From contig NZ_JASJOU010000001.1 of NCBI RefSeq assembly GCF_030068605.1, positions 1,550,001 through 1,614,000 of the forward strand: a stretch of DNA of 64,000 nucleotides, in the 5' to 3' direction. Below the pieces are notes generated by a model. It was not told the origin of the DNA, made no database searches, and worked only from the letters and a program-made list of their open reading frames with translations. This document shows, piece by piece, positions 1-64,000 of the stretch (positions are counted from its first letter, which is position 1; every line of letters starts with the position of its first letter). A program made the position numbers and the translations under genes. This stretch comes from Xanthocytophaga agilis (GTDB taxonomy: Bacteria; Bacteroidota; Bacteroidia; Cytophagales; 172606-1).

Positions 1-1758
1 AGTATTGGCAATTGGTCCTTTCAAACTTTCCAGTACTGTTTGTGCAACCTCATCCATATGTACAGGTTCCCGTACAGCATCTGCCTGATTACGCATTAGC
101 AGAATATCATTCAGGTCATTGACAATCATGTCCAGATTACTAGCCGAACGATTCAGGTATTCGAGCATTTGAGGAGTCGCCGAACTATTCTGCTGGCTTT
201 CGCTAAAGATCCCAACCAAACCCATGATCTGAGCGATAGGCGCCCGAAGGTTATGGGAAATGATGTAAGTAAACTGTTCCAGATTCTGATTTTGCTTTAC
301 CAGATTATCATGAGCAATTTGTAATTCCTCAGTTCGTTCAGCTACACTTTCCTCCAGATGATTATTCAAATCCAGTATCTCTTCGTTTTGTCGGTTTATC
401 TCCTCATTTTTTTCAAATAGTTCCCTTTGCTGAGTGATCAATAACTGATTTGCCTTATTTTTCTGATGATTACTTCTATATAACAGTCCGGCAAACAATG
501 TTGTGCAAACCAACAGAAAAGAAGAAGCAAGTAACCAGGATTCCTTCTTTTGTTCTGAAGCAGTAATGACAGCATTGTTTTTTTTCAACAACTCTATTTC
601 TCCCTGTTTTTTATCAAATTCAAAAGAAACGCGAATGTGTTCAACCTCTGTATTAAATGATTGTCGCCCCAAAGAATCTTTTACCTGATAGTACAGTTGC
701 TGATAATAGAATGCACTATCAAACTGGTTAGCATGTTGGTAGCAATCTACATATGATTGATATACCTCTACCAGATCATCGTATTCCTTTTCACGCATCG
801 CCAATAGACGGGCATTCGCCAATACCTGTTTGGCCTGAGCATATTTTTGTTCTTTTGTATAGATTTGGCTTACTCTGCTCATGGTAGTTACTACATCCCC
901 CCATATCATAAATTTACGACTTAGCTCCAGGTTAGCCTGATAATATTTCAGGGCCGCTGTATACTTATGTTGTAGCTCATATATGTGCCCGATATTACCA
1001 TAATTTATCCCTATCCAAGCACTATCTTCTACTTCTTCAGCCAGGTGTAATGACTGCTTATTATAATTTATCGCCTTTGTATATTGCTTTTGATTGCGAT
1101 AAATTAAGCCAATCGTATTCAGCAAACTAATATGCGAACGAGAATCCAGAGAGTCTCCACTAGTCTCTAGCGCCTTCTGCAGATAGGAAAGAGAAAGTTT
1201 TTCTTGTTTGGTGTGATAAAAAAGATTCCCAATTCGATAAAGAATTCGCCCCTCGGCTAACTTTTGTTTATTACTGATATAGAGGTTTAGTGCATTGAGA
1301 TAATACTTTAGACTAGAATCTGCTTGATCCAGTGAATTGTATACATTTCCTGTTTGGGCAAGATCATCTGCCAGTTCAACAGGCAAATGATAACTGCGGG
1401 CCAATTGGCAAGCCTGCACGGCAGCATCAAGCGCTTTAGGAACATGATTTATCAACTCATAAATAACTGCTTCTATCCGATATCCTGCAGCCAGAGGTCC
1501 TTTAAAAGACAAATGTTTGCTGGCATTCCGTATTTTACCCAACATACTTAGCAATTCATTGTCTGACAGCTGATCTGCTGCCAGACGCAGGTTATTCTCA
1601 AGTTTTTGATACGTAACCCGATACGTAGCAGGAGTAGTATGAGCTAACTCACTAATAGTAGAATCTATTGCCTGATGTTGAGCAACCAAACTATCTACAA
1701 CACCTACAAAAAAAAATGCTATCAGATAAAATACACGTATGTCAGAATAGATTTTCAC
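1..1758 (-). CDS. TPR-repeat sensor histidine kinase, 3' part outside the window
   Basis: The reverse-strand reading frame is open from a GTG at 1758-1756 to the window edge, so the protein is incomplete at its C-terminus. A TGA lies five codons upstream, which makes the GTG the likely start. The N-terminus has a short hydrophobic signal segment (FYLIAFFFVGVVDSLVAQ). It is followed by about six TPR-like helical repeats, a transmembrane helix (SWLLASSFLLVCTTLFAGLL), a coiled coil and a HisKA phosphoacceptor motif (ISHNLRAPIAQIMG). The ATPase domain would lie beyond base 1. Proteins of this kind are membrane-bound sensor kinases with periplasmic TPRs, common in Bacteroidota. The signal sensed is unknown. 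The gene at 50964 has the same architecture but ends before the ATPase domain. Confidence 0.85.
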   Translation of the reverse strand, partial: MKIYSDIRVFYLIAFFFVGVVDSLVAQHQAIDSTISELAHTTPATYRVTYQKLENNLRLAADQLSDNELLSMLGKIRNASKHLSFKGPLAAGYRIEAVIYELINHVPKALDAAVQACQLARSYHLPVELADDLAQTGNVYNSLDQADSSLKYYLNALNLYISNKQKLAEGRILYRIGNLFYHTKQEKLSLSYLQKALETSGDSLDSRSHISLLNTIGLIYRNQKQYTKAINYNKQSLHLAEEVEDSAWIGINYGNIGHIYELQHKYTAALKYYQANLELSRKFMIWGDVVTTMSRVSQIYTKEQKYAQAKQVLANARLLAMREKEYDDLVEVYQSYVDCYQHANQFDSAFYYQQLYYQVKDSLGRQSFNTEVEHIRVSFEFDKKQGEIELLKKNNAVITASEQKKESWLLASSFLLVCTTLFAGLLYRSNHQKNKANQLLITQQRELFEKNEEINRQNEEILDLNNHLEESVAERTEELQIAHDNLVKQNQNLEQFTYIISHNLRAPIAQIMGLVGIFSESQQNSSATPQMLEYLNRSASNLDMIVNDLNDILLMRNQADAVREPVHMDEVAQTVLESLKGPIANT

Positions 1759-2227
1759 AAAGCAATAAGATCAAAAAAGGATAATATAATGTATATACAA
1801 TACTATTTCATAACTGAAACAGCATCGTACTTCTGAAGGCACATTTACATGTGACACGCAGATTTTTCGTAAAGCTGTGAGATTCTAACGTATTAGGGGT
1901 AAGTGTACTAAATCAATGTATACAGGTTTGAGAAATTTCAGGCACAAACTATTCGTTTCTGTCTGATTTTCAAAAAAATATATACTACAAAGATTAGTAG
2001 TTCCAAAAAAGTAACTCAATAATCCATTCCTTTTTATAAAAAGGGATAGCAAGAAATGACAAAACATACAGTCTCGAAATATTATCTAAATATAGCCCGG
2101 TTTTATACAAATCTACCAAAGTATCTAAAAATATCATAATCTCTTTTTCAGGATATTATGAAAAGATCATACATAATCAGCTAAAAAATCAGTCAGTCAG
2201 ATAATACGCTACAACTTGTGTAAATTT
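1759..2227. other. AT-rich intergenic region upstream of the TPR kinase
   Basis: This stretch is very AT-rich and has stops in all frames apart from short spurious openings. It must hold the promoter of the reverse-strand kinase that begins at 1758. No convincing terminator, RNA gene or repeat was seen. Confidence 0.5.
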
Positions 2228-2758
2228 TCACTTATCCGAATGCTTTTTATGTTGATTGAGTTTTTCTATAAAGAGAGCAAGTCGTTGGGTACGTGTTTCA
2301 GCTTTTTTAGCTGATTCAATCCAGACAATGTATTCCTTTCGGTTGGTATAAGACAATTTCTCAAAATAGGCTTTTGCTTCAGGATTAGCATCTAATAATG
2401 GAATCACACCTTCCGGAAGTTCGACCATTCTTTCCTCTGTATCTTTCTCTATTTCTACATCCACTATATCACCAAATGTTTTATTGAGTTCTTTGCGGAT
2501 AGCTTTTGTCATCCCTAGTCTATGGCACCCCGTCCCCATATTAGCAAGGCTCCCCCGATAAAGCACTTTGCCATCGAACAATGCTTTTACTTTTACCTGT
2601 CCTTTCACTCCATACAATTCCTGCACATCATACGGAAATGCGATATAGCCAGCATCCATTTCATTATGCTGTTCAATTTTAGCAGCAAACGTTACTTTTT
2701 GGTTTTGTTCCATCTCATCAGGAAGTGGGGTATAACCATCTTTCATCAAATTTATCAA
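2228..2758 (-). CDS. DUF1905 / YdeI-OmpD-associated family protein
   Basis: A 176-residue soluble protein. The N-terminal half (about residues 20-95, with FAAKIEQHNEMDAGYIAFPYD and GSLANMGTGCHRLGMTKAIR) matches the DUF1905 pattern, a small beta barrel. The C-terminal part (about 112-172, PEGVIPLLDANPEAKAYFEK then YTNRKEYIVWIESAKKAETR) matches the YdeI/OmpD-associated module, sometimes called bacteriocin-protection protein. The fused arrangement is frequent in Bacteroidota. The biochemical role is not established. The gene stands alone between a kinase and a pseudogene. Confidence 0.8.
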   Translation of the reverse strand: MINLMKDGYTPLPDEMEQNQKVTFAAKIEQHNEMDAGYIAFPYDVQELYGVKGQVKVKALFDGKVLYRGSLANMGTGCHRLGMTKAIRKELNKTFGDIVDVEIEKDTEERMVELPEGVIPLLDANPEAKAYFEKLSYTNRKEYIVWIESAKKAETRTQRLALFIEKLNQHKKHSDK

Positions 2759-2999
2759 AAGTAGTTGAATTTAACGTATGTTGTTTGTTCTCAAACCATC
2801 CACCTGACAGCTACAAAAACAAATACACTGATGCTCTGTATCTGGTAAATTTTACTAGCATTCCGCTATTCAGACATACACTTATAATCTTTCTATAGTT
2901 ACTCATTATCTACCTTCTTATACCCTATTACTACTTATTTCAAGAAAATACATCTTCTTTAGTATCTCTCTTTTCATTTTATACATTCAGATTCATAGC

Positions 3000-3545
3000 C
3001 AATCCTACAAAACAGACTGTATCCTGTATGGTGCTACTTGTTATAATGAGTATATGCCATAGAAACGACTGGAGAAAGATATCCCAATGATGAAGCAAAC
3101 AGGAATCAATGTGGTTCGTATAGCAGAGTTGTCGTGGAGTATAGTAGAGCCTTAGGATGGTATATTTGACGCATATTGATTGTATATTAGATGCTATGCA
3201 CAAGGCAATTATCCGAGTCATTATAGGCATGCCAACCTATGCGGTTCCAACATGGCTGGTTCGTAAGTATCCGGATGTACTGGCTATTACTCTTAGAGGT
3301 CAGAATCAATAGGGTGTGCGACAGAAAATTGATAGTACTAATTCTCACTTTCGGTTTCATGCGGAACGGGTAATATGCAAAATACTGGAACAGGTACAAA
3401 AACATCCTGTCATTATCGGCTATCAGGTTGATAACGAAACCAAATCCTATCAGACTGCAGGGCCCTGTTCAAAAAGTATTTGTAGAATACTTGAAAAACA
3501 AATTCAAAACTCTGGATAAGATCAATGGCAATTCTCTATCATTGA
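3000..3545 (+). pseudogene. GH42 beta-galactosidase remnant
   Basis: Translated conceptually, this stretch reads as the N-terminal quarter of a GH42-type beta-galactosidase. It contains LYGATCYNEYMP, then KRLEKDIPMMKQTGINVVRI, then GMPTYAVPTWLVRKYPDVLA, then FHAERVICKILEQVQKHPVI and GYQVDNET, the last carrying the acid/base region of the family. It is broken by in-frame stops after EYMP, after SWSIVEP and after RGQNQ. A frame change falls near 3160 and another near 3465, after which VQKVFVEYLKNKFKTLDKIN continues the homology. The catalytic nucleophile half of the enzyme is missing. No intact copy exists in this window. This is an old inactive remnant. Confidence 0.85.
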
Positions 3546-3561
3546 AGAAAACCAGAGACAT

Positions 3562-3593
3562 AAAAAAAGAACCAGACCTTATTAGTCTGGTTC
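3562..3593 (-). terminator. Rho-independent terminator of the NADH dehydrogenase gene
   Basis: A nine-base-pair perfect stem (GAACCAGAC pairing with GTCTGGTTC) encloses a seven-base loop. Read on the reverse strand it is followed by seven T. It lies just past the stop of the reverse-strand gene ending at 3604. Confidence 0.85.
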
Positions 3594-3603
3594 TGGTATA
3601 TAC

Positions 3604-4893
3604 TTAGACATTATGTAGTTCTGCTTCTTTCTCTTTTTGGATTGTAGCTGCATTTGGACGAATAATCAGTCGCAAGGTAGGATCGTTGGTAATAAATGAC
3701 CACATCCAGCTAAAGGCCAAACGCATTTTATTTCTAAAGCCAACCAATGGTATAATGTGAATAAACAACCAAACCATCCAGGCAAAGAAACCTTTGAAAG
3801 AGAATCCAGGCAGATCGGCAACCGCTTTGTATTTGGAGATGATTGCCATGCTACCCTTGTCGTTGTACCGGAAAGGTTTTAATGTTTCATTGTCCTTCAA
3901 CCGCTTCAGGTTTTTAGCCAGCAATGCACCTTGCTGTATAGCGACCTGTGCCACCTGTGGATGACCTTTCGGGAACTTCGGATCTGACAACTGCATACAC
4001 TGATCACCCAAAGCAAAGATATTAGTTGTTCCCTGTACCTGATTGTATTCATTTACCAGAATACGTCTTCCTCGTGTAATAACCTCAGGAGCCAGGCCTG
4101 GTGCTTCTCTGGCAATTACCCCGGAAGCCCATAATAAAGCATTGGTTTCAATGGTACGTCCATCTGCCAGAAACACCTTTCCATCCCGATAATCTTTTAC
4201 AGGTGTATTCAGAATAACATTTACACCTAGCTTTTCCAGTACATGAGCAGCTTCTTTCTGGGCTTTGGTACTCATTGGAGCCAATAACACGGGACCGGCA
4301 TCAACCAGGTAGATGTGTGACCCAAAGTCCTTAATTTCAGGATATTCTTTTTCTGCTGTATATTGTCCCAACTCCGCCAGCATACCTGCCAGTTCTACTC
4401 CGGTAGGACCTCCTCCAGCAATCACTATATTCAGATAGCAATCCCGTTCTTCTTTAGTTTTTGCTCTCACAGCCTTCTCCATATTCATCAGCAACTGATT
4501 TCGAAGTACCAGTGCCTCATCAATGGTTTTCATAGGCAGAGCCTTCTGAGCAACTCCTTCTATACCAAAATAGTTGGTTTCAGTACCCATAGCCAGGACC
4601 AGATAGTCATAAGGCAGTATACCTGTATCTGTCTCAATTGTATTGTTCTCTGGGTTTATTCTGATAAGACTTCCCATATGAAACCGCAAATTATCCTTAT
4701 GCTGAAACATTCTGCGGAAAGGGTGACTTATATTGGAAGGCTCAATAAAAGCAGTGGCCACCTGATACAAAAGTGGTGGAAAGAAATGATAGTTATTCTT
4801 GTCGACAAGAGTTATCTCAAACTGTTTGTCATGTGATAGCGACTTAACGAAGTTGATTCCAGCGAATCCGCCGCCCACTACTACAATTTTCAT
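3604..4893 (-). CDS. ndh: Type II NADH dehydrogenase (NDH-2)
   Basis: A 429-residue flavoprotein that moves electrons from NADH to quinone without pumping protons, bound peripherally to the inner face of the membrane. The FAD-binding Rossmann motif is at the very N-terminus (VVVGGGFAGINF). The NADH-binding motif is near residue 160 (IVIAGGGPTGVELAGMLAE), and NIFALGDQC near residue 290 is the second FAD contact. The C-terminal 60 residues are rich in Trp and Phe (FFAWMVWLFIHIIPLVGF) and form the amphipathic membrane anchor typical of the family. Length is normal. The gene is monocistronic, with its own terminator at 3562-3593. Confidence 0.93.
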   Translation of the reverse strand: MKIVVVGGGFAGINFVKSLSHDKQFEITLVDKNNYHFFPPLLYQVATAFIEPSNISHPFRRMFQHKDNLRFHMGSLIRINPENNTIETDTGILPYDYLVLAMGTETNYFGIEGVAQKALPMKTIDEALVLRNQLLMNMEKAVRAKTKEERDCYLNIVIAGGGPTGVELAGMLAELGQYTAEKEYPEIKDFGSHIYLVDAGPVLLAPMSTKAQKEAAHVLEKLGVNVILNTPVKDYRDGKVFLADGRTIETNALLWASGVIAREAPGLAPEVITRGRRILVNEYNQVQGTTNIFALGDQCMQLSDPKFPKGHPQVAQVAIQQGALLAKNLKRLKDNETLKPFRYNDKGSMAIISKYKAVADLPGFSFKGFFAWMVWLFIHIIPLVGFRNKMRLAFSWMWSFITNDPTLRLIIRPNAATIQKEKEAELHNV

Positions 4894-5082
4894 TGCCGTA
4901 AAGGTTTATATAAAAAATAATAGGTTGGTATGATCTCGGACTCAAAATACTATGCTTAGCCATATAATCCGTTTTTGCACTACCTTTCTACCTCACAATA
5001 GCTTTCTGTTACTGGGTATTCCTATCCTTTTTTCTATATGTCTAAAAGTATGCCATAGACTCTTTGATGATAATCTCCCCCT

Positions 5083-5799
5083 CTATTGTATAAAACCCTT
5101 AAATGCCTGTGTATAGTTCTTCCCAACCTGAATTCTTTTGTTATTTTTTAAGATTACCATTTTACCTTCCAGGTAAGCTACATGATTTTTGTTAACAATG
5201 AAAGATTTGTGTACACGAATAAAATCATTTTCAGGCAATTGCTCTTCAAAACTACCCATGGTACGCATGGTAAGATGATAGCGATCCTCCAGCCAAATCT
5301 TTATATAATTGCCATAGGCTTCCAGATAATAGATATCCTTCAGATTTAATTGAATAAATCGTTTATCAGATTTAATAAAAATCTGTTGTTCTGGAGCAGG
5401 TTCACTAACAACAGGAAGATTGTTCCCTTCCTGGTTTTTCAGTTGATACAATTCATAGGCTTTTTGAACAGCTTTCAGAAAACGATCAAACCGAAACGGC
5501 TTTAGCAGGTAATCACACACATCCAGTTCAAAGCTTTCCAATGCATATTCCTGATAGGCAGAAGTGATAATTACCATAGGCTTCTGGCGAAGAGTCCGTA
5601 GTAAATCCAGTCCTTGTATTCTGGGCATCCGGATATCTAAAAAAATCAGATCTATCTTTTGGGTGTTTACTACCTGTATAGCTTCTGATGCCTGATAGCA
5701 TTGCCCTACTACCTGCACAAAAGACACATCTTCCAGGTACCGAAGAATAACATCGTGTGCCAGAGGTTCATCATCAATAATCAGTGCAGAGAGTTTCAT
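5083..5799 (-). CDS. LytTR-family response regulator
   Basis: A 238-residue regulator with an N-terminal receiver domain (acidic pocket DDE near residue 10, phosphoacceptor in LIFLDIRMP near residue 55, conserved Lys in LLKPF near 102). The C-terminal LytTR DNA-binding domain begins near residue 138 (IFIKSDKRFIQLNLKDIYYLEA ... DFIRVHKSFIVNKNHV). Its start overlaps the last four bases of the sensor kinase gene at 5796, so the two are translationally coupled and form a two-component pair. The divergently transcribed ABC transporter genes at 7510 are a plausible target, but this is inference from position only. Confidence 0.92.
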   Translation of the reverse strand: MKLSALIIDDEPLAHDVILRYLEDVSFVQVVGQCYQASEAIQVVNTQKIDLIFLDIRMPRIQGLDLLRTLRQKPMVIITSAYQEYALESFELDVCDYLLKPFRFDRFLKAVQKAYELYQLKNQEGNNLPVVSEPAPEQQIFIKSDKRFIQLNLKDIYYLEAYGNYIKIWLEDRYHLTMRTMGSFEEQLPENDFIRVHKSFIVNKNHVAYLEGKMVILKNNKRIQVGKNYTQAFKGFIQ

Positions 5800-7295
5800 G
5801 AGAAGAGTAATTTCAACTTCGCTGTATAAGTAGTTCCGTCAGACTGTAAAAGTAATTCATGTTTCTCAGGAAAAAGAAGTATCAGCTTTTGTTTGAGATT
5901 TTCCAGTCCAATGCCTTTCTGTTGTATCACTCCTGGTTCAAAAGTATTTATCGATGTAAATAAAAGGCTCTGAGCATCACTATATAGATGCAGGTGTAGA
6001 TTTGTTTTTCCTTCCGCAGGTTCTATACCATGCTTAAATGCATTCTCAACCAGTGTGATTAGTAGCAAAGGTGGTATCTGAAGCTTGTTATCTTGTATTT
6101 GTTTCTCAAACCGGAAGTCAAATTCTTTATGTAACCGAATCTGTTGCAGACGAATATAGTCCTCTATATACGTTATATCTTCTTCAATAGCCACTTTTTG
6201 TTCTTTGCCTTTGTAGATCACATACCGCATCAGATCAGAGAGCTGCAAAATAAGTTCAGGGGTCTGATCTGATTTTGCCAGACTTAACGAATACAAATTG
6301 TTCAAGGTATTGAAGAAAAAATGCGGATTGACTTGCTGTTTCAATAAATCCAGTTCTGTCTGCGCCTTTGATTTTTCCAGAGCAATAATCTGGTTATTTT
6401 GCCGGAACCACTGAAGAGTCAATACTATAGGTAGACTGATGGCAATAATAGCAAAGGCACCCCAACCATTTTCTCCATGAAAAGCCGAAGTAACCATCCC
6501 TCCCAGCAAAGAATTGATAGGCAGAAGCATAATGATTTGTGCCCATATAGGGTAGAACAACACTATACATGCTATTGTAGCAAGAAAATAAGTAATAAAC
6601 CCTCTCTGCTTTAGTAGTTTGGGAATCAGAAAATGCCGGTTTATATAATAGAAAAAGAAAAAAGCAAAGTAGGTAATAAAGAACTGTCCCCAAATCAGTA
6701 CCAAAGACCAGAGATTATATATGATCTTCTGAAAGTCGAAAACATATCCTATCAGAAGTTGTTCTTTGGTATGATACTCCGGGTTATTCATACTGGAAAC
6801 TGTCATCAGAGCCAGTATAAGGGCTATTAGCAACATAGAGAGTAAAATCATGGTGTCCAGCTCCAGAAATCGTAACCAGGCTCTGGACGGAATCTTTTTT
6901 CGAAGATACCGATTGGCTTCCAGTACAACTTTTAAACCGATTACCAACAAGGCTATTGTGATCAGAAAATCTGCAGGCAAAAGAATGCCACAACACATCT
7001 CAACATTCGGATACCACCAGGTAAACACAGGCAAATAGCCTCCAAAACAAACAACACAGGCAACAATATAATATCTAGTTCTGAAGGAACGAACAAGGTA
7101 GCCTCTGACACTTTCAAACAACAATACAGGGCAGAAAAGAATAGTCAACTGCATGGTGTAAGACAGATATTCTGTCCAGCTATAGGGAGGATATTCATTG
7201 GTTTTATATAAGCTGCCAAAGAGTATCAATCCACCATAGACCCAAACATCACTAGTCAGGAAAAAAGCTTCTATCTTTTTCGGGAATGCATTCAT
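5796..7295 (-). CDS. LytS-type sensor histidine kinase (His_kinase PF06580 family)
   Basis: A 499-residue membrane kinase. The N-terminal 300 residues hold about seven or eight hydrophobic segments. The phosphoacceptor region LLKQQVNPHFFFNTLNNLYS lies near residue 325 and the ATP-binding N-box is ITLVENAFKHGI near residue 420. The order membrane bundle, His_kinase, HATPase is the standard LytS/YehU layout. It phosphorylates the coupled LytTR regulator, whose gene overlaps its 3' end by four bases. The ligand is unknown. It is divergent from the ABC operon across a 214-base gap. Confidence 0.92.
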   Translation of the reverse strand: MNAFPKKIEAFFLTSDVWVYGGLILFGSLYKTNEYPPYSWTEYLSYTMQLTILFCPVLLFESVRGYLVRSFRTRYYIVACVVCFGGYLPVFTWWYPNVEMCCGILLPADFLITIALLVIGLKVVLEANRYLRKKIPSRAWLRFLELDTMILLSMLLIALILALMTVSSMNNPEYHTKEQLLIGYVFDFQKIIYNLWSLVLIWGQFFITYFAFFFFYYINRHFLIPKLLKQRGFITYFLATIACIVLFYPIWAQIIMLLPINSLLGGMVTSAFHGENGWGAFAIIAISLPIVLTLQWFRQNNQIIALEKSKAQTELDLLKQQVNPHFFFNTLNNLYSLSLAKSDQTPELILQLSDLMRYVIYKGKEQKVAIEEDITYIEDYIRLQQIRLHKEFDFRFEKQIQDNKLQIPPLLLITLVENAFKHGIEPAEGKTNLHLHLYSDAQSLLFTSINTFEPGVIQQKGIGLENLKQKLILLFPEKHELLLQSDGTTYTAKLKLLFS

Positions 7296-7509
7296 AGTAT
7301 GATTTACAAACCACCAAAGAAGATATATTTAAAACCCTAAATCAAATTAAAATGATCAAAGGCGGTATTTTCATGATAAACATTCCGTCTATCTATCTTC
7401 CGAAAATAATATACTCTTCATCATCACTTTAACAGCTGTCATCATTATAAGTTGGTGATCTGATGATTCTCCAGATCCTTTGTGAATAATTTTAATCCAC
7501 GACAGATCT

Positions 7510-8412
7510 ATGCAAACATTAGAGATCCGCAGCATTAGCAAGAGTTATTCTTCCGAAACCAAAGCACTGGATAATGTTTCGTTACATATCCCTCAAGGCA
7601 TGTTTGGGTTACTGGGTCCAAACGGAGCAGGAAAATCCTCGCTGATGCGTACCATCGCCACCTTACAAAAGCCCGACGAGGGACAAATACTTTTTGGGGA
7701 TATAGATATTCATCAAAACCCACAGGCTCTAAGAAGCCAGTTGGGATACCTGCCTCAGGAATTTGGTGTATATCCTCGTATGTCAGCTTTCGAACTCCTC
7801 GACCATATGGCTCTTTTGAAGGGTATTCTTTCCAGAAAACAACGTAGAGAACAGGCACTGGCTTTACTGGAACAAACCAATCTATATGCTGTTCGCAACA
7901 AAGCTGTAGGGACTTTTTCTGGTGGCATGAAACAACGCTTTGGCATTGCACAGGCATTATTGGGTAGTCCCCGTCTGATTATTGTGGACGAACCAACTGC
8001 GGGGTTAGATCCACAGGAACGCAATCGCTTTCTGAATCTGCTGAGTGAAATCGGCGAAAATGTTGTTCTGTTGTTGTCGACGCATATTGTGGAAGATGTA
8101 AGAGAACTATGCCCCCGTATGGCCATATTGGCAGGTGGCAAAATTGTATTACAAGGCGAACCAGCTTCATTAATCCAAACTCTGAAAGGACGCGTCTGGC
8201 ACAAAACAATAAACAGAGACCAACTTCCACACTACCAGAAAACCTTATCTGTATTGTCTGTTCGCTTACTGGCCGGCAAAACGCAAATTCAAGTATTGTC
8301 TGACTATCAACCGGAAGCAGGATTTACTCTGCTGGAACCTGATCTGGAAGATGTGTATTTCTCGGTTTTGTTTGGTACACAATCCACTGGAAAGGAGATA
8401 AGTGTATGTTAA
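7510..8412 (+). CDS. ABC transporter ATP-binding protein
   Basis: A 300-residue ATPase of the ABC-2 exporter class. Walker A is GPNGAGKSS (about residues 37-45), the signature motif is FSGGMKQRFGIAQALLG, Walker B is LIIVDEPTAGLDP and the H-loop is LLSTHIVED. The C-terminal 80 residues form the extension usual in this class. The stop overlaps the next gene, which encodes the membrane partner, by seven bases, so the two are translationally coupled. The substrate is unknown. The divergent kinase/regulator pair at 5083-7295 may control this operon. Confidence 0.93.
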   Translation: MQTLEIRSISKSYSSETKALDNVSLHIPQGMFGLLGPNGAGKSSLMRTIATLQKPDEGQILFGDIDIHQNPQALRSQLGYLPQEFGVYPRMSAFELLDHMALLKGILSRKQRREQALALLEQTNLYAVRNKAVGTFSGGMKQRFGIAQALLGSPRLIIVDEPTAGLDPQERNRFLNLLSEIGENVVLLLSTHIVEDVRELCPRMAILAGGKIVLQGEPASLIQTLKGRVWHKTINRDQLPHYQKTLSVLSVRLLAGKTQIQVLSDYQPEAGFTLLEPDLEDVYFSVLFGTQSTGKEISVC

Positions 8413-11400
8413 TTCAGCTTATTACTTTTGAATGGAGGTATCATTTCAGACAAATCTCATTCAAAATTGCCGTACTGCTGTTTTTTGTTATGGGGTTCAT
8501 CTCAGTCAAAGGTGGCTTTGGAGGAGAGGAAGTGTATAAGAACTCTCCCTATGCTATTGCAGTAATTCTTAGTTTATTTTCTTTGTTTCTATTATTTGGT
8601 ACTACTGTCTTTGCAGTTAATGTGGTTTTACGAGATAGTACACACAAAATGGATTCGCTGGTTTATGCTACGTCCATCAGTAAGTTCCAGTATCTGATCT
8701 CTCGTTTTGCCGGATTACTTCTACCAACACTATTCATTCTCTTCATGATTGTAATGGGGATGTTACTTGGGCTATTTTTGGTTCAATCTGCCTATATTGG
8801 GCCTTTTCACTCCTCATATTACTTATATCCATTGCTGGAATTAGGGATACCCAATATTCTGTTTAATACCACAGTGATTTTTGCCGTAGCTCTGTTAACA
8901 CGCAGTTCAATACTCACCTACATTGCAGGAGTGGGAGTATACATTTTGTATATGGTGGCTTCTATTCTGGGTAATTCACCTATGCTGGCATCCTCCACAT
9001 TCAAAAGCTCTCAGGATAATTTTCTCTCTGTCTTACTTGATCCCTATGGACTGGTAGCTTTTTTTGGAACAACCCGCTTCTGGTCTTCTACTCAACGTAA
9101 TACACAATTGCTTTCACTGGAAGGTTCATTCCTGGCAAACAGGTTTCTATGGATAGGCCTAAGTCTGCTTTTGTTTGCACTCACCTGCAAACTCGCTTCG
9201 TTTCGTACACTACCAATCAGGCGTACAAAACAAAAACCTAAAAAAGATCAATCCTATACACCAACAGCATATAACCTGGTCTTGTCCAATACATTTTTAC
9301 CGACAACTCAGGCAAGGATGTTTATCGGACAAACCTGGCTTTCTGTGAAACAGATGTTTGGGAATATCGCATTCATAGCCATGCTGGTACTCTGGGTATT
9401 TTACCTTAGCATCGAAGTGAGTGAATCGATGACAAATGGAGCTTTTGGCATCTCGTTTTACCCAACAACCAGCTTGATTGTTAATGAAATTCTGGAAACG
9501 AAACCAGCTATTCTTATTCTGTTGTTTTACAGCATGGAACTCCTCTGGCATGAACGCACTGTCAAAACAGATGCACTGATAGATACTACTCCGGTTTCAA
9601 ATCTTGTACTGTTCTTGTCCAAAGTAGCCACAATGGCTTTTCTGGTGGTAACGCTGATTGTATTAAACTGTTTGACGGGCATAGGTGTACAACTCTTCCA
9701 TAACTACTATACATTTGAATGTTCAGTATATTTATCTCTGCTCTACTATAGTGGCTTGCCACTTTTTTTCATTGGCTTACTGATTATAGTTCTCCAGCTA
9801 GTGATTGGCAATAAATACCTGGGTATGATTGTGTCAGGATGTCTTCTTTTATTACTTATTACGAATCAAATACCGGGTGTTGAACATTACCTGTTACGAT
9901 TTGCCCAGACTCCTACCCTTCTACATTCTGCATTCAATGGCTTTGGTCACTATGCTCAGGCTTTTCACTGGTATATGGGCTACTGGAGTGCTTTTATGGG
10001 CCTCCTTGTTGTAATTGCCTATACCCTATGGATACGAGGAGAGCATCTTTCTTTCAGAACACGCATTCAACAAGCTCAGCTCTTTTCAGGAAAGTGGCAG
10101 AAAAGCTGGTTACTAGTATGCCTGCTCCTATTTTCAGCATGTGGAAGTTATATATTCTATCAGACAAACAAAGTACACAATTATCTTAGCTCAGGAGAAA
10201 AAGCAGACTATCGTGCATCCTATGAAAAAAAGTACAAACAGTATGCAGCTCTTCCTCAACCTATCATTACAGATGTAAAAACAACTGTTGACCTCTACCC
10301 TGAATTAAGAGAGTATTATGTAAAAGGCAGTTATCAGCTACAAAATAAGACAAGTGTGCCCATCCAAAAGGTTTTGGTCTGGTTGGACTCCGAAGTGGGG
10401 CAGTGTACAATATCACTACAAAATGTCCACCTTATCAAACACGATTCTGTATTCCATCATTACTGGTTACAGTTTGACAAACCTTTACAACCAGGACAAA
10501 AAACAACGATGCAATTTTCACTAAAGGTAAACCGATCAGGTTTTACACAGTTTAACAATGAAAATTCAGTTATCAGCAATGGTTCCTATATCGAGCTGGA
10601 AAAATATCTGCCTTTGTTTGGCTATGCTTATCACATAGAACTGGAGAATCCGATAGAACGTAGCAAAAGAGGCCTTACAGCTCAGAAATCTACATCTTAC
10701 GCAGCCCTATCCAGACCTCAATATTACAACTGGGTACACTATGAGACTATTGTATCTACGTCAAAAGGACAAAAAGTAGTTACAGTAGGTAATCTGCAAA
10801 AAGAGTGGCAACAGACTGGCAGAAGCTATTTTCACTATAAGACAGACCAAACCATCGCTTTTTCCTTTGCTCTTTCCTCTGCCAACTATCAGGAAGCTCA
10901 AACCCATCACAAAGGAATTCAGATAAAGGCGTATTATCTTCCAGGACAGAGTTACAATGTAGCCAGCATGCTTGAGTCAGTTCGGCAGTCTTTGGACTCT
11001 TACCAGCAGGCATTTGGTCCCTATCAACATAAACAACTCTGTATTGCAGAGATACCACAGTATCGGGGAGCGGCTACAGCCTATCCAGGCATACTGTTTA
11101 CAGCAGAAACCGTAAACTTTCTGGCTGATTATAGCGATGGCCAAAAGACAAATTATTCGTATACGATTCTGGCACATGAGATGGCACACGAATGGTGGGC
11201 ACACCAACTGGAACCTGCTTCTTTGCCTGGTAGTAAGGTACTAACCGAAACCCTGGCAGAATATTCAGAAACCCTGCTAACAGAAAAGAAATATGGAAAA
11301 AATCGATTACGGGAATATCTTGGTAATAAACGGGATGAGTACTTTGCGGCACGAGGATATGCAGGAGAAAAAGAAGTACCTCTTGATCAGGTAACAAATC

Positions 11401-11963
11401 AGACCTATGTGTACTACTACAAAGGAGCTATTGTGATGCATGCTCTAAAGGAATCAATAGGCGCGGACAAAGTGAATCAGGCATTGCAGGCCCTACTCCT
11501 AAAACATACTATCCCTCACAGACAGGCATCCATACAGGACTTGTTAAACGAGCTATATATAGTTTCTCCCGATTCGCTGCACTCCCATATAGATGAATGG
11601 TTTAAGAAGATAGTATTTTATGATCTATCTATTCCTTCTGCCTCCTATCACAAACTTGCTGATGGTAAATTTCAGATTGACATGAATATCAATATACAGA
11701 AAAGTGAACTCTCTAATAGTAAAAAAGAAGTTGCGATGAAAATACACGAGCAAATACCTATTGGCGTATTTTCCTGTGATCCAGACAAGGTAGCAGATAC
11801 CACAGAGATACTTTACTTGAAGTCGCATCCTTTCCATCAACCTACCAACCGGCTTTCAGTGATTGTTGACAAAGAACCTCATTCTATTGTCCTGGACCCT
11901 TATATCACTTTTATGGATAAGAATAAACAGAATAATGTATACCAATTGACACCTAAGAAATAA
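8406..11963 (+). CDS. ABC-2 permease fused to an M1-type aminopeptidase domain
   Basis: A 1185-residue fusion. Residues 1 to about 600 contain some twelve hydrophobic segments in two halves, as in ABC-2 permeases. The C-terminal 600 residues are extracytoplasmic and resemble gluzincin aminopeptidases of family M1. The zinc motif HEMAHEWWAH lies near residue 923 with the downstream ligand in ETLAEYSE. The family's substrate motif GxMEN is replaced by GAATAYPGI near residue 888. Fusions of this design occur in Bacteroidota next to a single ABC ATPase. A plausible job is transport coupled to cleavage of peptides outside the membrane. Whether the peptidase is active is unclear because the GxMEN loop is altered. 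Confidence 0.88.
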   Translation: MLIQLITFEWRYHFRQISFKIAVLLFFVMGFISVKGGFGGEEVYKNSPYAIAVILSLFSLFLLFGTTVFAVNVVLRDSTHKMDSLVYATSISKFQYLISRFAGLLLPTLFILFMIVMGMLLGLFLVQSAYIGPFHSSYYLYPLLELGIPNILFNTTVIFAVALLTRSSILTYIAGVGVYILYMVASILGNSPMLASSTFKSSQDNFLSVLLDPYGLVAFFGTTRFWSSTQRNTQLLSLEGSFLANRFLWIGLSLLLFALTCKLASFRTLPIRRTKQKPKKDQSYTPTAYNLVLSNTFLPTTQARMFIGQTWLSVKQMFGNIAFIAMLVLWVFYLSIEVSESMTNGAFGISFYPTTSLIVNEILETKPAILILLFYSMELLWHERTVKTDALIDTTPVSNLVLFLSKVATMAFLVVTLIVLNCLTGIGVQLFHNYYTFECSVYLSLLYYSGLPLFFIGLLIIVLQLVIGNKYLGMIVSGCLLLLLITNQIPGVEHYLLRFAQTPTLLHSAFNGFGHYAQAFHWYMGYWSAFMGLLVVIAYTLWIRGEHLSFRTRIQQAQLFSGKWQKSWLLVCLLLFSACGSYIFYQTNKVHNYLSSGEKADYRASYEKKYKQYAALPQPIITDVKTTVDLYPELREYYVKGSYQLQNKTSVPIQKVLVWLDSEVGQCTISLQNVHLIKHDSVFHHYWLQFDKPLQPGQKTTMQFSLKVNRSGFTQFNNENSVISNGSYIELEKYLPLFGYAYHIELENPIERSKRGLTAQKSTSYAALSRPQYYNWVHYETIVSTSKGQKVVTVGNLQKEWQQTGRSYFHYKTDQTIAFSFALSSANYQEAQTHHKGIQIKAYYLPGQSYNVASMLESVRQSLDSYQQAFGPYQHKQLCIAEIPQYRGAATAYPGILFTAETVNFLADYSDGQKTNYSYTILAHEMAHEWWAHQLEPASLPGSKVLTETLAEYSETLLTEKKYGKNRLREYLGNKRDEYFAARGYAGEKEVPLDQVTNQTYVYYYKGAIVMHALKESIGADKVNQALQALLLKHTIPHRQASIQDLLNELYIVSPDSLHSHIDEWFKKIVFYDLSIPSASYHKLADGKFQIDMNINIQKSELSNSKKEVAMKIHEQIPIGVFSCDPDKVADTTEILYLKSHPFHQPTNRLSVIVDKEPHSIVLDPYITFMDKNKQNNVYQLTPKK

Positions 11964-12145
11964 TCAACTAGCTGATTCATACAAAGAAATGAGATAAATT
12001 TCTTCTGTTTTCTCTTGTATGTTACGATTATGTTACCAATATTTTACACAGAAAATTTCACACATTCGTTAGTTTTTCCATTCTTCGGCCCCGCATTTAT
12101 GCTATACAAACCAATTTTTACAGCCACACTTATTCATATAAGCCT

Positions 12146-13171
12146 ATGAAAAGAATATTTCTTGTATCTCTCATTTGTTTTTGTACCTTATCCTCTATGG
12201 CGCAACAACTTACCCTCTCGGGATACACCTATACAGATGATAACAAAATCATTGGCATAGCAGAAGATCCAACAAAAACCACTGTATACAAAAAATTTGC
12301 AGTAAAAGGCCCTTTAGCCAGTGCATTTGCAATTAAGAAAAATGGTCAACTCAGTGTTCGTCCCAACACCTTACCTGCCAACACTTTCTGGCATGATGTG
12401 ACTATTGAAGCAACAACTGCTGAAGGCAAAGTAGTAACCAATACCTTCCGTATTGTCAAAGATCAGTTTATACGCAACAAGGTAATTGCACACAGAGGTG
12501 CCTGGAAGAAATCAGGTACTACGGAGAATTCACTTACAGCCCTTCGCAATGCGGTTGCACTGGGTTGCATGGGCAGTGAGTTTGACATTCACTTGTCTGC
12601 TGATTCTATTCCCTACATCAATCATGATGCAGCGATCCAGGGATTTACTATTGAGAAAACAGAATCTTCCCAACTTTCACAAATCAAACTGAGCAATGGA
12701 GAGTCGCTGCCTACTCTTTTGTCTTATTTAGAGGAGGGAATGAAACAAAACCGTACACGGCTTATTCTGGAGCTTAAACCTTCTGTAGTGAGCAAAGAAA
12801 GGGCATTGCTACTTACTGAGAAAGTAATAGCTATGGTACGTGAACTTAAGGCTCAGGCATGGGCAGAATACATCAGCTTTGATTATGATGTATGCAAAAA
12901 AATTAAAAGCATGGAGCCTCATGCCAAAGTTGCGTATCTGAATGGAGAACTTTCTCCTGCTCAACTGGCAGCTGATCATATAGATGGATTAGACTATCAT
13001 CATTCTATATTAAAGAAAAATGAATCCTGGTTTGAGGAGGCGCATCAGAAAAAACAAACAGTCAATGTTTGGACTGTCAATGAGAAAAGTCTGATGGAAT
13101 GGCTTCTGCAAAAGAATGTAGATTTTATTACTACCAATGAGCCGGAGATGCTTCTGGAGATTGTACAGTAG
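12146..13171 (+). CDS. Secreted glycerophosphodiester phosphodiesterase with N-terminal beta domain
   Basis: A 341-residue protein with a clear signal peptide (MKRIFLVSLICFCTLSSMAQ). Residues 20-105 form a predicted beta-rich, cadherin-like module. From residue 112 the GDPD TIM barrel begins: the catalytic HRGAWKKSGTTENSL, the metal ligands in EFDIHLSAD and the second histidine in YINHDAAI are all present. The family splits glycerophosphodiesters into glycerol 3-phosphate and an alcohol. The location should be periplasmic or surface. The gene is monocistronic, with a strong terminator just downstream. Confidence 0.9.
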   Translation: MKRIFLVSLICFCTLSSMAQQLTLSGYTYTDDNKIIGIAEDPTKTTVYKKFAVKGPLASAFAIKKNGQLSVRPNTLPANTFWHDVTIEATTAEGKVVTNTFRIVKDQFIRNKVIAHRGAWKKSGTTENSLTALRNAVALGCMGSEFDIHLSADSIPYINHDAAIQGFTIEKTESSQLSQIKLSNGESLPTLLSYLEEGMKQNRTRLILELKPSVVSKERALLLTEKVIAMVRELKAQAWAEYISFDYDVCKKIKSMEPHAKVAYLNGELSPAQLAADHIDGLDYHHSILKKNESWFEEAHQKKQTVNVWTVNEKSLMEWLLQKNVDFITTNEPEMLLEIVQ

Positions 13172-13175
13172 TTCT

Positions 13176-13228
13176 CATTGAGCATGCTTTTTAACTTATT
13201 GTCAATGAAGCATGCTCAATGATTTTTT
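13176..13228 (+). terminator. Terminator after the GDPD gene
   Basis: A perfect 14-base-pair stem, CATTGAGCATGCTT pairing with AAGCATGCTCAATG (13176-13189 and 13208-13221), is followed by ATTTTTTG. It begins five bases after the stop codon at 13171. Confidence 0.85.
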
Positions 13229-13274
13229 GTATTTTTTCATACTTATACCGTAGTTGGTATACAACTCAGCAACC

Positions 13275-13955
13275 TCAAACGACAGACTTTCGGGTAAGAT
13301 CTGATAAAGTGGCATTTCCCTGCTGAATTAGCAATTCTGCCAGCTCCATACGTCCCTTCTCCTTCTTTTCCAGTACAAACTCCAACTCATCCAATGTCAG
13401 CAATTTGGTATTGACCAAACGTATTTCTTCCAGATTGCCTTGTAAGGTGTTAGAGCGGGTCTCTGATTGTAAGCCCAGGATCACCCCTACTCTACCGGCT
13501 GAGTTTCGGAATGTGTCAGGTACTTTATTTGCATAAATTTCGGTTGTGAGAAACTGGTAGTTATCCAATAGTCCCAGCAGATTTCCATTTTGTGCAGCCA
13601 GTTGGCTTACCTGATACAAGACATCAAACTGCCAGCTCTCCATAATCAGATCGTATGTAGAGAGTATCTCTGACGTTTCAACATACATCTCCAGGCCCAG
13701 GCCGTTGTAACCTGCATTTTCCGGATTGGTGTCGGCATCCGAATAAGGATCAGAAAGGCCATCACTAGCCAGAACCATTGTTGTGGGTGTAGTCACTTTG
13801 ACAAATGCCTGTCGCAAAGCAGGCCATGCGGGTCCACCCATGAAAGCTGGATTAATCAAGTGTGAAATCACATCCGGAGCCAGTTCTCCGATTTGTTGCC
13901 AGTAAGCATTCCGAAGCTCACCAGCGGCTTGTGTAAGTTCTTCAAATGAGGGCAT
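13275..13955 (-). CDS. Uncharacterised protein, weakly suppressor-of-fused-like
   Basis: A 226-residue soluble protein without signal peptide. I do not recognise it with certainty. Residues 60-150 have the pattern seen in bacterial suppressor-of-fused (SUFU) proteins. A loop reads VLASDGLSDPYSD, followed by GLGLEMYVET, then a helix ending in SWQFDVLYQVSQLAAQNGNL. The last 45 residues are charged and helical (LDELEFVLEKKEKGRMELAE) and could be a docking tail. SUFU-like proteins in bacteria are often linked to polymorphic-toxin immunity, but no toxin gene lies next to it here. Function is unknown. Confidence 0.6.
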   Translation of the reverse strand: MPSFEELTQAAGELRNAYWQQIGELAPDVISHLINPAFMGGPAWPALRQAFVKVTTPTTMVLASDGLSDPYSDADTNPENAGYNGLGLEMYVETSEILSTYDLIMESWQFDVLYQVSQLAAQNGNLLGLLDNYQFLTTEIYANKVPDTFRNSAGRVGVILGLQSETRSNTLQGNLEEIRLVNTKLLTLDELEFVLEKKEKGRMELAELLIQQGNATLSDLTRKSVV

Positions 13956-14118
13956 AAGTAAAGAGTAGTGTATTTGCGAGTATAAGGCTAATACGTGACA
14001 AGACCTATTGTGTTGTTAATTTAGTGTCTTTTGTACCTGTCAGGCAATCTTCCAATAGCAAATGTCCTGTATATATGTTGTATAAAACCTACCTTTACAG
14101 AATTTAACACGTACTTGT

Positions 14119-14715
14119 ATGAACTTCGAATATCTTTTAAAGCAGATCTCATTTATTCAGGAGATAGACAAACTCAAATACATTCAGCGTAAAACCTGTC
14201 TTTTTAATAGCCAGCGAAAAGAAAATGATGCGGAACATAGTTGGCATCTGGCTATCATGGCAATGGTTCTGGCAGAACATGCCAATGAACCTGTAGATAC
14301 AATGAAAGTAGTAAAAATGCTGTTGATTCATGATCTGGTTGAAATTGATGCAGGCGATGTGTTCCTGTTTGACACAGCCATCAACCATACCAACACCCAT
14401 GCCGAACGCCTGGCAGCGGAGCGATTGTTTGGCTTACTTCCGGCAGAACAAGCCCTTGAATTTACAGAAATATGGGAAGAGTTTGAGGCAGCAGCAACAC
14501 CTGAGGCTCGCTTTGCCAAGTCTATAGATCGTTTAGAGCCTGTATTACAAAATGTTTCCAATGGTGGCGGTACCTGGAAGGAACATCAGGTATCATATGA
14601 AAAGGTAGTACAGAAAGTTCAGACAATGGCTCGTGGTTCTGAAACTTTATGGAGTTTTGCCAAAGCTTTAATTGATGATAGTGTAGAGAAAGGATTTATC
14701 CAAAAAGAACACTAA
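14119..14715 (+). CDS. HD-domain hydrolase, YfbR/HDDC2-like
   Basis: A 198-residue HD-superfamily phosphohydrolase. The first metal ligand is in AEHSWHLAIM near residue 39, the HD pair is in LLIHDLVEIDAGD near residue 75, and the distal aspartate is in SIDRLEPVLQN near residue 137. The family includes 5'-deoxynucleotidases, so nucleotide pool cleaning is a reasonable guess. A near-consensus Bacteroidota -7 element (TACCTTTA at 14090-14097) precedes the start. The gene is transcribed alone. Confidence 0.87.
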   Translation: MNFEYLLKQISFIQEIDKLKYIQRKTCLFNSQRKENDAEHSWHLAIMAMVLAEHANEPVDTMKVVKMLLIHDLVEIDAGDVFLFDTAINHTNTHAERLAAERLFGLLPAEQALEFTEIWEEFEAAATPEARFAKSIDRLEPVLQNVSNGGGTWKEHQVSYEKVVQKVQTMARGSETLWSFAKALIDDSVEKGFIQKEH

Positions 14716-14902
14716 TTGTATTTTTCATCAGCCGTCAAAGGGAAAACCTCACTACCCTTACATATAATTCACCGATATATAGCAATCAAAAAAATATACA
14801 CAAACTCACCTAGTGTAAAACTCCATGGTTATCTTGGCAGCTCTGTGAGTTACTTTTTTTCATTCACAAAGTATTTCATTCCACATACTTCCATCACTCG
14901 TT

Positions 14903-17050
14903 ATGAACCTTAAATCATACTCTTATCTCTCCCTGGCAGCTTTATGGCTGGTACTGGCAGGCTGCAATACCAAACCATCCGACGCGGAAAATATAACAAC
15001 AGCCGCCTCTGGTAATCCGTTTTCTGAGCCGAGCACGCTTCCTTTACAGGCCCCTGCGTTTGATAAAATCAAAGACAGCGATTTTGCACCGGCTCTTGAA
15101 GAAGGAATGAAGCAGCAGCAAGCCGAGATACAAAAAATTGCTGATAATCTAGAAGCACCTACGTTTGACAATACTCTGGTAGCTTTAGAGAAAAGTGGTC
15201 AGCTACTGAATCGGGTCAATGCGGTGTTTAATCTGCTCACAGGTGCCAATACCAATCCAGCCTTGCAGAAAGTACAGGAAGATGTAGCCTCTAAACTAGC
15301 GGCTAATCAGGATGCTATTTTCCTGAACACCAAACTTTTTGAACGGGTAAAAACCATTTATGCCAAACGAAACGAATTAAAACTGGATTCTGAATCCAAC
15401 TATCTGCTAAGTTATTATATGCAGCAGTTTGAACTGGCAGGTGCAAATCTTTCCGAAAGTGCAAAAGATAGCTTAAAGAAACTCAATCAGGAAGAAGCGG
15501 CTCTGGTCGCAAAATTTACCAATCAATTACTGGCAGCCAATAAAGCGGGAGGATTGGTAATCAGTAACAAAGCTGAACTGGAAGGCCTTCCCGATAGTGA
15601 TATAGAAGCGGCAGCCCAAAGTGCCAAAGACAGCAAACAGGAAGGCAAATGGCTGATTTCCTTACAAAATACAACCCAGCAACCTTTTCTTACACTATTG
15701 AGCAATCGGGCAACTCGCCAAAAATTATTTGAGGCATCCTATAACCGAGCCGAAAAGGGAGATACAACAGATACCCGAACTACTCTGTCAAAAATTGCTG
15801 CCATTCGGGCCAATAAGGCAAAAATTATGGGCTTCAAAAATTATGCAGAATGGAAACTTCGCGACCAGATGGCTCAGAATTCAGAAGCTGTCAACCAGTT
15901 TCTGAATCAGTTAATACCTGCTGCTACGGCCAAAGCCAAACGGGAGGCAGCAGATATGCAGGCTCTGGTAGATCAACAAAAAGGTGGCTTCCAGCTTCAA
16001 TCCTGGGACTGGAACTACTATGCCGAACAAGTTCGTAAAACGCGATATGACCTGGATGAAAATCAGGTAAAACCTTATTTTGAACTGAATAAAGTACTGA
16101 TAGACGGAGTATTTTATGCGGCAACACAACTATATGGTATAACATTCAAAGAACGAAAAGACTTACCTGTATACCATGAAGATGTCAAAGTGTTTGATGT
16201 ACTGGACAAAGATGGTAGCCAATTGGGACTATTTTATTGTGATTACTTCAAACGGGACAATAAACAAGGAGGAGCCTGGATGAGTAATCTGGTAGGCCAA
16301 TCCAAGTTACTGGGTACCAAGCCCGTTATTTACAATGTCTGCAACTTCCCTAAACCTGCTTCGGGACAACCTGCATTACTTAGCGTGGACAATGTTATCA
16401 CCATGTTTCATGAATTTGGACATGGGTTGCATGGCTTATTTGCCAATCAACACTATCCAAGTCTTTCTGGCACTAATGTAGCCCGAGACTTTGTGGAGTT
16501 TCCCTCTCAGTTTAATGAGCATTGGGCGCTTGATCCTAAAATAGTATCACATTATGCGATACATCATCAAACAAAGCAGCCTATACCTCAGGCTTTGATT
16601 GATAAAATCAAAAAAGCGGGCACCTTTAACCAGGGATACGCGCTAACCGAAGCACTTGCTTCTGATGAAATAGATCTGAAATGGCATACCTTACCGGCAG
16701 GATCTACAATAAACGATGTAGATGCCTTTGAAACCAATGCATTACATACTACCAAATTAGATCTGTCACAGGTACCTCCTCGTTACCGATCCAGTTATTT
16801 TCTTCATATCTGGGGCAATGGATATGCAGCAGGATATTATGCCTATGCATGGACAGACATGCTGGATGAAGATTCCTATGCCTGGTTTAAAGAAAACGGA
16901 GGTTTAACTCAGGCTAATGGACAACGTTTCCGGGATATGATTCTATCCAAAGGAAATACAGCTAGTTACGCGTCAATGTATAAAGCATTCAGAGGCAAAG
17001 ATCCGGATATTCATCCGATGTTAGTAAGTCGGGGCCTGGTTGAACAATAA
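14903..17050 (+). CDS. dcp: M3-family peptidyl-dipeptidase lipoprotein (Dcp-like)
   Basis: A 715-residue zinc metallopeptidase. The N-terminus has a lipoprotein signal with lipobox LVLAGC, so it is anchored in an envelope membrane. The family motif HEFGHGLHGLF lies near residue 505 and the third zinc ligand falls in the following FVEFPSQFNEHW segment. Length agrees with peptidyl-dipeptidase Dcp (about 680 residues) plus the lipoprotein leader. The enzyme removes C-terminal dipeptides from oligopeptides. It is followed by its own terminator. The window holds no neighbour with a related role. Confidence 0.92.
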   Translation: MNLKSYSYLSLAALWLVLAGCNTKPSDAENITTAASGNPFSEPSTLPLQAPAFDKIKDSDFAPALEEGMKQQQAEIQKIADNLEAPTFDNTLVALEKSGQLLNRVNAVFNLLTGANTNPALQKVQEDVASKLAANQDAIFLNTKLFERVKTIYAKRNELKLDSESNYLLSYYMQQFELAGANLSESAKDSLKKLNQEEAALVAKFTNQLLAANKAGGLVISNKAELEGLPDSDIEAAAQSAKDSKQEGKWLISLQNTTQQPFLTLLSNRATRQKLFEASYNRAEKGDTTDTRTTLSKIAAIRANKAKIMGFKNYAEWKLRDQMAQNSEAVNQFLNQLIPAATAKAKREAADMQALVDQQKGGFQLQSWDWNYYAEQVRKTRYDLDENQVKPYFELNKVLIDGVFYAATQLYGITFKERKDLPVYHEDVKVFDVLDKDGSQLGLFYCDYFKRDNKQGGAWMSNLVGQSKLLGTKPVIYNVCNFPKPASGQPALLSVDNVITMFHEFGHGLHGLFANQHYPSLSGTNVARDFVEFPSQFNEHWALDPKIVSHYAIHHQTKQPIPQALIDKIKKAGTFNQGYALTEALASDEIDLKWHTLPAGSTINDVDAFETNALHTTKLDLSQVPPRYRSSYFLHIWGNGYAAGYYAYAWTDMLDEDSYAWFKENGGLTQANGQRFRDMILSKGNTASYASMYKAFRGKDPDIHPMLVSRGLVEQ

Positions 17051-17062
17051 TCTCTCTTTATC

Positions 17063-17108
17063 AGATACCATCTGAGGGTTTGCAATATTCTACCAACAGA
17101 TGGTATCT
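17063..17108 (+). terminator. Terminator after the M3 peptidase gene
   Basis: A 12-base-pair perfect stem, AGATACCATCTG with CAGATGGTATCT, encloses a 22-base loop. It is followed closely by a T-rich run (TTCTATATTTTTTG). Confidence 0.7.
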
Positions 17109-17237
17109 TGTTCTATATTTTTTGATGGTTATTAGCCAAGGTCTTTTCAGACTCGTTATTTTCTTTCAACTTACGAACTTTTAGAAATCTCTCTTCCTGA
17201 GTTTCTCAGATTCCTAATCATTGTTCTTCCACTAATC

Positions 17238-17625
17238 TCTTCATTTTTTGCTTGCCCAAAAAACAGGGCACCAAACGAGAGTTTGGTGAGCCAGATCGGC
17301 GTTTGAGCAAAAAATTCCAAAGCTTTGCCCCATAGGGCCAACGCTAGGCCCGCGGAATTTTTATCCTCACGCACCTACATCACCTTCTGCGATTGAAGTG
17401 CCTAGGAGTCTTTTGTGTCATGTGCTGTTTAAGTTTATAAGGAACACAACCTATGAGTATCTTTTAGATGATACAAAGAGAGCTAAGATTCCTTTAAACG
17501 CGAACTGTTGTAGCTGTGCGCTGGCAATCTTTTTGCCGCGAGGAAAGCCCATGGCTTTGCGGGTAGAAGGTTCGGCAAAAAGTGCCCTTTTTTGCTTCGT
17601 TTTTTGGGCAAGCAAAAAATGAAGA
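17238..17625. repeat. Intergenic element bounded by 27-base perfect inverted repeats
   Basis: The arms 17238-17264 and 17599-17625 are perfect inverse copies of 27 bases built around TTTTTTGCTTGCCCAAAAAA. The inner 334 bases carry no credible gene. They contain several short palindromic, locally GC-richer blocks, for example GGGCCAACGCTAGGCCC. The motif AGGGCAC recurs just inside both arms, offset by a few bases, so the arms may be two copies of one smaller repeat in opposite orientation. The rest of the 17051-17908 gap holds only the terminator of the peptidase gene and the promoter of the next gene. Confidence 0.75.
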
Positions 17626-17908
17626 AGCCTGTGGTAGAGTGAAGAGAGTGACAATAAACCAACTCAGAAAGAGAACTTTCTCAAAAATTAACTAATGCCT
17701 ATATTTAAAAAATTAGGAAGAGTCATGCCTAAGTATATAAAGGACAATTCAATAAGGAAAACAATAAGAATACTAACAGTTCACAAATTTTTATAAAAAG
17801 AACAAACAGATCTATATCTTCGCATATAAAGCCAAAGCGAACCATACAAACGGTATCTGTGTTGTCAGATAATAACCATACCGATAAAAGGCAAAGTAGC
17901 CTACAAAC

Positions 17909-18466
17909 ATGAAATTTCTTATAATACCCCTATTTCTTCTATCCTTCACATTACACGATAAAACTGTTGACAATTCGCTTCCCTGTATTTGCAAATTGCA
18001 ACATACCTTTCCGACTCCCCCTGTAAGTGATCAGACTCTCTTCTATATTCAGCGTACACCCAATCACAATACCATTATGTATGATCTGAATATGAAGAAA
18101 GGTAAACTCAACACAGAAGAACCTGTACATGTTTACTGGATACGCTATGGAGAGAATGGACAAAAAGAGGAACTTTCTTATATTCAGAGACAATTTGCTT
18201 ATGGACTGAAAAGCCGTAAATTAGCGGATAATCGATTTGAGCTTTCTTTTGTTTCCTACAAGAAACAACTACTCTATCTGGAATGGTCAGCACTTCTGAA
18301 TCGTTATCGCATACACACCACCATCAATGGTAAAACGATAGATGTAAACAAAGTCTTTCTCCAGATCGAAGGGGGATCATTCTGGGTTCCGAATGTAGTA
18401 TGTGTAGAAGTAAAAGGAACTGATCCTGCTACTGGAAAAGAAGTAGTTCAACTATTTAAACCCTGA
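17909..18466 (+). CDS. Secreted DUF4833-family protein
   Basis: A 185-residue protein with a short signal peptide (MKFLIIPLFLLSFTLHDK). The body has the pattern LFYIQRTPNHNTIMYDLN, PVHVYWIRYGENGQKEELS and IQRQFAYGL that I associate with DUF4833. It is predicted mostly beta strand. Six bases separate it from the following fatty-acid hydroxylase-like gene, so the two form a pair and may share a lipid-related task. A near-consensus -7 element (TATCTTCG, 17815-17822) lies upstream. Function is unknown. Confidence 0.75.
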   Translation: MKFLIIPLFLLSFTLHDKTVDNSLPCICKLQHTFPTPPVSDQTLFYIQRTPNHNTIMYDLNMKKGKLNTEEPVHVYWIRYGENGQKEELSYIQRQFAYGLKSRKLADNRFELSFVSYKKQLLYLEWSALLNRYRIHTTINGKTIDVNKVFLQIEGGSFWVPNVVCVEVKGTDPATGKEVVQLFKP

Positions 18467-18472
18467 CCCGTC

Positions 18473-19090
18473 ATGAAAAAACAGTATGTCTCTAATAGCC
18501 AGGAATCCACTCCTATGTTTAAAAGTCCTTTATTAGAGCCATTATCCAAGGTACATTTTTCAGTACCTCTTTTTATCTATATTCCTGTTATTGGCTATTT
18601 TCTGTATCAGGCGATAGCTGTTCAGCACAATAGTATAAGCGTATTTCTGAGTAGTCTGGCCGGCGGTCTCTTGCTATGGACTATTACAGAATATGTCCTG
18701 CATCGGTTTGTCTTTCATTTTGAGCCCCAATCAACCTGGGGGCAGCGATTGCATTTTATCTTTCATGGTGTACATCACGACTATCCCAATGATGCACTTC
18801 GCCTCGTAATGCCTCCCTCTGTAAGCATTCCATTAGCATTTGGTTTCTACTGGCTTTTTAAAAGTCTACTGCCAATGAATATGGTTCCGGCTTTTTTTGC
18901 AGCATTTGTGTCAGGTTATCTGTTTTATGACATTTCACATTATGCCCTTCATCATTTGCCTATGAAAAATGGCTTCATGAAAAAGATGAAACAGCACCAT
19001 ATGCGCCATCATTACCAGGATTCAACCAAGGGATATGGTGTCAGTTCTTCTTTATGGGATGTCCTTTTTCGGTCTGACTTTGATAAATAA
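18473..19090 (+). CDS. Fatty acid hydroxylase / sterol desaturase superfamily membrane enzyme
   Basis: A 205-residue di-iron membrane oxygenase. The eight-histidine pattern is complete in order: HRFVFH (about residue 77), HGVHH (about 99), HYALHH (about 155) and HMRHH (about 175). Four hydrophobic stretches make up the membrane core. The size matches the fatty acid 2-hydroxylase catalytic domain without a cytochrome b5 part. A likely product is 2-hydroxylated lipid acyl chains, as found in sphingolipids and sulfonolipids of Cytophagales, but the substrate is inferred. It directly follows the DUF4833 gene. Confidence 0.88.
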   Translation: MKKQYVSNSQESTPMFKSPLLEPLSKVHFSVPLFIYIPVIGYFLYQAIAVQHNSISVFLSSLAGGLLLWTITEYVLHRFVFHFEPQSTWGQRLHFIFHGVHHDYPNDALRLVMPPSVSIPLAFGFYWLFKSLLPMNMVPAFFAAFVSGYLFYDISHYALHHLPMKNGFMKKMKQHHMRHHYQDSTKGYGVSSSLWDVLFRSDFDK

Positions 19091-19363
19091 TAGGTTAACC
19101 CAAAGCCTGTTTGCCTTTTCTATTCACCGATACAAGTCCCTTATTGGTCTATATATTCTACTATACAGTAGTAGTAGATAGGATATTGGTTGTCTGACTC
19201 TAATAAACCGAAACTACCTCTTGTATACTCTTTAATTTACGATCTATGCTTTCAGTGGAGTCTAGATAACAGCCATTGCGCTGAATCCAGTAAATAGTCT
19301 TCAAACTGGGATTCCCATAGAAGTATAGCAGAAAGGTAGGCGGAATAACAAGACCCAATTAGT

Positions 19364-19801
19364 ATGACTCCGGCCTCGTTAGAAAAGGAACAACTCCGTC
19401 TTTATATTATAGACGATGACGAATTATTTCATATCATTCATACCCGAATGTTGAAAATGTGGTTATCTGATTGCCAGATTATCAGCTTTACAGATCCGGT
19501 TGAGGCATTGCATACACTTACAGAAGAATTTGGCTCACAGCGTAATTCACGTCCGCCAATAGTACCTATCGTACTATTAGATATCAATATGCCCTGTATA
19601 TCAGGATGGGAATGGCTGGAACGTTTTACATTTAACTTACCTGAATGGCCCTCTCTCCTGAAAATTGCTATGCTGAGTTCATCTGTATCACCTGATGATG
19701 TCCAACAAGCCAAATCACATCCTCTTTTGAGTGGTTATTTCACCAAACCGCTGACCCAGTCGCTGGTTGAAAAGATTATGCATCTTAAAGAGAAAAAATA
19801 A
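19364..19801 (+). CDS. Stand-alone response regulator receiver protein
   Basis: A 145-residue CheY-like protein with no output domain. The acidic pocket is IIDDDELFH near residue 20, the phosphoacceptor is in VLLDINMP near residue 73, and the conserved Ser and Lys are in AMLSSSVS and YFTKPL. It may relay phosphate from one of the GAF or TPR kinases in the region. No kinase gene is adjacent, so the partner is unknown. Confidence 0.9.
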   Translation: MTPASLEKEQLRLYIIDDDELFHIIHTRMLKMWLSDCQIISFTDPVEALHTLTEEFGSQRNSRPPIVPIVLLDINMPCISGWEWLERFTFNLPEWPSLLKIAMLSSSVSPDDVQQAKSHPLLSGYFTKPLTQSLVEKIMHLKEKK

Positions 19802-19836
19802 GTAGCAGAGAATGATAAATTTTTGCTTTCCAGACT

Positions 19837-19875
19837 AATAGTATTTACTGGCGACATCCCTCAGTAAATACTATT
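19837..19875 (+). terminator. Hairpin after the receiver gene
   Basis: A perfect 14-base-pair stem, AATAGTATTTACTG with CAGTAAATACTATT, with an 11-base loop lies 36 bases after the stop codon. The T-run that follows is weak (CAAATTTTA), so termination strength is uncertain. Confidence 0.65.
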
Positions 19876-20173
19876 CTGTCTCAAATTTTATCGTTACATT
19901 TTTTTTGCTTTTTTTGCATCACTATCGAATTTGTATAGGCTTTCAGGCTAACGGCTTCCATTTTTTGTATTCATTCTAGTTAGTAATTTCTTCTCCCTTT
20001 TATCGTACTTTCCAAACCAAGGCCAGGTCTGCAGGATTTTAGGTGTGTATTCTGGTAACACATATAGGAAAGAGACAATCTTCATTAAAACACAAAGAAT
20101 GTTTTCTGCGTATACTAATCTTTGCATTTAGGTGAGATTATTATCGAAATGATACATCCTGTTCGAAACATTC

Positions 20174-20181
20174 TATCTTTG
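20174..20181 (+). promoter_or_regulatory. Bacteroidota-type -7 promoter element of the LRR/MoxR array
   Basis: TATCTTTG is a perfect match to the Bacteroidota -7 consensus TAnnTTTG. It lies 20 bases before the ATG of the first gene of the array. A clear -33 TTTG at the usual spacing was not found, so the promoter is called from the -7 element and position only. Everything between the hairpin at 19837 and here (about 300 bases) shows no gene. Confidence 0.5.
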
Positions 20182-20201
20182 TTTGGTTAAAATAGTATTC
20201 A

Positions 20202-22157
20202 ATGACTGCATTTTTAGATCTCAAAAAGCTTTTACTAAAATATCCTCAGTGTATAGGAGCCAAAATAGAAACAAAGGCGTATGGCCATGCTACATTTCTA
20301 CTCAGATTAGTACTTCCGCATTCCATCGATCAGTCACTAACCGAGGAGCTTCTCAGTACAGAGACCATTACCGATATAGATGAAAAGATACTTGAAGCGA
20401 TTCTGACCCAAACTCATTGGGAAGTGATGTCCTTTAAACTGGAACAGAGAAATGAATTTGTCCAACAGCTACTGGACAACCTGTACCAGTTTAAAAATTT
20501 ACGAAAACTTGAATACAAACATCCATTTCAAATGCCTGATGGCAAAGTTTCATTGCAAGGACTCTCCTTTCTGGAAATAGCAAATCTAAATGAGGTAGAA
20601 GTACAGGTTAAAGAACCTCTCCCCACTATTCATACGTTTATACTAGGTAGTTTTCAAAAGACAGATGTAACACCCATTCTGGAGGTTTTAAACCCTGACA
20701 CACTGCAAAAACTGGAGTTACGGCATGCAGGTCTTACGACCTTACCTACAAACCTGCAACGATTCAAAAAATTGACCTATCTGGGACTGACAGGAAACAA
20801 AATTTCGGATCTCACAGGTATAAGCGCTCACACTAATCTGAAATTGCTTAACCTGAATAATAATCAACTGATTGATATCCCCTACGAGTTATTTTCACTA
20901 ACTCAACTGGAAGATCTGTTACTGAATCAGAATCCGCTCACGACAGATACAGAAATCAAAGGCAAAACAGTATTGCTTCGATTAATCCATTGGTGTGATG
21001 AAAATCAGTTCCCGAAATCATTGCGTGAATTCTTTAGTGCATTACTACAGGAAAAAGGCAAACCTACTGTAGAGGATGATATGACAGGATTACTTTGGGC
21101 ACTAACATCTGATATTGAGCTGTTGAGAAGAAAAGCGACTAACCAACTAGCCTCTATACTCTCCGATTCACTGAATCAGCACTTTACCAGTGAAAAAGAT
21201 ATAATTTCTATAGTAGGCAAGGTCAAAGGCTGGTCAACAAAAGACATCTTGTCTCAATTGAAGAAACACAAGATAAAAGCAAGTGATAAGCTAAGTGATA
21301 GCACTACCTATGTATGTGTAGGAGATGCCCTTACAGCCGAACAAGTTAAAACCATTCTATCAAAAAATTTCCGGCTGATTATGCCTCAGCATCTGAAAGA
21401 ATTTCTGGAGAAACTGGAAACACCGTATCTGAAAGAATCCGGAGAGGAAATGCAGGAAAATCTAAACCGTCTGATTGTGAGTGATGAAGAAAGTACAGTC
21501 AAACTGGCGGCACAGATGATGATGGCCGGGGGAATCCCGGATGGCCTTTTTTATCAGATCTTGTGGTTAGGAATACGCAAAGGAACCTTCCATTGGAAGT
21601 ATTTCCGACCTTTACTGGAAAAATACGCAACAGCACAGCAATACGACTTTATTAAGAAATATCGTCAGAAAGAATTTGATGTAGTTATAAACAAGCTACT
21701 TGAATCCAGTGAGTTTGATATCCAACTGGTTTTAAAAGCTGGCTTACAGGTACTATATACACCTATAGAGTTTCGGAATCGGATCTATCCTCCCGGACGC
21801 ACCAACTACTATGCATTCCGGAATGTGTTCAAGAAAAGCCTTCGATTAGGCGGTGACGCAGCTCAGCACCTGTATCAGAAGATGACAGACGGAAATACAC
21901 TGGATTTGCTTTTCTCAAGTGCTACAGCTAAAGATCAGTTTCAATTTGCCAAAGAATTACAGGAGTTCAAGCAGGTTGAAAAAATAATTTGCGCCTATAC
22001 CTGTGCCATTATGCCCAGCAATGCCAAGCTATTGAAGAAATTGAATCAGCTCAAAAAACTTGAGCTATATAAACCCTCCCATGTAACTGTAGACAAGCAA
22101 CAACTGGCAGAGCTATTTCCGGCTATAGAAGTTACCTTAAAAAATTACGAGAACTAG
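20202..22157 (+). CDS. Leucine-rich-repeat protein with BRCT-like segment, copy 1
   Basis: A 651-residue cytoplasmic protein without signal or membrane segment. Residues 1-165 form an N-terminal domain shared with copy 2. Residues 168-246 hold three to four leucine-rich repeats (LQKLELRHAGLTTLP, LTYLGLTGNKISDL, LKLLNLNNNQLIDIP). Residues 333-405 resemble a BRCT fold: a start like VGKVKGWSTKDILSQLKKH, a core TTYVCVGDALT and a final helix QHLKEFLEKL. Residues 407-460 form a conserved helical block, ENLNRLIVSDEESTVKLAAQ followed by GGIP. First gene of a seven-gene same-strand array with a MoxR ATPase. It is probably a recognition or adaptor subunit. That role is inferred. Confidence 0.85.
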   Translation: MTAFLDLKKLLLKYPQCIGAKIETKAYGHATFLLRLVLPHSIDQSLTEELLSTETITDIDEKILEAILTQTHWEVMSFKLEQRNEFVQQLLDNLYQFKNLRKLEYKHPFQMPDGKVSLQGLSFLEIANLNEVEVQVKEPLPTIHTFILGSFQKTDVTPILEVLNPDTLQKLELRHAGLTTLPTNLQRFKKLTYLGLTGNKISDLTGISAHTNLKLLNLNNNQLIDIPYELFSLTQLEDLLLNQNPLTTDTEIKGKTVLLRLIHWCDENQFPKSLREFFSALLQEKGKPTVEDDMTGLLWALTSDIELLRRKATNQLASILSDSLNQHFTSEKDIISIVGKVKGWSTKDILSQLKKHKIKASDKLSDSTTYVCVGDALTAEQVKTILSKNFRLIMPQHLKEFLEKLETPYLKESGEEMQENLNRLIVSDEESTVKLAAQMMMAGGIPDGLFYQILWLGIRKGTFHWKYFRPLLEKYATAQQYDFIKKYRQKEFDVVINKLLESSEFDIQLVLKAGLQVLYTPIEFRNRIYPPGRTNYYAFRNVFKKSLRLGGDAAQHLYQKMTDGNTLDLLFSSATAKDQFQFAKELQEFKQVEKIICAYTCAIMPSNAKLLKKLNQLKKLELYKPSHVTVDKQQLAELFPAIEVTLKNYEN

Positions 22158-22199
22158 TAATATCATTGAAAAGCTGTTAACTGGAATCTATTGTCGACA

Positions 22200-22895
22200 A
22201 TGAAACCATATTATTATCTGATTCTATGCCTTTTATTGGGATGCAAAAATGAGAAGAAAGAAACTTCTTTGAAACCACCTGTTACTTCCAATGTAGACAC
22301 ATCCCTCTCCTTTAATGAAATGCTACATATACCCCAACATTCTTCTGAAGCCTATGGAGAGTATGAATCCTTTCTACGATGTAAAAAATTACTACAAATC
22401 TCTGACTCTACCTCCTTTAAGAATGATTATGAGATTAGATTGTATTTGTTTGGCAGTTTTCAAGGACTTTATTGCTATAAATACACTCTTCATAACAATG
22501 AATGGAAAGGAGAACGTATCATTTTACATTATTCTACCACAAGGCAATTAGAAAGAGAACCTGTATCTCCCAAAGAAGGATGGAAAACTTTTATTCAAAA
22601 TGCAATAAATAATGGGTTATTAAATATACCGACAAGAGAAGAAATGAATCAGGAAATAGTCCAACTAGGTAAATTGTACCCAGACGTCAATCTACAGATC
22701 ATAGATGGAGGATCTGTGATGATTGAAACTATTACAAAAGATCATTATGAATTGAGACTTTATAATAATCAACTATCTCTAGCCGACGATATGAAACTTT
22801 ATGATAATCCACGACCTCTGCCTGCTGGTGTTTCGAAACCAACGGTACTAAAGAAAATAAATACACTAATAAAGTCTTTGGTTATTTATCCTTGA
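22200..22895 (+). CDS. Lipoprotein of unknown function inside the LRR/MoxR array
   Basis: A 231-residue protein whose N-terminus is a lipoprotein signal with lipobox LLLGC, so the mature form is lipid-anchored. I chose the ATG at 22200. A TTG three codons upstream is in frame but would place charged context unfavourably. The mature part is predicted alpha/beta (YEIRLYLFGSFQGLYCYKY ... HYELRLYNNQLSLADD) and matches no family I know. It starts 42 bases after LRR copy 1 and ends 72 bases before copy 2, so it is probably co-transcribed. It is the only predicted exported product of the array, which may mean it is a passenger. Confidence 0.7.
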   Translation: MKPYYYLILCLLLGCKNEKKETSLKPPVTSNVDTSLSFNEMLHIPQHSSEAYGEYESFLRCKKLLQISDSTSFKNDYEIRLYLFGSFQGLYCYKYTLHNNEWKGERIILHYSTTRQLEREPVSPKEGWKTFIQNAINNGLLNIPTREEMNQEIVQLGKLYPDVNLQIIDGGSVMIETITKDHYELRLYNNQLSLADDMKLYDNPRPLPAGVSKPTVLKKINTLIKSLVIYP

Positions 22896-22967
22896 AAAGA
22901 AAAACATTCTTTATATAAGCTAACAATACACTTCATACTCAGAAGACCAGCTATCTAACAACAGTTT

Positions 22968-24878
22968 ATGAATACTTTTTCGTCCTTAACAGAGGCATTT
23001 CAGGCCTATCCTACTTGCATTGGCATTGATTTCACAGAGTTTAGTACCTGGTTCAAGTTTGAGCTACTATTACCATCTGGAGATGCCTACACCAAACAAG
23101 AGATAAAAATTTCAAACCCACAACCCGATTCGCTCATTCAGGAAATTTTAAGTCAGCCCCACTGGCAGGTATTAGAAATTGGAGCCTTTGAAAACAAAGG
23201 TGTCTGGATGCAGAAAGTTGTCAGTCAGCTACACAAATTTACTCAACTGCAAAAACTATGGATTCGCTATGGCTATACACGCTATCATGCGGAAGAGCCT
23301 CTTTCTGTATCCCTGAATGGCTTTCCTCATTTAACAACCATACACTTTCAAGGGTGTACCATTTCTCTGTCAGAACCCTTATCTCAGGCAACAGCCTTAT
23401 ATATGGAGTTAACATCTTTCGAAGAAATACACGATATCCTTCCTTATCTCAATCCAGAAAAAGTTACACGGCTCTCCTTTTCAGAAGCAAATCTGACAAC
23501 TCTGCCAGAACAGCTACAATCATTCTCACAGCTTAAATCGCTTGACTTATCCCGTAATAACCTCACAACAATTCCATCCTGGCTAAGCTCTCTTAAAGAG
23601 TTAACAAATATCTCTTTGTATGCGAATCCAATTCTGAAAAAAACAGAATTAAAGGAGGCCATGATTACCAAACTGATTGCTCAGTGTAATAAACAAAACA
23701 CATCAACACATCTGCGGGGGTTGTATCTAAATCTGTTACAAAACCAACCAGATGAATCTGCGACAACAGAAGATCTGCTACCTGCTCTGAGCATGGATAT
23801 TGAGTTACTGAACCGAAAAGCCATGCAGAAATTATTGAAGAAGGTAGTCAATCCACTAAAGGAGAAAGGCACCCCATCTCAACATATTGCCCTGATTGGG
23901 AAGTTTAAAGGAATATCTGTTCCAGAGACTATTGAGCAACTAAAACAACATGGTATCGAAGCCACAGAAAAACGTACTCCAAGCACAACCACACTTTGCA
24001 TAGGCGAAAGCCTGACAGCCAAACAAGTAACAGAAGTAGCTAAGCATCAGTTACCACTGGCTTTGCCACAGCATTTACGTGATTTTTTACAACAACTTGA
24101 TCGACCTTATCTGAAAGAATCTGATGCGGAGACCCAGGAAAACTTATTTCGCCTGTTACACAGTCAGGAAGAAAGTAACATCAAAATCGCAACAGAGATT
24201 ATGCTGAGTGGAGGCATACCTGAGGATATATTCTATATGATTTTGCTATTGAGCTTCCTAAAAACAGGAGGTTATAGAGCTGGTTTTAAGAAGCTTCTTG
24301 AAAAATATACAACACCCGAACAACATGATTTCATTGTCAAACAACAGAAGGCAGGATTTTACAAAACTATTGACTTACTATTTGACAAACCATCTGAACT
24401 CTTTGACCTTAACAAGCTTGTAGCAGCAGGATTACGCATATTTGCTATTGAAAACAGCCAGCGGATGAAGTCCTATAATGATGAAGGATTTCTTCGGTCT
24501 TTTCATTACCTCGTCAAACGATGTTTTGTAGCAGGAGGCGAACCAGGCCGACTTGCCATTAAAGCACAGCTAGAAGAAAAAACACTCAATGTCTTGTTTA
24601 CAGATGATAGTTATTTTGGAAAGTTTAAACTGCCCACAGAACTACTGGAATTTACAGACGTTGAACGGATTATCTGTTCTCAGAATGTAATGACAGAGGT
24701 AGCTACCAATCGAAAGACAATTCAGAAAATGTCCAGTCTCAAAGAATTAGTGCTATACCATTACTCGGTAGATATCACCACTTCTTATGGAAAAGAGTAT
24801 TATGATGGATGGCAGAAGGGAGTTGCCAAACTGAAAGATACCTTACCCCATCTTCAGATTACGGTACAAACTTATTAA
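22968..24878 (+). CDS. Leucine-rich-repeat protein with BRCT-like segment, copy 2
   Basis: A 636-residue paralogue of copy 1 with the same order of parts. The N-terminal domain aligns by eye from the first residues (FSSLTEAFQAYPTCIGIDF against FLDLKKLLLKYPQCIGAKI). Leucine-rich repeats lie at about residues 165-222 (LSFSEANLTTLPEQL, LKSLDLSRNNLTTIP). The BRCT-like segment is at about 306-378 (IGKFKGISVPETIEQLKQHG, TTTLCIGESLTAKQV, QHLRDFLQQL), followed by the helical block ENLFRLLHSQEESNIKIATE and GGIP. The C-terminal end again carries the ...VERIICSQNVM... strand pattern. It is nine bases from copy 3, so the two are tightly coupled. Confidence 0.85.
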   Translation: MNTFSSLTEAFQAYPTCIGIDFTEFSTWFKFELLLPSGDAYTKQEIKISNPQPDSLIQEILSQPHWQVLEIGAFENKGVWMQKVVSQLHKFTQLQKLWIRYGYTRYHAEEPLSVSLNGFPHLTTIHFQGCTISLSEPLSQATALYMELTSFEEIHDILPYLNPEKVTRLSFSEANLTTLPEQLQSFSQLKSLDLSRNNLTTIPSWLSSLKELTNISLYANPILKKTELKEAMITKLIAQCNKQNTSTHLRGLYLNLLQNQPDESATTEDLLPALSMDIELLNRKAMQKLLKKVVNPLKEKGTPSQHIALIGKFKGISVPETIEQLKQHGIEATEKRTPSTTTLCIGESLTAKQVTEVAKHQLPLALPQHLRDFLQQLDRPYLKESDAETQENLFRLLHSQEESNIKIATEIMLSGGIPEDIFYMILLLSFLKTGGYRAGFKKLLEKYTTPEQHDFIVKQQKAGFYKTIDLLFDKPSELFDLNKLVAAGLRIFAIENSQRMKSYNDEGFLRSFHYLVKRCFVAGGEPGRLAIKAQLEEKTLNVLFTDDSYFGKFKLPTELLEFTDVERIICSQNVMTEVATNRKTIQKMSSLKELVLYHYSVDITTSYGKEYYDGWQKGVAKLKDTLPHLQITVQTY

Positions 24879-24887
24879 GTACAGGCT

Positions 24888-26834
24888 ATGGCTAATGAAA
24901 TAAAAAACAAAGTATATACTATTGCAGAAGGCCTCCAAGAACCGCAGAAGGTAAAAGCGTTGCTGGTAAAGAATGCCAAAGATATAGTCTTGGTACACAA
25001 GTTTCCTTTTCTTGAACAGTTGCAATGCATTTGGGGAGAGGAAACCATTCGGTGGGATCTGATAAAAGCTGAAATAGTAAGACTACAGTCATTACAAGAG
25101 TTACATCTGGTATACCAACAGGTAGACAATCAGATGATACAGGCTATTCTGGCACTTCAGCAACTGAAAGTCCTTAAACTTGAACTCCGTCAGCAATCCA
25201 GAAAAAAAATAGATGTTAGCTGGCTATCACAAATTGGACAACTGGTCAACCTTACCCATTTGTCTATCAAACGTCATAAGCTAACTGACCTACCGGATTC
25301 TATTCATCAACTGGTAAATCTGAAAAAACTAAGTCTGGCAGGTAACAGGTTCACGAATCTTCCTTTTCAGGCTGAACGCTTTCCAACACTGGAAATAATA
25401 GGATTAGAAGCGAACAAAATTGCTCATTTACCGGATGGTTTCCTGAATTTCAAAAAACTACAGAAGCTAAATCTGGCAGGAAATCCTATAGCTAAAAATC
25501 CTCTGTACAGAGATGGTACTCCTGTAGTTCAGTTTCTGAATAAAATAAAATCACTACCTGCACATCTACCCAACATAGCATGGGCTGTATTTACGGATAA
25601 CACCAGTCAGATAGCCCAGGCCAGCGATCAGGATTTGTGTGCATTATTGAGTATAGAATTAAAGGCATTTCAACAGAAAGTACATATACTACTTAACCAA
25701 CGGTTAACAGATCTCTTTTTGTCAGGTATACAGCCATCTGAAACAAACATCTGTCTGTTAGGGAATTTATTTTTTGGTATGAAACGCCAGGCCTTAATCG
25801 AACGGCTGCAGGCTCAACAGATCACCGTACATACCAAACTACAACCCAATACAACACATCTGGTTGTAGGAGAAAACCTCACACAAAATAATATTAGTAC
25901 CATTTACCAGACTTCCCTACCCTTTGCGACTGCCGAGCACCTGCGCCAATGGCTTGAACAACTGGAACAGCCCTTCCTGAAACAAGCTGATGACTCAATG
26001 GCCGAAAATCTGCGTCGGTTGTTATTCTCTGGCAGTGAAGACAATATTAAGCTGGCATTACAGATGATAGCAACAGGAGGTATCCCCGCTTCTATCTTAT
26101 ACCATGTATTCTGTATGTGTTTTTACAAAATATGGCGCGTCTACAATCCAGCCCCAGACCTGCGAAGAGTATTTGAGCAAACCGGGCCTTTTGAGATGGT
26201 GCAACTGGTAAAAAAACACTGGCAAAAAGAAAATAAACGTTTGGTGGAAATATTTATGCAGGAAGAGGTAATAGACAAAAAGCTATTGTTTGATACAGCT
26301 TTTGAAATGTTCCTGACCAGTGTAGATACTCCACCAGTTTATGATCGTCAGACATTTGATCCAAGTACACAGTATAACGACTGGTGGAAATACTTTTTCA
26401 GAAGTCTAATTATCAAAATTTCATACAAGGCTGATGACCTTGCCGAATATGCATTGGTTCAACTTCAAAAAGAAAATATCTTTCAGCGCATTGCACAACA
26501 TAACATAAGTCTTTTGTATCCCTGGCTGGAAACAAAAGGCAAAATTCAGAAATATGCAGCCAGTGCACTTCTTCAGGATCAAACACTGGATATACGAGAC
26601 AGTTGGTTCAGTTTACTGTCTTTACCCATTTATACACCTGTAGAAAGACTGGTAGTATATGAGCATACGATGAGTGGAATGAACAAACAAATTATCGAAC
26701 ATTTAAGTAAAATAGAAAACTTAAAGACTATTGAAGTACATAAAAATGACATTAACTGGAACATAGATAACGTTCTGGCTGATTGGCAACACTACGCACC
26801 TCATGTTCAAATTTTACGAGTACATAGAACTTAA
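24888..26834 (+). CDS. Leucine-rich-repeat protein with BRCT-like segment, copy 3
   Basis: A 648-residue paralogue with the most classical motifs of the set. Leucine-rich repeats occupy about residues 72-205 (LTHLSIKRHKLTDLPDSI, LKKLSLAGNRFTNLP, LEIIGLEANKIAHLPDGF, LQKLNLAGNP). The BRCT-like segment at about 286-361 contains TTHLVVGENLT, which is the family's usual central strand, and keeps a tryptophan in its last helix (EHLRQWLEQL). The conserved helical block ENLRRLLFSGSEDNIKLALQ and GGIP follow. The N-terminus is shorter and differs from copies 1 and 2. It precedes the metallopeptidase/VWA gene by 48 bases. Confidence 0.87.
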   Translation: MANEIKNKVYTIAEGLQEPQKVKALLVKNAKDIVLVHKFPFLEQLQCIWGEETIRWDLIKAEIVRLQSLQELHLVYQQVDNQMIQAILALQQLKVLKLELRQQSRKKIDVSWLSQIGQLVNLTHLSIKRHKLTDLPDSIHQLVNLKKLSLAGNRFTNLPFQAERFPTLEIIGLEANKIAHLPDGFLNFKKLQKLNLAGNPIAKNPLYRDGTPVVQFLNKIKSLPAHLPNIAWAVFTDNTSQIAQASDQDLCALLSIELKAFQQKVHILLNQRLTDLFLSGIQPSETNICLLGNLFFGMKRQALIERLQAQQITVHTKLQPNTTHLVVGENLTQNNISTIYQTSLPFATAEHLRQWLEQLEQPFLKQADDSMAENLRRLLFSGSEDNIKLALQMIATGGIPASILYHVFCMCFYKIWRVYNPAPDLRRVFEQTGPFEMVQLVKKHWQKENKRLVEIFMQEEVIDKKLLFDTAFEMFLTSVDTPPVYDRQTFDPSTQYNDWWKYFFRSLIIKISYKADDLAEYALVQLQKENIFQRIAQHNISLLYPWLETKGKIQKYAASALLQDQTLDIRDSWFSLLSLPIYTPVERLVVYEHTMSGMNKQIIEHLSKIENLKTIEVHKNDINWNIDNVLADWQHYAPHVQILRVHRT

Positions 26835-26882
26835 TAATCAAACCACAACACAGCTAGTAGTTAAAAAGATACCATTGTCAGT

Positions 26883-28247
26883 ATGCAAAATATTTTAGAT
26901 GAAGTAGCACGGGTAGGTGTTGAATTTATTCTCAACGAACCGTATTATGCCCACTTTCTGTCAAGTCTGAACAAACAGATTGATAACTCATTTGGAACCA
27001 TGGCCGTTGGAGTGAACGGAGATACCTATGTATTGTATGTAAATCCAACATTCTGGACAGAAACCTTAACAAGTAAAGAATTACGTCTGGGTCTGGTAAA
27101 ACATGAAGTACTGCACCTGGTATTCAAACACGTTACCCGGCTTGAAAAACACCACATCCCCTTCCTGTATAATGTTGCCGCAGACCTGGTGGTAAATCAA
27201 TACATTACACGGAGCCATCTGCCACAAACGGGTATGTTCCTTGATACCTTCCCGGATGTTGACCTCGCCCCCTTTGAATCAGTAGATTATTACTATGATA
27301 AACTGAAAAAAGTGTGGGACACCAAAGGTTGTTGTAACAGCAAGTGTGAAGTACCATCTCTAAAAAAAGGAAAGGGTAAGTCTTCAGGAATGGATAATAG
27401 TAGCACTACTGGCGGAAATGGAAATGCGAGTGGAAATGATGCTGAAAATTCGGAGGAGCCTTCAGACTCTTCAGAAGACAATACAGAAAGGCCAACCATA
27501 AATACCTATAACCTGCTGGAGTCAATAGGCAAAAACTGGACAGAAGAGATGTTGCGTCATAAGGGATGGGATGCCTTAGCCCGCCTCAACCCAGTGGAAA
27601 AAAGTATCTATGACATGCAGCTTGATAACCTGATCCGTATATCTGTTGAACGGGCTGGTCCGAAAAGTATTGGAAAGCTTCCTGCACATCTACAGCGTTA
27701 TCTTGACCTTTTTATGATCCGTAAAGTGCCTCAGCTTAACTGGCGTAAGGCGTTGCGTATTTTTTCAGAAAGTAGCCGGAAGACGTATATTAAAAACACC
27801 TTGAAAAAACCATCCAAACGGTATGGAACTGTTCCAGGCATCAAGGTAAAACGCAAGCAGAAAGTATTACTGGCGATTGATACATCGGGTAGTATTGGAA
27901 ATGAAGAGCTAAGCACCTTTTTCAGCGAAATTTACCATATCTGGCGGTCTGGGGCAGAGGTCCGTATTGTGGAATGTGACGCTGCTATCGGCAATATATA
28001 CGAATATAGAGGTATTGTACCTAAAACGGTTACAGGAGGTGGCGGAACCAGCTTTGAACCTCCATTGCTTTATGCAAATCAGGAATACCTGCCTGACATG
28101 ATGATCTACTTTACAGATGGGTATGGGTCTGTTCCTAAAATGCATCTCCGGTTCCCGTTGTTATGGATTATCACCAAAGAGGGTATAGAACAAAGCAGCG
28201 ACACCTTCCAGCAACTGCCAGGCAGACGTGTAAAACTCAGAGAATAA
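26883..28247 (+). CDS. Metallopeptidase-like / VWA-like protein (DUF2201 type)
   Basis: A 454-residue protein in two parts joined by a low-complexity Gly/Ser/Glu linker at about residues 160-210. The N-terminal part has the zinc-site motif HEVLHLVFKH (HExxH, His74 and His78) and the flanking NVAADLVVNQY of the DUF2201 metallopeptidase-like domain. The C-terminal part is VWA-like with an intact MIDAS, DTSGS, near residue 333 and FTDGYG near residue 410. VWA proteins of this kind pair with MoxR AAA+ ATPases as in RavA-ViaA, and the MoxR gene lies two genes downstream. Whether it cleaves protein or only binds is not known. Confidence 0.9.
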   Translation: MQNILDEVARVGVEFILNEPYYAHFLSSLNKQIDNSFGTMAVGVNGDTYVLYVNPTFWTETLTSKELRLGLVKHEVLHLVFKHVTRLEKHHIPFLYNVAADLVVNQYITRSHLPQTGMFLDTFPDVDLAPFESVDYYYDKLKKVWDTKGCCNSKCEVPSLKKGKGKSSGMDNSSTTGGNGNASGNDAENSEEPSDSSEDNTERPTINTYNLLESIGKNWTEEMLRHKGWDALARLNPVEKSIYDMQLDNLIRISVERAGPKSIGKLPAHLQRYLDLFMIRKVPQLNWRKALRIFSESSRKTYIKNTLKKPSKRYGTVPGIKVKRKQKVLLAIDTSGSIGNEELSTFFSEIYHIWRSGAEVRIVECDAAIGNIYEYRGIVPKTVTGGGGTSFEPPLLYANQEYLPDMMIYFTDGYGSVPKMHLRFPLLWIITKEGIEQSSDTFQQLPGRRVKLRE

Positions 28248-28302
28248 CTTTTCATTGTAACAAAGAACTAAACCATTTTTCTAACTCACCAGTACACAGG
28301 CT

Positions 28303-30216
28303 ATGAAATCCATATCCCTTAGAACCTATGATAATCCTCAAAAAATAACCTTTGAAGAATTTAATCAGGAAAAGTATACACAGCTTACATATAATATCTC
28401 GTCCTATATTGATACTAAGTTTAAAGATTCGGATAAATGGGTGACATTACCAGAAATACTACAGGCAAATCCTCAGTTAGAATCTCTTGATATTTGGGGT
28501 TATAAGTCCCCAGACCTTGAGATTTCATTCAAGATAATGCCTAATCTCAAATCACTATCGTTTCGTTTTGATTCTTCACTTGTTCTTCCCAAAGATTGGG
28601 AAAATGCGACAAAACTGGAAAAACTTCAGTTATCTATACCTTTTGAAACAAAGGGAGTTGACAAATTTCCTGAGCAACTACAATACCTTCCCAATCTAAC
28701 CAGTCTGCAACCTCCCCAAACAGACAATTATGAATGGTGGAGTTCATTGGCGAAACTACCAGCACTGAAAATGCTAAATTTACAGTCCTATACAACTCTA
28801 CCCTTCTCTCTTGCCCGTATGCTGGAATTACTACATACATTTCCAGTATTGGAAGAAATAATAAACTTTTATCCCAAAAAGAGTGAGCCACTCACAGAAG
28901 TACTCTTAGGTCTGGATCGGTTCAAACATGTCGAACTCATATCCATGGTCTTTAAGGATATAACCAGTATCCCGTTATTCTTCAGTAAATTTAAGCAGGT
29001 AAGCTTTTTCAATTATCGGCATGTAGGTTATAAAGAAGTCAATAAATTTCGCGAGAAATACGCTACCCAACCACTATCCGACAGACACAGAGAGCTATTG
29101 TTTTTATGTAGCGTCAAAAGCTGGAATCGAGTCAAAACCTATACAACCAATCACTTACTCGAAAAACACAAGTCTACCGTTCCTGTTGTATTAATGGGTT
29201 ATGAAAAGCTGGCTTCTGCCAATAAAACCACATTAAAAACCAAACTTAAAGACACACAAATATCACTGGAAGAGAAGTCAGGAGGAGAACCTATCTATAT
29301 ACTGCATACAAAAAGTGATTGGAATGTATTGGAGCAAGTTATTCTGGAGGACAAAAGTTTTATTGTGGAAGAACACCTGACTGAGTTTTTGCATTATCTG
29401 GAAAAACCCTATTTGCTTGAAAATGATAATGAAGAACTCAACCAGAGTATCATCCGGCTACTGTGTTCCGGTGATGATGAAAATGTAAACCTGGCCTTTC
29501 AAATGGTGGAAAGTGGTGGCGCTCCTGTAGCTGTACAAAGTATGATTGCAGCCATTGCCATGACACATAAAGATACCAAAATCCGGAAGAGAGCCCGTCA
29601 GGTATATCAGAAAGTGGGTAGTGCAGCATTTGTACCTCTTATGGGTAAACCAAGTTATAAGGAGACAGACTTCAATCTACGTATCAGCACACACGAAAAT
29701 ATAAGCCGGACTGACTTTTTGCTGATGGTAGAATACCAGCACCATCTCAACCGTCACTATGGAAAAAACACAGGTAGTTTGTCTATAGACTGGCGACGTC
29801 TGGGACTAAAGGAAATTACAGAAAACATCCTTTTATTTCCTAACCTGAAAACACTCCACCTAAGTTCAAACCCCGAACTGGATCTTGAAAAGGTATTTTC
29901 CTTACTGGTACAGATCCCTACAATCGAGAGGCTATACCTTAACGGATGTAAGGGTACTCTTCCTGCCTCTCTTAGTCAGTTACAGTCATTGGTTGAACTA
30001 GATGTTTCCAGTAACTCTATGGAAGATTTTAGCATTCTTGCACAATTACCCAACCTGAAACGACTGACAATGAAAGGATGCAAAGTTAAAAACTGGGACT
30101 GGCTCCAACAATGTCCAAAACTGGAATGGATATGTGTGAATAGTGCGGACCAACAAAAAATACCACATCAGAGTGAACAAATGTATGGAGGAGATTTATT
30201 CCTGAAAATCCGGTAA
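28303..30216 (+). CDS. Divergent leucine-rich-repeat protein with BRCT-like segment, copy 4
   Basis: A 637-residue member of the same set with a different layout. Degenerate leucine-rich repeats cover residues 50-250. The BRCT-like segment is at about 292-367 (VVLMGYEKLASANKTTLKTK, YILHTKSDW, EHLTEFLHYL). The conserved helical block follows (SIIRLLCSGDDENVNLAFQM and GGAP). A second run of regular leucine-rich repeats closes the protein at about 497-626 (LKTLHLSSNPELDLEK, LVELDVSSNSMEDFS, LKRLTMKGCKVKNWD). It sits between the VWA-like and MoxR genes, 55 and 63 bases away, so it may be the subunit closest to the ATPase. That is inference. Confidence 0.83.
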   Translation: MKSISLRTYDNPQKITFEEFNQEKYTQLTYNISSYIDTKFKDSDKWVTLPEILQANPQLESLDIWGYKSPDLEISFKIMPNLKSLSFRFDSSLVLPKDWENATKLEKLQLSIPFETKGVDKFPEQLQYLPNLTSLQPPQTDNYEWWSSLAKLPALKMLNLQSYTTLPFSLARMLELLHTFPVLEEIINFYPKKSEPLTEVLLGLDRFKHVELISMVFKDITSIPLFFSKFKQVSFFNYRHVGYKEVNKFREKYATQPLSDRHRELLFLCSVKSWNRVKTYTTNHLLEKHKSTVPVVLMGYEKLASANKTTLKTKLKDTQISLEEKSGGEPIYILHTKSDWNVLEQVILEDKSFIVEEHLTEFLHYLEKPYLLENDNEELNQSIIRLLCSGDDENVNLAFQMVESGGAPVAVQSMIAAIAMTHKDTKIRKRARQVYQKVGSAAFVPLMGKPSYKETDFNLRISTHENISRTDFLLMVEYQHHLNRHYGKNTGSLSIDWRRLGLKEITENILLFPNLKTLHLSSNPELDLEKVFSLLVQIPTIERLYLNGCKGTLPASLSQLQSLVELDVSSNSMEDFSILAQLPNLKRLTMKGCKVKNWDWLQQCPKLEWICVNSADQQKIPHQSEQMYGGDLFLKIR

Positions 30217-30279
30217 CATATAATCCAATAATAAAATTTAAAAACTTAAAACAATCATTAGTTATAATTCAAACGCAGC

Positions 30280-31416
30280 ATGGCTAAAAACGACAATCCC
30301 AACAGTCAGAATTTTAATTACATCACCTACGGCTCCAAATGTAACAGTCTAGAGCTGGAAGGATTTCTGGAACATGTACTCAAGTATACATTTATCACAC
30401 CACCCAAACCCAATGAACCGCCAACACCTGTCTGTATCTGGGGACGGCATGGAGTTGGTAAAACACAGATTGTCCGAAATGTAGCAGATAAGCTAGGAGC
30501 TAATTTTGTCTATATAGCTCCTGCTCAGTTTGAAGAAATGGGTGACCTGGTAGGGATGCCTAAAATAGATGAAAACGGACAGCAAACCCATTTTATTCCT
30601 CCGGACTGGGTACCACGTACTGAAGGACCTGGAATATTCCTGATAGATGACGTAAACCGTGCCGACGACAGGATTTTGCGTGGTATCATGCAGCTGTTAC
30701 AAAACTATGAACTGGTAAGCTGGAAAATGCCTCCTAAGTGGCATATTGTCCTTACCGCTAACCCTGATGGGGGTGATTATTCTGTAACGTCTATGGATGA
30801 CGCCGTACTTACACGGATGTTGCACATCACTTTGCAGTTTGAAGTACAAAGCTGGGCACGTTGGGCAGAAGCAGCCAAAATCGACCCTCGGGGTATTAAC
30901 TTTATCCTAACGTATCCTGAAATGGTAACAGGAAACCGGACGACCCCACGGTCACTGGTACAGTTTTTCAGAGAAACCGAAAAAATAGAGGATCTGTCAG
31001 AAAATTTACCTTTGGTAAAAATGCTGGCGGATGCCTCACTGGACGAAGAAACAGCTGCTGCCTTTCTGAGCTTTGTGAAGCTACAACTTAACCAGTTGAT
31101 TAGTCCGGAAGAAATCATCAATGCCAAAAAATTTGATGGTATCGAAAAGCAGTTACGAGGACTTGTAGAACAAAAAACCAAACGACTGGATATCCTGTCT
31201 GTAATTTCTACCCGTCTTATCAACTATCTTATTGTTAACAATATCAGTATAGACAAGGCCCAAACGGATAATCTGAAGCTATTCCTGTTGCTGGAATTTA
31301 TCCCGAATGATATGCGCCTATTTATGGCTCAGGAGTTGGTTAATAGTAAAAATACATCTCTTAAAAAGCTACTAGCTATTCCTGAAATAGGTAAACTATT
31401 ATTGTCAAAAATGTAA
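30280..31416 (+). CDS. MoxR-family AAA+ ATPase
   Basis: A 378-residue AAA+ protein. Walker A is GRHGVGKTQ at about residue 57, Walker B is GIFLIDDVNRAD near residue 118, and sensor 1 is VLTANPDGGDYSVTSMDDAV near residue 160 with an arginine-rich TRML following. The C-terminal 150 residues form the helical lid. MoxR ATPases work with VWA-domain proteins as hexameric remodelling machines that mature or dismantle protein complexes. The VWA-like partner is encoded at 26883. It is the last gene of the array and is followed by a long hairpin. Confidence 0.92.
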   Translation: MAKNDNPNSQNFNYITYGSKCNSLELEGFLEHVLKYTFITPPKPNEPPTPVCIWGRHGVGKTQIVRNVADKLGANFVYIAPAQFEEMGDLVGMPKIDENGQQTHFIPPDWVPRTEGPGIFLIDDVNRADDRILRGIMQLLQNYELVSWKMPPKWHIVLTANPDGGDYSVTSMDDAVLTRMLHITLQFEVQSWARWAEAAKIDPRGINFILTYPEMVTGNRTTPRSLVQFFRETEKIEDLSENLPLVKMLADASLDEETAAAFLSFVKLQLNQLISPEEIINAKKFDGIEKQLRGLVEQKTKRLDILSVISTRLINYLIVNNISIDKAQTDNLKLFLLLEFIPNDMRLFMAQELVNSKNTSLKKLLAIPEIGKLLLSKM

Positions 31417-31440
31417 GAACTAAAGTATAAGTTTAGCTAA

Positions 31441-31519
31441 CATATAAAATCGGTGTTGAATTCTTTCGTGTATCAGTAAACTAACTATATATAAAAGGAT
31501 TCAATGCTGATTTTATATG
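31441..31519 (+). terminator. Long imperfect hairpin closing the LRR/MoxR array
   Basis: The arms 31441-31465 and 31495-31519 pair over 25 positions with about three mismatches, around a 29-base loop. They start 25 bases after the stop of the MoxR gene. There is no clean T-run, so termination or transcript protection are both possible. The remainder of the 31417-31899 gap shows no gene. Confidence 0.6.
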
Positions 31520-31899
31520 TACTATGTATTTAGTAAGAAATATATCATAGACCTCAATTTCAGCTTTTCATGGAAGGCCATAGTAAAACCTAGCAATCTT
31601 TTGTATATTTCACGCAGATCTTAATCTACAGACAAAGGTCTTTTATGACCAGGAAGAGTATTCATTTAATTTGTATTCTATATAGTATTTTCCTTCACTT
31701 TGGTTGTATATAAACAATCAGCACTGAAAAATGTATAGAATACTAAATCTAACAGATTAATTTCTACGTAGATAGTAAGACAATCATGCGTTCAGAACCA
31801 CCTATTCTTCCTTTATCCAATCAGCAAAATTTAACCTAATTTTACGAAACCAAACTTAGTTGATTTCACTTCCGGGATCAAGCTGCTTATTTCCGTATA

Positions 31900-33156
31900 A
31901 TGAAAATTTTACACTTTAATCAAAGAGATGATGGAGGGGCAGGCCGGGCAATGCTTCGCTTGCATCAGGGACTACGAGCTGACAAAGTTGAATCATCTGC
32001 TTTTGTGCAGGTAAAAACATCTGATGATGAATTTATATTCACACCCGATGGCTTTCTAGGAAAGCTATCAGCTAAACTTAAACTGAGCGAACACATTTCC
32101 CATCTTCCACTGCGATTATACAAACAAAGAACTAGTGGGGCATTCTCCCCTCCTTTTGCACTTCAGTCATTTACAGACATAGTGCACAAACTCAACCCGG
32201 ATATCATCCACTTACACTGGATCAATCACGGGTTTCTGGATCTCAAAGCATTACAGGCTTTTCGTAAACCGATTGTCTGGACACTCCATGATATGTGGCC
32301 TTTTACAGGAGGTTGTCATTATAGTAATAATTGTGACAGATATAAACATACTTGTGGAGCTTGTACAGTACTAGGGAGTACAAAAGAAAAGGATCTATCA
32401 CATTACATCTGGAAACGAAAAAATAAGTATTGGAAAGATCTTACTCTGTCAGTGGTGGCTCCCAGTACCTGGATGGCAAACTGTGCACGCGAAAGTTCGT
32501 TATTCCGAAATGTTCCAATCCAGCAAATTTCCAATGGTCTGGATATGAACCAATACAGGCCTATTGATAAGCAATCAGCGCGTCAGCTACTGAATCTACC
32601 CCAAGACAAATATTTACTCTTGTTTGGAGCTGCCAATATTGAAGATACACGCAAAGGCCTACATCTGTTACTCCCTGCCCTCCAACAACTGCATGAAAGT
32701 GAGCTCAATGATAAAATTGAATTACTTGTATTTGGAGCAACCTCTTTTCAGCAAATGGAGGAAACAGAATTTCCTATCAACTCATTGGGACGTTTTGCAG
32801 ATAATCTGTCATTATCTCTTGTTTACTCTGCTGCCGATGTCTTTATTGCTCCTTCACTGGAAGACAATCTTCCCAACACCCTGGTTGAGTCACTGGCTTG
32901 TGGTACACCAACAGTAGCCTTTAATATTGGTGGTATTCCTGATATTATTGACCATCAGCAAAATGGCTACCTGGCCACACCCTTTAAACCAGCTTCTCTG
33001 GCAGAAGGAATCAAATGGATATTGAAATCTCCAGATAAACAGCTTTTGCGTGAAGCAGCACGTCAAAAAGCCGAATATTCCTTTTCATTAGATTCCCAAA
33101 CAAAGCATTATCAGAGATTATATGAAAGTATATTGTCCGGCGTTACTATTCAATAA
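31900..33156 (+). CDS. Glycosyltransferase family 4 protein
   Basis: A 418-residue retaining glycosyltransferase of GT-B fold. The N-terminal acceptor-side motif is NQRDDGGAGRAMLRLHQGL, and INWH-like HLHWINHGF lies near residue 105. The nucleotide-sugar site is in the C-terminal half: FGAANIEDTRKGLHLLLPAL, then the family EX7E-type segment APSLEDNLPNTLVESLACG near residue 320. It would add a sugar to a polysaccharide or glycan intermediate at the cytoplasmic face. No other polysaccharide gene is adjacent, so the product is unknown. Confidence 0.9.
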   Translation: MKILHFNQRDDGGAGRAMLRLHQGLRADKVESSAFVQVKTSDDEFIFTPDGFLGKLSAKLKLSEHISHLPLRLYKQRTSGAFSPPFALQSFTDIVHKLNPDIIHLHWINHGFLDLKALQAFRKPIVWTLHDMWPFTGGCHYSNNCDRYKHTCGACTVLGSTKEKDLSHYIWKRKNKYWKDLTLSVVAPSTWMANCARESSLFRNVPIQQISNGLDMNQYRPIDKQSARQLLNLPQDKYLLLFGAANIEDTRKGLHLLLPALQQLHESELNDKIELLVFGATSFQQMEETEFPINSLGRFADNLSLSLVYSAADVFIAPSLEDNLPNTLVESLACGTPTVAFNIGGIPDIIDHQQNGYLATPFKPASLAEGIKWILKSPDKQLLREAARQKAEYSFSLDSQTKHYQRLYESILSGVTIQ

Positions 33157-33234
33157 CATGTGTCACCCTCAACTCTCTTTGTAGCTTATTTTTGTAGATT
33201 GCCTTTTATCAAATTTCAGAATGGCCTCTGTCTG

Positions 33235-34332
33235 TTATACAAGAGTAAAAGAAGATATAGCCATTTCCACTCCATTAATAATCACAGATACTTGATGCAT
33301 TCCAGCATAAAATACCCTTGTGGTAATAGGTTTGAAGGAGTGGCGTTTGACCACAGTAATTGATTCTCCAGCTTTATATTCTCTTTCACTGATTTTAAAA
33401 ACTTTTCTATTCAGACTTCCATTTGCTTTTAGATAGTAAATACCATATTCTAAGCGGACTATCTGGCTTTGTGTATGCGTATTAGTAACCACCATAGCAA
33501 ATTCCAGTGTATCGCCCATTTTTACTTTCGTCGTACGAATTTCAAAACCCTTTACTGAAATGAAACTACTCTGTAAGCCGTAATACGATAATACCTCTGT
33601 ATGCCCCTGTTTTAGTAAAGTTCTGCATCCATGCTTGATAATAGCATCTGTCTCTTTGCTGTGGCCTTTCCACTTATGTGCAATCTCCAGTACCACAGCC
33701 GGATTATCTTTTGCAATATCATTCAAATTATTAGCTACACTACGTCTTACCCATTCGGACGGGTCATTTTTCAGATTCTCGAGTAATGGCAAGATAGGCA
33801 AAGGATCTTTTTTCAGGGATGGAATAGCAATTCCCCAGGGCAAACGCGGACGACTCCCCTCACTGGCTAGCCGCCGCACTTTATGATTGGGATGTAAAGA
33901 CCACTTAGTCATTTCGTGAATCATATCAGTGCCATATTTCAGTAAAAAGGGACGTACAGCAAATTCACAACTCACAAATTGGGTCAGCCTTTCCAGCACA
34001 GGTACTGCTACAGCCAGATCCTCCAATCCATAGAGAGCTACATATTCTGGTAAAAACACAAAAGCTAATCCATCTTCTCCCCATCCCTGCTCCAACAAAG
34101 CATCTACAGTTTTTAACAACAGTGGTGCAGCTTCTGGAAAAGCTGCAGGCAAAAAATGATGAAACACCTTTGTTGTATGTAACATCCGCTCCTTCCATTC
34201 CATGTTTGTGAAGGATTCTGTCAAGATCATCTTAACAAAAGTATCCTTCTCAAAGAATGGAATGACAGGAGTCACAACATCAGCAAAACGATTATAAAAA
34301 GCAGGTGTATAAATATCTTTGATCAGACTCAT
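33235..34332 (-). CDS. DNA alkylation repair (AlkD-like) HEAT-repeat protein
   Basis: A 365-residue protein. Residues 1-240 are helical HEAT-like repeats with the AlkD family core MTKWSLHPNHKVRRLASEG, RPRLPWG and NDPSEWVRRSVANNLNDIAK, the last holding the conserved Trp/Arg pair near residue 190. AlkD-type glycosylases excise alkylated purines. Residues 255-365 are an added beta-rich domain (FEIRTTKVKMGDTLEFAMVV ... VFYAGMHQVSVIINGVEM), seen in some bacterial members and of unknown role. It is convergent with the glycosyltransferase gene, 78 bases apart. Confidence 0.87.
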   Translation of the reverse strand: MSLIKDIYTPAFYNRFADVVTPVIPFFEKDTFVKMILTESFTNMEWKERMLHTTKVFHHFLPAAFPEAAPLLLKTVDALLEQGWGEDGLAFVFLPEYVALYGLEDLAVAVPVLERLTQFVSCEFAVRPFLLKYGTDMIHEMTKWSLHPNHKVRRLASEGSRPRLPWGIAIPSLKKDPLPILPLLENLKNDPSEWVRRSVANNLNDIAKDNPAVVLEIAHKWKGHSKETDAIIKHGCRTLLKQGHTEVLSYYGLQSSFISVKGFEIRTTKVKMGDTLEFAMVVTNTHTQSQIVRLEYGIYYLKANGSLNRKVFKISEREYKAGESITVVKRHSFKPITTRVFYAGMHQVSVIINGVEMAISSFTLV

Positions 34333-34465
34333 ATTTTTGTTGCTTTAGTAGCCAGAGCTACATTTACCGATTATTGGAATAGAACCTTTGCTCGGCAAAC
34401 ATACACAGAAACAACACATAAGCCATCCCAAACTTGAGGAAAAGAGTTTGCAGTCTTTCTTGTTA

Positions 34466-34524
34466 GTGGTGTTATTACTAACACCCCATTTCCTACTGTT
34501 CAGGTTGGTACTACTACCAACCTG
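34466..34524 (-). terminator. Two hairpins after the bestrophin-like gene
   Basis: A perfect 10-base-pair stem with a four-base loop (CAGGTTGGTA-CTAC-TACCAACCTG, 34501-34524) lies 15 bases past the stop at 34539 on the reverse strand. A second hairpin, GGTGTTA-TTAC-TAACACC, starts near 34466. Neither has a long T-run. They probably separate the bestrophin gene from the downstream repair gene. Confidence 0.5.
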
Positions 34525-34538
34525 GATAAGAAAACCTC

Positions 34539-35522
34539 TTAAATCAATACATTATCAACAGGCTCTGCAGGTGCTGGCAAATTTTTCTCCTGAAGAAAAC
34601 CTAACAGGTTTCGTTCAATAGTGGTACATAAAGCTGACAAAGGCAAATGATGAGGCTCTGTTCCAAATGGATCTTCGATCTCTTCTCCAATGGCATCCAA
34701 TCCAAAAAAGGCTAGTGACACAAGAAACACCACTAGAGGTGTCAGTACTCCTGCAGTATCGACAATCCCGAAAGGAAGGAAGAAACAGAAGAATGCAACA
34801 ATCCGGTGACCGAGTATGACATAGGTAACAGGAAACGGAGTGTTTTTGATTCGTTCGCAACCACCTTGTATAGCCGTTATCTCTGTAAGACTCGCTTCCA
34901 GTACAGGCAGGTGAAAATCATGTATCCATCCCTTTTGCCAGGCATGTTGAATCTTTTCACCCATTCGTTGTAAAAGTCCTAACGTCACATTAGGTTGTTC
35001 ATTAAGCCAATTCAGATCCTGTTTGGAAAGATATTTTTTCAACTCTTCATCCGGTGTTGTATCACGTAGCAAATGACGTAGTGAGTGTACGTGCGCAATG
35101 ATCATCCGTACGAGTTCCTGTTGAAAAGCCATATAAGGCTCAGGTACTGCGACTCCATCTTTCCCCAGTTTATCCAGCTCTCTTTCCTGCAATGAAGCAG
35201 GTTGCTTCACAACAAGCGTTATAATCTGCCGCGCAAAACTACGACTCACATTGACCAGTTGTCCCCAGAGAATACGTCCTTCCCAAAAACGATCATAAGC
35301 AGTATTATTTCGAAACCCCAGGAAAATACTAATCGCAACCCCCATAATTGTAAAGGGTATAGCTGTAAGTGTATAGGTCTTCACATCTGTCATAACTTCG
35401 ATGACAGTTACTATAATAGCAACGCCTGTAGCAGCCAGTATACGTTCTCCGGATCTTTGCAGGCTGGTATGTCGAAAAGTAAAAAGAAGTTTGGACCAGG
35501 GAAACTTTTGTTTTAGAATCAT
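34539..35522 (-). CDS. Bestrophin-family membrane channel protein
   Basis: A 327-residue bestrophin-like protein. Family marks are the early PWSKLLFTFRHTS segment, AIPFTIMGVAISIFLGFRNN near residue 65 and AYDRFWEGRILWGQLVNVSR just after it. Helices near residues 35-80 and 230-280 are hydrophobic (VAFFCFFLPFGIVDTAGVLTP). Bacterial bestrophins form pentameric ion channels, cation- or anion-selective. I chose the ATG at 35522 because the 29 residues from an upstream in-frame ATG (35609) do not resemble the family. It is divergent from the outer-membrane protein gene. Confidence 0.87.
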   Translation of the reverse strand: MILKQKFPWSKLLFTFRHTSLQRSGERILAATGVAIIVTVIEVMTDVKTYTLTAIPFTIMGVAISIFLGFRNNTAYDRFWEGRILWGQLVNVSRSFARQIITLVVKQPASLQERELDKLGKDGVAVPEPYMAFQQELVRMIIAHVHSLRHLLRDTTPDEELKKYLSKQDLNWLNEQPNVTLGLLQRMGEKIQHAWQKGWIHDFHLPVLEASLTEITAIQGGCERIKNTPFPVTYVILGHRIVAFFCFFLPFGIVDTAGVLTPLVVFLVSLAFFGLDAIGEEIEDPFGTEPHHLPLSALCTTIERNLLGFLQEKNLPAPAEPVDNVLI

Positions 35523-35895
35523 GGTAAGAATGTATAGTTTATCAAGCTTTATAAATGGGTATATTTCTGATATGCACATATGACAGTCCGCTTGAAAATG
35601 GTTATCCATCTTTCAAGCAACTACATTATACACTTTGGGGTACTATTCAGTTAGGGTTTAAGCATAAAGGACGTAGAAGTCAAAAGTAAAATAATGTGCC
35701 TCTTCAGACTAACTAGCCTGACAATCCTTATGCTAGTTGCGATGTGGTACGATTTTCGTACAAGTCTGAAGGGAGACAGATAGTAGATTATCTACAAAAT
35801 CAGATACTTTCATGTAGATATATCTGAAGAGTATACATAAAGCTACAAATGAAAGAAAGAGAAAAATAGCCTCATCGTAAATCATACAGGAAGTC
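35523..35895. other. Divergent intergenic region, no gene seen
   Basis: This 373-base stretch separates two divergent genes and must hold both promoters. No hairpin with a T-run, RNA gene or open frame of note was found. Confidence 0.5.
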
Positions 35896-37053
35896 ATGAA
35901 AAAGGGTAAAAGATGTATCTTTTTGCTACTAGTATTTTTGCTATCACTGGGTAATAAAATCGCCTATACCCAACCCCACCAGAAACCCGGTTTCATCTCC
36001 CGTTACTGGAATAAACTTGTCAATGATACAAGTGCAAATGCCAAGTCTCAGTTTTTAGTTTATCCAACGCTGGCCTATGCACCCGAAACCAGCTGGGAGT
36101 TTGGGTTAAGCAGTCTCTATGTATTTTACGCCAAAGGAGATACGAACAATCGTTTAAGTGAAATCAATGGCTTTACGTTTCTTACTTTAAAACGACAATA
36201 TGGCTTTTGGTTTGATCATGCATTATACTCTCACGAGAACAAATGGTTTTCGCTAGGTCGGCTGCGTCTCCAAAGTTTTCCTCTTCTTTACCATGGTATT
36301 GGTCCCGACTCTCCTGAAGAACATCTGGCCCAGGTCAATGCCAATCTGCTTCAGATTAGAGAAAGAGTGCTACGCAAGATATATCCGAGCCTTTACTTTG
36401 GACTGGAAGTTGACTATCAGCGATTAAGTTCTGTTGAGTTTGAACTCAATACAGATGAACCTATCGACCATCCGCCAGGGAGTACTGGCTCTGCCAATCT
36501 GGGAGTTGGTTTGGGAATCTTATATGATAACCGTCACAATGTATTGAATGTCCGTAAAGGGTTCTTTTCAGAACTTTCACTCCTGAATTATGACAAAAAC
36601 CGTGGAAGCGACTTTTCGTTTACCTCTGTCATTTCTGACACTCGCATCTATCGTCCTATTAACAAACGGGATGTACTGGCAGCTCAGGTATTCGGACAAT
36701 TTAACTTTGGTAATCCACCTTTTAATCAGCTTTCACTATTAGGTGGCGAAAGCATCATGCGTGGATATTATTTGGGTCGGTTCAGAGACAATAATCAGAT
36801 TGCAGCTCAAGTCGAATATCGCTTTCTGCCTTTACCCCTGGGATTTACCAAACGAGTAGGCGCTGCTGTATTTGCAGGAAGTGGGACTGTATTTAACAGC
36901 GTTCGCACCTTACAATTTCATGATTTTGTATGGTCAGCAGGTGCAGGCCTTCGTTTCCTTATCTTTCCTAAGAAAGATATATTCACCCGATTGGATGTAG
37001 CCTTTACTCAGGAAGGTCCTGGTTTCTATATATTTATCGGAGAAGCATTCTAA
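35896..37053 (+). CDS. BamA/TamA-type outer-membrane beta-barrel protein
   Basis: A 385-residue exported protein with an N-terminal signal (CIFLLLVFLLSLGNKIAYTQ). The rest alternates polar and hydrophobic residues as in outer-membrane strands and ends in phenylalanine (YIFIGEAF), the usual insertion signal. The C-terminal half carries the surface-antigen pattern LGGESIMRGYYLGRFRDNNQ, then AAQVEYRFLPLPLGF, corresponding to the VRGF/Y loop of the BamA superfamily. No POTRA domains are present, so it is a barrel-only member. Its role in membrane biogenesis is unproven. Confidence 0.85.
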   Translation: MKKGKRCIFLLLVFLLSLGNKIAYTQPHQKPGFISRYWNKLVNDTSANAKSQFLVYPTLAYAPETSWEFGLSSLYVFYAKGDTNNRLSEINGFTFLTLKRQYGFWFDHALYSHENKWFSLGRLRLQSFPLLYHGIGPDSPEEHLAQVNANLLQIRERVLRKIYPSLYFGLEVDYQRLSSVEFELNTDEPIDHPPGSTGSANLGVGLGILYDNRHNVLNVRKGFFSELSLLNYDKNRGSDFSFTSVISDTRIYRPINKRDVLAAQVFGQFNFGNPPFNQLSLLGGESIMRGYYLGRFRDNNQIAAQVEYRFLPLPLGFTKRVGAAVFAGSGTVFNSVRTLQFHDFVWSAGAGLRFLIFPKKDIFTRLDVAFTQEGPGFYIFIGEAF

Positions 37054-37099
37054 CAGAATCAGAATTGTAACATTTTCGGTTAGCATGCAGCATCAAACA

Positions 37100-37567
37100 T
37101 TACAATTGTTTCTCAAGCATAATCATATGTTTGCATAGAATTCCATTTTCATAGATTGGTGCCGGATAATTGTCAACAAAAAAGTTTTTCCGGATTCCAG
37201 TTATTTCAAACCCTACTTTTTGATATAGATATAGTTGTTTAATTGCCCCATTGGCAGTTCCAATAACTAATGTTTTAAATCCTTTTTCTTTAGCTCGTTG
37301 GGTTGCTTCGTTTAATAAGTGAGTACCAATACCCAATCCCTGATAGTCCTTATGCACTGCAATATTTTTGATCTCTATTGCCTTAGCATCTAGGATGTAA
37401 AGAATGTATACTCCAATAATTTGGGAATTGTGTTCAAAAACATATATTTCCCCTCCCTTTACATAGGAATCTATGATTTCTATGGTCTCATCTGCTAGAA
37501 GCAGTAACTCATAGGGAATTTGCTCCTCTTTTTCCAACAGTCGGGTTTGTGTATAGTTTAAAGTCAT
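37100..37567 (-). CDS. GNAT-family N-acetyltransferase
   Basis: A 155-residue acetyltransferase. The acetyl-CoA loop is IAVHKDYQGLGIGTHLLNEA near residue 75, matching the Q/RxxGxG/A signature, preceded by the beta4 strand KAIEIKNIAVH. The C-terminal part KQLYLYQKVGFEITGIRKNF is the usual beta6-alpha4 segment of the fold. The acceptor substrate is unknown. It is transcribed alone, convergent with the barrel protein gene. Confidence 0.9.
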   Translation of the reverse strand: MTLNYTQTRLLEKEEQIPYELLLLADETIEIIDSYVKGGEIYVFEHNSQIIGVYILYILDAKAIEIKNIAVHKDYQGLGIGTHLLNEATQRAKEKGFKTLVIGTANGAIKQLYLYQKVGFEITGIRKNFFVDNYPAPIYENGILCKHMIMLEKQL

Positions 37568-38003
37568 ATTGGCTAATTTCTGCTTTTCAATTTTACAGAA
37601 TCTATTCTTTAATCATACAATATCCTACGAATCAAAGTTTTAGGAAAGCTCTTTCTAAACAACAGCAATTAGCGACATCTGTTCAAACAACAACAATCTG
37701 ACTAACAATATATTACTACTTAAATGGGTTATCATTTCCCCAACTTTCTGACATAAACAGGTATATATACCTATTAAAAAATCTTACTCATACCTATACA
37801 GTTATCCATATTTACATTCGTCGATTTTAATCTTTCTTTAATTATTTCCTGACTATTTTGATTTATTTTTGTTGTAATGATATTGTCAGGTAACATTCCA
37901 TCTGGCAAGCCTGACTTATTTTCTCTCGAAATTGAAGCCCAGGAATCGTTTTCACTACAGCCGGTTAAAGTAAAATTAACTTTTTTTCATCCGTCATTTT
38001 GTA
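37568..38003. other. Divergent intergenic region with a -7 element for the GAF kinase
   Basis: The stretch contains TATTTTTG at 37864-37871, a perfect TAnnTTTG match on the plus strand, which would give a leader of about 130 bases for the kinase gene at 38004. No -33 partner was recognised. No gene is visible. Confidence 0.4.
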
Positions 38004-39320
38004 ATGAAAGATTCTAGTATATCGTTGGAAGAAGCGAAACGGCTTCAGGCATTGTTTTCATACCATATTTTGGATACTCCTGCTGAAAAAGACTTTGATG
38101 ACATTGTTTGCCTTGCTTCCCAGATTTGCCAGACACCCATATCGTTGATCTCTCTCCTTGATCATGAGCGCCTTTGGGCTAAAGCGAAGATTGGTGTAGA
38201 AGCATCAGAAATTCCACGCGAGATTACTTTCTGCACATCAGCTATAACTCAGAACAATCTTTTTATTATTGGTAATACACTTGAAGATAATCAGTATTGT
38301 GAAAATCCTCTGGTAGTAGGCGATCCGCACATTCGCTTCTATGCAGGAATGCCTCTGATTACTCCAACAGGCTATAAGCTTGGTACATTGTGTGTAATGG
38401 ATCAGGTACCAAGACAACTGACCTCAGAACAAAAATTTGCATTGGAATTGCTTTCCCGCCAGATAGTGCAACAACTCGAGCTTCGGCAAAAGAATCGGCA
38501 ACTTGCCAATGATGCAGAGATCCTGCAATTACAAAATCAGCAGCTCAATGAAATGCATCAACGTTCGGAAGAAACCAACCAACTTATGAGTAGGTTTCTG
38601 TCTATCATCTCTCATGATGTTCGTACACCAGTTAATCTCCTACGTGGATTTTTACCACTACTCACTAACGATGACATACCTGCGCAAGAACAAAAAAAAG
38701 TAATTGACAAAATTAGTCTGATGCTGGTTTCCACAGATGAGCTATTAAGTAATCTGGTACATTGGACTTCCCGACAGATCAAAGGAATGTCTATTCACAA
38801 TCAACCAATTAATCTTGAGAAACTGGTAGAAAGTGAACTTTTCAAGTTAGCGATATCGGCCTCTCAAAAACATAATCTGCTTATCAATGCAATGCCTTCT
38901 CTGACAGCGTGGGCAGATTATGATATACTTCGCTTTATACTTCGGAACCTATTGGGGAATGCAAACAAGTATACAGTCTCAGGTACTATTGAAGTAAGAG
39001 GCTGGGAAGAATATGATTTAGAGGGGAAGGAGCATCTGGTTATATCCATAAAAGACAGTGGTCGGGGAATGAGCAAAGAACAACAAAATAAATTGTTCAA
39101 CTGGCAGGACAAAAATTCACAGCCAGGTACCAATGGGGAGCGTGGTTCAGGAGTAGGTCTACTTCTTTGCAGAGATTTTATCAGTGACCTGCAAGGCAGG
39201 ATCTGGCTTGAAAGCAAACCTGATCAAGGAACGACATTCTTCTTTACTCTTGTCAAATACAATCAGGATCTGCATCGAAAACAACAACCTGACTATGCTC
39301 TTAAAGCGCTAACCTTATAA
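38004..39320 (+). CDS. GAF-domain sensor histidine kinase
   Basis: A 438-residue soluble kinase. Residues 20-165 form a GAF domain of the type found in Cytophagales kinases (FDDIVCLASQICQTPISLIS, RFYAGMPLITPTGYKLGTLC). A short coiled coil follows. The phosphoacceptor helix is LSIISHDVRTPVNLLRGFL near residue 203. The ATPase boxes are complete: N-box FILRNLLGNANKYT, G1 DSGRGMSKEQ and G2 GERGSGVGLLLCRDF. It likely senses a cytosolic small molecule or redox cue and passes phosphate to an unlinked regulator. It ends in a good terminator. Confidence 0.92.
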   Translation: MKDSSISLEEAKRLQALFSYHILDTPAEKDFDDIVCLASQICQTPISLISLLDHERLWAKAKIGVEASEIPREITFCTSAITQNNLFIIGNTLEDNQYCENPLVVGDPHIRFYAGMPLITPTGYKLGTLCVMDQVPRQLTSEQKFALELLSRQIVQQLELRQKNRQLANDAEILQLQNQQLNEMHQRSEETNQLMSRFLSIISHDVRTPVNLLRGFLPLLTNDDIPAQEQKKVIDKISLMLVSTDELLSNLVHWTSRQIKGMSIHNQPINLEKLVESELFKLAISASQKHNLLINAMPSLTAWADYDILRFILRNLLGNANKYTVSGTIEVRGWEEYDLEGKEHLVISIKDSGRGMSKEQQNKLFNWQDKNSQPGTNGERGSGVGLLLCRDFISDLQGRIWLESKPDQGTTFFFTLVKYNQDLHRKQQPDYALKALTL

Positions 39321-39358
39321 GAGAGGCCTACTAACAGTTTATCTCATATGGCATAGTA

Positions 39359-39396
39359 ACAGAGTCTACGTTTTAGCGTGGACTCTGTTTTATTTT
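39359..39396 (+). terminator. Terminator after the GAF kinase gene
   Basis: A 12-base-pair stem with one G-T type mismatch (ACAGAGTCTACG with CGTGGACTCTGT) has a six-base loop and is followed by TTTATTTT. Confidence 0.8.
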
Positions 39397-39688
39397 GGGG
39401 AAGGTCTTTTTTCAGATTTCTCATCAATTCTTTGAGGTAGTCCTAAAAATCAGGACAGTACCTCGTGGCAAGATCGGCTGCTTTTCCTTTTGGAGTGTAT
39501 TTTTCTCTCATAAACCAAACGCAACTCTATTTGTCACGCCTGTCCCGACAAAGGCGGGAAGTTCCTTTCAGGAGGACAGAAAGAGGGAGTGTTTCTTTCT
39601 GAAAAACAACAGGATGAGAGAGCAAATTACCTTTTTCTCATAAGTTGGAACAACTCCTGGCTTTTATGAAATCATAAATACCCGACTC
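39397..39688. other. Intergenic stretch with small palindromes, no gene
   Basis: This gap is locally more GC-rich than its flanks and contains short dyads such as GTCCT-AAAAATC-AGGAC and the block CGCCTGTCCCGACAAAGGCG. A short open frame across it shows no protein character. It may be a degenerate dispersed repeat. No second copy was recognised in the window. Confidence 0.4.
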
Positions 39689-40999
39689 TCAATTCACCAG
39701 TCTTTTTGGCTCTACTGGTAATCCAGCCTCTTTTCGTAGACGAGCCATTGCCCAACACCACCAAGCGGTTTGTTCGCCGTTGCCTACATCTTTAATTTTC
39801 CAAGCAGCTCCTTTCAGGCTCTTTATATCCTGGTCAGTTAACTTATCCGCGGGTTTATATCCGGTTGCCTGCAGCCACCCTCCTTCCATATAGATAGGTT
39901 GTGACGCATTAACTTCCTTGATTAGTTGCAATAATTGTTGAATCCGGTTAAAGTCTTCTTCAGAACGAGCAAATTCTATTTCCCACGCAATCCCTTTTCC
40001 AATAATCTCATTGGAAACACGACCATCCGGATAACTATCAGTAGGCATCCAGGTAAGTCCATTGGTTGTTTTCATCATGGTTCGCTGCATAGCCTTCACT
40101 GTATTTTGTAGAATAGTATGATCCATACCCTCCCATTGGGCAGCAATTGGAGAAAGTGTTACCCACCCCATTCCCAGATAGGGAGTTCCCCCATTGCCAT
40201 CCGGAAGCCGCATTTCCAGATAGGTGGTATCCCGGTCTCTGACTGTGGTTAAATTTTTACGAATGCCATCTTGTAGTACATTCAGTCTCTTTTGCCAGTA
40301 AGCAGCTAGTGTTGCATCTCCTCTACGCTGGGCCACTGCGGTCATTTCCTTTAATGCAGCACCTACAAAGCTCTGTGTCAGTAAGTCCCAGGCATCCCAG
40401 CGACGGCCATCCCTGGAATGTTCAAGTGCGATGTTTCTAACTAATCCTGTTTCAGTCGACCACCAGCCAGACGAAAGGTTCTGTCGATCACAGGTACGAT
40501 TTGTCAAGGTCTTTATCAACTGCCAGGTCTTATCTTCAAAATCAGTATGCCCTCTCTTTAAAGCAAGTTTTGCCCAGGCCAGAATCACATGTGCCTGTCC
40601 ATCTATTTGAGGTTCATCGCTGAGAATAGCATATTTCTGGTCTTTCAGTACAATTACATGTGGTATACGTTCCAGCCCATTTTCCTGTGTAGCCTTTAAT
40701 ACACACGAAATGGTTGCTTCGGCTTCCTGGAAACGACCTGTCTCAATTAGTAATGGCACCAAAGCACCTACAGTACGACAATACATTCCTTCATACGCAC
40801 CGGTTAAGGATTCTGGTAGAAAACCATCTTTTCCCATACGATCCAGAAGACTATAATATGTATTTGTATACAACTTCTCAAAGTAGGGCGATTTTAATTC
40901 TGTTACAATAGCTTTAGGGAGGGTCTGTGCAGATAGTCTAGTACAGAATGCAACAAAGAGGGAGAGAATTAACAGATAAGATTTTTTGTAAACTAACAT
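39689..40999 (-). CDS. Secreted six-hairpin (alpha/alpha-toroid) glycosidase-like protein
   Basis: A 436-residue exported protein from the ATG at 40999, which gives a clean signal peptide (LLILSLFVAFCTRLSAQ). An in-frame ATG seven codons earlier is less likely. The body is helical with repeated aromatic-rich turns (YEGMYCRTVGALVPLLIETG, DGQAHVILAWAKLALKRG, RRWDAWDLLTQSFVGAALKE, GKGIAWEIEFARSEEDFNRI, NGEQTAWWCWAMARLRKEAG), the pattern of six-hairpin glycosidases. The specific family and substrate were not identified. It may belong to a loosely scattered carbohydrate set with the genes at 42339 and 44458. Confidence 0.7.
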   Translation of the reverse strand: MLVYKKSYLLILSLFVAFCTRLSAQTLPKAIVTELKSPYFEKLYTNTYYSLLDRMGKDGFLPESLTGAYEGMYCRTVGALVPLLIETGRFQEAEATISCVLKATQENGLERIPHVIVLKDQKYAILSDEPQIDGQAHVILAWAKLALKRGHTDFEDKTWQLIKTLTNRTCDRQNLSSGWWSTETGLVRNIALEHSRDGRRWDAWDLLTQSFVGAALKEMTAVAQRRGDATLAAYWQKRLNVLQDGIRKNLTTVRDRDTTYLEMRLPDGNGGTPYLGMGWVTLSPIAAQWEGMDHTILQNTVKAMQRTMMKTTNGLTWMPTDSYPDGRVSNEIIGKGIAWEIEFARSEEDFNRIQQLLQLIKEVNASQPIYMEGGWLQATGYKPADKLTDQDIKSLKGAAWKIKDVGNGEQTAWWCWAMARLRKEAGLPVEPKRLVN

Positions 41000-41241
41000 A
41001 GATAAGTATAGGAAATACATTCAGATTGTTTTTCAAGTAATAAAAAAACGATTGAATTAAAAACACCGCTGTATCACGGAAATTAGCAATCTATCATCTG
41101 TAAGCTATTTCCTGTATAATTTATTCTGGTAGACAATACACTCTTCTGTAGAATCTATAAAGCTCTTTATCAACACATTTAACAACAAGTAAGGCATGTT
41201 ATTTTTTGTTTTTCTGTTTTTCATTTAAAAGTGTATGTGCT

Positions 41242-42036
41242 ATGACAACCGAAAACAAATATGTTCTTATTACAGGTGCCACAAGTGGCATTGGATATGA
41301 GTTGGCGAAACTATTTGCAAAAGATCACTACAATTTGGTGATTGTAAGCAGAGATCAGCAGGAACTGGAAAATAAAGCGCAGGAATTCAGACAACTTGGA
41401 ATAGATGTGGTTCCGATAGCCAAAGATCTTTTTAATCGGGATGCAGCGTTCTCATTATATGAAGAAGTAAAAAACAGAAACATTCAGGTTGATATACTGG
41501 TCAATGATGCAGGTCAGGGGATTTACGGAAAATTCCAGGATACAGATATAAACCGCGAACTAGCTGTTATCGATCTGAATATTGCGTCAGTAGTCATTTT
41601 GACTAAATGTTTCCTGAAAGACATGGTTCAGAGAAACTCAGGAAAAATCCTGAATCTGGCTTCTATTGCCAGCAAGACACCAGGACCATGGCAGTCAGTT
41701 TATCATGGTACCAAAGCCTTTGTCTTGTCCTTTTCAGAAGCTATTCGGGAAGAGCTTAAAGAAACAAACATCACTGTTACAGCCCTTCTGCCCGGAGCAA
41801 CCGATACTGACTTTTTCAATAAGGCTGATATGGTATCAAGTAAGATTGTACAAGAAGGAAAACTATCTGATCCGGCAGATGTTGCCAAAGACGGCTATGA
41901 AGCACTGATGTCAGGAGATGATAAAGTTATTTCAGGATTGAAGAATAAAGTACAGATAGGCATGAGTAATATGATGCCAGATAGCGTAGTTGCACATCAA
42001 ATGAATGAGCAGCAAAAACCAGCTTCTCAATCGTAA
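41242..42036 (+). CDS. Short-chain dehydrogenase/reductase
   Basis: A 264-residue classical SDR. The cofactor motif is ITGATSGIGYELAK near residue 10, NNAG appears as NDAGQGIYG near residue 88, and the catalytic Ser-Tyr-Lys set is in LASIASKTPG and VYHGTKAFV (YxxxK as YHGTK). I chose the ATG at 41242. An upstream TTG would add twelve residues with no family similarity. The family reduces or oxidises a wide range of carbonyls with NAD(P)H. The substrate is unknown. A strong terminator follows. Confidence 0.92.
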   Translation: MTTENKYVLITGATSGIGYELAKLFAKDHYNLVIVSRDQQELENKAQEFRQLGIDVVPIAKDLFNRDAAFSLYEEVKNRNIQVDILVNDAGQGIYGKFQDTDINRELAVIDLNIASVVILTKCFLKDMVQRNSGKILNLASIASKTPGPWQSVYHGTKAFVLSFSEAIREELKETNITVTALLPGATDTDFFNKADMVSSKIVQEGKLSDPADVAKDGYEALMSGDDKVISGLKNKVQIGMSNMMPDSVVAHQMNEQQKPASQS

Positions 42037-42063
42037 ATAGATACATAGCCCCCTTTTTAAGCC

Positions 42064-42098
42064 AAACTGCTACCTATATGAGGTAGCAGTTTTATTTT
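42064..42098 (+). terminator. Terminator after the SDR gene
   Basis: A perfect 12-base-pair stem (AAACTGCTACCT with AGGTAGCAGTTT) encloses a five-base loop and is followed by TATTTTG. It begins 28 bases after the stop codon. The rest of the gap to 42338 holds no gene. Confidence 0.85.
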
Positions 42099-42338
42099 GT
42101 ATGTACACTCGTCATAACACTGAAAGAACGAGTATTACTTCATTACTTATATATTTAAACTCTTATAATAGTGTGCGAGTAGTCATCCGTTCTACTCACG
42201 ACAGACAAACCAATATTATGATAGACAAAAATGACTGTTTAGCCTACTCAATCTGTCCATACGTCTATACTATCCAGATAGAAGGAAATATTGGAGACAG
42301 TCATGCGTTCAATTATCATAACAAACATATATTTTGCG

Positions 42339-43706
42339 ATGATAAAAGTAAAAAATTCATTACTAGCCTTAGCATTCACATTCTTCACATTGGTATCCTG
42401 TTCAGACAAAGAAACCGATCCAACTCCCGGAACTACAACTGATACCGACTCGGATACCGAACTAACAGCCCAAACCAATACAGAAGAAGCAGATGATTAT
42501 ATCTTTGACACAGACATCACCTACATTACATTGAATAGCACATCTGTTGCTGTGACAGGAGAGGGTGTAACTGTAGAAAACACAACTGCAACCATTACAG
42601 CAGCAGGCACCTATAGTGTAAGTGGTACATTGACAGATGGACAAGTGGTTGTCAACACAGACACATCCAGCAAGGTCAAAATCATATTAAACGGAGCATA
42701 TATAACCAGTACATCTACGGCTCCTCTATATGTAAAAAGTGCAGCTAAAGCTATCATATATCTCACACCTTCTACCCAGAATACCCTTACAGACGGAAGC
42801 GCCAGCGAATTGGATGGAACACTGTATAGCGCAGCCAGGCTTTCTATATTTGGAACGGGTTCTCTTACTGTAACAGGCAATGCGGATGGAGGAATTGTAA
42901 GTGAAGGTGGAATGATTATCAAAGATGGCACTTATGCTGTCACTGCTGCAGAATCTACCCTGAAAAGTGACAAGAACCTGATTATTGATGGCGGGACATT
43001 TACCCTGACAGCTGGAAATGATGGGATACATGGTGAAGAGTCGCTGACATTTAATGGAGGCAATATTGTCATCACACAATCTGAGGAAGGTATAGAAAGT
43101 GCTGAAATTACAATTAATGAGGGTACAAGCATTCAGCTAACTTCTACCGATGACGGAGTAAATGCCTCTTCAGGCAATGATACTTCCGAAAACCATTTTT
43201 ATATGCATGGAGGCTATCTGTATGTGAATGCGTCAGGAGATGGTATTGATTCCAATGGGTACATTGAGATCACAGGTGGAGTTATTGTTGTCAATGGTCC
43301 TACACAGGATAGCAATGGAGCAATTGACTATGATCGTACATTCACCATTTCAGGAGGGCTACTGGTAGCTGCAGGAAGTACAGGTATGGCACAAGCACCT
43401 AGTCAGTCCTCTACTCAAAACTCTGTAAAGATTAATTTCAGTTCTTCGAAACAAGCCAATCAGTTGATCCACATACAAGATGCTACTGGCAATGAAATTA
43501 TAACATTCAGTCCTGCCAAGACATTTCAATCTGTTGTGGTATCATCTCCCTCTCTGATTCAGGGCACAACCTATTCTGTATATCTGGGTGGAAGTTCAAC
43601 AGGAACAGCTACTAATGGACTCTATGAGGGCGGAGATTATACTGCCGGAACGCTGAGTACAAGCTTTACTGTTTCGAGTAGTGCAACCACAGCAACAGGG
43701 AGCTAA
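42339..43706 (+). CDS. Carbohydrate-binding beta-helix lipoprotein (Cthe_2159-like)
   Basis: A 455-residue lipoprotein from the ATG at 42339, chosen because it gives a proper signal with lipobox TLVSC. In-frame starts upstream add unrelated residues. After a Thr/Asp-rich linker the chain is made of short Gly/Asp/Thr-rich beta turns (ADGGIVSEGGMIIKDGTYAV, KNLIIDGGTFTLTAGNDGIH, SLTFNGGNIVITQSEEGIES, GYIEITGGVIVVNGP), the pattern of a right-handed parallel beta helix. This matches the Cthe_2159 carbohydrate-binding family, which has been reported to bind acidic polysaccharides. It is surface or periplasm located. The ligand here is unknown. Confidence 0.85.
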   Translation: MIKVKNSLLALAFTFFTLVSCSDKETDPTPGTTTDTDSDTELTAQTNTEEADDYIFDTDITYITLNSTSVAVTGEGVTVENTTATITAAGTYSVSGTLTDGQVVVNTDTSSKVKIILNGAYITSTSTAPLYVKSAAKAIIYLTPSTQNTLTDGSASELDGTLYSAARLSIFGTGSLTVTGNADGGIVSEGGMIIKDGTYAVTAAESTLKSDKNLIIDGGTFTLTAGNDGIHGEESLTFNGGNIVITQSEEGIESAEITINEGTSIQLTSTDDGVNASSGNDTSENHFYMHGGYLYVNASGDGIDSNGYIEITGGVIVVNGPTQDSNGAIDYDRTFTISGGLLVAAGSTGMAQAPSQSSTQNSVKINFSSSKQANQLIHIQDATGNEIITFSPAKTFQSVVVSSPSLIQGTTYSVYLGGSSTGTATNGLYEGGDYTAGTLSTSFTVSSSATTATGS

Positions 43707-43751
43707 ATACAGACAGGATTCGTCCTTAAATTGTGGTTAGGAGTTTTAAAG

Positions 43752-43789
43752 CTAGCCACTACACTTTTGCAAAAGAGTGTAGTGGCTAG
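43752..43789. terminator. Hairpin between convergent genes
   Basis: A 13-base-pair perfect stem (CTAGCCACTACAC with GTGTAGTGGCTAG) extends to about 18 pairs with a two-base bulge. It lies between the convergent genes ending at 43706 and 43815 and may terminate both. Confidence 0.7.
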
Positions 43790-43814
43790 TTTCAGTTTCA
43801 GAGAATGATTTAAC

Positions 43815-44396
43815 TTATGGTTGACATTGGTCAATATAGAAAGCTTTGACCCTTAGCTCTGCGAAGGATTCTTGAGGAGGGTTTGACAGAAAGGCAAAGT
43901 TAAATTTAGCGACATCTGACAAATCCAGTGTGGTTTTGCCACCCTTAAATTCTGAGAAATAGATTGTTCGGGTTGTTGGCTTTTTACTAGCAGGCAGAAC
44001 CACATGATTCTGTACTCCTCCATGCACCCCTGTCTGTCGTAGTTGTAATACTACTTCCTGATTGGCCTGATAAGTTACCCGAATAAATTTACTTTTGCTA
44101 AGATCTACTTTTCGGGCTTCTTCGCCAGGCAATGTCTTTGGATCAATAGGAAAAGATACTTCGCCATATCCCTTTACATTAAATTTCACATGCGCAACTA
44201 CCTTTCCTTTATCTTTTACCAATCCATCCTGAGTGTTCAGAGGAGCCAACTGTTCTGTTTTCTCATCGTGACCGGTAATCCATTGAGAAAATCCATTGAG
44301 GGATAAAGGTGACTGAGTTTGTGCACTAACAGAAACAGAACAAGTATAAATTGCTATAGTAATGCCTGTAAAGAAGAATTTTGTATGTCTGAACAT
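43815..44396 (-). CDS. Secreted protein, possible carbohydrate-binding jelly roll
   Basis: A 193-residue exported protein with a signal peptide ending near SVSAQ. The mature part is predicted all-beta (VAHVKFNVKGYGEVSFPIDP, KFIRVTYQANQEVVLQLRQT, TTRTIYFSEFKGGKTTLDLS, KFNFAFLSNPPQESFAELRV), which resembles galactose-binding-like or CIA30-type jelly rolls. I do not recognise a specific family. It follows the GH130-like lipoprotein gene by 61 bases on the same strand, so it may assist that enzyme with glycan binding. Confidence 0.6.
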   Translation of the reverse strand: MFRHTKFFFTGITIAIYTCSVSVSAQTQSPLSLNGFSQWITGHDEKTEQLAPLNTQDGLVKDKGKVVAHVKFNVKGYGEVSFPIDPKTLPGEEARKVDLSKSKFIRVTYQANQEVVLQLRQTGVHGGVQNHVVLPASKKPTTRTIYFSEFKGGKTTLDLSDVAKFNFAFLSNPPQESFAELRVKAFYIDQCQP

Positions 44397-44457
44397 TAAG
44401 GAGAAAAGTGGATAGCTTCATACAAATATACTAGATATCCACTTTTCCCCATATTGA

Positions 44458-45588
44458 TTACTCTTTTACTGCTACAGCGATTTTCGAATCCGCAGTGCCA
44501 TAATACAGAAACCATTTATTCCTGAAAAATACCAGTCCTTCCACAAACGTTACTTTATTGACCTGTCCTACCAGTTCATAGTCTTTCTCTGGTTTGATAA
44601 ATGGTTGATCTAGACGGGCAATTATCTTTGCCGGATCGTTTTTATCCAAAAGCACCTGTCCCCCGGCATACATCTCCACTCCTTCTTGCGGTTTAGGTCT
44701 AAATGCAGCACCATTGTAAATAAGCAATATTCCTTTATCTGTCAGCATAGCGGCTGGTCCTGGCTCAACTAAACCGTTATCAAAAAGCTTTGTATCAGAA
44801 CGTTTTGCAACTACAGCCTTAGGCTCTCCCTTTTCATCTGCGACAAAAGTCCAGTCTGTTAGGTTATCAGAGTGGGCCAGTAATCCATTCTCACCCCAGT
44901 ACATCCAGTACTTGCCATTAATCTTTGTAGCCACCATTCGACTATCCTGTTGTTTACAAACAATCGAACCTGACTTTGACCACATGTCTTTGTAGTTTGG
45001 CTCTTTGAAAGCTAATCCATGTTTTTTCCATTTCTTCAAATCTTTTGAACTTGCCACACACAGGCGTGCAGTCTTTCCATCATATGCAGTATAAGTCATG
45101 TAATATGTCCCTGTTGAATCTTCCACAACACGTGGGTCTTCACATCCACCCATCCACTCGTATTGTTTCATGGCATCATTGTCTGGATAGAAAACAGGTT
45201 GTGACAGTCGTGTAAAATGGATACCATCACTGCTTTCAGCTAATCCCAGGCGCGAAGTACCTTTCACCACTTTCACTGTATCTTCTGCCCGATAAATCAT
45301 ATATACCTTTCCATCTCTCACTACAGCTGTAGGATTATATACATCATGCTCTTCCCACTGGATATCTTTTTTCCAGATTGGACAATGAAAAATAGTACCA
45401 GACTTCGGCAACAGAATCGGATTAGCAGAATCTACTTTCTGAAAAGGCAGTAAAGCCCAATCGACAGAAGCAGTCTCTGCTTGAGATGTATCAGAAGTGG
45501 AATGGTTAGTTTGTTGTTTTTCTGAAGACTGGCAACCTGTCATTACAACGACAGCACACACCATAAGAAAGAGACTTGATCGGTTCAT
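44458..45588 (-). CDS. GH130-like five-bladed beta-propeller lipoprotein
   Basis: A 376-residue lipoprotein from the ATG at 45588, giving lipobox VMTGC. An in-frame ATG 20 codons upstream lacks signal features. The propeller shows repeated blades: DVYNPTAVVRDGKVYMIYRA, EWMGGCEDPRVVEDSTGTYY, MTYTAYDGKTARLCVASSKD and NGLVEPGPAAMLTDKGILLI. GGCEDPRV is the hallmark of GH130 glycoside phosphorylases and hydrolases, which act on beta-mannosides and related sugars. Membrane attachment suggests action on glycan fragments outside the cytoplasm, which favours hydrolysis over phosphorolysis. The substrate is inferred. Confidence 0.82.
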   Translation of the reverse strand: MNRSSLFLMVCAVVVMTGCQSSEKQQTNHSTSDTSQAETASVDWALLPFQKVDSANPILLPKSGTIFHCPIWKKDIQWEEHDVYNPTAVVRDGKVYMIYRAEDTVKVVKGTSRLGLAESSDGIHFTRLSQPVFYPDNDAMKQYEWMGGCEDPRVVEDSTGTYYMTYTAYDGKTARLCVASSKDLKKWKKHGLAFKEPNYKDMWSKSGSIVCKQQDSRMVATKINGKYWMYWGENGLLAHSDNLTDWTFVADEKGEPKAVVAKRSDTKLFDNGLVEPGPAAMLTDKGILLIYNGAAFRPKPQEGVEMYAGGQVLLDKNDPAKIIARLDQPFIKPEKDYELVGQVNKVTFVEGLVFFRNKWFLYYGTADSKIAVAVKE

Positions 45589-45949
45589 AAGGGATATGTG
45601 AATTGACACAAAATAGGATTTATACAAAAGTAATTTGTACAATGACAATCCAAAATGATAAGGCCAAAAAGAAATAATCTATCACTCTTTTATCTACTCC
45701 ATTTAAAGACAAGCTATAGTCTCTTTATTTCTCTTTCAAAATATAGATGTATAAAGGAAAAATGTGGTGTGATGTTATTACTGCTTATTAGTTGGCGTGG
45801 AGAGCCTAATCGAAAAATATAGGATCATTTCGATCTATTCTCCAAGATCCCAGCTAAATAATCATTAAGTGCTTCCACTCATTTAATAACTAGTAAAGAA
45901 AAAATTCTCATTTTTGCGATAAGAAATCTACCGTTCTTTACTTATCCTC
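45589..45949. other. Divergent intergenic region, no gene seen
   Basis: This AT-rich region of about 360 bases must hold promoters for the reverse GH130-like gene and the forward DUF4180 gene. A CATTTTTG near 45916 is one mismatch from the -7 consensus, about 30 bases before the DUF4180 start. Confidence 0.4.
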
Positions 45950-46297
45950 ATGAATATAAAAATCCACCAGATCAATGGTACTTCTATTGCAGAAGTCATC
46001 TCTGAAGTCCTGATAATTACCAGTTTACAGGATGCACTGGATCTGATTGGTAATTGTTCTTATCAGGGAGCAGAAAAGATTATTGTATATAAACAGAATA
46101 TCACACCAGACTTTTTTGATCTGAAAACCAAGCTGGCAGGTGAGGTTCTGCAGAAATTCTCAAATTATCGTATGCAATTGGCTATCGTAGGTAATTTTTC
46201 TCAGTATTCCAGCAATAGTTTGCAAAGCTTCATATACGAAAGCAATAAAGGATCTCTGGTAAAGTTTGTTTCCACACTGGAAGAAGCTTTATCCTGA
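45950..46297 (+). CDS. DUF4180-family protein
   Basis: A 115-residue soluble protein. The pattern MNIKIHQINGTSIAEV, then ITSLQDALDLIGNCSYQGAE and FFDLKTKLAGEVLQKFSNY matches DUF4180, an alpha/beta STAS-like small domain. Its length is the full family length. Members are often near stress or transcription genes, but their role is unknown. It is monocistronic and convergent with the next gene, 13 bases away. Confidence 0.85.
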   Translation: MNIKIHQINGTSIAEVISEVLIITSLQDALDLIGNCSYQGAEKIIVYKQNITPDFFDLKTKLAGEVLQKFSNYRMQLAIVGNFSQYSSNSLQSFIYESNKGSLVKFVSTLEEALS

Positions 46298-46310
46298 ATG
46301 TATTCTGCTA

Positions 46311-47039
46311 TTAATAAGAATCTAGCAGATAAAGGCTTGTGTTTGACTCTGCAACAACAGCTCGCAGAGTGATCAGATCAAATACCCTCCAAGCAGTAGA
46401 AAAATAGTCAGTACTCCATTTGCCTGTATAGGATTCACCCAACTCCTGGCGCTGTTGCAACTGCTCTTTATATATCTTCTGAGCCTGTTCATAGTGGCCA
46501 GAATGAATCAAAAACAATTCATCTATTTGTTTGGTAAGCTTTTTCAGTTCCTCGTCTTCTCCCATTCCTTCGTTAACAAAGAAATATCCTAGAAGAATAA
46601 TCATCCACTCTATAAAATTTACTAACTCTTTAGAGGTAAAAAGATAATCCGGAGGAGATGATCTTTCTGGCAATTGGTCAAAATATTCATTCAACTGCTC
46701 AATTATCACATTGCAATAATAGGTAATACCTTCCCACCATATTTCTTCAAGACCCAATTGGGCAAGCAATAGTAATACCTCATCATAGTTCGCATCACCA
46801 TATACATTCCAAAGCCATGTTGTCAGTTGAGACAGTTCGCTTCCCGTAAGTGAGTCAGGGGTTTGGGCAGTCTTTTGAGTTATTGTTTCATATGATACAT
46901 CATTTTCTCTGGAAAGCCAGTTTTTAAACGATTGTTCAGAATCATCCAGTCGTTTAATCTCAAGAGACAACTGCTCCTGAAGCTGAATAGTATTTAATTT
47001 ATAAAGGTATAGATGTCTTCCCATTACAAACCAAAACAT
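46311..47039 (-). CDS. Hypothetical helical protein
   Basis: A 242-residue acidic, helix-rich protein without signal peptide. I do not recognise a family. It contains many Gln/Glu/Leu heptad-like stretches (QLQEQLSLEIKRLDDSEQS, EQAQKIYKEQLQQRQELGES), a Trp-rich segment (LTTWLWNVYGD, LEEIWWEGITYY) and one moderately hydrophobic helix (FIEWMIILLGYFF). A second ATG five codons downstream (47024) is an equally good start. No neighbour suggests a role. Confidence 0.6.
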   Translation of the reverse strand: MFWFVMGRHLYLYKLNTIQLQEQLSLEIKRLDDSEQSFKNWLSRENDVSYETITQKTAQTPDSLTGSELSQLTTWLWNVYGDANYDEVLLLLAQLGLEEIWWEGITYYCNVIIEQLNEYFDQLPERSSPPDYLFTSKELVNFIEWMIILLGYFFVNEGMGEDEELKKLTKQIDELFLIHSGHYEQAQKIYKEQLQQRQELGESYTGKWSTDYFSTAWRVFDLITLRAVVAESNTSLYLLDSY

Positions 47040-47595
47040 TTATATAAATACAAGTGCAAGATATCTGAAAAACAGATCAGAGTTTAGTCAAAACCAATCA
47101 ATAATCTTATTTAGGCAGAAAACACATTTGTTATTTTTTTCAGAAATGTAATTTTTAACCTATCTGTGATATTCCATCTCAGATCACACATTCTTTGTTA
47201 CTGTCAAATCAGTTGTTTCTACCCTTTTTATACCTTTTTTATAACTTTAAAGAGACAGTTATGCCCAAAATTTACTGAATAGATCTGAATATTACATAAC
47301 TACTGAATAGCTGGCTATTATAGTTTTACGAGTTTCAAAGTATATCTAATTTGCACCCGAAAGATTCAGATTAGCAGTATTGTATCCTTACAAACACAAG
47401 GTAGAAAAGTAATTGTGCTGCAGGCGTGTACATTCTGTAAAATGAATACCACCCTTGAAAATAATCTGATAAGTAGCTATAAATATTTTTTGTATAGCCA
47501 ATCTCATGATTACGCTTTTGCCTCGGAAATTCTCTTCTGTTTTGGAAAGAATGCGACTGATAACTATTCAGGTACTTATGTATTGTATTGTTTAG
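47040..47595. other. Divergent intergenic region of 556 bases
   Basis: This AT-rich stretch lies between the hypothetical gene and the GAF receptor gene. A forward open frame from 47415 overlaps the receptor start in another frame and has no protein character. No RNA gene, hairpin with T-run or repeat was recognised. Confidence 0.45.
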
Positions 47596-49230
47596 ATGGT
47601 ATCTTATATGACGTTAAAAACCTTTGTACGCCAGAATGGCATTGTCCTATCAGCAGCCCTTGTTGGGATTCTGATTATACTATCCGCAGTAACGGTCTTT
47701 TATAACCGATATATAATGTCTACTACGACTTATGCTCAGAAACTGTCTGAAGCGATTTTATCGCATTCTATGGAAGTTCAGAACCAGGGTCTGGTAAACT
47801 ATGACAAAAACCTTCGTGGATTTGGCATTACAAAGGACGATGGCTTTATAGGCCATATTGGCTATAATGTCAGTGCTTCACAACGTGTAGCCGATACACT
47901 GGCCAAAATTATTACAGAACAGAAAGCGCTTATGCCTGAATCTACGGTTAAGCTGGACTCATTTCTAACTTCTCTGGCAGAAGTAAAGGGTGTTTTGAAA
48001 AATTACCACCAGTTTGGCCAGGGTATGATTGAGATGCTAAAAGTAGACAGTACAGAGGACTTTAAACGTGCATTGGCTGAAGACAGAGGGTCACGTACAT
48101 GGGGCGCATGGAATAGCCTGCACGTACGACTGGAAACATTTGAACACGCAGTTGCACAAAAAGCGCAAATGGACTATGATACAGCTGTTAGCCGTAATGC
48201 CTGGATACAGGTATTACTCCTTATTATGGGATTACCCACTCTCTACTGGATTATCAATATTCTTAAGAAACAAAGTAAAGATCAGCAAGCCTTACTCAAA
48301 GAACTTCAGGAGACCAATCAACAATATCTGTTTCATCCAGGTCATGAACATAGCCGGAATGTGATAGAAGAATCTATGGAAAATCTGAAAAAGGCAGCTG
48401 TGTTTATAAAGAAAATTACAGAAGAAGAGGAAGCACACTGGGAAGGATTAAATGACTCTAATCAGGCGTTAAACCAAAATAACCTGGTAGGCGAACTACA
48501 GAAAATGCAGAAACGCATGAAGGAAGTGAAAAAAGAAGATACGCAACGTAACTGGACCAATGAAGGTCTAAACTTTATGGGTGAACTGTTACGTAAAGAA
48601 ACTGATCTGGATACACTGACAAATGCCATCATCTCAGAACTGGTTAAATACATTGGCGCTAATCAGGGTGGTTTATTTTTGCTGGCAGGCGATGATGACA
48701 AACCATATCTGGAGCTTAAGGCAGCCTATGCTTATAACCGGAAAAAATACCTTTACAGAGAGGTTGCTATCGGAGAAGGGCTTGTAGGACAGGCAGTACT
48801 TGAAAAAGACTATATATACCTGACAGATATTCCTCAGGATTACCTTAAGATTACTTCCGGATTGGGTATGGCTAACCCTACCTGCCTGCTTATCATGCCT
48901 ATGAAGGTAAATGACAATGTACAGGGTGTAATCGAGCTTGCCTCTTTTGAGAAACTGGAAAGTTATAAGATTGCATTTATCGAAAAACTAGCCCAGCAGA
49001 TGGCATCGACAATTGTTTCTGTCAGAACCAATGAACGGACACGGCAATTACTGGACGATAGTCAGCAACAGGCAGAGGAAATGAAGTCACAGGAAGAAGA
49101 AATGCGTCAGAATATGGAAGAGCTGGCTGCTACCCAGGAAGAAATGTTCCGGAAAGAACAGGAGTATCTAAACCAGATTCAGGAATTACAGGATGCACTG
49201 CGTTCACTACAGGAAAGAGAAACTGCTTAG
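47596..49230 (+). CDS. Membrane receptor with GAF domain and long coiled coil, no kinase
   Basis: A 544-residue protein. Two transmembrane helices (about residues 16-36, VLSAALVGILIILSAVTVFY, and about 200-218) flank an extracytoplasmic four-helix-type sensor region. A cytoplasmic coiled coil then leads to a GAF domain at about residues 325-480 (LDTLTNAIISELVKYIGANQ, GEGLVGQAVLEKDYIYLTDI, MPMKVNDNVQGVIELASFEK). The last 60 residues are a heptad coiled coil (EEMRQNMEELAATQEEMFRK). There is no kinase, cyclase or other output domain, so it must signal through a partner. This architecture recurs in Cytophagales. The partner is unknown. Confidence 0.85.
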   Translation: MVSYMTLKTFVRQNGIVLSAALVGILIILSAVTVFYNRYIMSTTTYAQKLSEAILSHSMEVQNQGLVNYDKNLRGFGITKDDGFIGHIGYNVSASQRVADTLAKIITEQKALMPESTVKLDSFLTSLAEVKGVLKNYHQFGQGMIEMLKVDSTEDFKRALAEDRGSRTWGAWNSLHVRLETFEHAVAQKAQMDYDTAVSRNAWIQVLLLIMGLPTLYWIINILKKQSKDQQALLKELQETNQQYLFHPGHEHSRNVIEESMENLKKAAVFIKKITEEEEAHWEGLNDSNQALNQNNLVGELQKMQKRMKEVKKEDTQRNWTNEGLNFMGELLRKETDLDTLTNAIISELVKYIGANQGGLFLLAGDDDKPYLELKAAYAYNRKKYLYREVAIGEGLVGQAVLEKDYIYLTDIPQDYLKITSGLGMANPTCLLIMPMKVNDNVQGVIELASFEKLESYKIAFIEKLAQQMASTIVSVRTNERTRQLLDDSQQQAEEMKSQEEEMRQNMEELAATQEEMFRKEQEYLNQIQELQDALRSLQERETA

Positions 49231-49254
49231 CTTATAAATTATTCAGATCTTACC

Positions 49255-49282
49255 AAGGCCTACAAATGTAGGCCTTTTTTTT
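49255..49282 (+). terminator. Terminator after the GAF receptor gene
   Basis: A perfect 10-base-pair stem (AAGGCCTACA with TGTAGGCCTT) with a very short loop is followed by a run of T. It lies 25 bases after the stop. Confidence 0.88.
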
Positions 49283-49300
49283 GATCGTATTAAGCAACCA

Positions 49301-50383
49301 TCATGAAAACAGCCAGAGCTGGCCTGATTTATCGGCTTGTAACGGATCAGAAGAAACGTCTTCGAAGTTGGAGATGGAGATTCCTAACAATCGTATAGGT
49401 TTGGATTCAGGCTCTGTCTTTTCCAAGAGTTGCAGAGCAATTGTATAAATGGTTGAGACATCGACAAGAGGTATAGCAAAAGACTGGCTCCGGGTGATCT
49501 GAGAGAAGTCGTTGTATTTAATTTTTAAGGTCAGGGTTCTTCCTTTGGCATTGCTTCGTTGCAGACGTTCTATCAGCTTCTGACTGATAGTATACAATTC
49601 AGCATCCATCTGTGCTAGCTGGGTCAGATCCTCAGGAAAGGTATCTTCTACACCCAATGATTTTCGTTCACGAAACGGCTGTACAGGCCTTTCATCAATG
49701 CCACGTACAATTCTGTAGTAGAATGAACCCATCTTACCAAAGATTCGGATTAACTCAACTTCAGATAACCTTTTCAGATCAGCACCTGTGTGTAAATGCA
49801 TACTCTTCATTTTACGGGCAGTCACTTCTCCTACCCCAAAAAACTTCTCCACAGGCAGCTTCTCCATAAAAGTTTCAATCTTGGAAGGGCCAATAAAAGT
49901 AATCCCATTGGGTTTTTGCATACCTGAAGCAATCTTAGCCACAAATTTATTTACGGAAACCCCAGCTGAGGCTGTAAGATGAAGCTCACTAAAAATAAAT
50001 GCTCGAATCTGTTCCGCAATTTCCATAGCAGAGCCTATCTGCAACTTATCAGTAGTCACATCCAGATACGCTTCATCCAGTGAGAGAGGCTCAATCAGGT
50101 CTGTATAACGCCTGAAAATTTCCCGTATTTCCAAGGAAATAGCTTTATAAACATCAAACCGCGGGTATACAAAGATGGCATGCGGACATAACTGACGAGC
50201 TTTTCCAGCAGACATAGCAGAGTGTACTCCATATCGACGTGCCTCATAACTGGCTGTAGCCACAACACCTCTCCCTTCCGGTGAACCACCTACAATTACC
50301 GGCCTGCCACGATACTGCGGAAAGTCCCGTTGCTCAACAGAGGCATAGAAAGCATCCATATCTATATGTATAATCTTCCGCAT
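49301..50383 (-). CDS. dinB: DNA polymerase IV
   Basis: A 360-residue Y-family translesion polymerase. The catalytic carboxylates are in IDMDAFYASVEQRD near residue 7 and SLDEAYLDVT near residue 103. The steric-gate region and finger motif VVATASYEARRYGVHSAM are present. The little-finger domain covers the C-terminal 110 residues. The C-terminus ends in GQLWLFS, which fits the QLxLF clamp-binding peptide. It copies past damaged bases and extends mispaired ends. An ACTAGT site lies 20 bases before the start, as also found around umuD. Confidence 0.95.
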   Translation of the reverse strand: MRKIIHIDMDAFYASVEQRDFPQYRGRPVIVGGSPEGRGVVATASYEARRYGVHSAMSAGKARQLCPHAIFVYPRFDVYKAISLEIREIFRRYTDLIEPLSLDEAYLDVTTDKLQIGSAMEIAEQIRAFIFSELHLTASAGVSVNKFVAKIASGMQKPNGITFIGPSKIETFMEKLPVEKFFGVGEVTARKMKSMHLHTGADLKRLSEVELIRIFGKMGSFYYRIVRGIDERPVQPFRERKSLGVEDTFPEDLTQLAQMDAELYTISQKLIERLQRSNAKGRTLTLKIKYNDFSQITRSQSFAIPLVDVSTIYTIALQLLEKTEPESKPIRLLGISISNFEDVSSDPLQADKSGQLWLFS

Positions 50384-50963
50384 ATCAGCAGGTTAATGCA
50401 TACTAGTGTTCTTCTGTCAATTAAAAAAATACTTACTCACAAAAATAGCGAATAAACCTCGCGTTCTAACAGCATTCTTTATTCTTTACTATCAAGTTCT
50501 TAGTATTTCTCCTGCTGTTTTCTATCACTGGGCTAAAACTTTATAAATTAATAGATATTGTATAAAAAATAAAACGAAGCTTTATTCGCCGTTTTGTAAA
50601 ATCTCATTCTGGCACAATAGAAAGGTACTATAAAGGTATGTTGTCTGATACATACCATTTTCAGAAATCACCTCTGACTTTTGTATGTAATAATTTATAC
50701 TAAAGTTATGTGAAGCCGTTAAAAAAGAGGCTGCTATCTCAACCACAAACAGATTATCTATTAAGAAGTTCTCTGTAATAAAATATATCTTTTTATCTAT
50801 ATAGTTCACCTTTATATTCGCATATTGTATTAGTGTAAACATTGATTTTCAGCAGGCTATAGTCTAACTACAGAAATTCTACCAAAAAGCAAATTACAAC
50901 ATTCTGGTTACTAAAGATAGTACAATCTTACTGAGGTGAGTGACCATACCCATACCCACATCA
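50384..50963. other. Divergent intergenic region between dinB and a TPR kinase-like gene
   Basis: This AT-rich stretch of 580 bases contains the dinB promoter region, with an ACTAGT palindrome at 50402-50407. Short open frames in it lack protein character. No RNA gene was recognised. Confidence 0.45.
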
Positions 50964-52505
50964 ATGAAGCATTTCTACCTTCTATTTATATTCATCTATC
51001 TGTCAGGATATGCCCAGATACTATCACAGGATAGTTTGAAACAGGAATTTCTCCATACAAAAGCCCATCAATACGAAACCTTTTTTGAAACGTTGGATGC
51101 ACGCCTCACTCAACTTCCGATGAAAGAGGCATTGTCAATTGTACGTATCCTACAAAATGCTGGCAATTCGGATAATCCGGAAAAACTACAACATTATATC
51201 ACTCAATCGTTGTTTCGTATTCATTATCAACAAAAAAACTATCTCCTGGCAGATAGTCTGCTGCAAAAAGATCTGATCCATACAAAAAAATACCATCTTA
51301 TATCCGAACACGCAGAAACACTCCTAAACCTGGGAATGGTTTATAATACGCTCTATAAATATTCAGAGGCAACCCAATACATGCAACAAGCCTATCATCA
51401 GTTCTCTAGCCAGAATAAAAAAGCAAGAGCTGCTACAGCTCTGTATGAGTTAGGCAACCTGTGTCTCAAAATGCCAGAGCGAGATTGTGAAGAATATTTT
51501 CAGAAAGCACTGGCGTTGGGAGGTGATTCATTAAAGAGAGTATATCACATCAGCAGTCTCAATACACTCGGATTAATCCAGAGTGGTAATAAAAGATATT
51601 CTCAATCACTTTCTTATTATCAGAAGGCCCTTGATCTAGCCGCTGCTACACATGATTCGGCCTGGATGGGTATAGTAAGAGGGAACATAGGGTTTGTATT
51701 ACTTCAGACAGGCAGAGAGGATGAAGCCTTAGCTTATCTGCTGGAAGATATGGAGAGTGGTCTACAGCATAACGAGCTTTTATCAGCTGCTGCTGCTGCT
51801 GTGTCTATCAGTAAAATCTATCGGGACAAGAATCAACCAGACCTGGCAAAGAAATACTTGCTTCAGGGTATCGAACTTACCCAAAAAGTTGGCTTTCTGC
51901 CCGTACTCAAGCCTATGTATAAGGAACTGGCCTCTATCTATGAACAGGAAAAGCAGTATACAGAGGCTATAAAATACCTTCATCTGCAAATTCAGTTAAA
52001 CGATTCGCTAGCCAAAAAGAGAAGAGAAATAGATGTTATCAAGATGCAATCCTCCTTTGATCTGCAGAAAAAAGAGAATGAAGTAAAAAACCTGACAGAA
52101 GAAAATGCACGACAGAAGCATCTTACAGTAATTGTCATCACCGGACTTACATTATGCCTTCTGCTGGTCATTTTAACATTACGAATCCGACAGAAAATCA
52201 AAATAAACCAACTACTGATCAGACAAAAAACAGATCTGGAAAACGAAGTTACTAATCGTACGCATACCTTACTGGAATATAATCACCAGCTTAAAGAGTT
52301 TTCCTTTATGACAGCTCATAACCTGCGCCGGCCTGTAGCTATGATATTGGGTTTGGGTCAGGTACTTCGATTACCAGATAATAAACCAGATGAAGAAAGG
52401 CTATATATCGAAAAGCTTATAGATACAACAAATGAACTGGATCTTGTACTAAAACAGATGAATGGCCTTCTCGAAAAGAAACAAGACTCAGTGATTGACA
52501 ACTAA
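50964..52505 (+). CDS. TPR-repeat histidine-kinase-like protein without ATPase domain
   Basis: A 513-residue membrane protein from the ATG at 50964. A GTG eight codons upstream is a weaker start. It has a signal segment (FYLLFIFIYLSGYAQILSQ), about seven TPR-like repeats (residues 60-370, including SSLNTLGLIQSGNKRYSQSL), a transmembrane helix (LTVIVITGLTLCLLLVILTL) and a HisKA helix with phosphoacceptor MTAHNLRRPVAMILGLG near residue 452. The protein ends about 50 residues after that helix, where an ATPase domain of roughly 110 residues should follow. No such coding exists downstream in any frame. It could be phosphorylated in trans or act as a decoy, or it may be a truncated gene. Confidence 0.85.
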   Translation: MKHFYLLFIFIYLSGYAQILSQDSLKQEFLHTKAHQYETFFETLDARLTQLPMKEALSIVRILQNAGNSDNPEKLQHYITQSLFRIHYQQKNYLLADSLLQKDLIHTKKYHLISEHAETLLNLGMVYNTLYKYSEATQYMQQAYHQFSSQNKKARAATALYELGNLCLKMPERDCEEYFQKALALGGDSLKRVYHISSLNTLGLIQSGNKRYSQSLSYYQKALDLAAATHDSAWMGIVRGNIGFVLLQTGREDEALAYLLEDMESGLQHNELLSAAAAAVSISKIYRDKNQPDLAKKYLLQGIELTQKVGFLPVLKPMYKELASIYEQEKQYTEAIKYLHLQIQLNDSLAKKRREIDVIKMQSSFDLQKKENEVKNLTEENARQKHLTVIVITGLTLCLLLVILTLRIRQKIKINQLLIRQKTDLENEVTNRTHTLLEYNHQLKEFSFMTAHNLRRPVAMILGLGQVLRLPDNKPDEERLYIEKLIDTTNELDLVLKQMNGLLEKKQDSVIDN

Positions 52506-52559
52506 TCTATTCATGTGGCTTTTGCCTGAAGTATTTCCTATCTGCTATCCCAAAAACAA

Positions 52560-52590
52560 AAATTCTCCGAGGGAGACCTTCGGAGAATTT
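52560..52590 (+). terminator. Hairpin after the TPR kinase-like gene
   Basis: A perfect 11-base-pair stem (AAATTCTCCGA with TCGGAGAATTT) has a nine-base loop, 54 bases past the stop. There is no long T-run, so its strength is uncertain. Confidence 0.65.
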
Positions 52591-53331
52591 CAGTAACAAA
52601 CCACTTACAACCTAAATTCGTATTTTTATATTTGTATCAGACTTTATGTCTGAGGATATATCTGCTTGACTTACAATAAATACAAAGATACTACATTCAC
52701 ACCTCCTTTGTAAAGTCATAATTTACTCATTACCATACACATATGCTTTCCTGTCAGATTTTTGAAACAAAAACATTTTATACCTTAAAATACTGATAAA
52801 TAAGCAGATATATACTTTTTTTGAACAAAAGAGAATAGTCGAAATTCAAAAAAGACTGCATCGTACTGCATTCTGACAACATATCTTACATTCCCAATTT
52901 TATATTGCTATGCTTTTACACTTTGTAACAGGTCACCTTCGCTAAAAAATCCAATCGGCAAAACTTGCATAAAGAACTGATTGTCTTACAAGTAGTAGCA
53001 GGTCTCATTATGTTTTTTCCAACAAACAGTCAATTAGTTTTCTTCAACTGATCAATCATCTTACTATTATCAAAAATAAAAGACAGGTTCGCTGCAAAGA
53101 TCTTTTTGTCAGATTGAATGAGCTAGGAGATTAATATAAAAAGAAGACAGATTTTTTTATTAGAATTAGATACTTGATCGCTAATTTTTTATCCTATAAA
53201 TACTATGTTTATCCATATTAAATTTATAAACATTAATTTTTTATCGAATAATCATAAGCAAACAGTTTTTATAAATTAAATGGAAGACCTTATCTCTGAA
53301 ATATGTTAATTTTTAGTCTGACAGCAAATAT

Positions 53332-53381
53332 AGAATGACAGTGTCGAAAATCGGTATACCGATTTTCGACACTGTCATTCT
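53332..53381. repeat. Perfect 50-base palindrome with no spacer
   Basis: The halves 53332-53356 and 53357-53381 are exact reverse complements centred on GGTATACC. The next bases outward (53331 and 53382) no longer pair. It lies in the gene-free gap, 185 bases beyond the stop of the candidate immunity gene. There is no T-run, so a simple terminator is not the obvious reading. A protein-binding or recombination site, or an element end, is possible. Confidence 0.9.
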
Positions 53382-53566
53382 CAAATAATTCTACACTAAG
53401 TGGAACATTTTATTAAGCTCCAAAATCTTCTTTTAAACTTTTTGATTACCTAATATCCTCTTTATAACTTTTTGGATAGATCAAATCATAAATATCTCTT
53501 TGAGCCTTTAGATAACTAATGATACGTGTAACAATACCATCCATTATACTATAAACTACGTTACAA

Positions 53567-54088
53567 TCATTGATTACCGAATGTAAACAAATCGCCTCCT
53601 TTTTCAGTACATCGAACAAATATTTGATTAGGAATACTATCTCTAAAGCTTATACTTGTTGTTAAGTTACAATCTTCTCTACTATCAAAAATTAGTTTAT
53701 CTCTTTCAATACGAGTAGGTCCATCTGTAGCTCCTCCTACATAATAAAAGCCAAGTTTTTCTTGATTGCTATTGTAAATAGTAACAACGCAAGACCCATG
53801 TTGTGTAAGTTCCGATGAACCACTAAAATGGATCTCTTTTAAGAATCTAAGGCTATCTCCATTTATAGTTTGTATACTGCCAAGATAAGTGATAATATAA
53901 TCGTCCACGCTTTCATTTTTGGGGCTTCTAGCTTTGAAAGTATAGTCTATGCCTATCTTATTTTCTTGTAAAACTAATTTTTCAATTCTCTCATCATATT
54001 CTTCTTTGCTCTTCTTAGCAGAAGAATTGCAACCCATAAAGAAATAATAAGACACAATAATGATAAATAATAAAGCTTTTCTATTCAT
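53567..54088 (-). CDS. Lipoprotein, candidate immunity protein for the RHS-tip toxin
   Basis: A 173-residue lipoprotein with lipobox FFMGC and a charged region just after it. The remainder is beta-rich (IGIDYTFKARSPKNESVDDY, GSCVVTIYNSNQEKLGFYYV) with Cys residues near positions 108, 150 and 169. I do not recognise the family. It lies nine bases downstream of the RHS-tip gene on the same strand. The predicted toxin attacks peptidoglycan, so a periplasm-facing lipoprotein is the kind of product expected to protect the producer. The immunity role is inferred from position and location. Confidence 0.7.
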   Translation of the reverse strand: MNRKALLFIIIVSYYFFMGCNSSAKKSKEEYDERIEKLVLQENKIGIDYTFKARSPKNESVDDYIITYLGSIQTINGDSLRFLKEIHFSGSSELTQHGSCVVTIYNSNQEKLGFYYVGGATDGPTRIERDKLIFDSREDCNLTTSISFRDSIPNQIFVRCTEKGGDLFTFGNQ

Positions 54089-54097
54089 AACATTATA

Positions 54098-55099
54098 TTA
54101 TTTTCCTGATTGATAATTTTCAGGCTTTGGAGCTATAGCCTCGTTATACATTGTTGTAATATATTTTTGATACTCTTTTACACCTCCTCCATTATAATTA
54201 CCAGCAGCTTGAAGCCAACCTTTGAAGTCATATGTAGTAGTTGTAATTCCATTCTTGTTATCATATTTTACATCAATACCTTTTCTAAAACCTTTCCCTA
54301 CAAGTATGCGTATACCATAATATAAAGAATTTGTCTCATTCAATTCTGTATCTCTTTTTAGGCCCATTGGTTCTTTTTGCTTATATGTTTTCTCCCAATC
54401 ACCAGGATTATTTGCAGTTAATATATCATGTCTTGTTGTTCCAGCATGTGATTCCTGAATTGCCATTGCTTTGACAAGAGTTGGATCTAAATCTGGTAGT
54501 TTTCGAAGTTCATCAGAAGGAATAGCATTTCCACCTTCAGTAAAGACATTATCCAATCGTCCAGAATTTTTTGCTTGATTAAAATATCCTGTTCTTGCGG
54601 CAATTAAGTAATCATTTTCCTGATACTCTGGTGCTGTTGTAGATTCATTGGTTTGGGTTCTTTCTGTTATAAGCTTAGGCATAGGAACTTCTTTCCAGCC
54701 CTTGTTACCCATTTTGGGGTCCTGTACATCATCATGAACTTGAATATATGTTTTGAATTCAGTATTACTTTTGATTCTATGAACCTCTTCTCCATTTTTA
54801 TTGAAATAAACAATATCTTCAGGTCCCATGCCATCAGGATCAATAAAGCGTAAGGGATTATCAAAAGCATAATTGTAAGGGGAGTGTCTACGCATTAGAT
54901 CTGCCAATGGATCAACAACATACCACCTACCTAATTGCGCATCATACATCCTAGCCCCATAATCCATCCAGTTCAATCCAAACTCTTCCTGTTTCTCTTT
55001 TCCATTGTACTGAAACTTGTCATTAGGAATGCCCTGCGTCTCAATACCAGCCAGATTTAATCCCCATGGATTCCCGCTGAAAAGCGGGATAAACTCCAT
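54098..55099 (-). CDS. RHS core fragment with lysozyme-like C-terminal toxin tip
   Basis: A 333-residue polypeptide. Residues 24-90 are the RHS repeat-associated core ([50 protein letters not shown]). After the core the sequence is unique, as in polymorphic toxins. The last 130 residues look like a lysozyme/transglycosylase-type domain: candidate catalytic Glu216 in [12 protein letters not shown], then [16 protein letters not shown] and [20 protein letters not shown]. The large N-terminal RHS shell is absent. Upstream sequence near 55080 resembles the core only in another frame, so this is an orphan cassette or a frameshifted remnant. Confidence 0.8.
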
Positions 55100-55310
55100 G
55101 ACTCTCCTGTACTATAGTCCCTTCAACTATGAGCCCTTCAACGGTTTGCCGACATATTTCGGGTTGAACTATTCTTAATTTCACAAAAAGGAGTGAATAA
55201 ATGAACTGTATGATCTGATAGATAGTATCAATCATCTGGTTTATCTCCAGGTGCAACTTTACTTCCAAGCCCAACTGGCAATGAGAACCCGCTGGGACTT
55301 GAGCTTTGTC
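55100..55310. other. Junction between the RHS fragment and the GC-richer island
   Basis: Sequence to the left is AT-rich RHS coding. To the right the base composition rises and coding of a different style begins. The junction contains a small dyad, TCCCGC-TTTTCA-GCGGGA, near 55073-55090, and a frame-shifted echo of the RHS core start. Confidence 0.5.
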
Positions 55311-55937
55311 TCAAATCAAAGACCGAATGAATTGCTCATACGGCTGAGGTATGTCAAGCCAGCTGAAATTGCCGGTAAAGGCCAGTATGATCATCATGGC
55401 AGCCACCATCCCGACGGTTGCCATTCCGATGGCTGCTCCTGCTGATCCTGTCTTTAAATAGTGAATCACAGAAACGTGTAAACTGATCGAAGCGACAGCC
55501 AAAAAATAATAAGGTATGAAAATGAACGTCGCAGGATAGTAGTTCAACCCCGCCGCCGCAAAATAAAAGTTCGTGTCCAGATGCTCGATGTACCTGCCTG
55601 AAAGAACCGCACCTACGTGGGCGATGAGAAAGAACGAAAGGTAAAGGCCTGAGTACACCTGAATTTTCTCAGCAATGGTCACAGCGTTTCTTTTGTAAAT
55701 CAACCGGATGCCTGTGACGACCTGGAACAAAACGATCAGAAGCACAAACGTTTCGACGACCGGATGGCGGTAAACGAGCCGAAACCGGTCCATTACCTGA
55801 ATATGCTTTTCGGGCCCGTCAAGTGCAAACAGGTGGTTTATCAGATGAAATGCAATGAAAACCGATAATATGACACCGCATAGGTAATGGAGCGATTTAA
55901 TCAATCCCCTTTTACCGTTTTTGTTCTGGCTTTTCAT
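55311..55937 (-). CDS. Five-helix membrane protein, possible b-type cytochrome
   Basis: A 208-residue integral membrane protein with five hydrophobic helices. Histidines sit at helix ends as in cytochrome b subunits of the succinate dehydrogenase class: HYLCGVILSVFIAFHLINHLF, RHPVVETFVLLIVLF, FLIAHVGAVLSG and SISLHVSVIHYL. I cannot name the family. It lies 75 bases after the NmrA-like gene on the same strand and is probably in its operon. Codon use is GC-richer than in genes left of 55100, which suggests acquisition from another lineage. Confidence 0.7.
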   Translation of the reverse strand: MKSQNKNGKRGLIKSLHYLCGVILSVFIAFHLINHLFALDGPEKHIQVMDRFRLVYRHPVVETFVLLIVLFQVVTGIRLIYKRNAVTIAEKIQVYSGLYLSFFLIAHVGAVLSGRYIEHLDTNFYFAAAGLNYYPATFIFIPYYFLAVASISLHVSVIHYLKTGSAGAAIGMATVGMVAAMMIILAFTGNFSWLDIPQPYEQFIRSLI

Positions 55938-56012
55938 TGAATAAGCGTTTGAGTTAAAGTTTTCATGATCTGCGGAATTTCAAGTGAATTGCCTGGGAAC
56001 CAGCAAGCCGGA

Positions 56013-56753
56013 CTAGCCATTGATCCAGTCGTCAAACCGGATTGTACCAGCATAAAACTCACCCTTTGGCACCAGAAGGGATTTGGGGATGGCAAAAAAC
56101 ATGTACTTGCTGTCATCGTTGGCTTTAATCGACTTTTCACCACCTTTGACAGACAGGTAACGGCTAACAAACTCGTTCATGGGCGCGCGGTCGGGTCCTG
56201 CAATTTCCACCGTGCCGTTTTTGGGCGCTTCCAATGCTAGCCGGGTAACCAATGCGGCTACGTCTTCGGCCGCGATGGGCTGGTAATCCACAGTGGAGAC
56301 GTGTACATGCTGCTCATCGGATTGTACGGCAATCAAGGTCGTGATATGCTCATGGAACTGGGTGGCACGGATGATCGTGTACGGGATGCCCGACTGCTTG
56401 ATAATATCCTCCTGCTCTTTCTTGGCGCGCAGATAGCCAATGTACAGAGCCAGGTCCGTCCCTACGATCGACAGCACCAGGTGATGTTTGATACCGGCCG
56501 CTTTTTCGGCGGCAACCAAATTATTGCCAGCCGTACGAAAGAATGCGATCGCCGTATCTTCCTCAGGAGAAGCCGAGTTAGACAGATCCACGACCACCTG
56601 GGCATTTTCCAGGGCGTCAGTAATGCCTTCACCCGTGAAGGCATTGATACCGGTGGAAGGAGAAGCTACGATTACCTCGTGTCCCAGCCGCCGCAGTTTT
56701 TCACTCACATTCGAGCCGATCAGCCCTGTGCCGCCAATGATTACAATTTTCAT
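56013..56753 (-). CDS. NmrA-like atypical SDR, NAD(P)-binding
   Basis: A 246-residue Rossmann protein. The cofactor loop is IGGTGLIGSNVSEKLRRLGH at the N-terminus, followed by VVDLSNSASPEEDTA and the active-site-like RAKKEQEDIIKQSGIPYTII. The C-terminal half has the NmrA/atypical-SDR pattern QPIAAEDVAALVTRLALEAP. Members act as reductases or as NAD(P)-sensing regulators. It is preceded by a sigma-54 type promoter and two dyad repeats, and the gene of a sigma-54 activator is immediately upstream, so its expression is probably enhancer-dependent. Confidence 0.88.
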   Translation of the reverse strand: MKIVIIGGTGLIGSNVSEKLRRLGHEVIVASPSTGINAFTGEGITDALENAQVVVDLSNSASPEEDTAIAFFRTAGNNLVAAEKAAGIKHHLVLSIVGTDLALYIGYLRAKKEQEDIIKQSGIPYTIIRATQFHEHITTLIAVQSDEQHVHVSTVDYQPIAAEDVAALVTRLALEAPKNGTVEIAGPDRAPMNEFVSRYLSVKGGEKSIKANDDSKYMFFAIPKSLLVPKGEFYAGTIRFDDWING

Positions 56754-56799
56754 GGTTTGAAATGTTTACGTTTAAAATCGTATGGATGATTCTAAACAT

Positions 56800-56814
56800 G
56801 CTATTTCAATGCCA
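56800..56814 (-). promoter_or_regulatory. Candidate sigma-54 promoter of the NmrA-like operon
   Basis: On the reverse strand the sequence TGGCAT-TGAAA-TAGC has the invariant GG (-24) and GC (-12) with exact spacing against TGGCAC-N5-TTGC. It lies 46 bases upstream of the start at 56753. The neighbouring upstream gene encodes a sigma-54 activator. Confidence 0.6.
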
Positions 56815-56865
56815 CTTACTCAAGCACCTCTCTTTCAGTCATTTAAACTAAAATCACATATTCCA

Positions 56866-56917
56866 TTTTCACTTTATTTAGTGAAAACACGATAGGTATC
56901 ACTGTATTTGGTGAGAG
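56866..56917 (-). promoter_or_regulatory. Two dyad repeats 30 bp apart, candidate enhancer sites
   Basis: The first unit is the perfect dyad TTTTCACT-N6-AGTGAAAA (56866-56887). The second, ATCACTGTATTTGGTGAGAG (56898-56917), is a close copy that keeps TCACT-TATTT-GTGA at the same spacing. The two starts are exactly 30 bases apart, about three helical turns, and lie about 55-100 bases upstream of the -24 element. This is the usual layout for upstream activator sites of NtrC-class regulators. Confidence 0.55.
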
Positions 56918-56995
56918 TTGCTAAGAACGGATCAAACGCTAGGTCGGACGGACCGCGGCTCAAGGCATGCAGCAAATGACTAGTGTAGTAATCGG

Positions 56996-59632
56996 TTAGT
57001 GCGTGTAGTAGTCGGCTTTTGAAATGCCGAGTTTACGGATTTTGGAATGCAACGTATTGCCCGGAATGCCCAGTATGCCGGCTGCCCCGCCAACACCGGA
57101 AATCTTCCCTCCGCACCGGCGCAGCACCTGAATAATGTGCATGCGCTCAACTTCTTCCAATGGTAGATCCGATTGGGTAAGCGGAGCATTGGTGGTCGGT
57201 GTCGTTGCTTGTGGCAGGAAAAACTCACCTATCATCGGATCTGTCGTCACTAGGACCGAGCGCTCAATCAGGTGTTCAAGCTCGCGGACATTGCCCGGCC
57301 ATAAATAAGCCTGTAATTGCCGCAGTGCATTGGCTGAGAGCTTTACGGTTTTCCTGCCTGTGCTTTTGCTGAATTTGGACAGAAAGAACCCGGCAAGAGC
57401 TTCGATATCTTCGCGACGGTCACGAAGCGGCGGAAGCTTGATCGGAAATACATTCAAACGGTAGTACAAATCCAGACGGAAGCGGCCCGCCTTCACCTCC
57501 GCTTCCAGGTCGCGGTTGGTGGCGGCGATGATGCGGACATTAAGTTTGATTGTGTTTTTGCCACCGACGCGCTCCATTTCTTTTTCCTGCAGAACGCGCA
57601 ATAGCTTTACCTGCGTTTCTGGCGGCATCTCCCCGACTTCATCGAGAAACAGCGTACTCTGGTTGGCAAGCTCAAACTTGCCGATGCGCCGCTCGACGGC
57701 TCCTGTGAATGCCCCCCGTTCGTGACCGAACAGTTCGCTTTCAATCAGGCCGGCCGGCATGGCCGCGCAGTTGACCTTGATCATCAGTTTTCCTTTCCTT
57801 TCAGATGCATTGTGAATGGCCTTTGCAATCAGCTCCTTGCCCGTACCCGTCTCGCCGAGCAGCAGCACGGTGGCATTGCTTTCAGCCACCAGTGAAATGA
57901 GCCGGTAGACCTGCTGCATGGCCTGACCGCTACCCACGATCTGGTCAAAATTCGTCCTGAGCTGCTGTTTGAGATAGGCGTTTTCTTCCTCGAGCTGTTT
58001 TTTCAAAAGCAGGATCTGCTCGTTGGCCAGCACATTGGAAACCGCTGTCGAAATCTGGGCGCAGATGGCTTGTAAAAGCGGCTCACTGATCTTTTCACCA
58101 AGCATCCAGACCATGCCCAGTTTCTGGTCCCCAAGTCTCAATGCGGATGCATAGACATTGGTAAGCCCGCGCTGCTTACGCTGGATGGAAAGTTTGAGGC
58201 ATCTTGCTTCGGTGTTTTCATCGATCTCAAGCAGGATCGGCAGGTTGCTTTCAAAGACAAGCCGTACATGCTCTTCGTTGATAGACAACGAATAAAAATC
58301 CTCGTGATTGGCTATATCATCTTCCTGAAAAAACCGCTTGTCGAAAAGGTAAGGCCGTAGGGTCAACTGGTCTTCGGCAAGCAGGTACAAAACGGCAACC
58401 CGGGTTTGGAACAGGCCGTGAAGGACTCCTGAAATCACATCATCCAGCTCGGCTTTGGTCTTGACACCAGTCATCTGATTTGAAAACGTGAGCATGAGCT
58501 GCTGCTCGGACTGGCGACGGAGTATTTCTTCGTTGGCCATGATGTTGCCCATTGCGATGGCAATTTGCGAGCAGATGCCCTGTAGAATCGGAATATTGAT
58601 CCGGTCAATGCTCAGCAAAAGCAAGCCCACATTCGTATCGCCATTGCGCAAGGCAATGCCGACCATTGTCTTGAAACCCATCTGTTCCCAAAGATCCAGG
58701 TACGAGATCCGGTAGCCCCTTTGCAGCTCCCGCTGCACGTCGAAAAGAAGCGGGATGTGACTGTCCATGATCCGGTTCTGGATGCCATCACCGATCGGAA
58801 ACTTCTCAGCCAGCACCTGTTCGAGCAAATCCTTGTCAAAGCTGCAAGGGCCCGTATCGTGCAGGTAAGCGGACATGGTTATCCCGTCGGCGTTAATCTT
58901 CCGAATTACGTATCCGCCACCTGGATTGAGCTTACCAAATGCCTTCTTTACGACCAGAGCCAGGTCATCGCGGCTCCGCACCCCCGTCATGGCATTGCTG
59001 AAATCAAGCAGAAACGAATTTTCGCTCTCTTTTTGCAGAATTTGTTCGCTTCTGATGATATTGGAGATGGCAGCGGACAATTGCGGAGTGATCATCCGAA
59101 CGATGTCTCTGAACTGCCGGGGGAATCCCTCTTCCCGATCCGTGTAAACATGGAGGAATCCGATCGGCTGATCCCCGGTCCGCAGCGTTGTCATCAGCAC
59201 ATGTCCGATGCCTTTTTCGAAGTTTACCTGTAGGAATGGCGGACTTTGCGCAGCATCGGCAAAACCGGCAAGGTTAAAATCGACCGGGCCATCAGCAGCC
59301 AGCACCGACTCTATCAACGGCTCGCCAAGCGGAAAACGCGCCTTGACTATCTTTCCATACCCGGAATGGTCTTCATACCCGGAATGGTCCTTACTGGCTG
59401 CCGGGTGTTGATTGGGCAGGAACGGCGAATACGTTTGATCCTTGCAGTCGATCAGGGTAATGATCGTGTGCGTAAAAGGCATTAACGGCTTGATCCGTTC
59501 GGAGAACAAAACGATCAGATCGCGTTTCTCATGTATGTTCGCAAGATCGTTGCCCAGATCAAGAAGCAGTTGCCATTCCCTTTCAGGATTCGCATGGGTA
59601 GTGCTTCGACCGGGGTTGGAAAACGGCTTCAT
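56996..59632 (-). CDS. Sigma-54-dependent Fis-family activator with GAF domains
   Basis: An 878-residue regulator. The first 540 residues hold three GAF-like modules (about 20-190, 205-370 and 380-540) with repeated linkers such as FLLDFSNAMTGVRSRDDLAL and MLTFSNQMTGVKTKAELDDV. The AAA+ domain follows: GETGTGKELIAKAIH (Walker A), ELFGHERGAFTGAVERR with the GAFTGA loop that contacts sigma-54, and LFLDEVGEMPPETQ. A Fis-type helix-turn-helix ends the protein (GGAAGILGIPGNTLHSKIRK). There is no receiver domain, so the GAF modules are the input. A 15-base tandem repeat encodes DHSGYEDHSGYG near residue 85. Confidence 0.92.
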   Translation of the reverse strand: MKPFSNPGRSTTHANPEREWQLLLDLGNDLANIHEKRDLIVLFSERIKPLMPFTHTIITLIDCKDQTYSPFLPNQHPAASKDHSGYEDHSGYGKIVKARFPLGEPLIESVLAADGPVDFNLAGFADAAQSPPFLQVNFEKGIGHVLMTTLRTGDQPIGFLHVYTDREEGFPRQFRDIVRMITPQLSAAISNIIRSEQILQKESENSFLLDFSNAMTGVRSRDDLALVVKKAFGKLNPGGGYVIRKINADGITMSAYLHDTGPCSFDKDLLEQVLAEKFPIGDGIQNRIMDSHIPLLFDVQRELQRGYRISYLDLWEQMGFKTMVGIALRNGDTNVGLLLLSIDRINIPILQGICSQIAIAMGNIMANEEILRRQSEQQLMLTFSNQMTGVKTKAELDDVISGVLHGLFQTRVAVLYLLAEDQLTLRPYLFDKRFFQEDDIANHEDFYSLSINEEHVRLVFESNLPILLEIDENTEARCLKLSIQRKQRGLTNVYASALRLGDQKLGMVWMLGEKISEPLLQAICAQISTAVSNVLANEQILLLKKQLEEENAYLKQQLRTNFDQIVGSGQAMQQVYRLISLVAESNATVLLLGETGTGKELIAKAIHNASERKGKLMIKVNCAAMPAGLIESELFGHERGAFTGAVERRIGKFELANQSTLFLDEVGEMPPETQVKLLRVLQEKEMERVGGKNTIKLNVRIIAATNRDLEAEVKAGRFRLDLYYRLNVFPIKLPPLRDRREDIEALAGFFLSKFSKSTGRKTVKLSANALRQLQAYLWPGNVRELEHLIERSVLVTTDPMIGEFFLPQATTPTTNAPLTQSDLPLEEVERMHIIQVLRRCGGKISGVGGAAGILGIPGNTLHSKIRKLGISKADYYTH

Positions 59633-60658
59633 CTGTTAGGGACGTGTGTTGTAAAGGTAATCTGTTAGGGATGTTTTTTGCAGACACAGGGTTTTATGGT
59701 TTGCCTTGTTGTTTACATTAGGTTGGTTTTTCTCCCTTTTGCGCTTGGAAACAGGGCAATTCAAATCTGAACGCAGGCTGCATCTTCAATAGGCCTTCTT
59801 TGCATCAACGGGACAAAATTAACCTAAATGTATCAAACAACAATATAGATTCAACCTATGGATTAAATGGAAAAAACCGTTAATGACATCGAAGAAAAAT
59901 ATCCGCTGGCGACAACTTCTGAAGGGATTGCCCATCACTGACCGCTCATTTAAGTTTGTAGAATAAAGAATACAGGTAGCAAAAAAGCAATACGACTCAA
60001 AACCCATATATTTATCACCCTCTTGGAGCTCTCTCTTTCCGAAGGTGCGCGACCCGGCCGCTACAGAACGGATTTTATTATGTATTCAGGATGCTAGGGA
60101 TGAACTTGAAGAATGAACTTGTTGATTGAGCAGTAACACGCTTCTGCTGGCTTTCACGAACAAAATGGCTTACTCTCAAGAAAGGATCCGTTTACTCAGA
60201 TAGACTTACTGAGACAAAAGCCCCTATTAGGCAAGGCCTCTATTACTGTACTATTTCTAAATCAGAAGAGTAATATATCTGCCTACTTTCTTCCGCAATT
60301 TCTTTTTATTTTTAGTAGAAGTTTGAAGGCTCACAACCGTGCCATATACCCAGCCAGGATTGTATCAGTATGGTATACATTGTGAAGTTTTCTTCATCTG
60401 TAAATCAAATCTCAAAGGTTCATAAAAGGGCTTAGTACATTTTAAACTTAACCACCTGACTCGCTTAACCACCTGACTCGCTTTAGCACCTATACTTAAC
60501 TAGTATATATCTCTTATTTGTTTTATATTTATATAGGATATTTCACACCGGCTATATACATTTAGGATTTTTCTTAAGTAAATTCTGATAGCCTTTTATT
60601 CTCTACTTAAAAACAAGATCTAATAAGTTAAAAATACTTCTATTAAAGCTCTACCCCT
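59633..60658. other. Gene-poor region of about 1 kb
   Basis: This region contains a 12-base direct repeat ATCTGTTAGGGA at 59631-59642 and 59660-59671, overlapping the activator start. Base composition falls back to AT-rich after about 59800. A 46-codon open stretch near 59826-59963 has no start codon and no recognised family. A 17-base tandem repeat lies at 60448-60481. No gene could be supported. Confidence 0.5.
60448..60481. repeat. Two perfect tandem copies of a 17-base unit
   Basis: The unit TTAACCACCTGACTCGC occurs at 60448-60464 and again directly at 60465-60481. It lies about 180 bases upstream of the umuD start. It is possibly a slippage product or a doubled operator. Confidence 0.85.
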
Positions 60659-61096
60659 ATGAAAGTAGTTGACTATTTTGAGGCAGCAGAAGAATTGTTT
60701 CCAACTGCGCTCCCCTTATATGAAACGTATGTACCCATGGGGTTTCCTTCACCTGCGGAAAATTATACCGCTGCCAGCCTGGATATAGCAACGTATTTGA
60801 TCAGACGTAAAGCAACTACCTACTATATAAAAGTAGAAGGTGATAGTATGTACCCTGTTATTCACAGTGGTGCACTATTAGTAGTAGATCGCTCCCTGTA
60901 TCCAAGGGCAGGTGATATAGTGGTTGCTCTGATAAACCGGGAGCTGATGGTAAAGCGTATCCGCTATTCAGAAGAACAGATTTACCTTGTCGCTGAAAAT
61001 GAAGCGTATCCTACTGTAGCCATTACTCATTATACAGATTTTGAAGTACAGGGCGTAGTAACCTTTGCCATAAACCAATTTAGGAAGTTTGACTAG
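60659..61096 (+). CDS. umuD: UmuD-like S24 peptidase
   Basis: A 145-residue self-cleaving protein of the LexA/UmuD group. Catalytic Ser63 is in VEGDSMYPV and Lys99 in ELMVKRIR, both intact. The region before the cleavage point reads YVPMGFPSPAENY, which aligns with the Cys-Gly site of the Escherichia coli protein, here Met27-Gly28. After damage, RecA-stimulated cleavage would yield the active form that joins UmuC as polymerase V. The partner umuC 168 bases downstream is broken, so this umuD may be without a local partner. Confidence 0.92.
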   Translation: MKVVDYFEAAEELFPTALPLYETYVPMGFPSPAENYTAASLDIATYLIRRKATTYYIKVEGDSMYPVIHSGALLVVDRSLYPRAGDIVVALINRELMVKRIRYSEEQIYLVAENEAYPTVAITHYTDFEVQGVVTFAINQFRKFD

Positions 61097-61139
61097 TAAC
61101 GGTTTAACTAGTACTAAAAATTGACTAGTCCTAACTAGT
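61092..61139. promoter_or_regulatory. Cluster of four ACTAGT palindromes between umuD and umuC
   Basis: ACTAGT occurs at 61092, 61107, 61124 and 61134, four copies in 48 bases, starting inside the umuD stop region. Another lies at 60499 upstream of umuD and another at 50402, just upstream of dinB. A regulatory site for damage-response genes is possible. A simple repeat expansion is the alternative. Confidence 0.4.
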
Positions 61140-61264
61140 TGTAAATACACTACTAGATAAACAACCGTTTTCAGCTACCAATTTGGCTAGTGTCCATTTC
61201 ATTTATATACCAGCTTCGATAACAGATTATTATTCCTACACTGATTATTCTACGCTAATTAACT

Positions 61265-62191
61265 ATGATCGCACTTGTAGACTGTAACAATTTTTATTGC
61301 TCCTGTGAAACGGTCTTTCAACCCGACCTTCGGGGAAAAGCACTCGTTGTCTTGAGTAATAACGATGGAGCAGTCATAAGCAGATCTCCAGTAGCGAAAG
61401 ATATGGGAATCCGTATGGGCGTTCCTTTTTTCCAGATTCAGGATCAGGTTAAAAAAGATTAAATACAAGTTCGTTCTTCCAATTATAAGCTCTATGGTGA
61501 TATAAGTAGCAGAGTGATGAACTGCCTTGCTGAACTATGCCCTAAAATCGAAGTATATTCTATTGATGAGGCTTTTTTGGATCTATCCCTTATTCCTGCT
61601 TGTGATTTGGAATCCTTTGTAAACAGGCTTCAAACGACAATATATCAATGGACAGGCATACCCATTAGTATAGGAGTAGGACCAAGCAAATCGCTGGCCA
61701 AGGTTGCCCATAAACTAGCAAAGAAAAGCAATGGCATTTACCTGCTCGATAGTGATCAAAAAATACAGGAAGCGCTAGAGAAAACACCGATAGAAGAGGT
61801 TTGGGGAGTAGGCAGGAAATACAGTCAATGGCTAAAAGAAAATCAAATCACCAATGCCTATCAGCTGAGCAAGGCCGAAGTGGATTGGATCGGACAGCGC
61901 ATGAAAGTCGTAGGAAAACGGTTAGTATATGAACTCAGAGGCAAACCCTGTCTACCCTTGGAGCTGGGGATGAAAAAGAAAAAAGGCATTTGCACCAGTC
62001 AAAGTTTTGGTAGTATGGTCACCGAATTGGATATGTTAAAAGAAGCTCTATCTAATTTTGTAGCAAGGTGTATGGAAAAACTCCGACGGCAAAAATCGGC
62101 GGCACGTATCATTACTGTTTTTCTGCGTACTAATTCATTCCGACGCGACTTGCCTCAGCAACAACTGTGTGCGGACTCCTTTTGCGAATAA
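61265..62191 (+). pseudogene. umuC: Broken umuC (DNA polymerase V subunit)
   Basis: The reading frame begins like UmuC (MIALVDCNNFYCSCETVFQP, then NNDGAVISRSPVAKDMGI). It is stopped by one in-frame TAA at 61460-61462, in a place where homology continues uninterrupted (IQVRSSNYKLYGDISSRVM). It then runs on with the catalytic YSIDEAFLDLS, VGPSKSLAKVAHKLAK and the little finger start KKKGICTSQSFGSMV. Homology ends near TNSFRRDLPQ, about 110 residues short of a complete protein, where sequence belonging to the reverse-strand RHS remnant begins. One nonsense codon plus 3' truncation mean no functional polymerase is expected. Confidence 0.88.
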
Positions 62192-62598
62192 CGTTATATT
62201 GATCATTTTTGAATTCTGCTTTTTTCCCTGATGCAGTTTGACCGGGGTCTTTTTCAGTACCGTTCTTTGAATTTACTTGATCTGGTGCTTGATAAATCTC
62301 AAAATGCTCTTTTTGTCCGTTATCATTCGTATATGTTCCAACATCCCCTGCATGTGGAGACTCGTTGTCAGAAAGTTCTGTATAATTGTCATCTTTTGCT
62401 ATTTTGTCGTAATCTTCCGTACTCATGTTTAATGCTTGCCCACCAAAAGCGTTTCCTGTACAATCACGTGAGCAATCTTTTATTGCCTAACCCTTTTGCT
62501 CACTACCATCATACTTCACTTTAATTTCGAATTTAACTGTATTTGAGGTAGCCCTGAAAGCTTTCAATTCAGTGCCTTTATCTGTTAATACCTTTCCT
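62130..62598 (-). pseudogene. Degraded toxin tip of the second RHS remnant
   Basis: Conceptual translation continues the RHS polypeptide after a frame change near 62612 (YGVEGKVLTDKGTELKAFRA, then VKFEIKVKYDGSEQKG). It meets a stop near 62488 and resumes as RDCTGNAFGGQALNMSTEDY. The last 98 residues include SPHAGDVGTYTNDNGQKEHF, a pattern like NlpC/P60 or CHAP peptidases (a Cys in DCTGNAFG, a His in KEHFEIY). It was probably a peptidoglycan-cleaving toxin tip. Its 3' end abuts the truncated umuC. No immunity gene is visible beside it. Confidence 0.65.
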
Positions 62599-63441
62599 TC
62601 AACACCATAAATGATACACTTTCGTTACATTACCATCTTGATCTTCACGCGCATATTGAAGATGCCATCCTTCTTCACTTGTAGCAGTGAAAACAACATT
62701 TCCTTTCGGATCAGTAACTGTATTGCCATCTGGATCAACAAACCGCATTGGATTATTAAGTACAAAACTATAAGGCGAATACTCCGAATATTTATTGGCA
62801 ACAGGATCATTTACATGCCATCTACCCAGTTGCGCATCATACATTCTAGCTCCATAATCCATCCAGTTCAATCCAAACTCTTCCTGCTTTTCCTTTCCAT
62901 TATACTGAAACTTGTGATTAGGATTGCCCTGCGTTTCAATGCCTGCCAGATTCAATCCCCACGGATCGTAATGATTTTCCTGTACAATCAGATCCCTGCT
63001 ATAACTGATCTTGATATCATCAAACCAAACCGCTCTTTCACTTTCATTGGCTAGTAGAATCTGTACATAGCCATCTTCTGTGGCTACATGGGATAAGTAT
63101 AACTCTTCCCAGCCTTCTGAAGCAGCTTGCGTAATTTGGCGGATTTTACACTGTTCTCCTAGTAACTGATATTCTTTATTATAGACCAGTATTTTCAGAT
63201 AACCTATCGGTTCTGATCCTGCTTGAGGCATAGCCATATTGGCACTGATTCCGATCTGCAAGTTACCAAAAATATTCTTATTGGTTTCTGTTCCTGCTAC
63301 AGGAGTAGTGCTTATGGGAGAACCAATGAATACACCCAATAGATTGCGACCTGAGCCGGAAGACGACGACTCAAAGTAGGCAAAGGACCAAGCTACACCA
63401 GTTAGATAGCTATTTTTTCCAGTGATTTGGGGAACATACAA
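62599..63441 (-). CDS. RHS repeat-associated core fragment, truncated at both ends
   Basis: A 280-residue open frame with only a TTG at 63441 as possible start and an in-frame stop ten codons further upstream, so the large RHS shell is missing. Residues 1-150 are a beta-rich RHS segment (GRNLLGVFIGSPISTTPVAG, GYVQILLANESERAVWFDDI). The core follows ([52 protein letters not shown]). The core is nearly identical to that at 54098-55099 and lies in the same orientation 7.7 kb away. The frame ends early through a frameshift before the toxin tip, so the gene is inactive. Confidence 0.75.
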   Translation of the reverse strand: MYVPQITGKNSYLTGVAWSFAYFESSSSGSGRNLLGVFIGSPISTTPVAGTETNKNIFGNLQIGISANMAMPQAGSEPIGYLKILVYNKEYQLLGEQCKIRQITQAASEGWEELYLSHVATEDGYVQILLANESERAVWFDDIKISYSRDLIVQENHYDPWGLNLAGIETQGNPNHKFQYNGKEKQEEFGLNWMDYGARMYDAQLGRWHVNDPVANKYSEYSPYSFVLNNPMRFVDPDGNTVTDPKGNVVFTATSEEGWHLQYAREDQDGNVTKVYHLWC

Positions 63442-63839
63442 ATAAGCTGGCTTTACAATTTAGCTTACACCCTCAGATGAGTATTAGTTAAGTGAATACA
63501 CACTAAAGCAATCCTTCAAAGAAAAGAAATAAAACAGACCCCTCATGCAGCATGAGGGGTCTGTTTTAGAAACCATTCATTACAGAAACTCCTGTCTACA
63601 TATACCTTCTTGCCATTTTTATTTATATGATACCAACTTCCACGCAATGACATAAGTCATTCAAAATGTTGCTTTTATACAATTCTTATTAAGAATATAG
63701 TTTTTATCTTTATTCTTATCTGTAGTCTACATCCCAAACTATGCCTTCGATGATAGTGGAGTCAAGTGAATCATTCAGCTTACAAATTCTTAATCAGAAA
63801 AATAGCCATTGTTGCTCTCATTGAAACAACCACCTTCCT
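63442..63839. other. Intergenic region before the last gene
   Basis: This 398-base stretch carries the hairpin at 63531-63567 and the promoter region of the response regulator. No other gene or repeat was recognised. Confidence 0.45.
63531..63567. terminator. Strong bidirectional hairpin
   Basis: The arms 63531-63548 and 63550-63567 pair perfectly over 18 bases around one central base, with AAAA on one side and TTTT on the other. It can terminate transcription from either strand and marks the right limit of the RHS/umu region. Confidence 0.8.
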
Positions 63840-64000
63840 ATGAAAACCATTCTGATTATTGAAGACAACCCCAATGTATTACTGAATATAACAGAGATTC
63901 TGCAGTTGTCTACTTACCAGGTTTTGCAGGCATGTAATGGAAAAGAAGGTGTCGAACTGGCACGCACCCACAAACCGGATCTGATTATTTGTGACGTAAT
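63840..64000 (+). CDS. Response regulator receiver, cut by the window end
   Basis: From the ATG at 63840, 53 codons are visible. They show a receiver-domain start with the acidic pocket IIEDNPNVLL and the phosphoacceptor strand in PDLIICDVM. The output domain, if any, lies beyond the window. It is oriented away from the RHS region and separated from it by a strong hairpin. Confidence 0.88.
   Translation, partial: MKTILIIEDNPNVLLNITEILQLSTYQVLQACNGKEGVELARTHKPDLIICDV

Follow-up and report, generated by a model that had tools for sequence, protein, structure and literature searches.

LRR-BRCT proteins, a DUF2201 zincin-VWA protein and a MoxR ATPase encoded together in Xanthocytophaga agilis: evidence for a recurrent partnership

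MoxR ATPases pair with VWA proteins, RavA-ViaA being one example, as remodelling machines, and the characterised pairs known to us serve as maturation chaperones. We know of no peptidase domain or LRR partner in NorQ-NorD or RavA-ViaA, which to our knowledge act on few fixed clients. The yeh/mol genes of Escherichia coli encode a MoxR protein (YehL), a VWA protein (YehP) and WGR proteins. They resemble the locus described here in that MoxR and VWA are accompanied by an adaptor of nucleic-acid type, but their VWA is of a different type; PF09967 was not found in the E. coli control genome. NorQ-NorD and RavA-ViaA share with our locus the MoxR ring and its VWA partner (PMC13036017, PMC3893208 and PMC10585395), and in NorQ-NorD a VWA finger sits in the MoxR pore and the linker of the VWA protein is remodelled (PMC13036017).

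The nearest kind of described system is that of the MoxR-vWA ternary conflict systems (Kaur et al. 2020, PMC7159879), with VMAP, iSTAND, FtsH and beta-propeller as third components; iSTAND2 and TERNS3 appear as further ternary conflict systems in PMC8195603. As described there, such systems resemble ours in combining MoxR and VWA with a distinctive third component, in occurring more than once per genome and in having sensor-like modules attached. Their VWA protein, however, typically carries C-terminal effectors, whereas here the predicted zincin stands in front and the VWA is terminal (Pfam match at residues 329-433, alignment to residue 454 of 454), reaching the last residue and leaving no C-terminal effector domain. 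Their third component is VMAP, an inactive STAND or another named module, whereas here it is an LRR or LRR-BRCT protein; none of the seven proteins matched VMAP, iSTAND or another of the listed components in Pfam or NCBIfam at E up to 1. The original prediction, made without database searches, knew of no described system with this composition, and none was found in the literature searched, within the limits of that search.

The window, that is, the whole stretch of DNA analysed, comprises 64,000 nt of X. agilis (GCF_030068605.1, contig NZ_JASJOU010000001.1, 1,550,001-1,614,000, forward strand). Seven plus-strand genes had been predicted in a row at 20202-31416, and all seven reading frames are indeed open there, with gaps past each stop codon of 33, 72, 9, 48, 55 and 63 bases in operon order. 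At 20174-20181 on the same strand, 28 nt before the first gene, lies the anticipated candidate promoter motif, TATCTTTG, probably a Bacteroidota-type -7 element. The pattern TAnnTTTG occurs within 100 nt upstream of 5 of 44 ORFs of at least 100 aa. Since the 120 nt upstream of the operon hardly differ in X. flavus, conservation of the motif there adds little. A long hairpin, likewise foreseen, is present downstream at 31441-31519; its X. flavus counterpart has changed stem bases, keeps the pairing and folds with similar energy (-34.8 vs -36.0 kcal/mol). Scans for sigma-70 promoters and T-run terminators gave counts roughly equal to those in shuffled sequence.

The prediction of a lipoprotein needs correction. 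The second ORF (22191-22895, plus strand) exists and contains LLLGC, presumably a lipobox, but the listed TTG start at 22191 is less likely than the ATG three codons on, at 22200, and the gene lies outside the conserved set. We regard this putative lipoprotein as accessory: it belongs to no Pfam family, its counterpart in X. flavus is a 165-aa ORF and no similar ORF occurs at loci L053 and L061.

The fifth gene (26883-28247, plus strand) encodes a DUF2201 protein of 454 aa, in which Pfam finds both PF13203 (54.1 bits, cut-off 23.2) and PF09967 (58.5 bits, cut-off 26.4), and the HExxH and MIDAS residues expected of it are in place. The zincin motif is HEVLH at residues 74-78, accompanied by invariant H83 and D101; the MIDAS consists of D333xSxS, T389 and D412. 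Among 61 relatives, H74, H78, H83, D101, D333, S335, S337 and D412 are conserved throughout, and E75 and T389 each in 58. Three of the 61 have HQxxH instead of HExxH and hence no catalytic Glu, which indicates that proteolysis is not universal. The N-terminal domain was modelled with block pLDDT of 91-98 over residues 1-140, HExxH lying inside helix 65-80. Fold searches are uninformative on this zincin part, since the matches listed are filled by the VWA domain, with no zincin chain among them. A search of solved structures with the zincin-VWA profile gave one match only, to interferon gamma (E 0.18), and nothing useful. DUF2201 proteins are found in many bacteria, phages and plasmids. We know of no role assigned to them, and the papers naming DUF2201 in the literature searched concern, by their titles, other subjects.

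The MoxR AAA+ ATPase (30280-31416, plus strand, 378 aa) also matches its prediction: AAA_5 scores 43 bits against a Pfam cut-off of 22, both Walker motifs, A (GRHGVGKT) and B (LIDD), are intact, and the patterns GxxGxGKT and DD are conserved in all 40 relatives.

The remaining plus-strand genes, LRR1 (20202-22157, 651 aa), LRR2 (22968-24878, 636 aa), LRR3 (24888-26834, 648 aa) and LRR4 (28303-30216, 637 aa), encode the four large LRR proteins foreseen, each with LRR matches above the Pfam cut-offs. Comparison shows them to be paralogues (LRR1/LRR2 33% identity, E 1e-93; LRR3/LRR4 24%, E 7e-13). LRR1 and LRR2 consist of LRRs, a BRCT-like segment and a helical tail; in LRR3 the LRRs span residues ~65-205 and the BRCT ~285-360, again followed by a helical tail; LRR4 has a divergent BRCT-like core. 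In a tree of this core LRR4 clusters with partners from Chitinophaga, genome G053 and a Saprospiraceae locus (L086). Pfam lists BRCT just above cut-off in LRR3 (21.5 vs 21.3 bits), weakly in LRR1 (E 0.14), and not at all in LRR2 or LRR4; PF00533 was matched by 10 of 28 relatives at E 0.01. A profile of the common segment, built from 34 sequences with LRR1-4 all among them, finds its best matches in the BRCT domains of solved DNA ligases (LigA BRCT 1l7b, E 3e-8), and the AlphaFold model has the BRCT order of strands and helices. Profile and model thus both point to BRCT and not to another fold, as the prediction had it. Fold searches with LRR3 are uninformative on this part, since the matches listed fall on the LRRs, with no BRCT chain among them. 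An identity as LRR effector or internalin (NCBIfam) was rejected, the scores being far below cut-offs and reflecting the LRRs only.

The original prediction, which saw in these proteins partners of one machine, called for a survey of gene neighbourhoods in other Cytophagales. The sets co-occur across 241 genomes of the order even when unlinked, and they are adjacent in many genera. The VWA gene is present in 18 of the 19 genomes with a full BRCT core, although not adjacent to the core in 10 of those 18; conversely, a full core occurs in 18 of the 24 genomes with a strong VWA match vs a single one among the rest. The association (P near 4e-21, inflated by relatedness) is the same with genome G000 in or out. 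Independent occurrence is therefore not the rule, the exceptions being six VWA genomes without a full core and one genome with a BRCT core in which VWA and MoxR are both absent. The pairing of MoxR with VWA is strict: a cognate MoxR was found in 22 of 23 strong-VWA genomes vs none of 13 others. The two lie on different contigs in 12 of the 22, which is not always proof of separation because many assemblies are fragmented, but is clear for G020 and G444. LRR-positive ORFs make up 47 of 437 at no more than 4.5 kb from the VWA gene vs 6 of 385 farther out. The partnership of LRR(-BRCT) proteins, VWA and MoxR is well supported by these sequence comparisons.

The number of full-core genomes is a hand count on a table in which 75 of the 241 genomes matched (weakest E 1.8e-6), excluding matches to BRCT alone (DNA-ligase-like) or to the tail alone; genomes with a weaker best match, G449 among them, were counted as core-negative. 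G530 and G613, with weak partial matches (E 2e-23 and 7e-13), were left out of the VWA list, and the VWA of G540, split over two frames (297 + 122 aa), was scored as present. A phylum-wide MoxR search matched 3 of 395 evenly drawn genomes, a sample too sparse for use.

Related gene sets are found in other bacterial groups, and a few adjoin genes of anti-phage type. The operon of the window belongs to clade I. In the sister clade (clade II), three genomes have an RT-LRR-MoxR-VWA operon with a retron-type reverse transcriptase first, and in a fourth LRR-MoxR-VWA comes after a SAM-TPR protein, part of which is Avs2-like. The BRCT-core locus L063 immediately follows type III restriction genes (MTase_III, REase_III) and Dnd-like genes (DndD/PbeC-like, DndH/HerA-like). 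With PADLOC (2023), the seven operon proteins gave no match at E up to 1 except MoxR to mads_8 (E 0.027), and ten flanking proteins of the window gave none, the flanks showing no known defence gene. Among 78 neighbours of clade-I operons, a set from which those of some loci were omitted for size, 113 families were matched by single members, and among the 25 listed those traced all came from L063. Rfam detected no retron RNA at two RT loci, giving only two weak whalefall-1 matches, and a viral scan with the RT as query found no relative. The dN/dS values of one species pair (0.01-0.21) carry no sign of an arms race.

Our main reading, to which we give a probability of about one half, is that of a MoxR-driven zincin-VWA machine whose target is picked by LRR(-BRCT) adaptors. 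In the physical complex that we infer, a MoxR hexamer would grip the DUF2201 protein by its VWA domain and use ATP to remodel this protein or a captured substrate, and the remodelling would gate proteolysis by the attached zincin domain. The LRR(-BRCT) proteins would act as adaptors selecting the target, and LRR1-3 would be specificities that expanded at the genus level, next to LRR4, which is more widely related. The machine would most likely take part in conflict with foreign genetic elements, or else control proteins bound to nucleic acid; conflict with foreign DNA, probably the role, draws indirect support from the sister-clade sets behind a retron-type RT or an Avs2-like protein and from L063.

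A dedicated maturation chaperone, in which MoxR-VWA would serve one housekeeping complex, by metal insertion or by reactivation, with the LRR proteins as scaffolds for it, is unlikely. Pairs of the NorQD, CbbQO and RavA-ViaA type act in this manner (for NorQD, PMC13036017), and the HQxxH variants suit a non-proteolytic role. Yet the strong VWA is patchy, being present in 24 of the 241 genomes, and in genus g33 the full core is found in two of the nine genomes listed, with VWA in those two as well; moreover, a single fixed client is not what one would expect of LRR proteins that are paralogous and encoded in trans, nor of partners such as the RT or the Avs2-like protein.

Zincins such as SPRTN or Wss1 also act at damaged DNA, together with the AAA+ motor p97/Cdc48. 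A machine for repair of DNA-protein crosslinks or DNA ends, to which BRCT or WGR adaptors bring the zincin and its motor, agrees with the conserved zincin motif, with the closeness of the BRCT to that of DNA ligase A, and with the WGR-repeat protein preceding VWA-MoxR at locus L120 (WGR 61.1 bits, cut-off 22). In classical BRCT domains, however, a phosphate-binding Ser/Thr precedes the first conserved Gly, and here this residue is not conserved (Ser in just 4 of 34 sequences), while the LRR proteins of several relatives have no Pfam-listed BRCT or WGR; we consider such a machine improbable. Very improbable is that the LRR genes are unrelated neighbours in an LRR-rich genome, where 107 places match LRR3, four LRR-core genes are solitary and the second VWA copy has a further one at a distance of 16 kb, for against it stand the co-occurrence over 241 genomes, the adjacency in distant genera and the correlation of VWA and core distances (19 loci, r 0.65, a value reached in 0 of 2000 shuffles; relatedness not removed).

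If the adaptor-guided zincin-VWA machine is real, bacterial conflict biology would gain a regulated protease whose recognition subunits can be exchanged, reminiscent of the LRR adaptors of eukaryotic ubiquitin ligases. The association of DUF2201 with LRR, BRCT and retron-type RT proteins provides a concrete hypothesis, open to ordinary biochemistry and phage assays. More tentatively, LRR-MoxR-zincin/VWA might be an undescribed chassis of bacterial immunity: a protease gated by an AAA+ motor and fitted with interchangeable sensors, which would be LRR-BRCT proteins, proteins with WGR repeats, SAM-TPR proteins of Avs2-like type or a giant retron-type RT, with phages possessing a motor-protease pair of their own. 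In the literature searched on N4-like phages, passages of PMC9503650 included, nothing on an AAA+/zincin-vWA pair came up. Our VWA protein was matched by 236 of 50,697 phage records, the best match spanning at most about half of it. In Bacillus phage AR9 (g028-g029), a PF13203+PF09967 protein adjoins a MoxR-like AAA gene (MoxR profile E 4e-31), and phage Pollock (N4 gp25-like) has an AAA+ and zincin-vWA pair with a weak MoxR match (1e-11), but unlike the bacterial loci both annotated phage stretches are free of LRR or core matches.

The operon (window 20202-31416, plus strand; window G000:C1:1550001-1614000, part of a 9.77-Mb genome) comprises seven genes separated by gaps of 9-72 bases. Its products are four paralogous LRR proteins (LRR1-LRR4), a putative lipoprotein, a DUF2201 protein with a zincin at the N-terminus and a VWA domain at the C-terminus (VWA protein), and a MoxR ATPase. 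ORF and domain reading bore out the original prediction as to gene number, strand, gaps and the four LRR proteins, and the -7-like motif 5' of the operon and the hairpin 3' of it are both present as it described. A HEAT-repeat protein is encoded just downstream on the opposite strand (33235-34332); its match to DNA-alkylation-repair proteins is weak (E 0.008, below cut-off).

The nearest named relative, Xanthocytophaga flavus YF14B1, shares the operon and its setting. Protein identity between the two species is 95-99% across the operon, excepting the lipoprotein, which is not conserved (165 aa in X. flavus versus 234 aa in the window) and whose ORF is absent at locus L053 of a third genome of the genus. 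The hairpin behind the operon differs in stem sequence between the two species and still retains nearly equal folding energy; it is therefore probably a working transcript end. Five long hairpins of this kind, that one included, occur in the 64 kb; three others, with near-perfect stems, lie at 43745-43838, 53329-53384 and 63528-63570. Synonymous divergence of window 20202-31416 from the X. flavus locus L060 is 0.06-0.10 in the LRR genes, 0.21 in the VWA gene and 0.17 in the MoxR gene; the low LRR values perhaps reflect recombination among the LRR paralogues.

How might such a set work? In NorQ-NorD, according to PMC13036017, a finger of the VWA domain enters the MoxR pore and the linker of the VWA protein is remodelled by ATP use. 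Here, by analogy, a pull of MoxR on the DUF2201 protein would open or position its zincin, target choice falling to the LRR(-BRCT) proteins; we infer a MoxR-VWA-LRR complex whose zincin may cut a target. Three DUF2201 proteins (L068, L071, L079) carry Gln in place of the catalytic zincin Glu (HQxxH), which suggests that some members act without cutting. That the set is a maturation chaperone we consider unlikely, and that it is a DNA repair protease somewhat more so. MoxR-VWA ternary systems are already known (Kaur et al. 2020 and its 2021 sequel) but, in the available parts of these papers, have other third components and carry effectors on the VWA protein; we file the LRR-DUF2201-MoxR set as a variant of such systems with LRR proteins as third component. 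The combination of LRR/BRCT, DUF2201 zincin-VWA and MoxR is not described among the literature matches listed, mostly open papers seen in part, in agreement with the earlier claim that no such system had been described. DUF2201 is not named in any match listed (best 25 of 310) by a literature search pairing it with MoxR.

We searched 241 genomes of the order with profiles of the VWA protein and of the BRCT-like core shared by the LRR proteins. Strong VWA matches (weak partial ones dropped) occur in 24 genomes, the full core in 19 and both in 18 (Fisher P near 4e-21, kinship uncorrected). Of nine genomes listed for one genus, g33, only G463 and G589 contain the full core, and it is these two that contain the VWA gene. 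The core gene adjoins the VWA gene in 8/18 genomes with both; in the other ten, core genes are distant or on other contigs (clearly so in G020 and G444, some assemblies being fragmented), so the link is not explained by adjacency alone. Cognate MoxR, sought in 36 genomes, was found in 22 of the 23 with strong VWA, on a different contig from VWA in 12 of these 22, versus none of 13 others; the sole exception is G002, a 72%-complete genome in which the contig stops 1.5 kb behind the VWA gene. Distances between VWA proteins correlate with those between MoxR proteins (r 0.73, 38 loci) and between cores (r 0.65, 19 loci), values reached in 0/2000 shuffles each, shared ancestry not being removed. 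The LRR-BRCT core, the VWA protein and MoxR belong together, and a coincidence of unrelated neighbours is very improbable. The association originally predicted holds in 18 of the 19 core genomes and fails in six strong-VWA genomes without full core as counted (G036, G449, G472, G532, G549, G557) and in G520, where the core is present and VWA and MoxR are both absent.

A pattern-based scan covering 84,980 species genomes yielded 126 relatives of the VWA protein, of which the best 80 loci were kept. Of the 40 loci with at least 4.5 kb on each side, 30 have MoxR within that distance and 22 have an LRR or core protein there. Counted across all loci, 47/437 ORFs near the VWA gene were LRR ORFs, versus 6/385 far from it (P 2e-8). 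The LRR profile used misses atypical LRRs; Pfam recognised LRRs in additional neighbours from Flavobacteriaceae (L101, L110, L121), Synechococcus (L125) and Polynucleobacter (L116); in this last case the gene lies some 3 kb away from MoxR, on the opposite strand. Chitinophaga, Flammeovirga, Runella, Saprospiraceae and Cocleimonas are among the records in which the core adjoins VWA and MoxR. The Actinoplanes core gene lies on the strand opposite to VWA, and no MoxR was found beside the two.

The window's genome harbors a second copy (VWA, MoxR and a 966-aa LRR-core protein) and five further core genes. Because the core-domain tree unites LRR1, LRR2 and LRR3 with relatives from L061 and the same genome, and places LRR4 in a separate group together with Chitinophaga, G053 and L086 partners, we read LRR1-3 as a probable genus-level expansion. 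An extra LRR2-like gene at L061:4241-6221 is broken across two overlapping frames, whose pieces we kept apart; it is either a decayed copy or a sequencing error in a MAG. Small LRR genes in tandem at L034:15035-19499 share an N-terminal motif (ENIIRLLLSGQ-like) resembling the tail of the core.

In the VWA tree (61 sequences), 15 members form clade II (100% ultrafast bootstrap); all 24 core-positive sequences (19 full span) fall outside it, in clade I with the window. MoxR precedes VWA in 11/15 clade II loci. Three operons (L139:741-8679; L134:3177-11173; L165:6471-14326, the last outside the tree) start with a 1420-1452-aa reverse transcriptase (RT)-domain protein (RVT_1 E 7.5e-13, 1.7e-15 and 1.4e-15, respectively), followed by LRR, MoxR and VWA, the LRR gene starting 8-11 bases behind RT. 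The best PADLOC model for the two RT proteins tested is RT_III-A (6e-76 and 1.4e-73), taken as retron type III-A. A fourth full-length RT (G623, 93% identical to that of L139) ends at a contig edge, and L138, another contig of that genome, begins at the LRR gene. Near two short RT relatives (G780, G744), the LRR-MoxR-VWA module was not found in the 20 kb read. No description of this RT-LRR-MoxR-DUF2201-VWA operon appears among the literature matches listed, themselves available in part. Other proteins stand in front elsewhere. L121, which is sister to the RT loci, has a SAM-TPR protein of 1404 aa containing an Avs2-like stretch (E 3e-12); L125 has a DUF4062-AAA_16-TPR protein, three ORFs separating it from the LRR gene; and L120 has a WGR protein in which LRR-like repeats are seen by eye and Pfam lists no LRR.

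At the clade I locus L063 (1792-14240), genes for a type III methyltransferase (MTase_III, E 1e-99), restriction enzyme (REase_III, 2e-16), DndD/PbeC-like (5e-60) and DndH/HerA-like (6e-28) proteins directly precede VWA, MoxR and a core gene. The window's ten flanking proteins gave no PADLOC match. Defence-like contexts are few, and a position next to other genes of a defence island counts for less as evidence than the recurring RT operon does.

DUF2201 zincin-VWA genes also turn up in viral records (L160, L161, L059), with matches in 236 phage records. In phage AR9 the gene next to the DUF2201 gene is a MoxR-like AAA gene behind an annotated early promoter, and one IMG/VR contig encodes a protein resembling the core (E 2e-6), VWA and MoxR consecutively.
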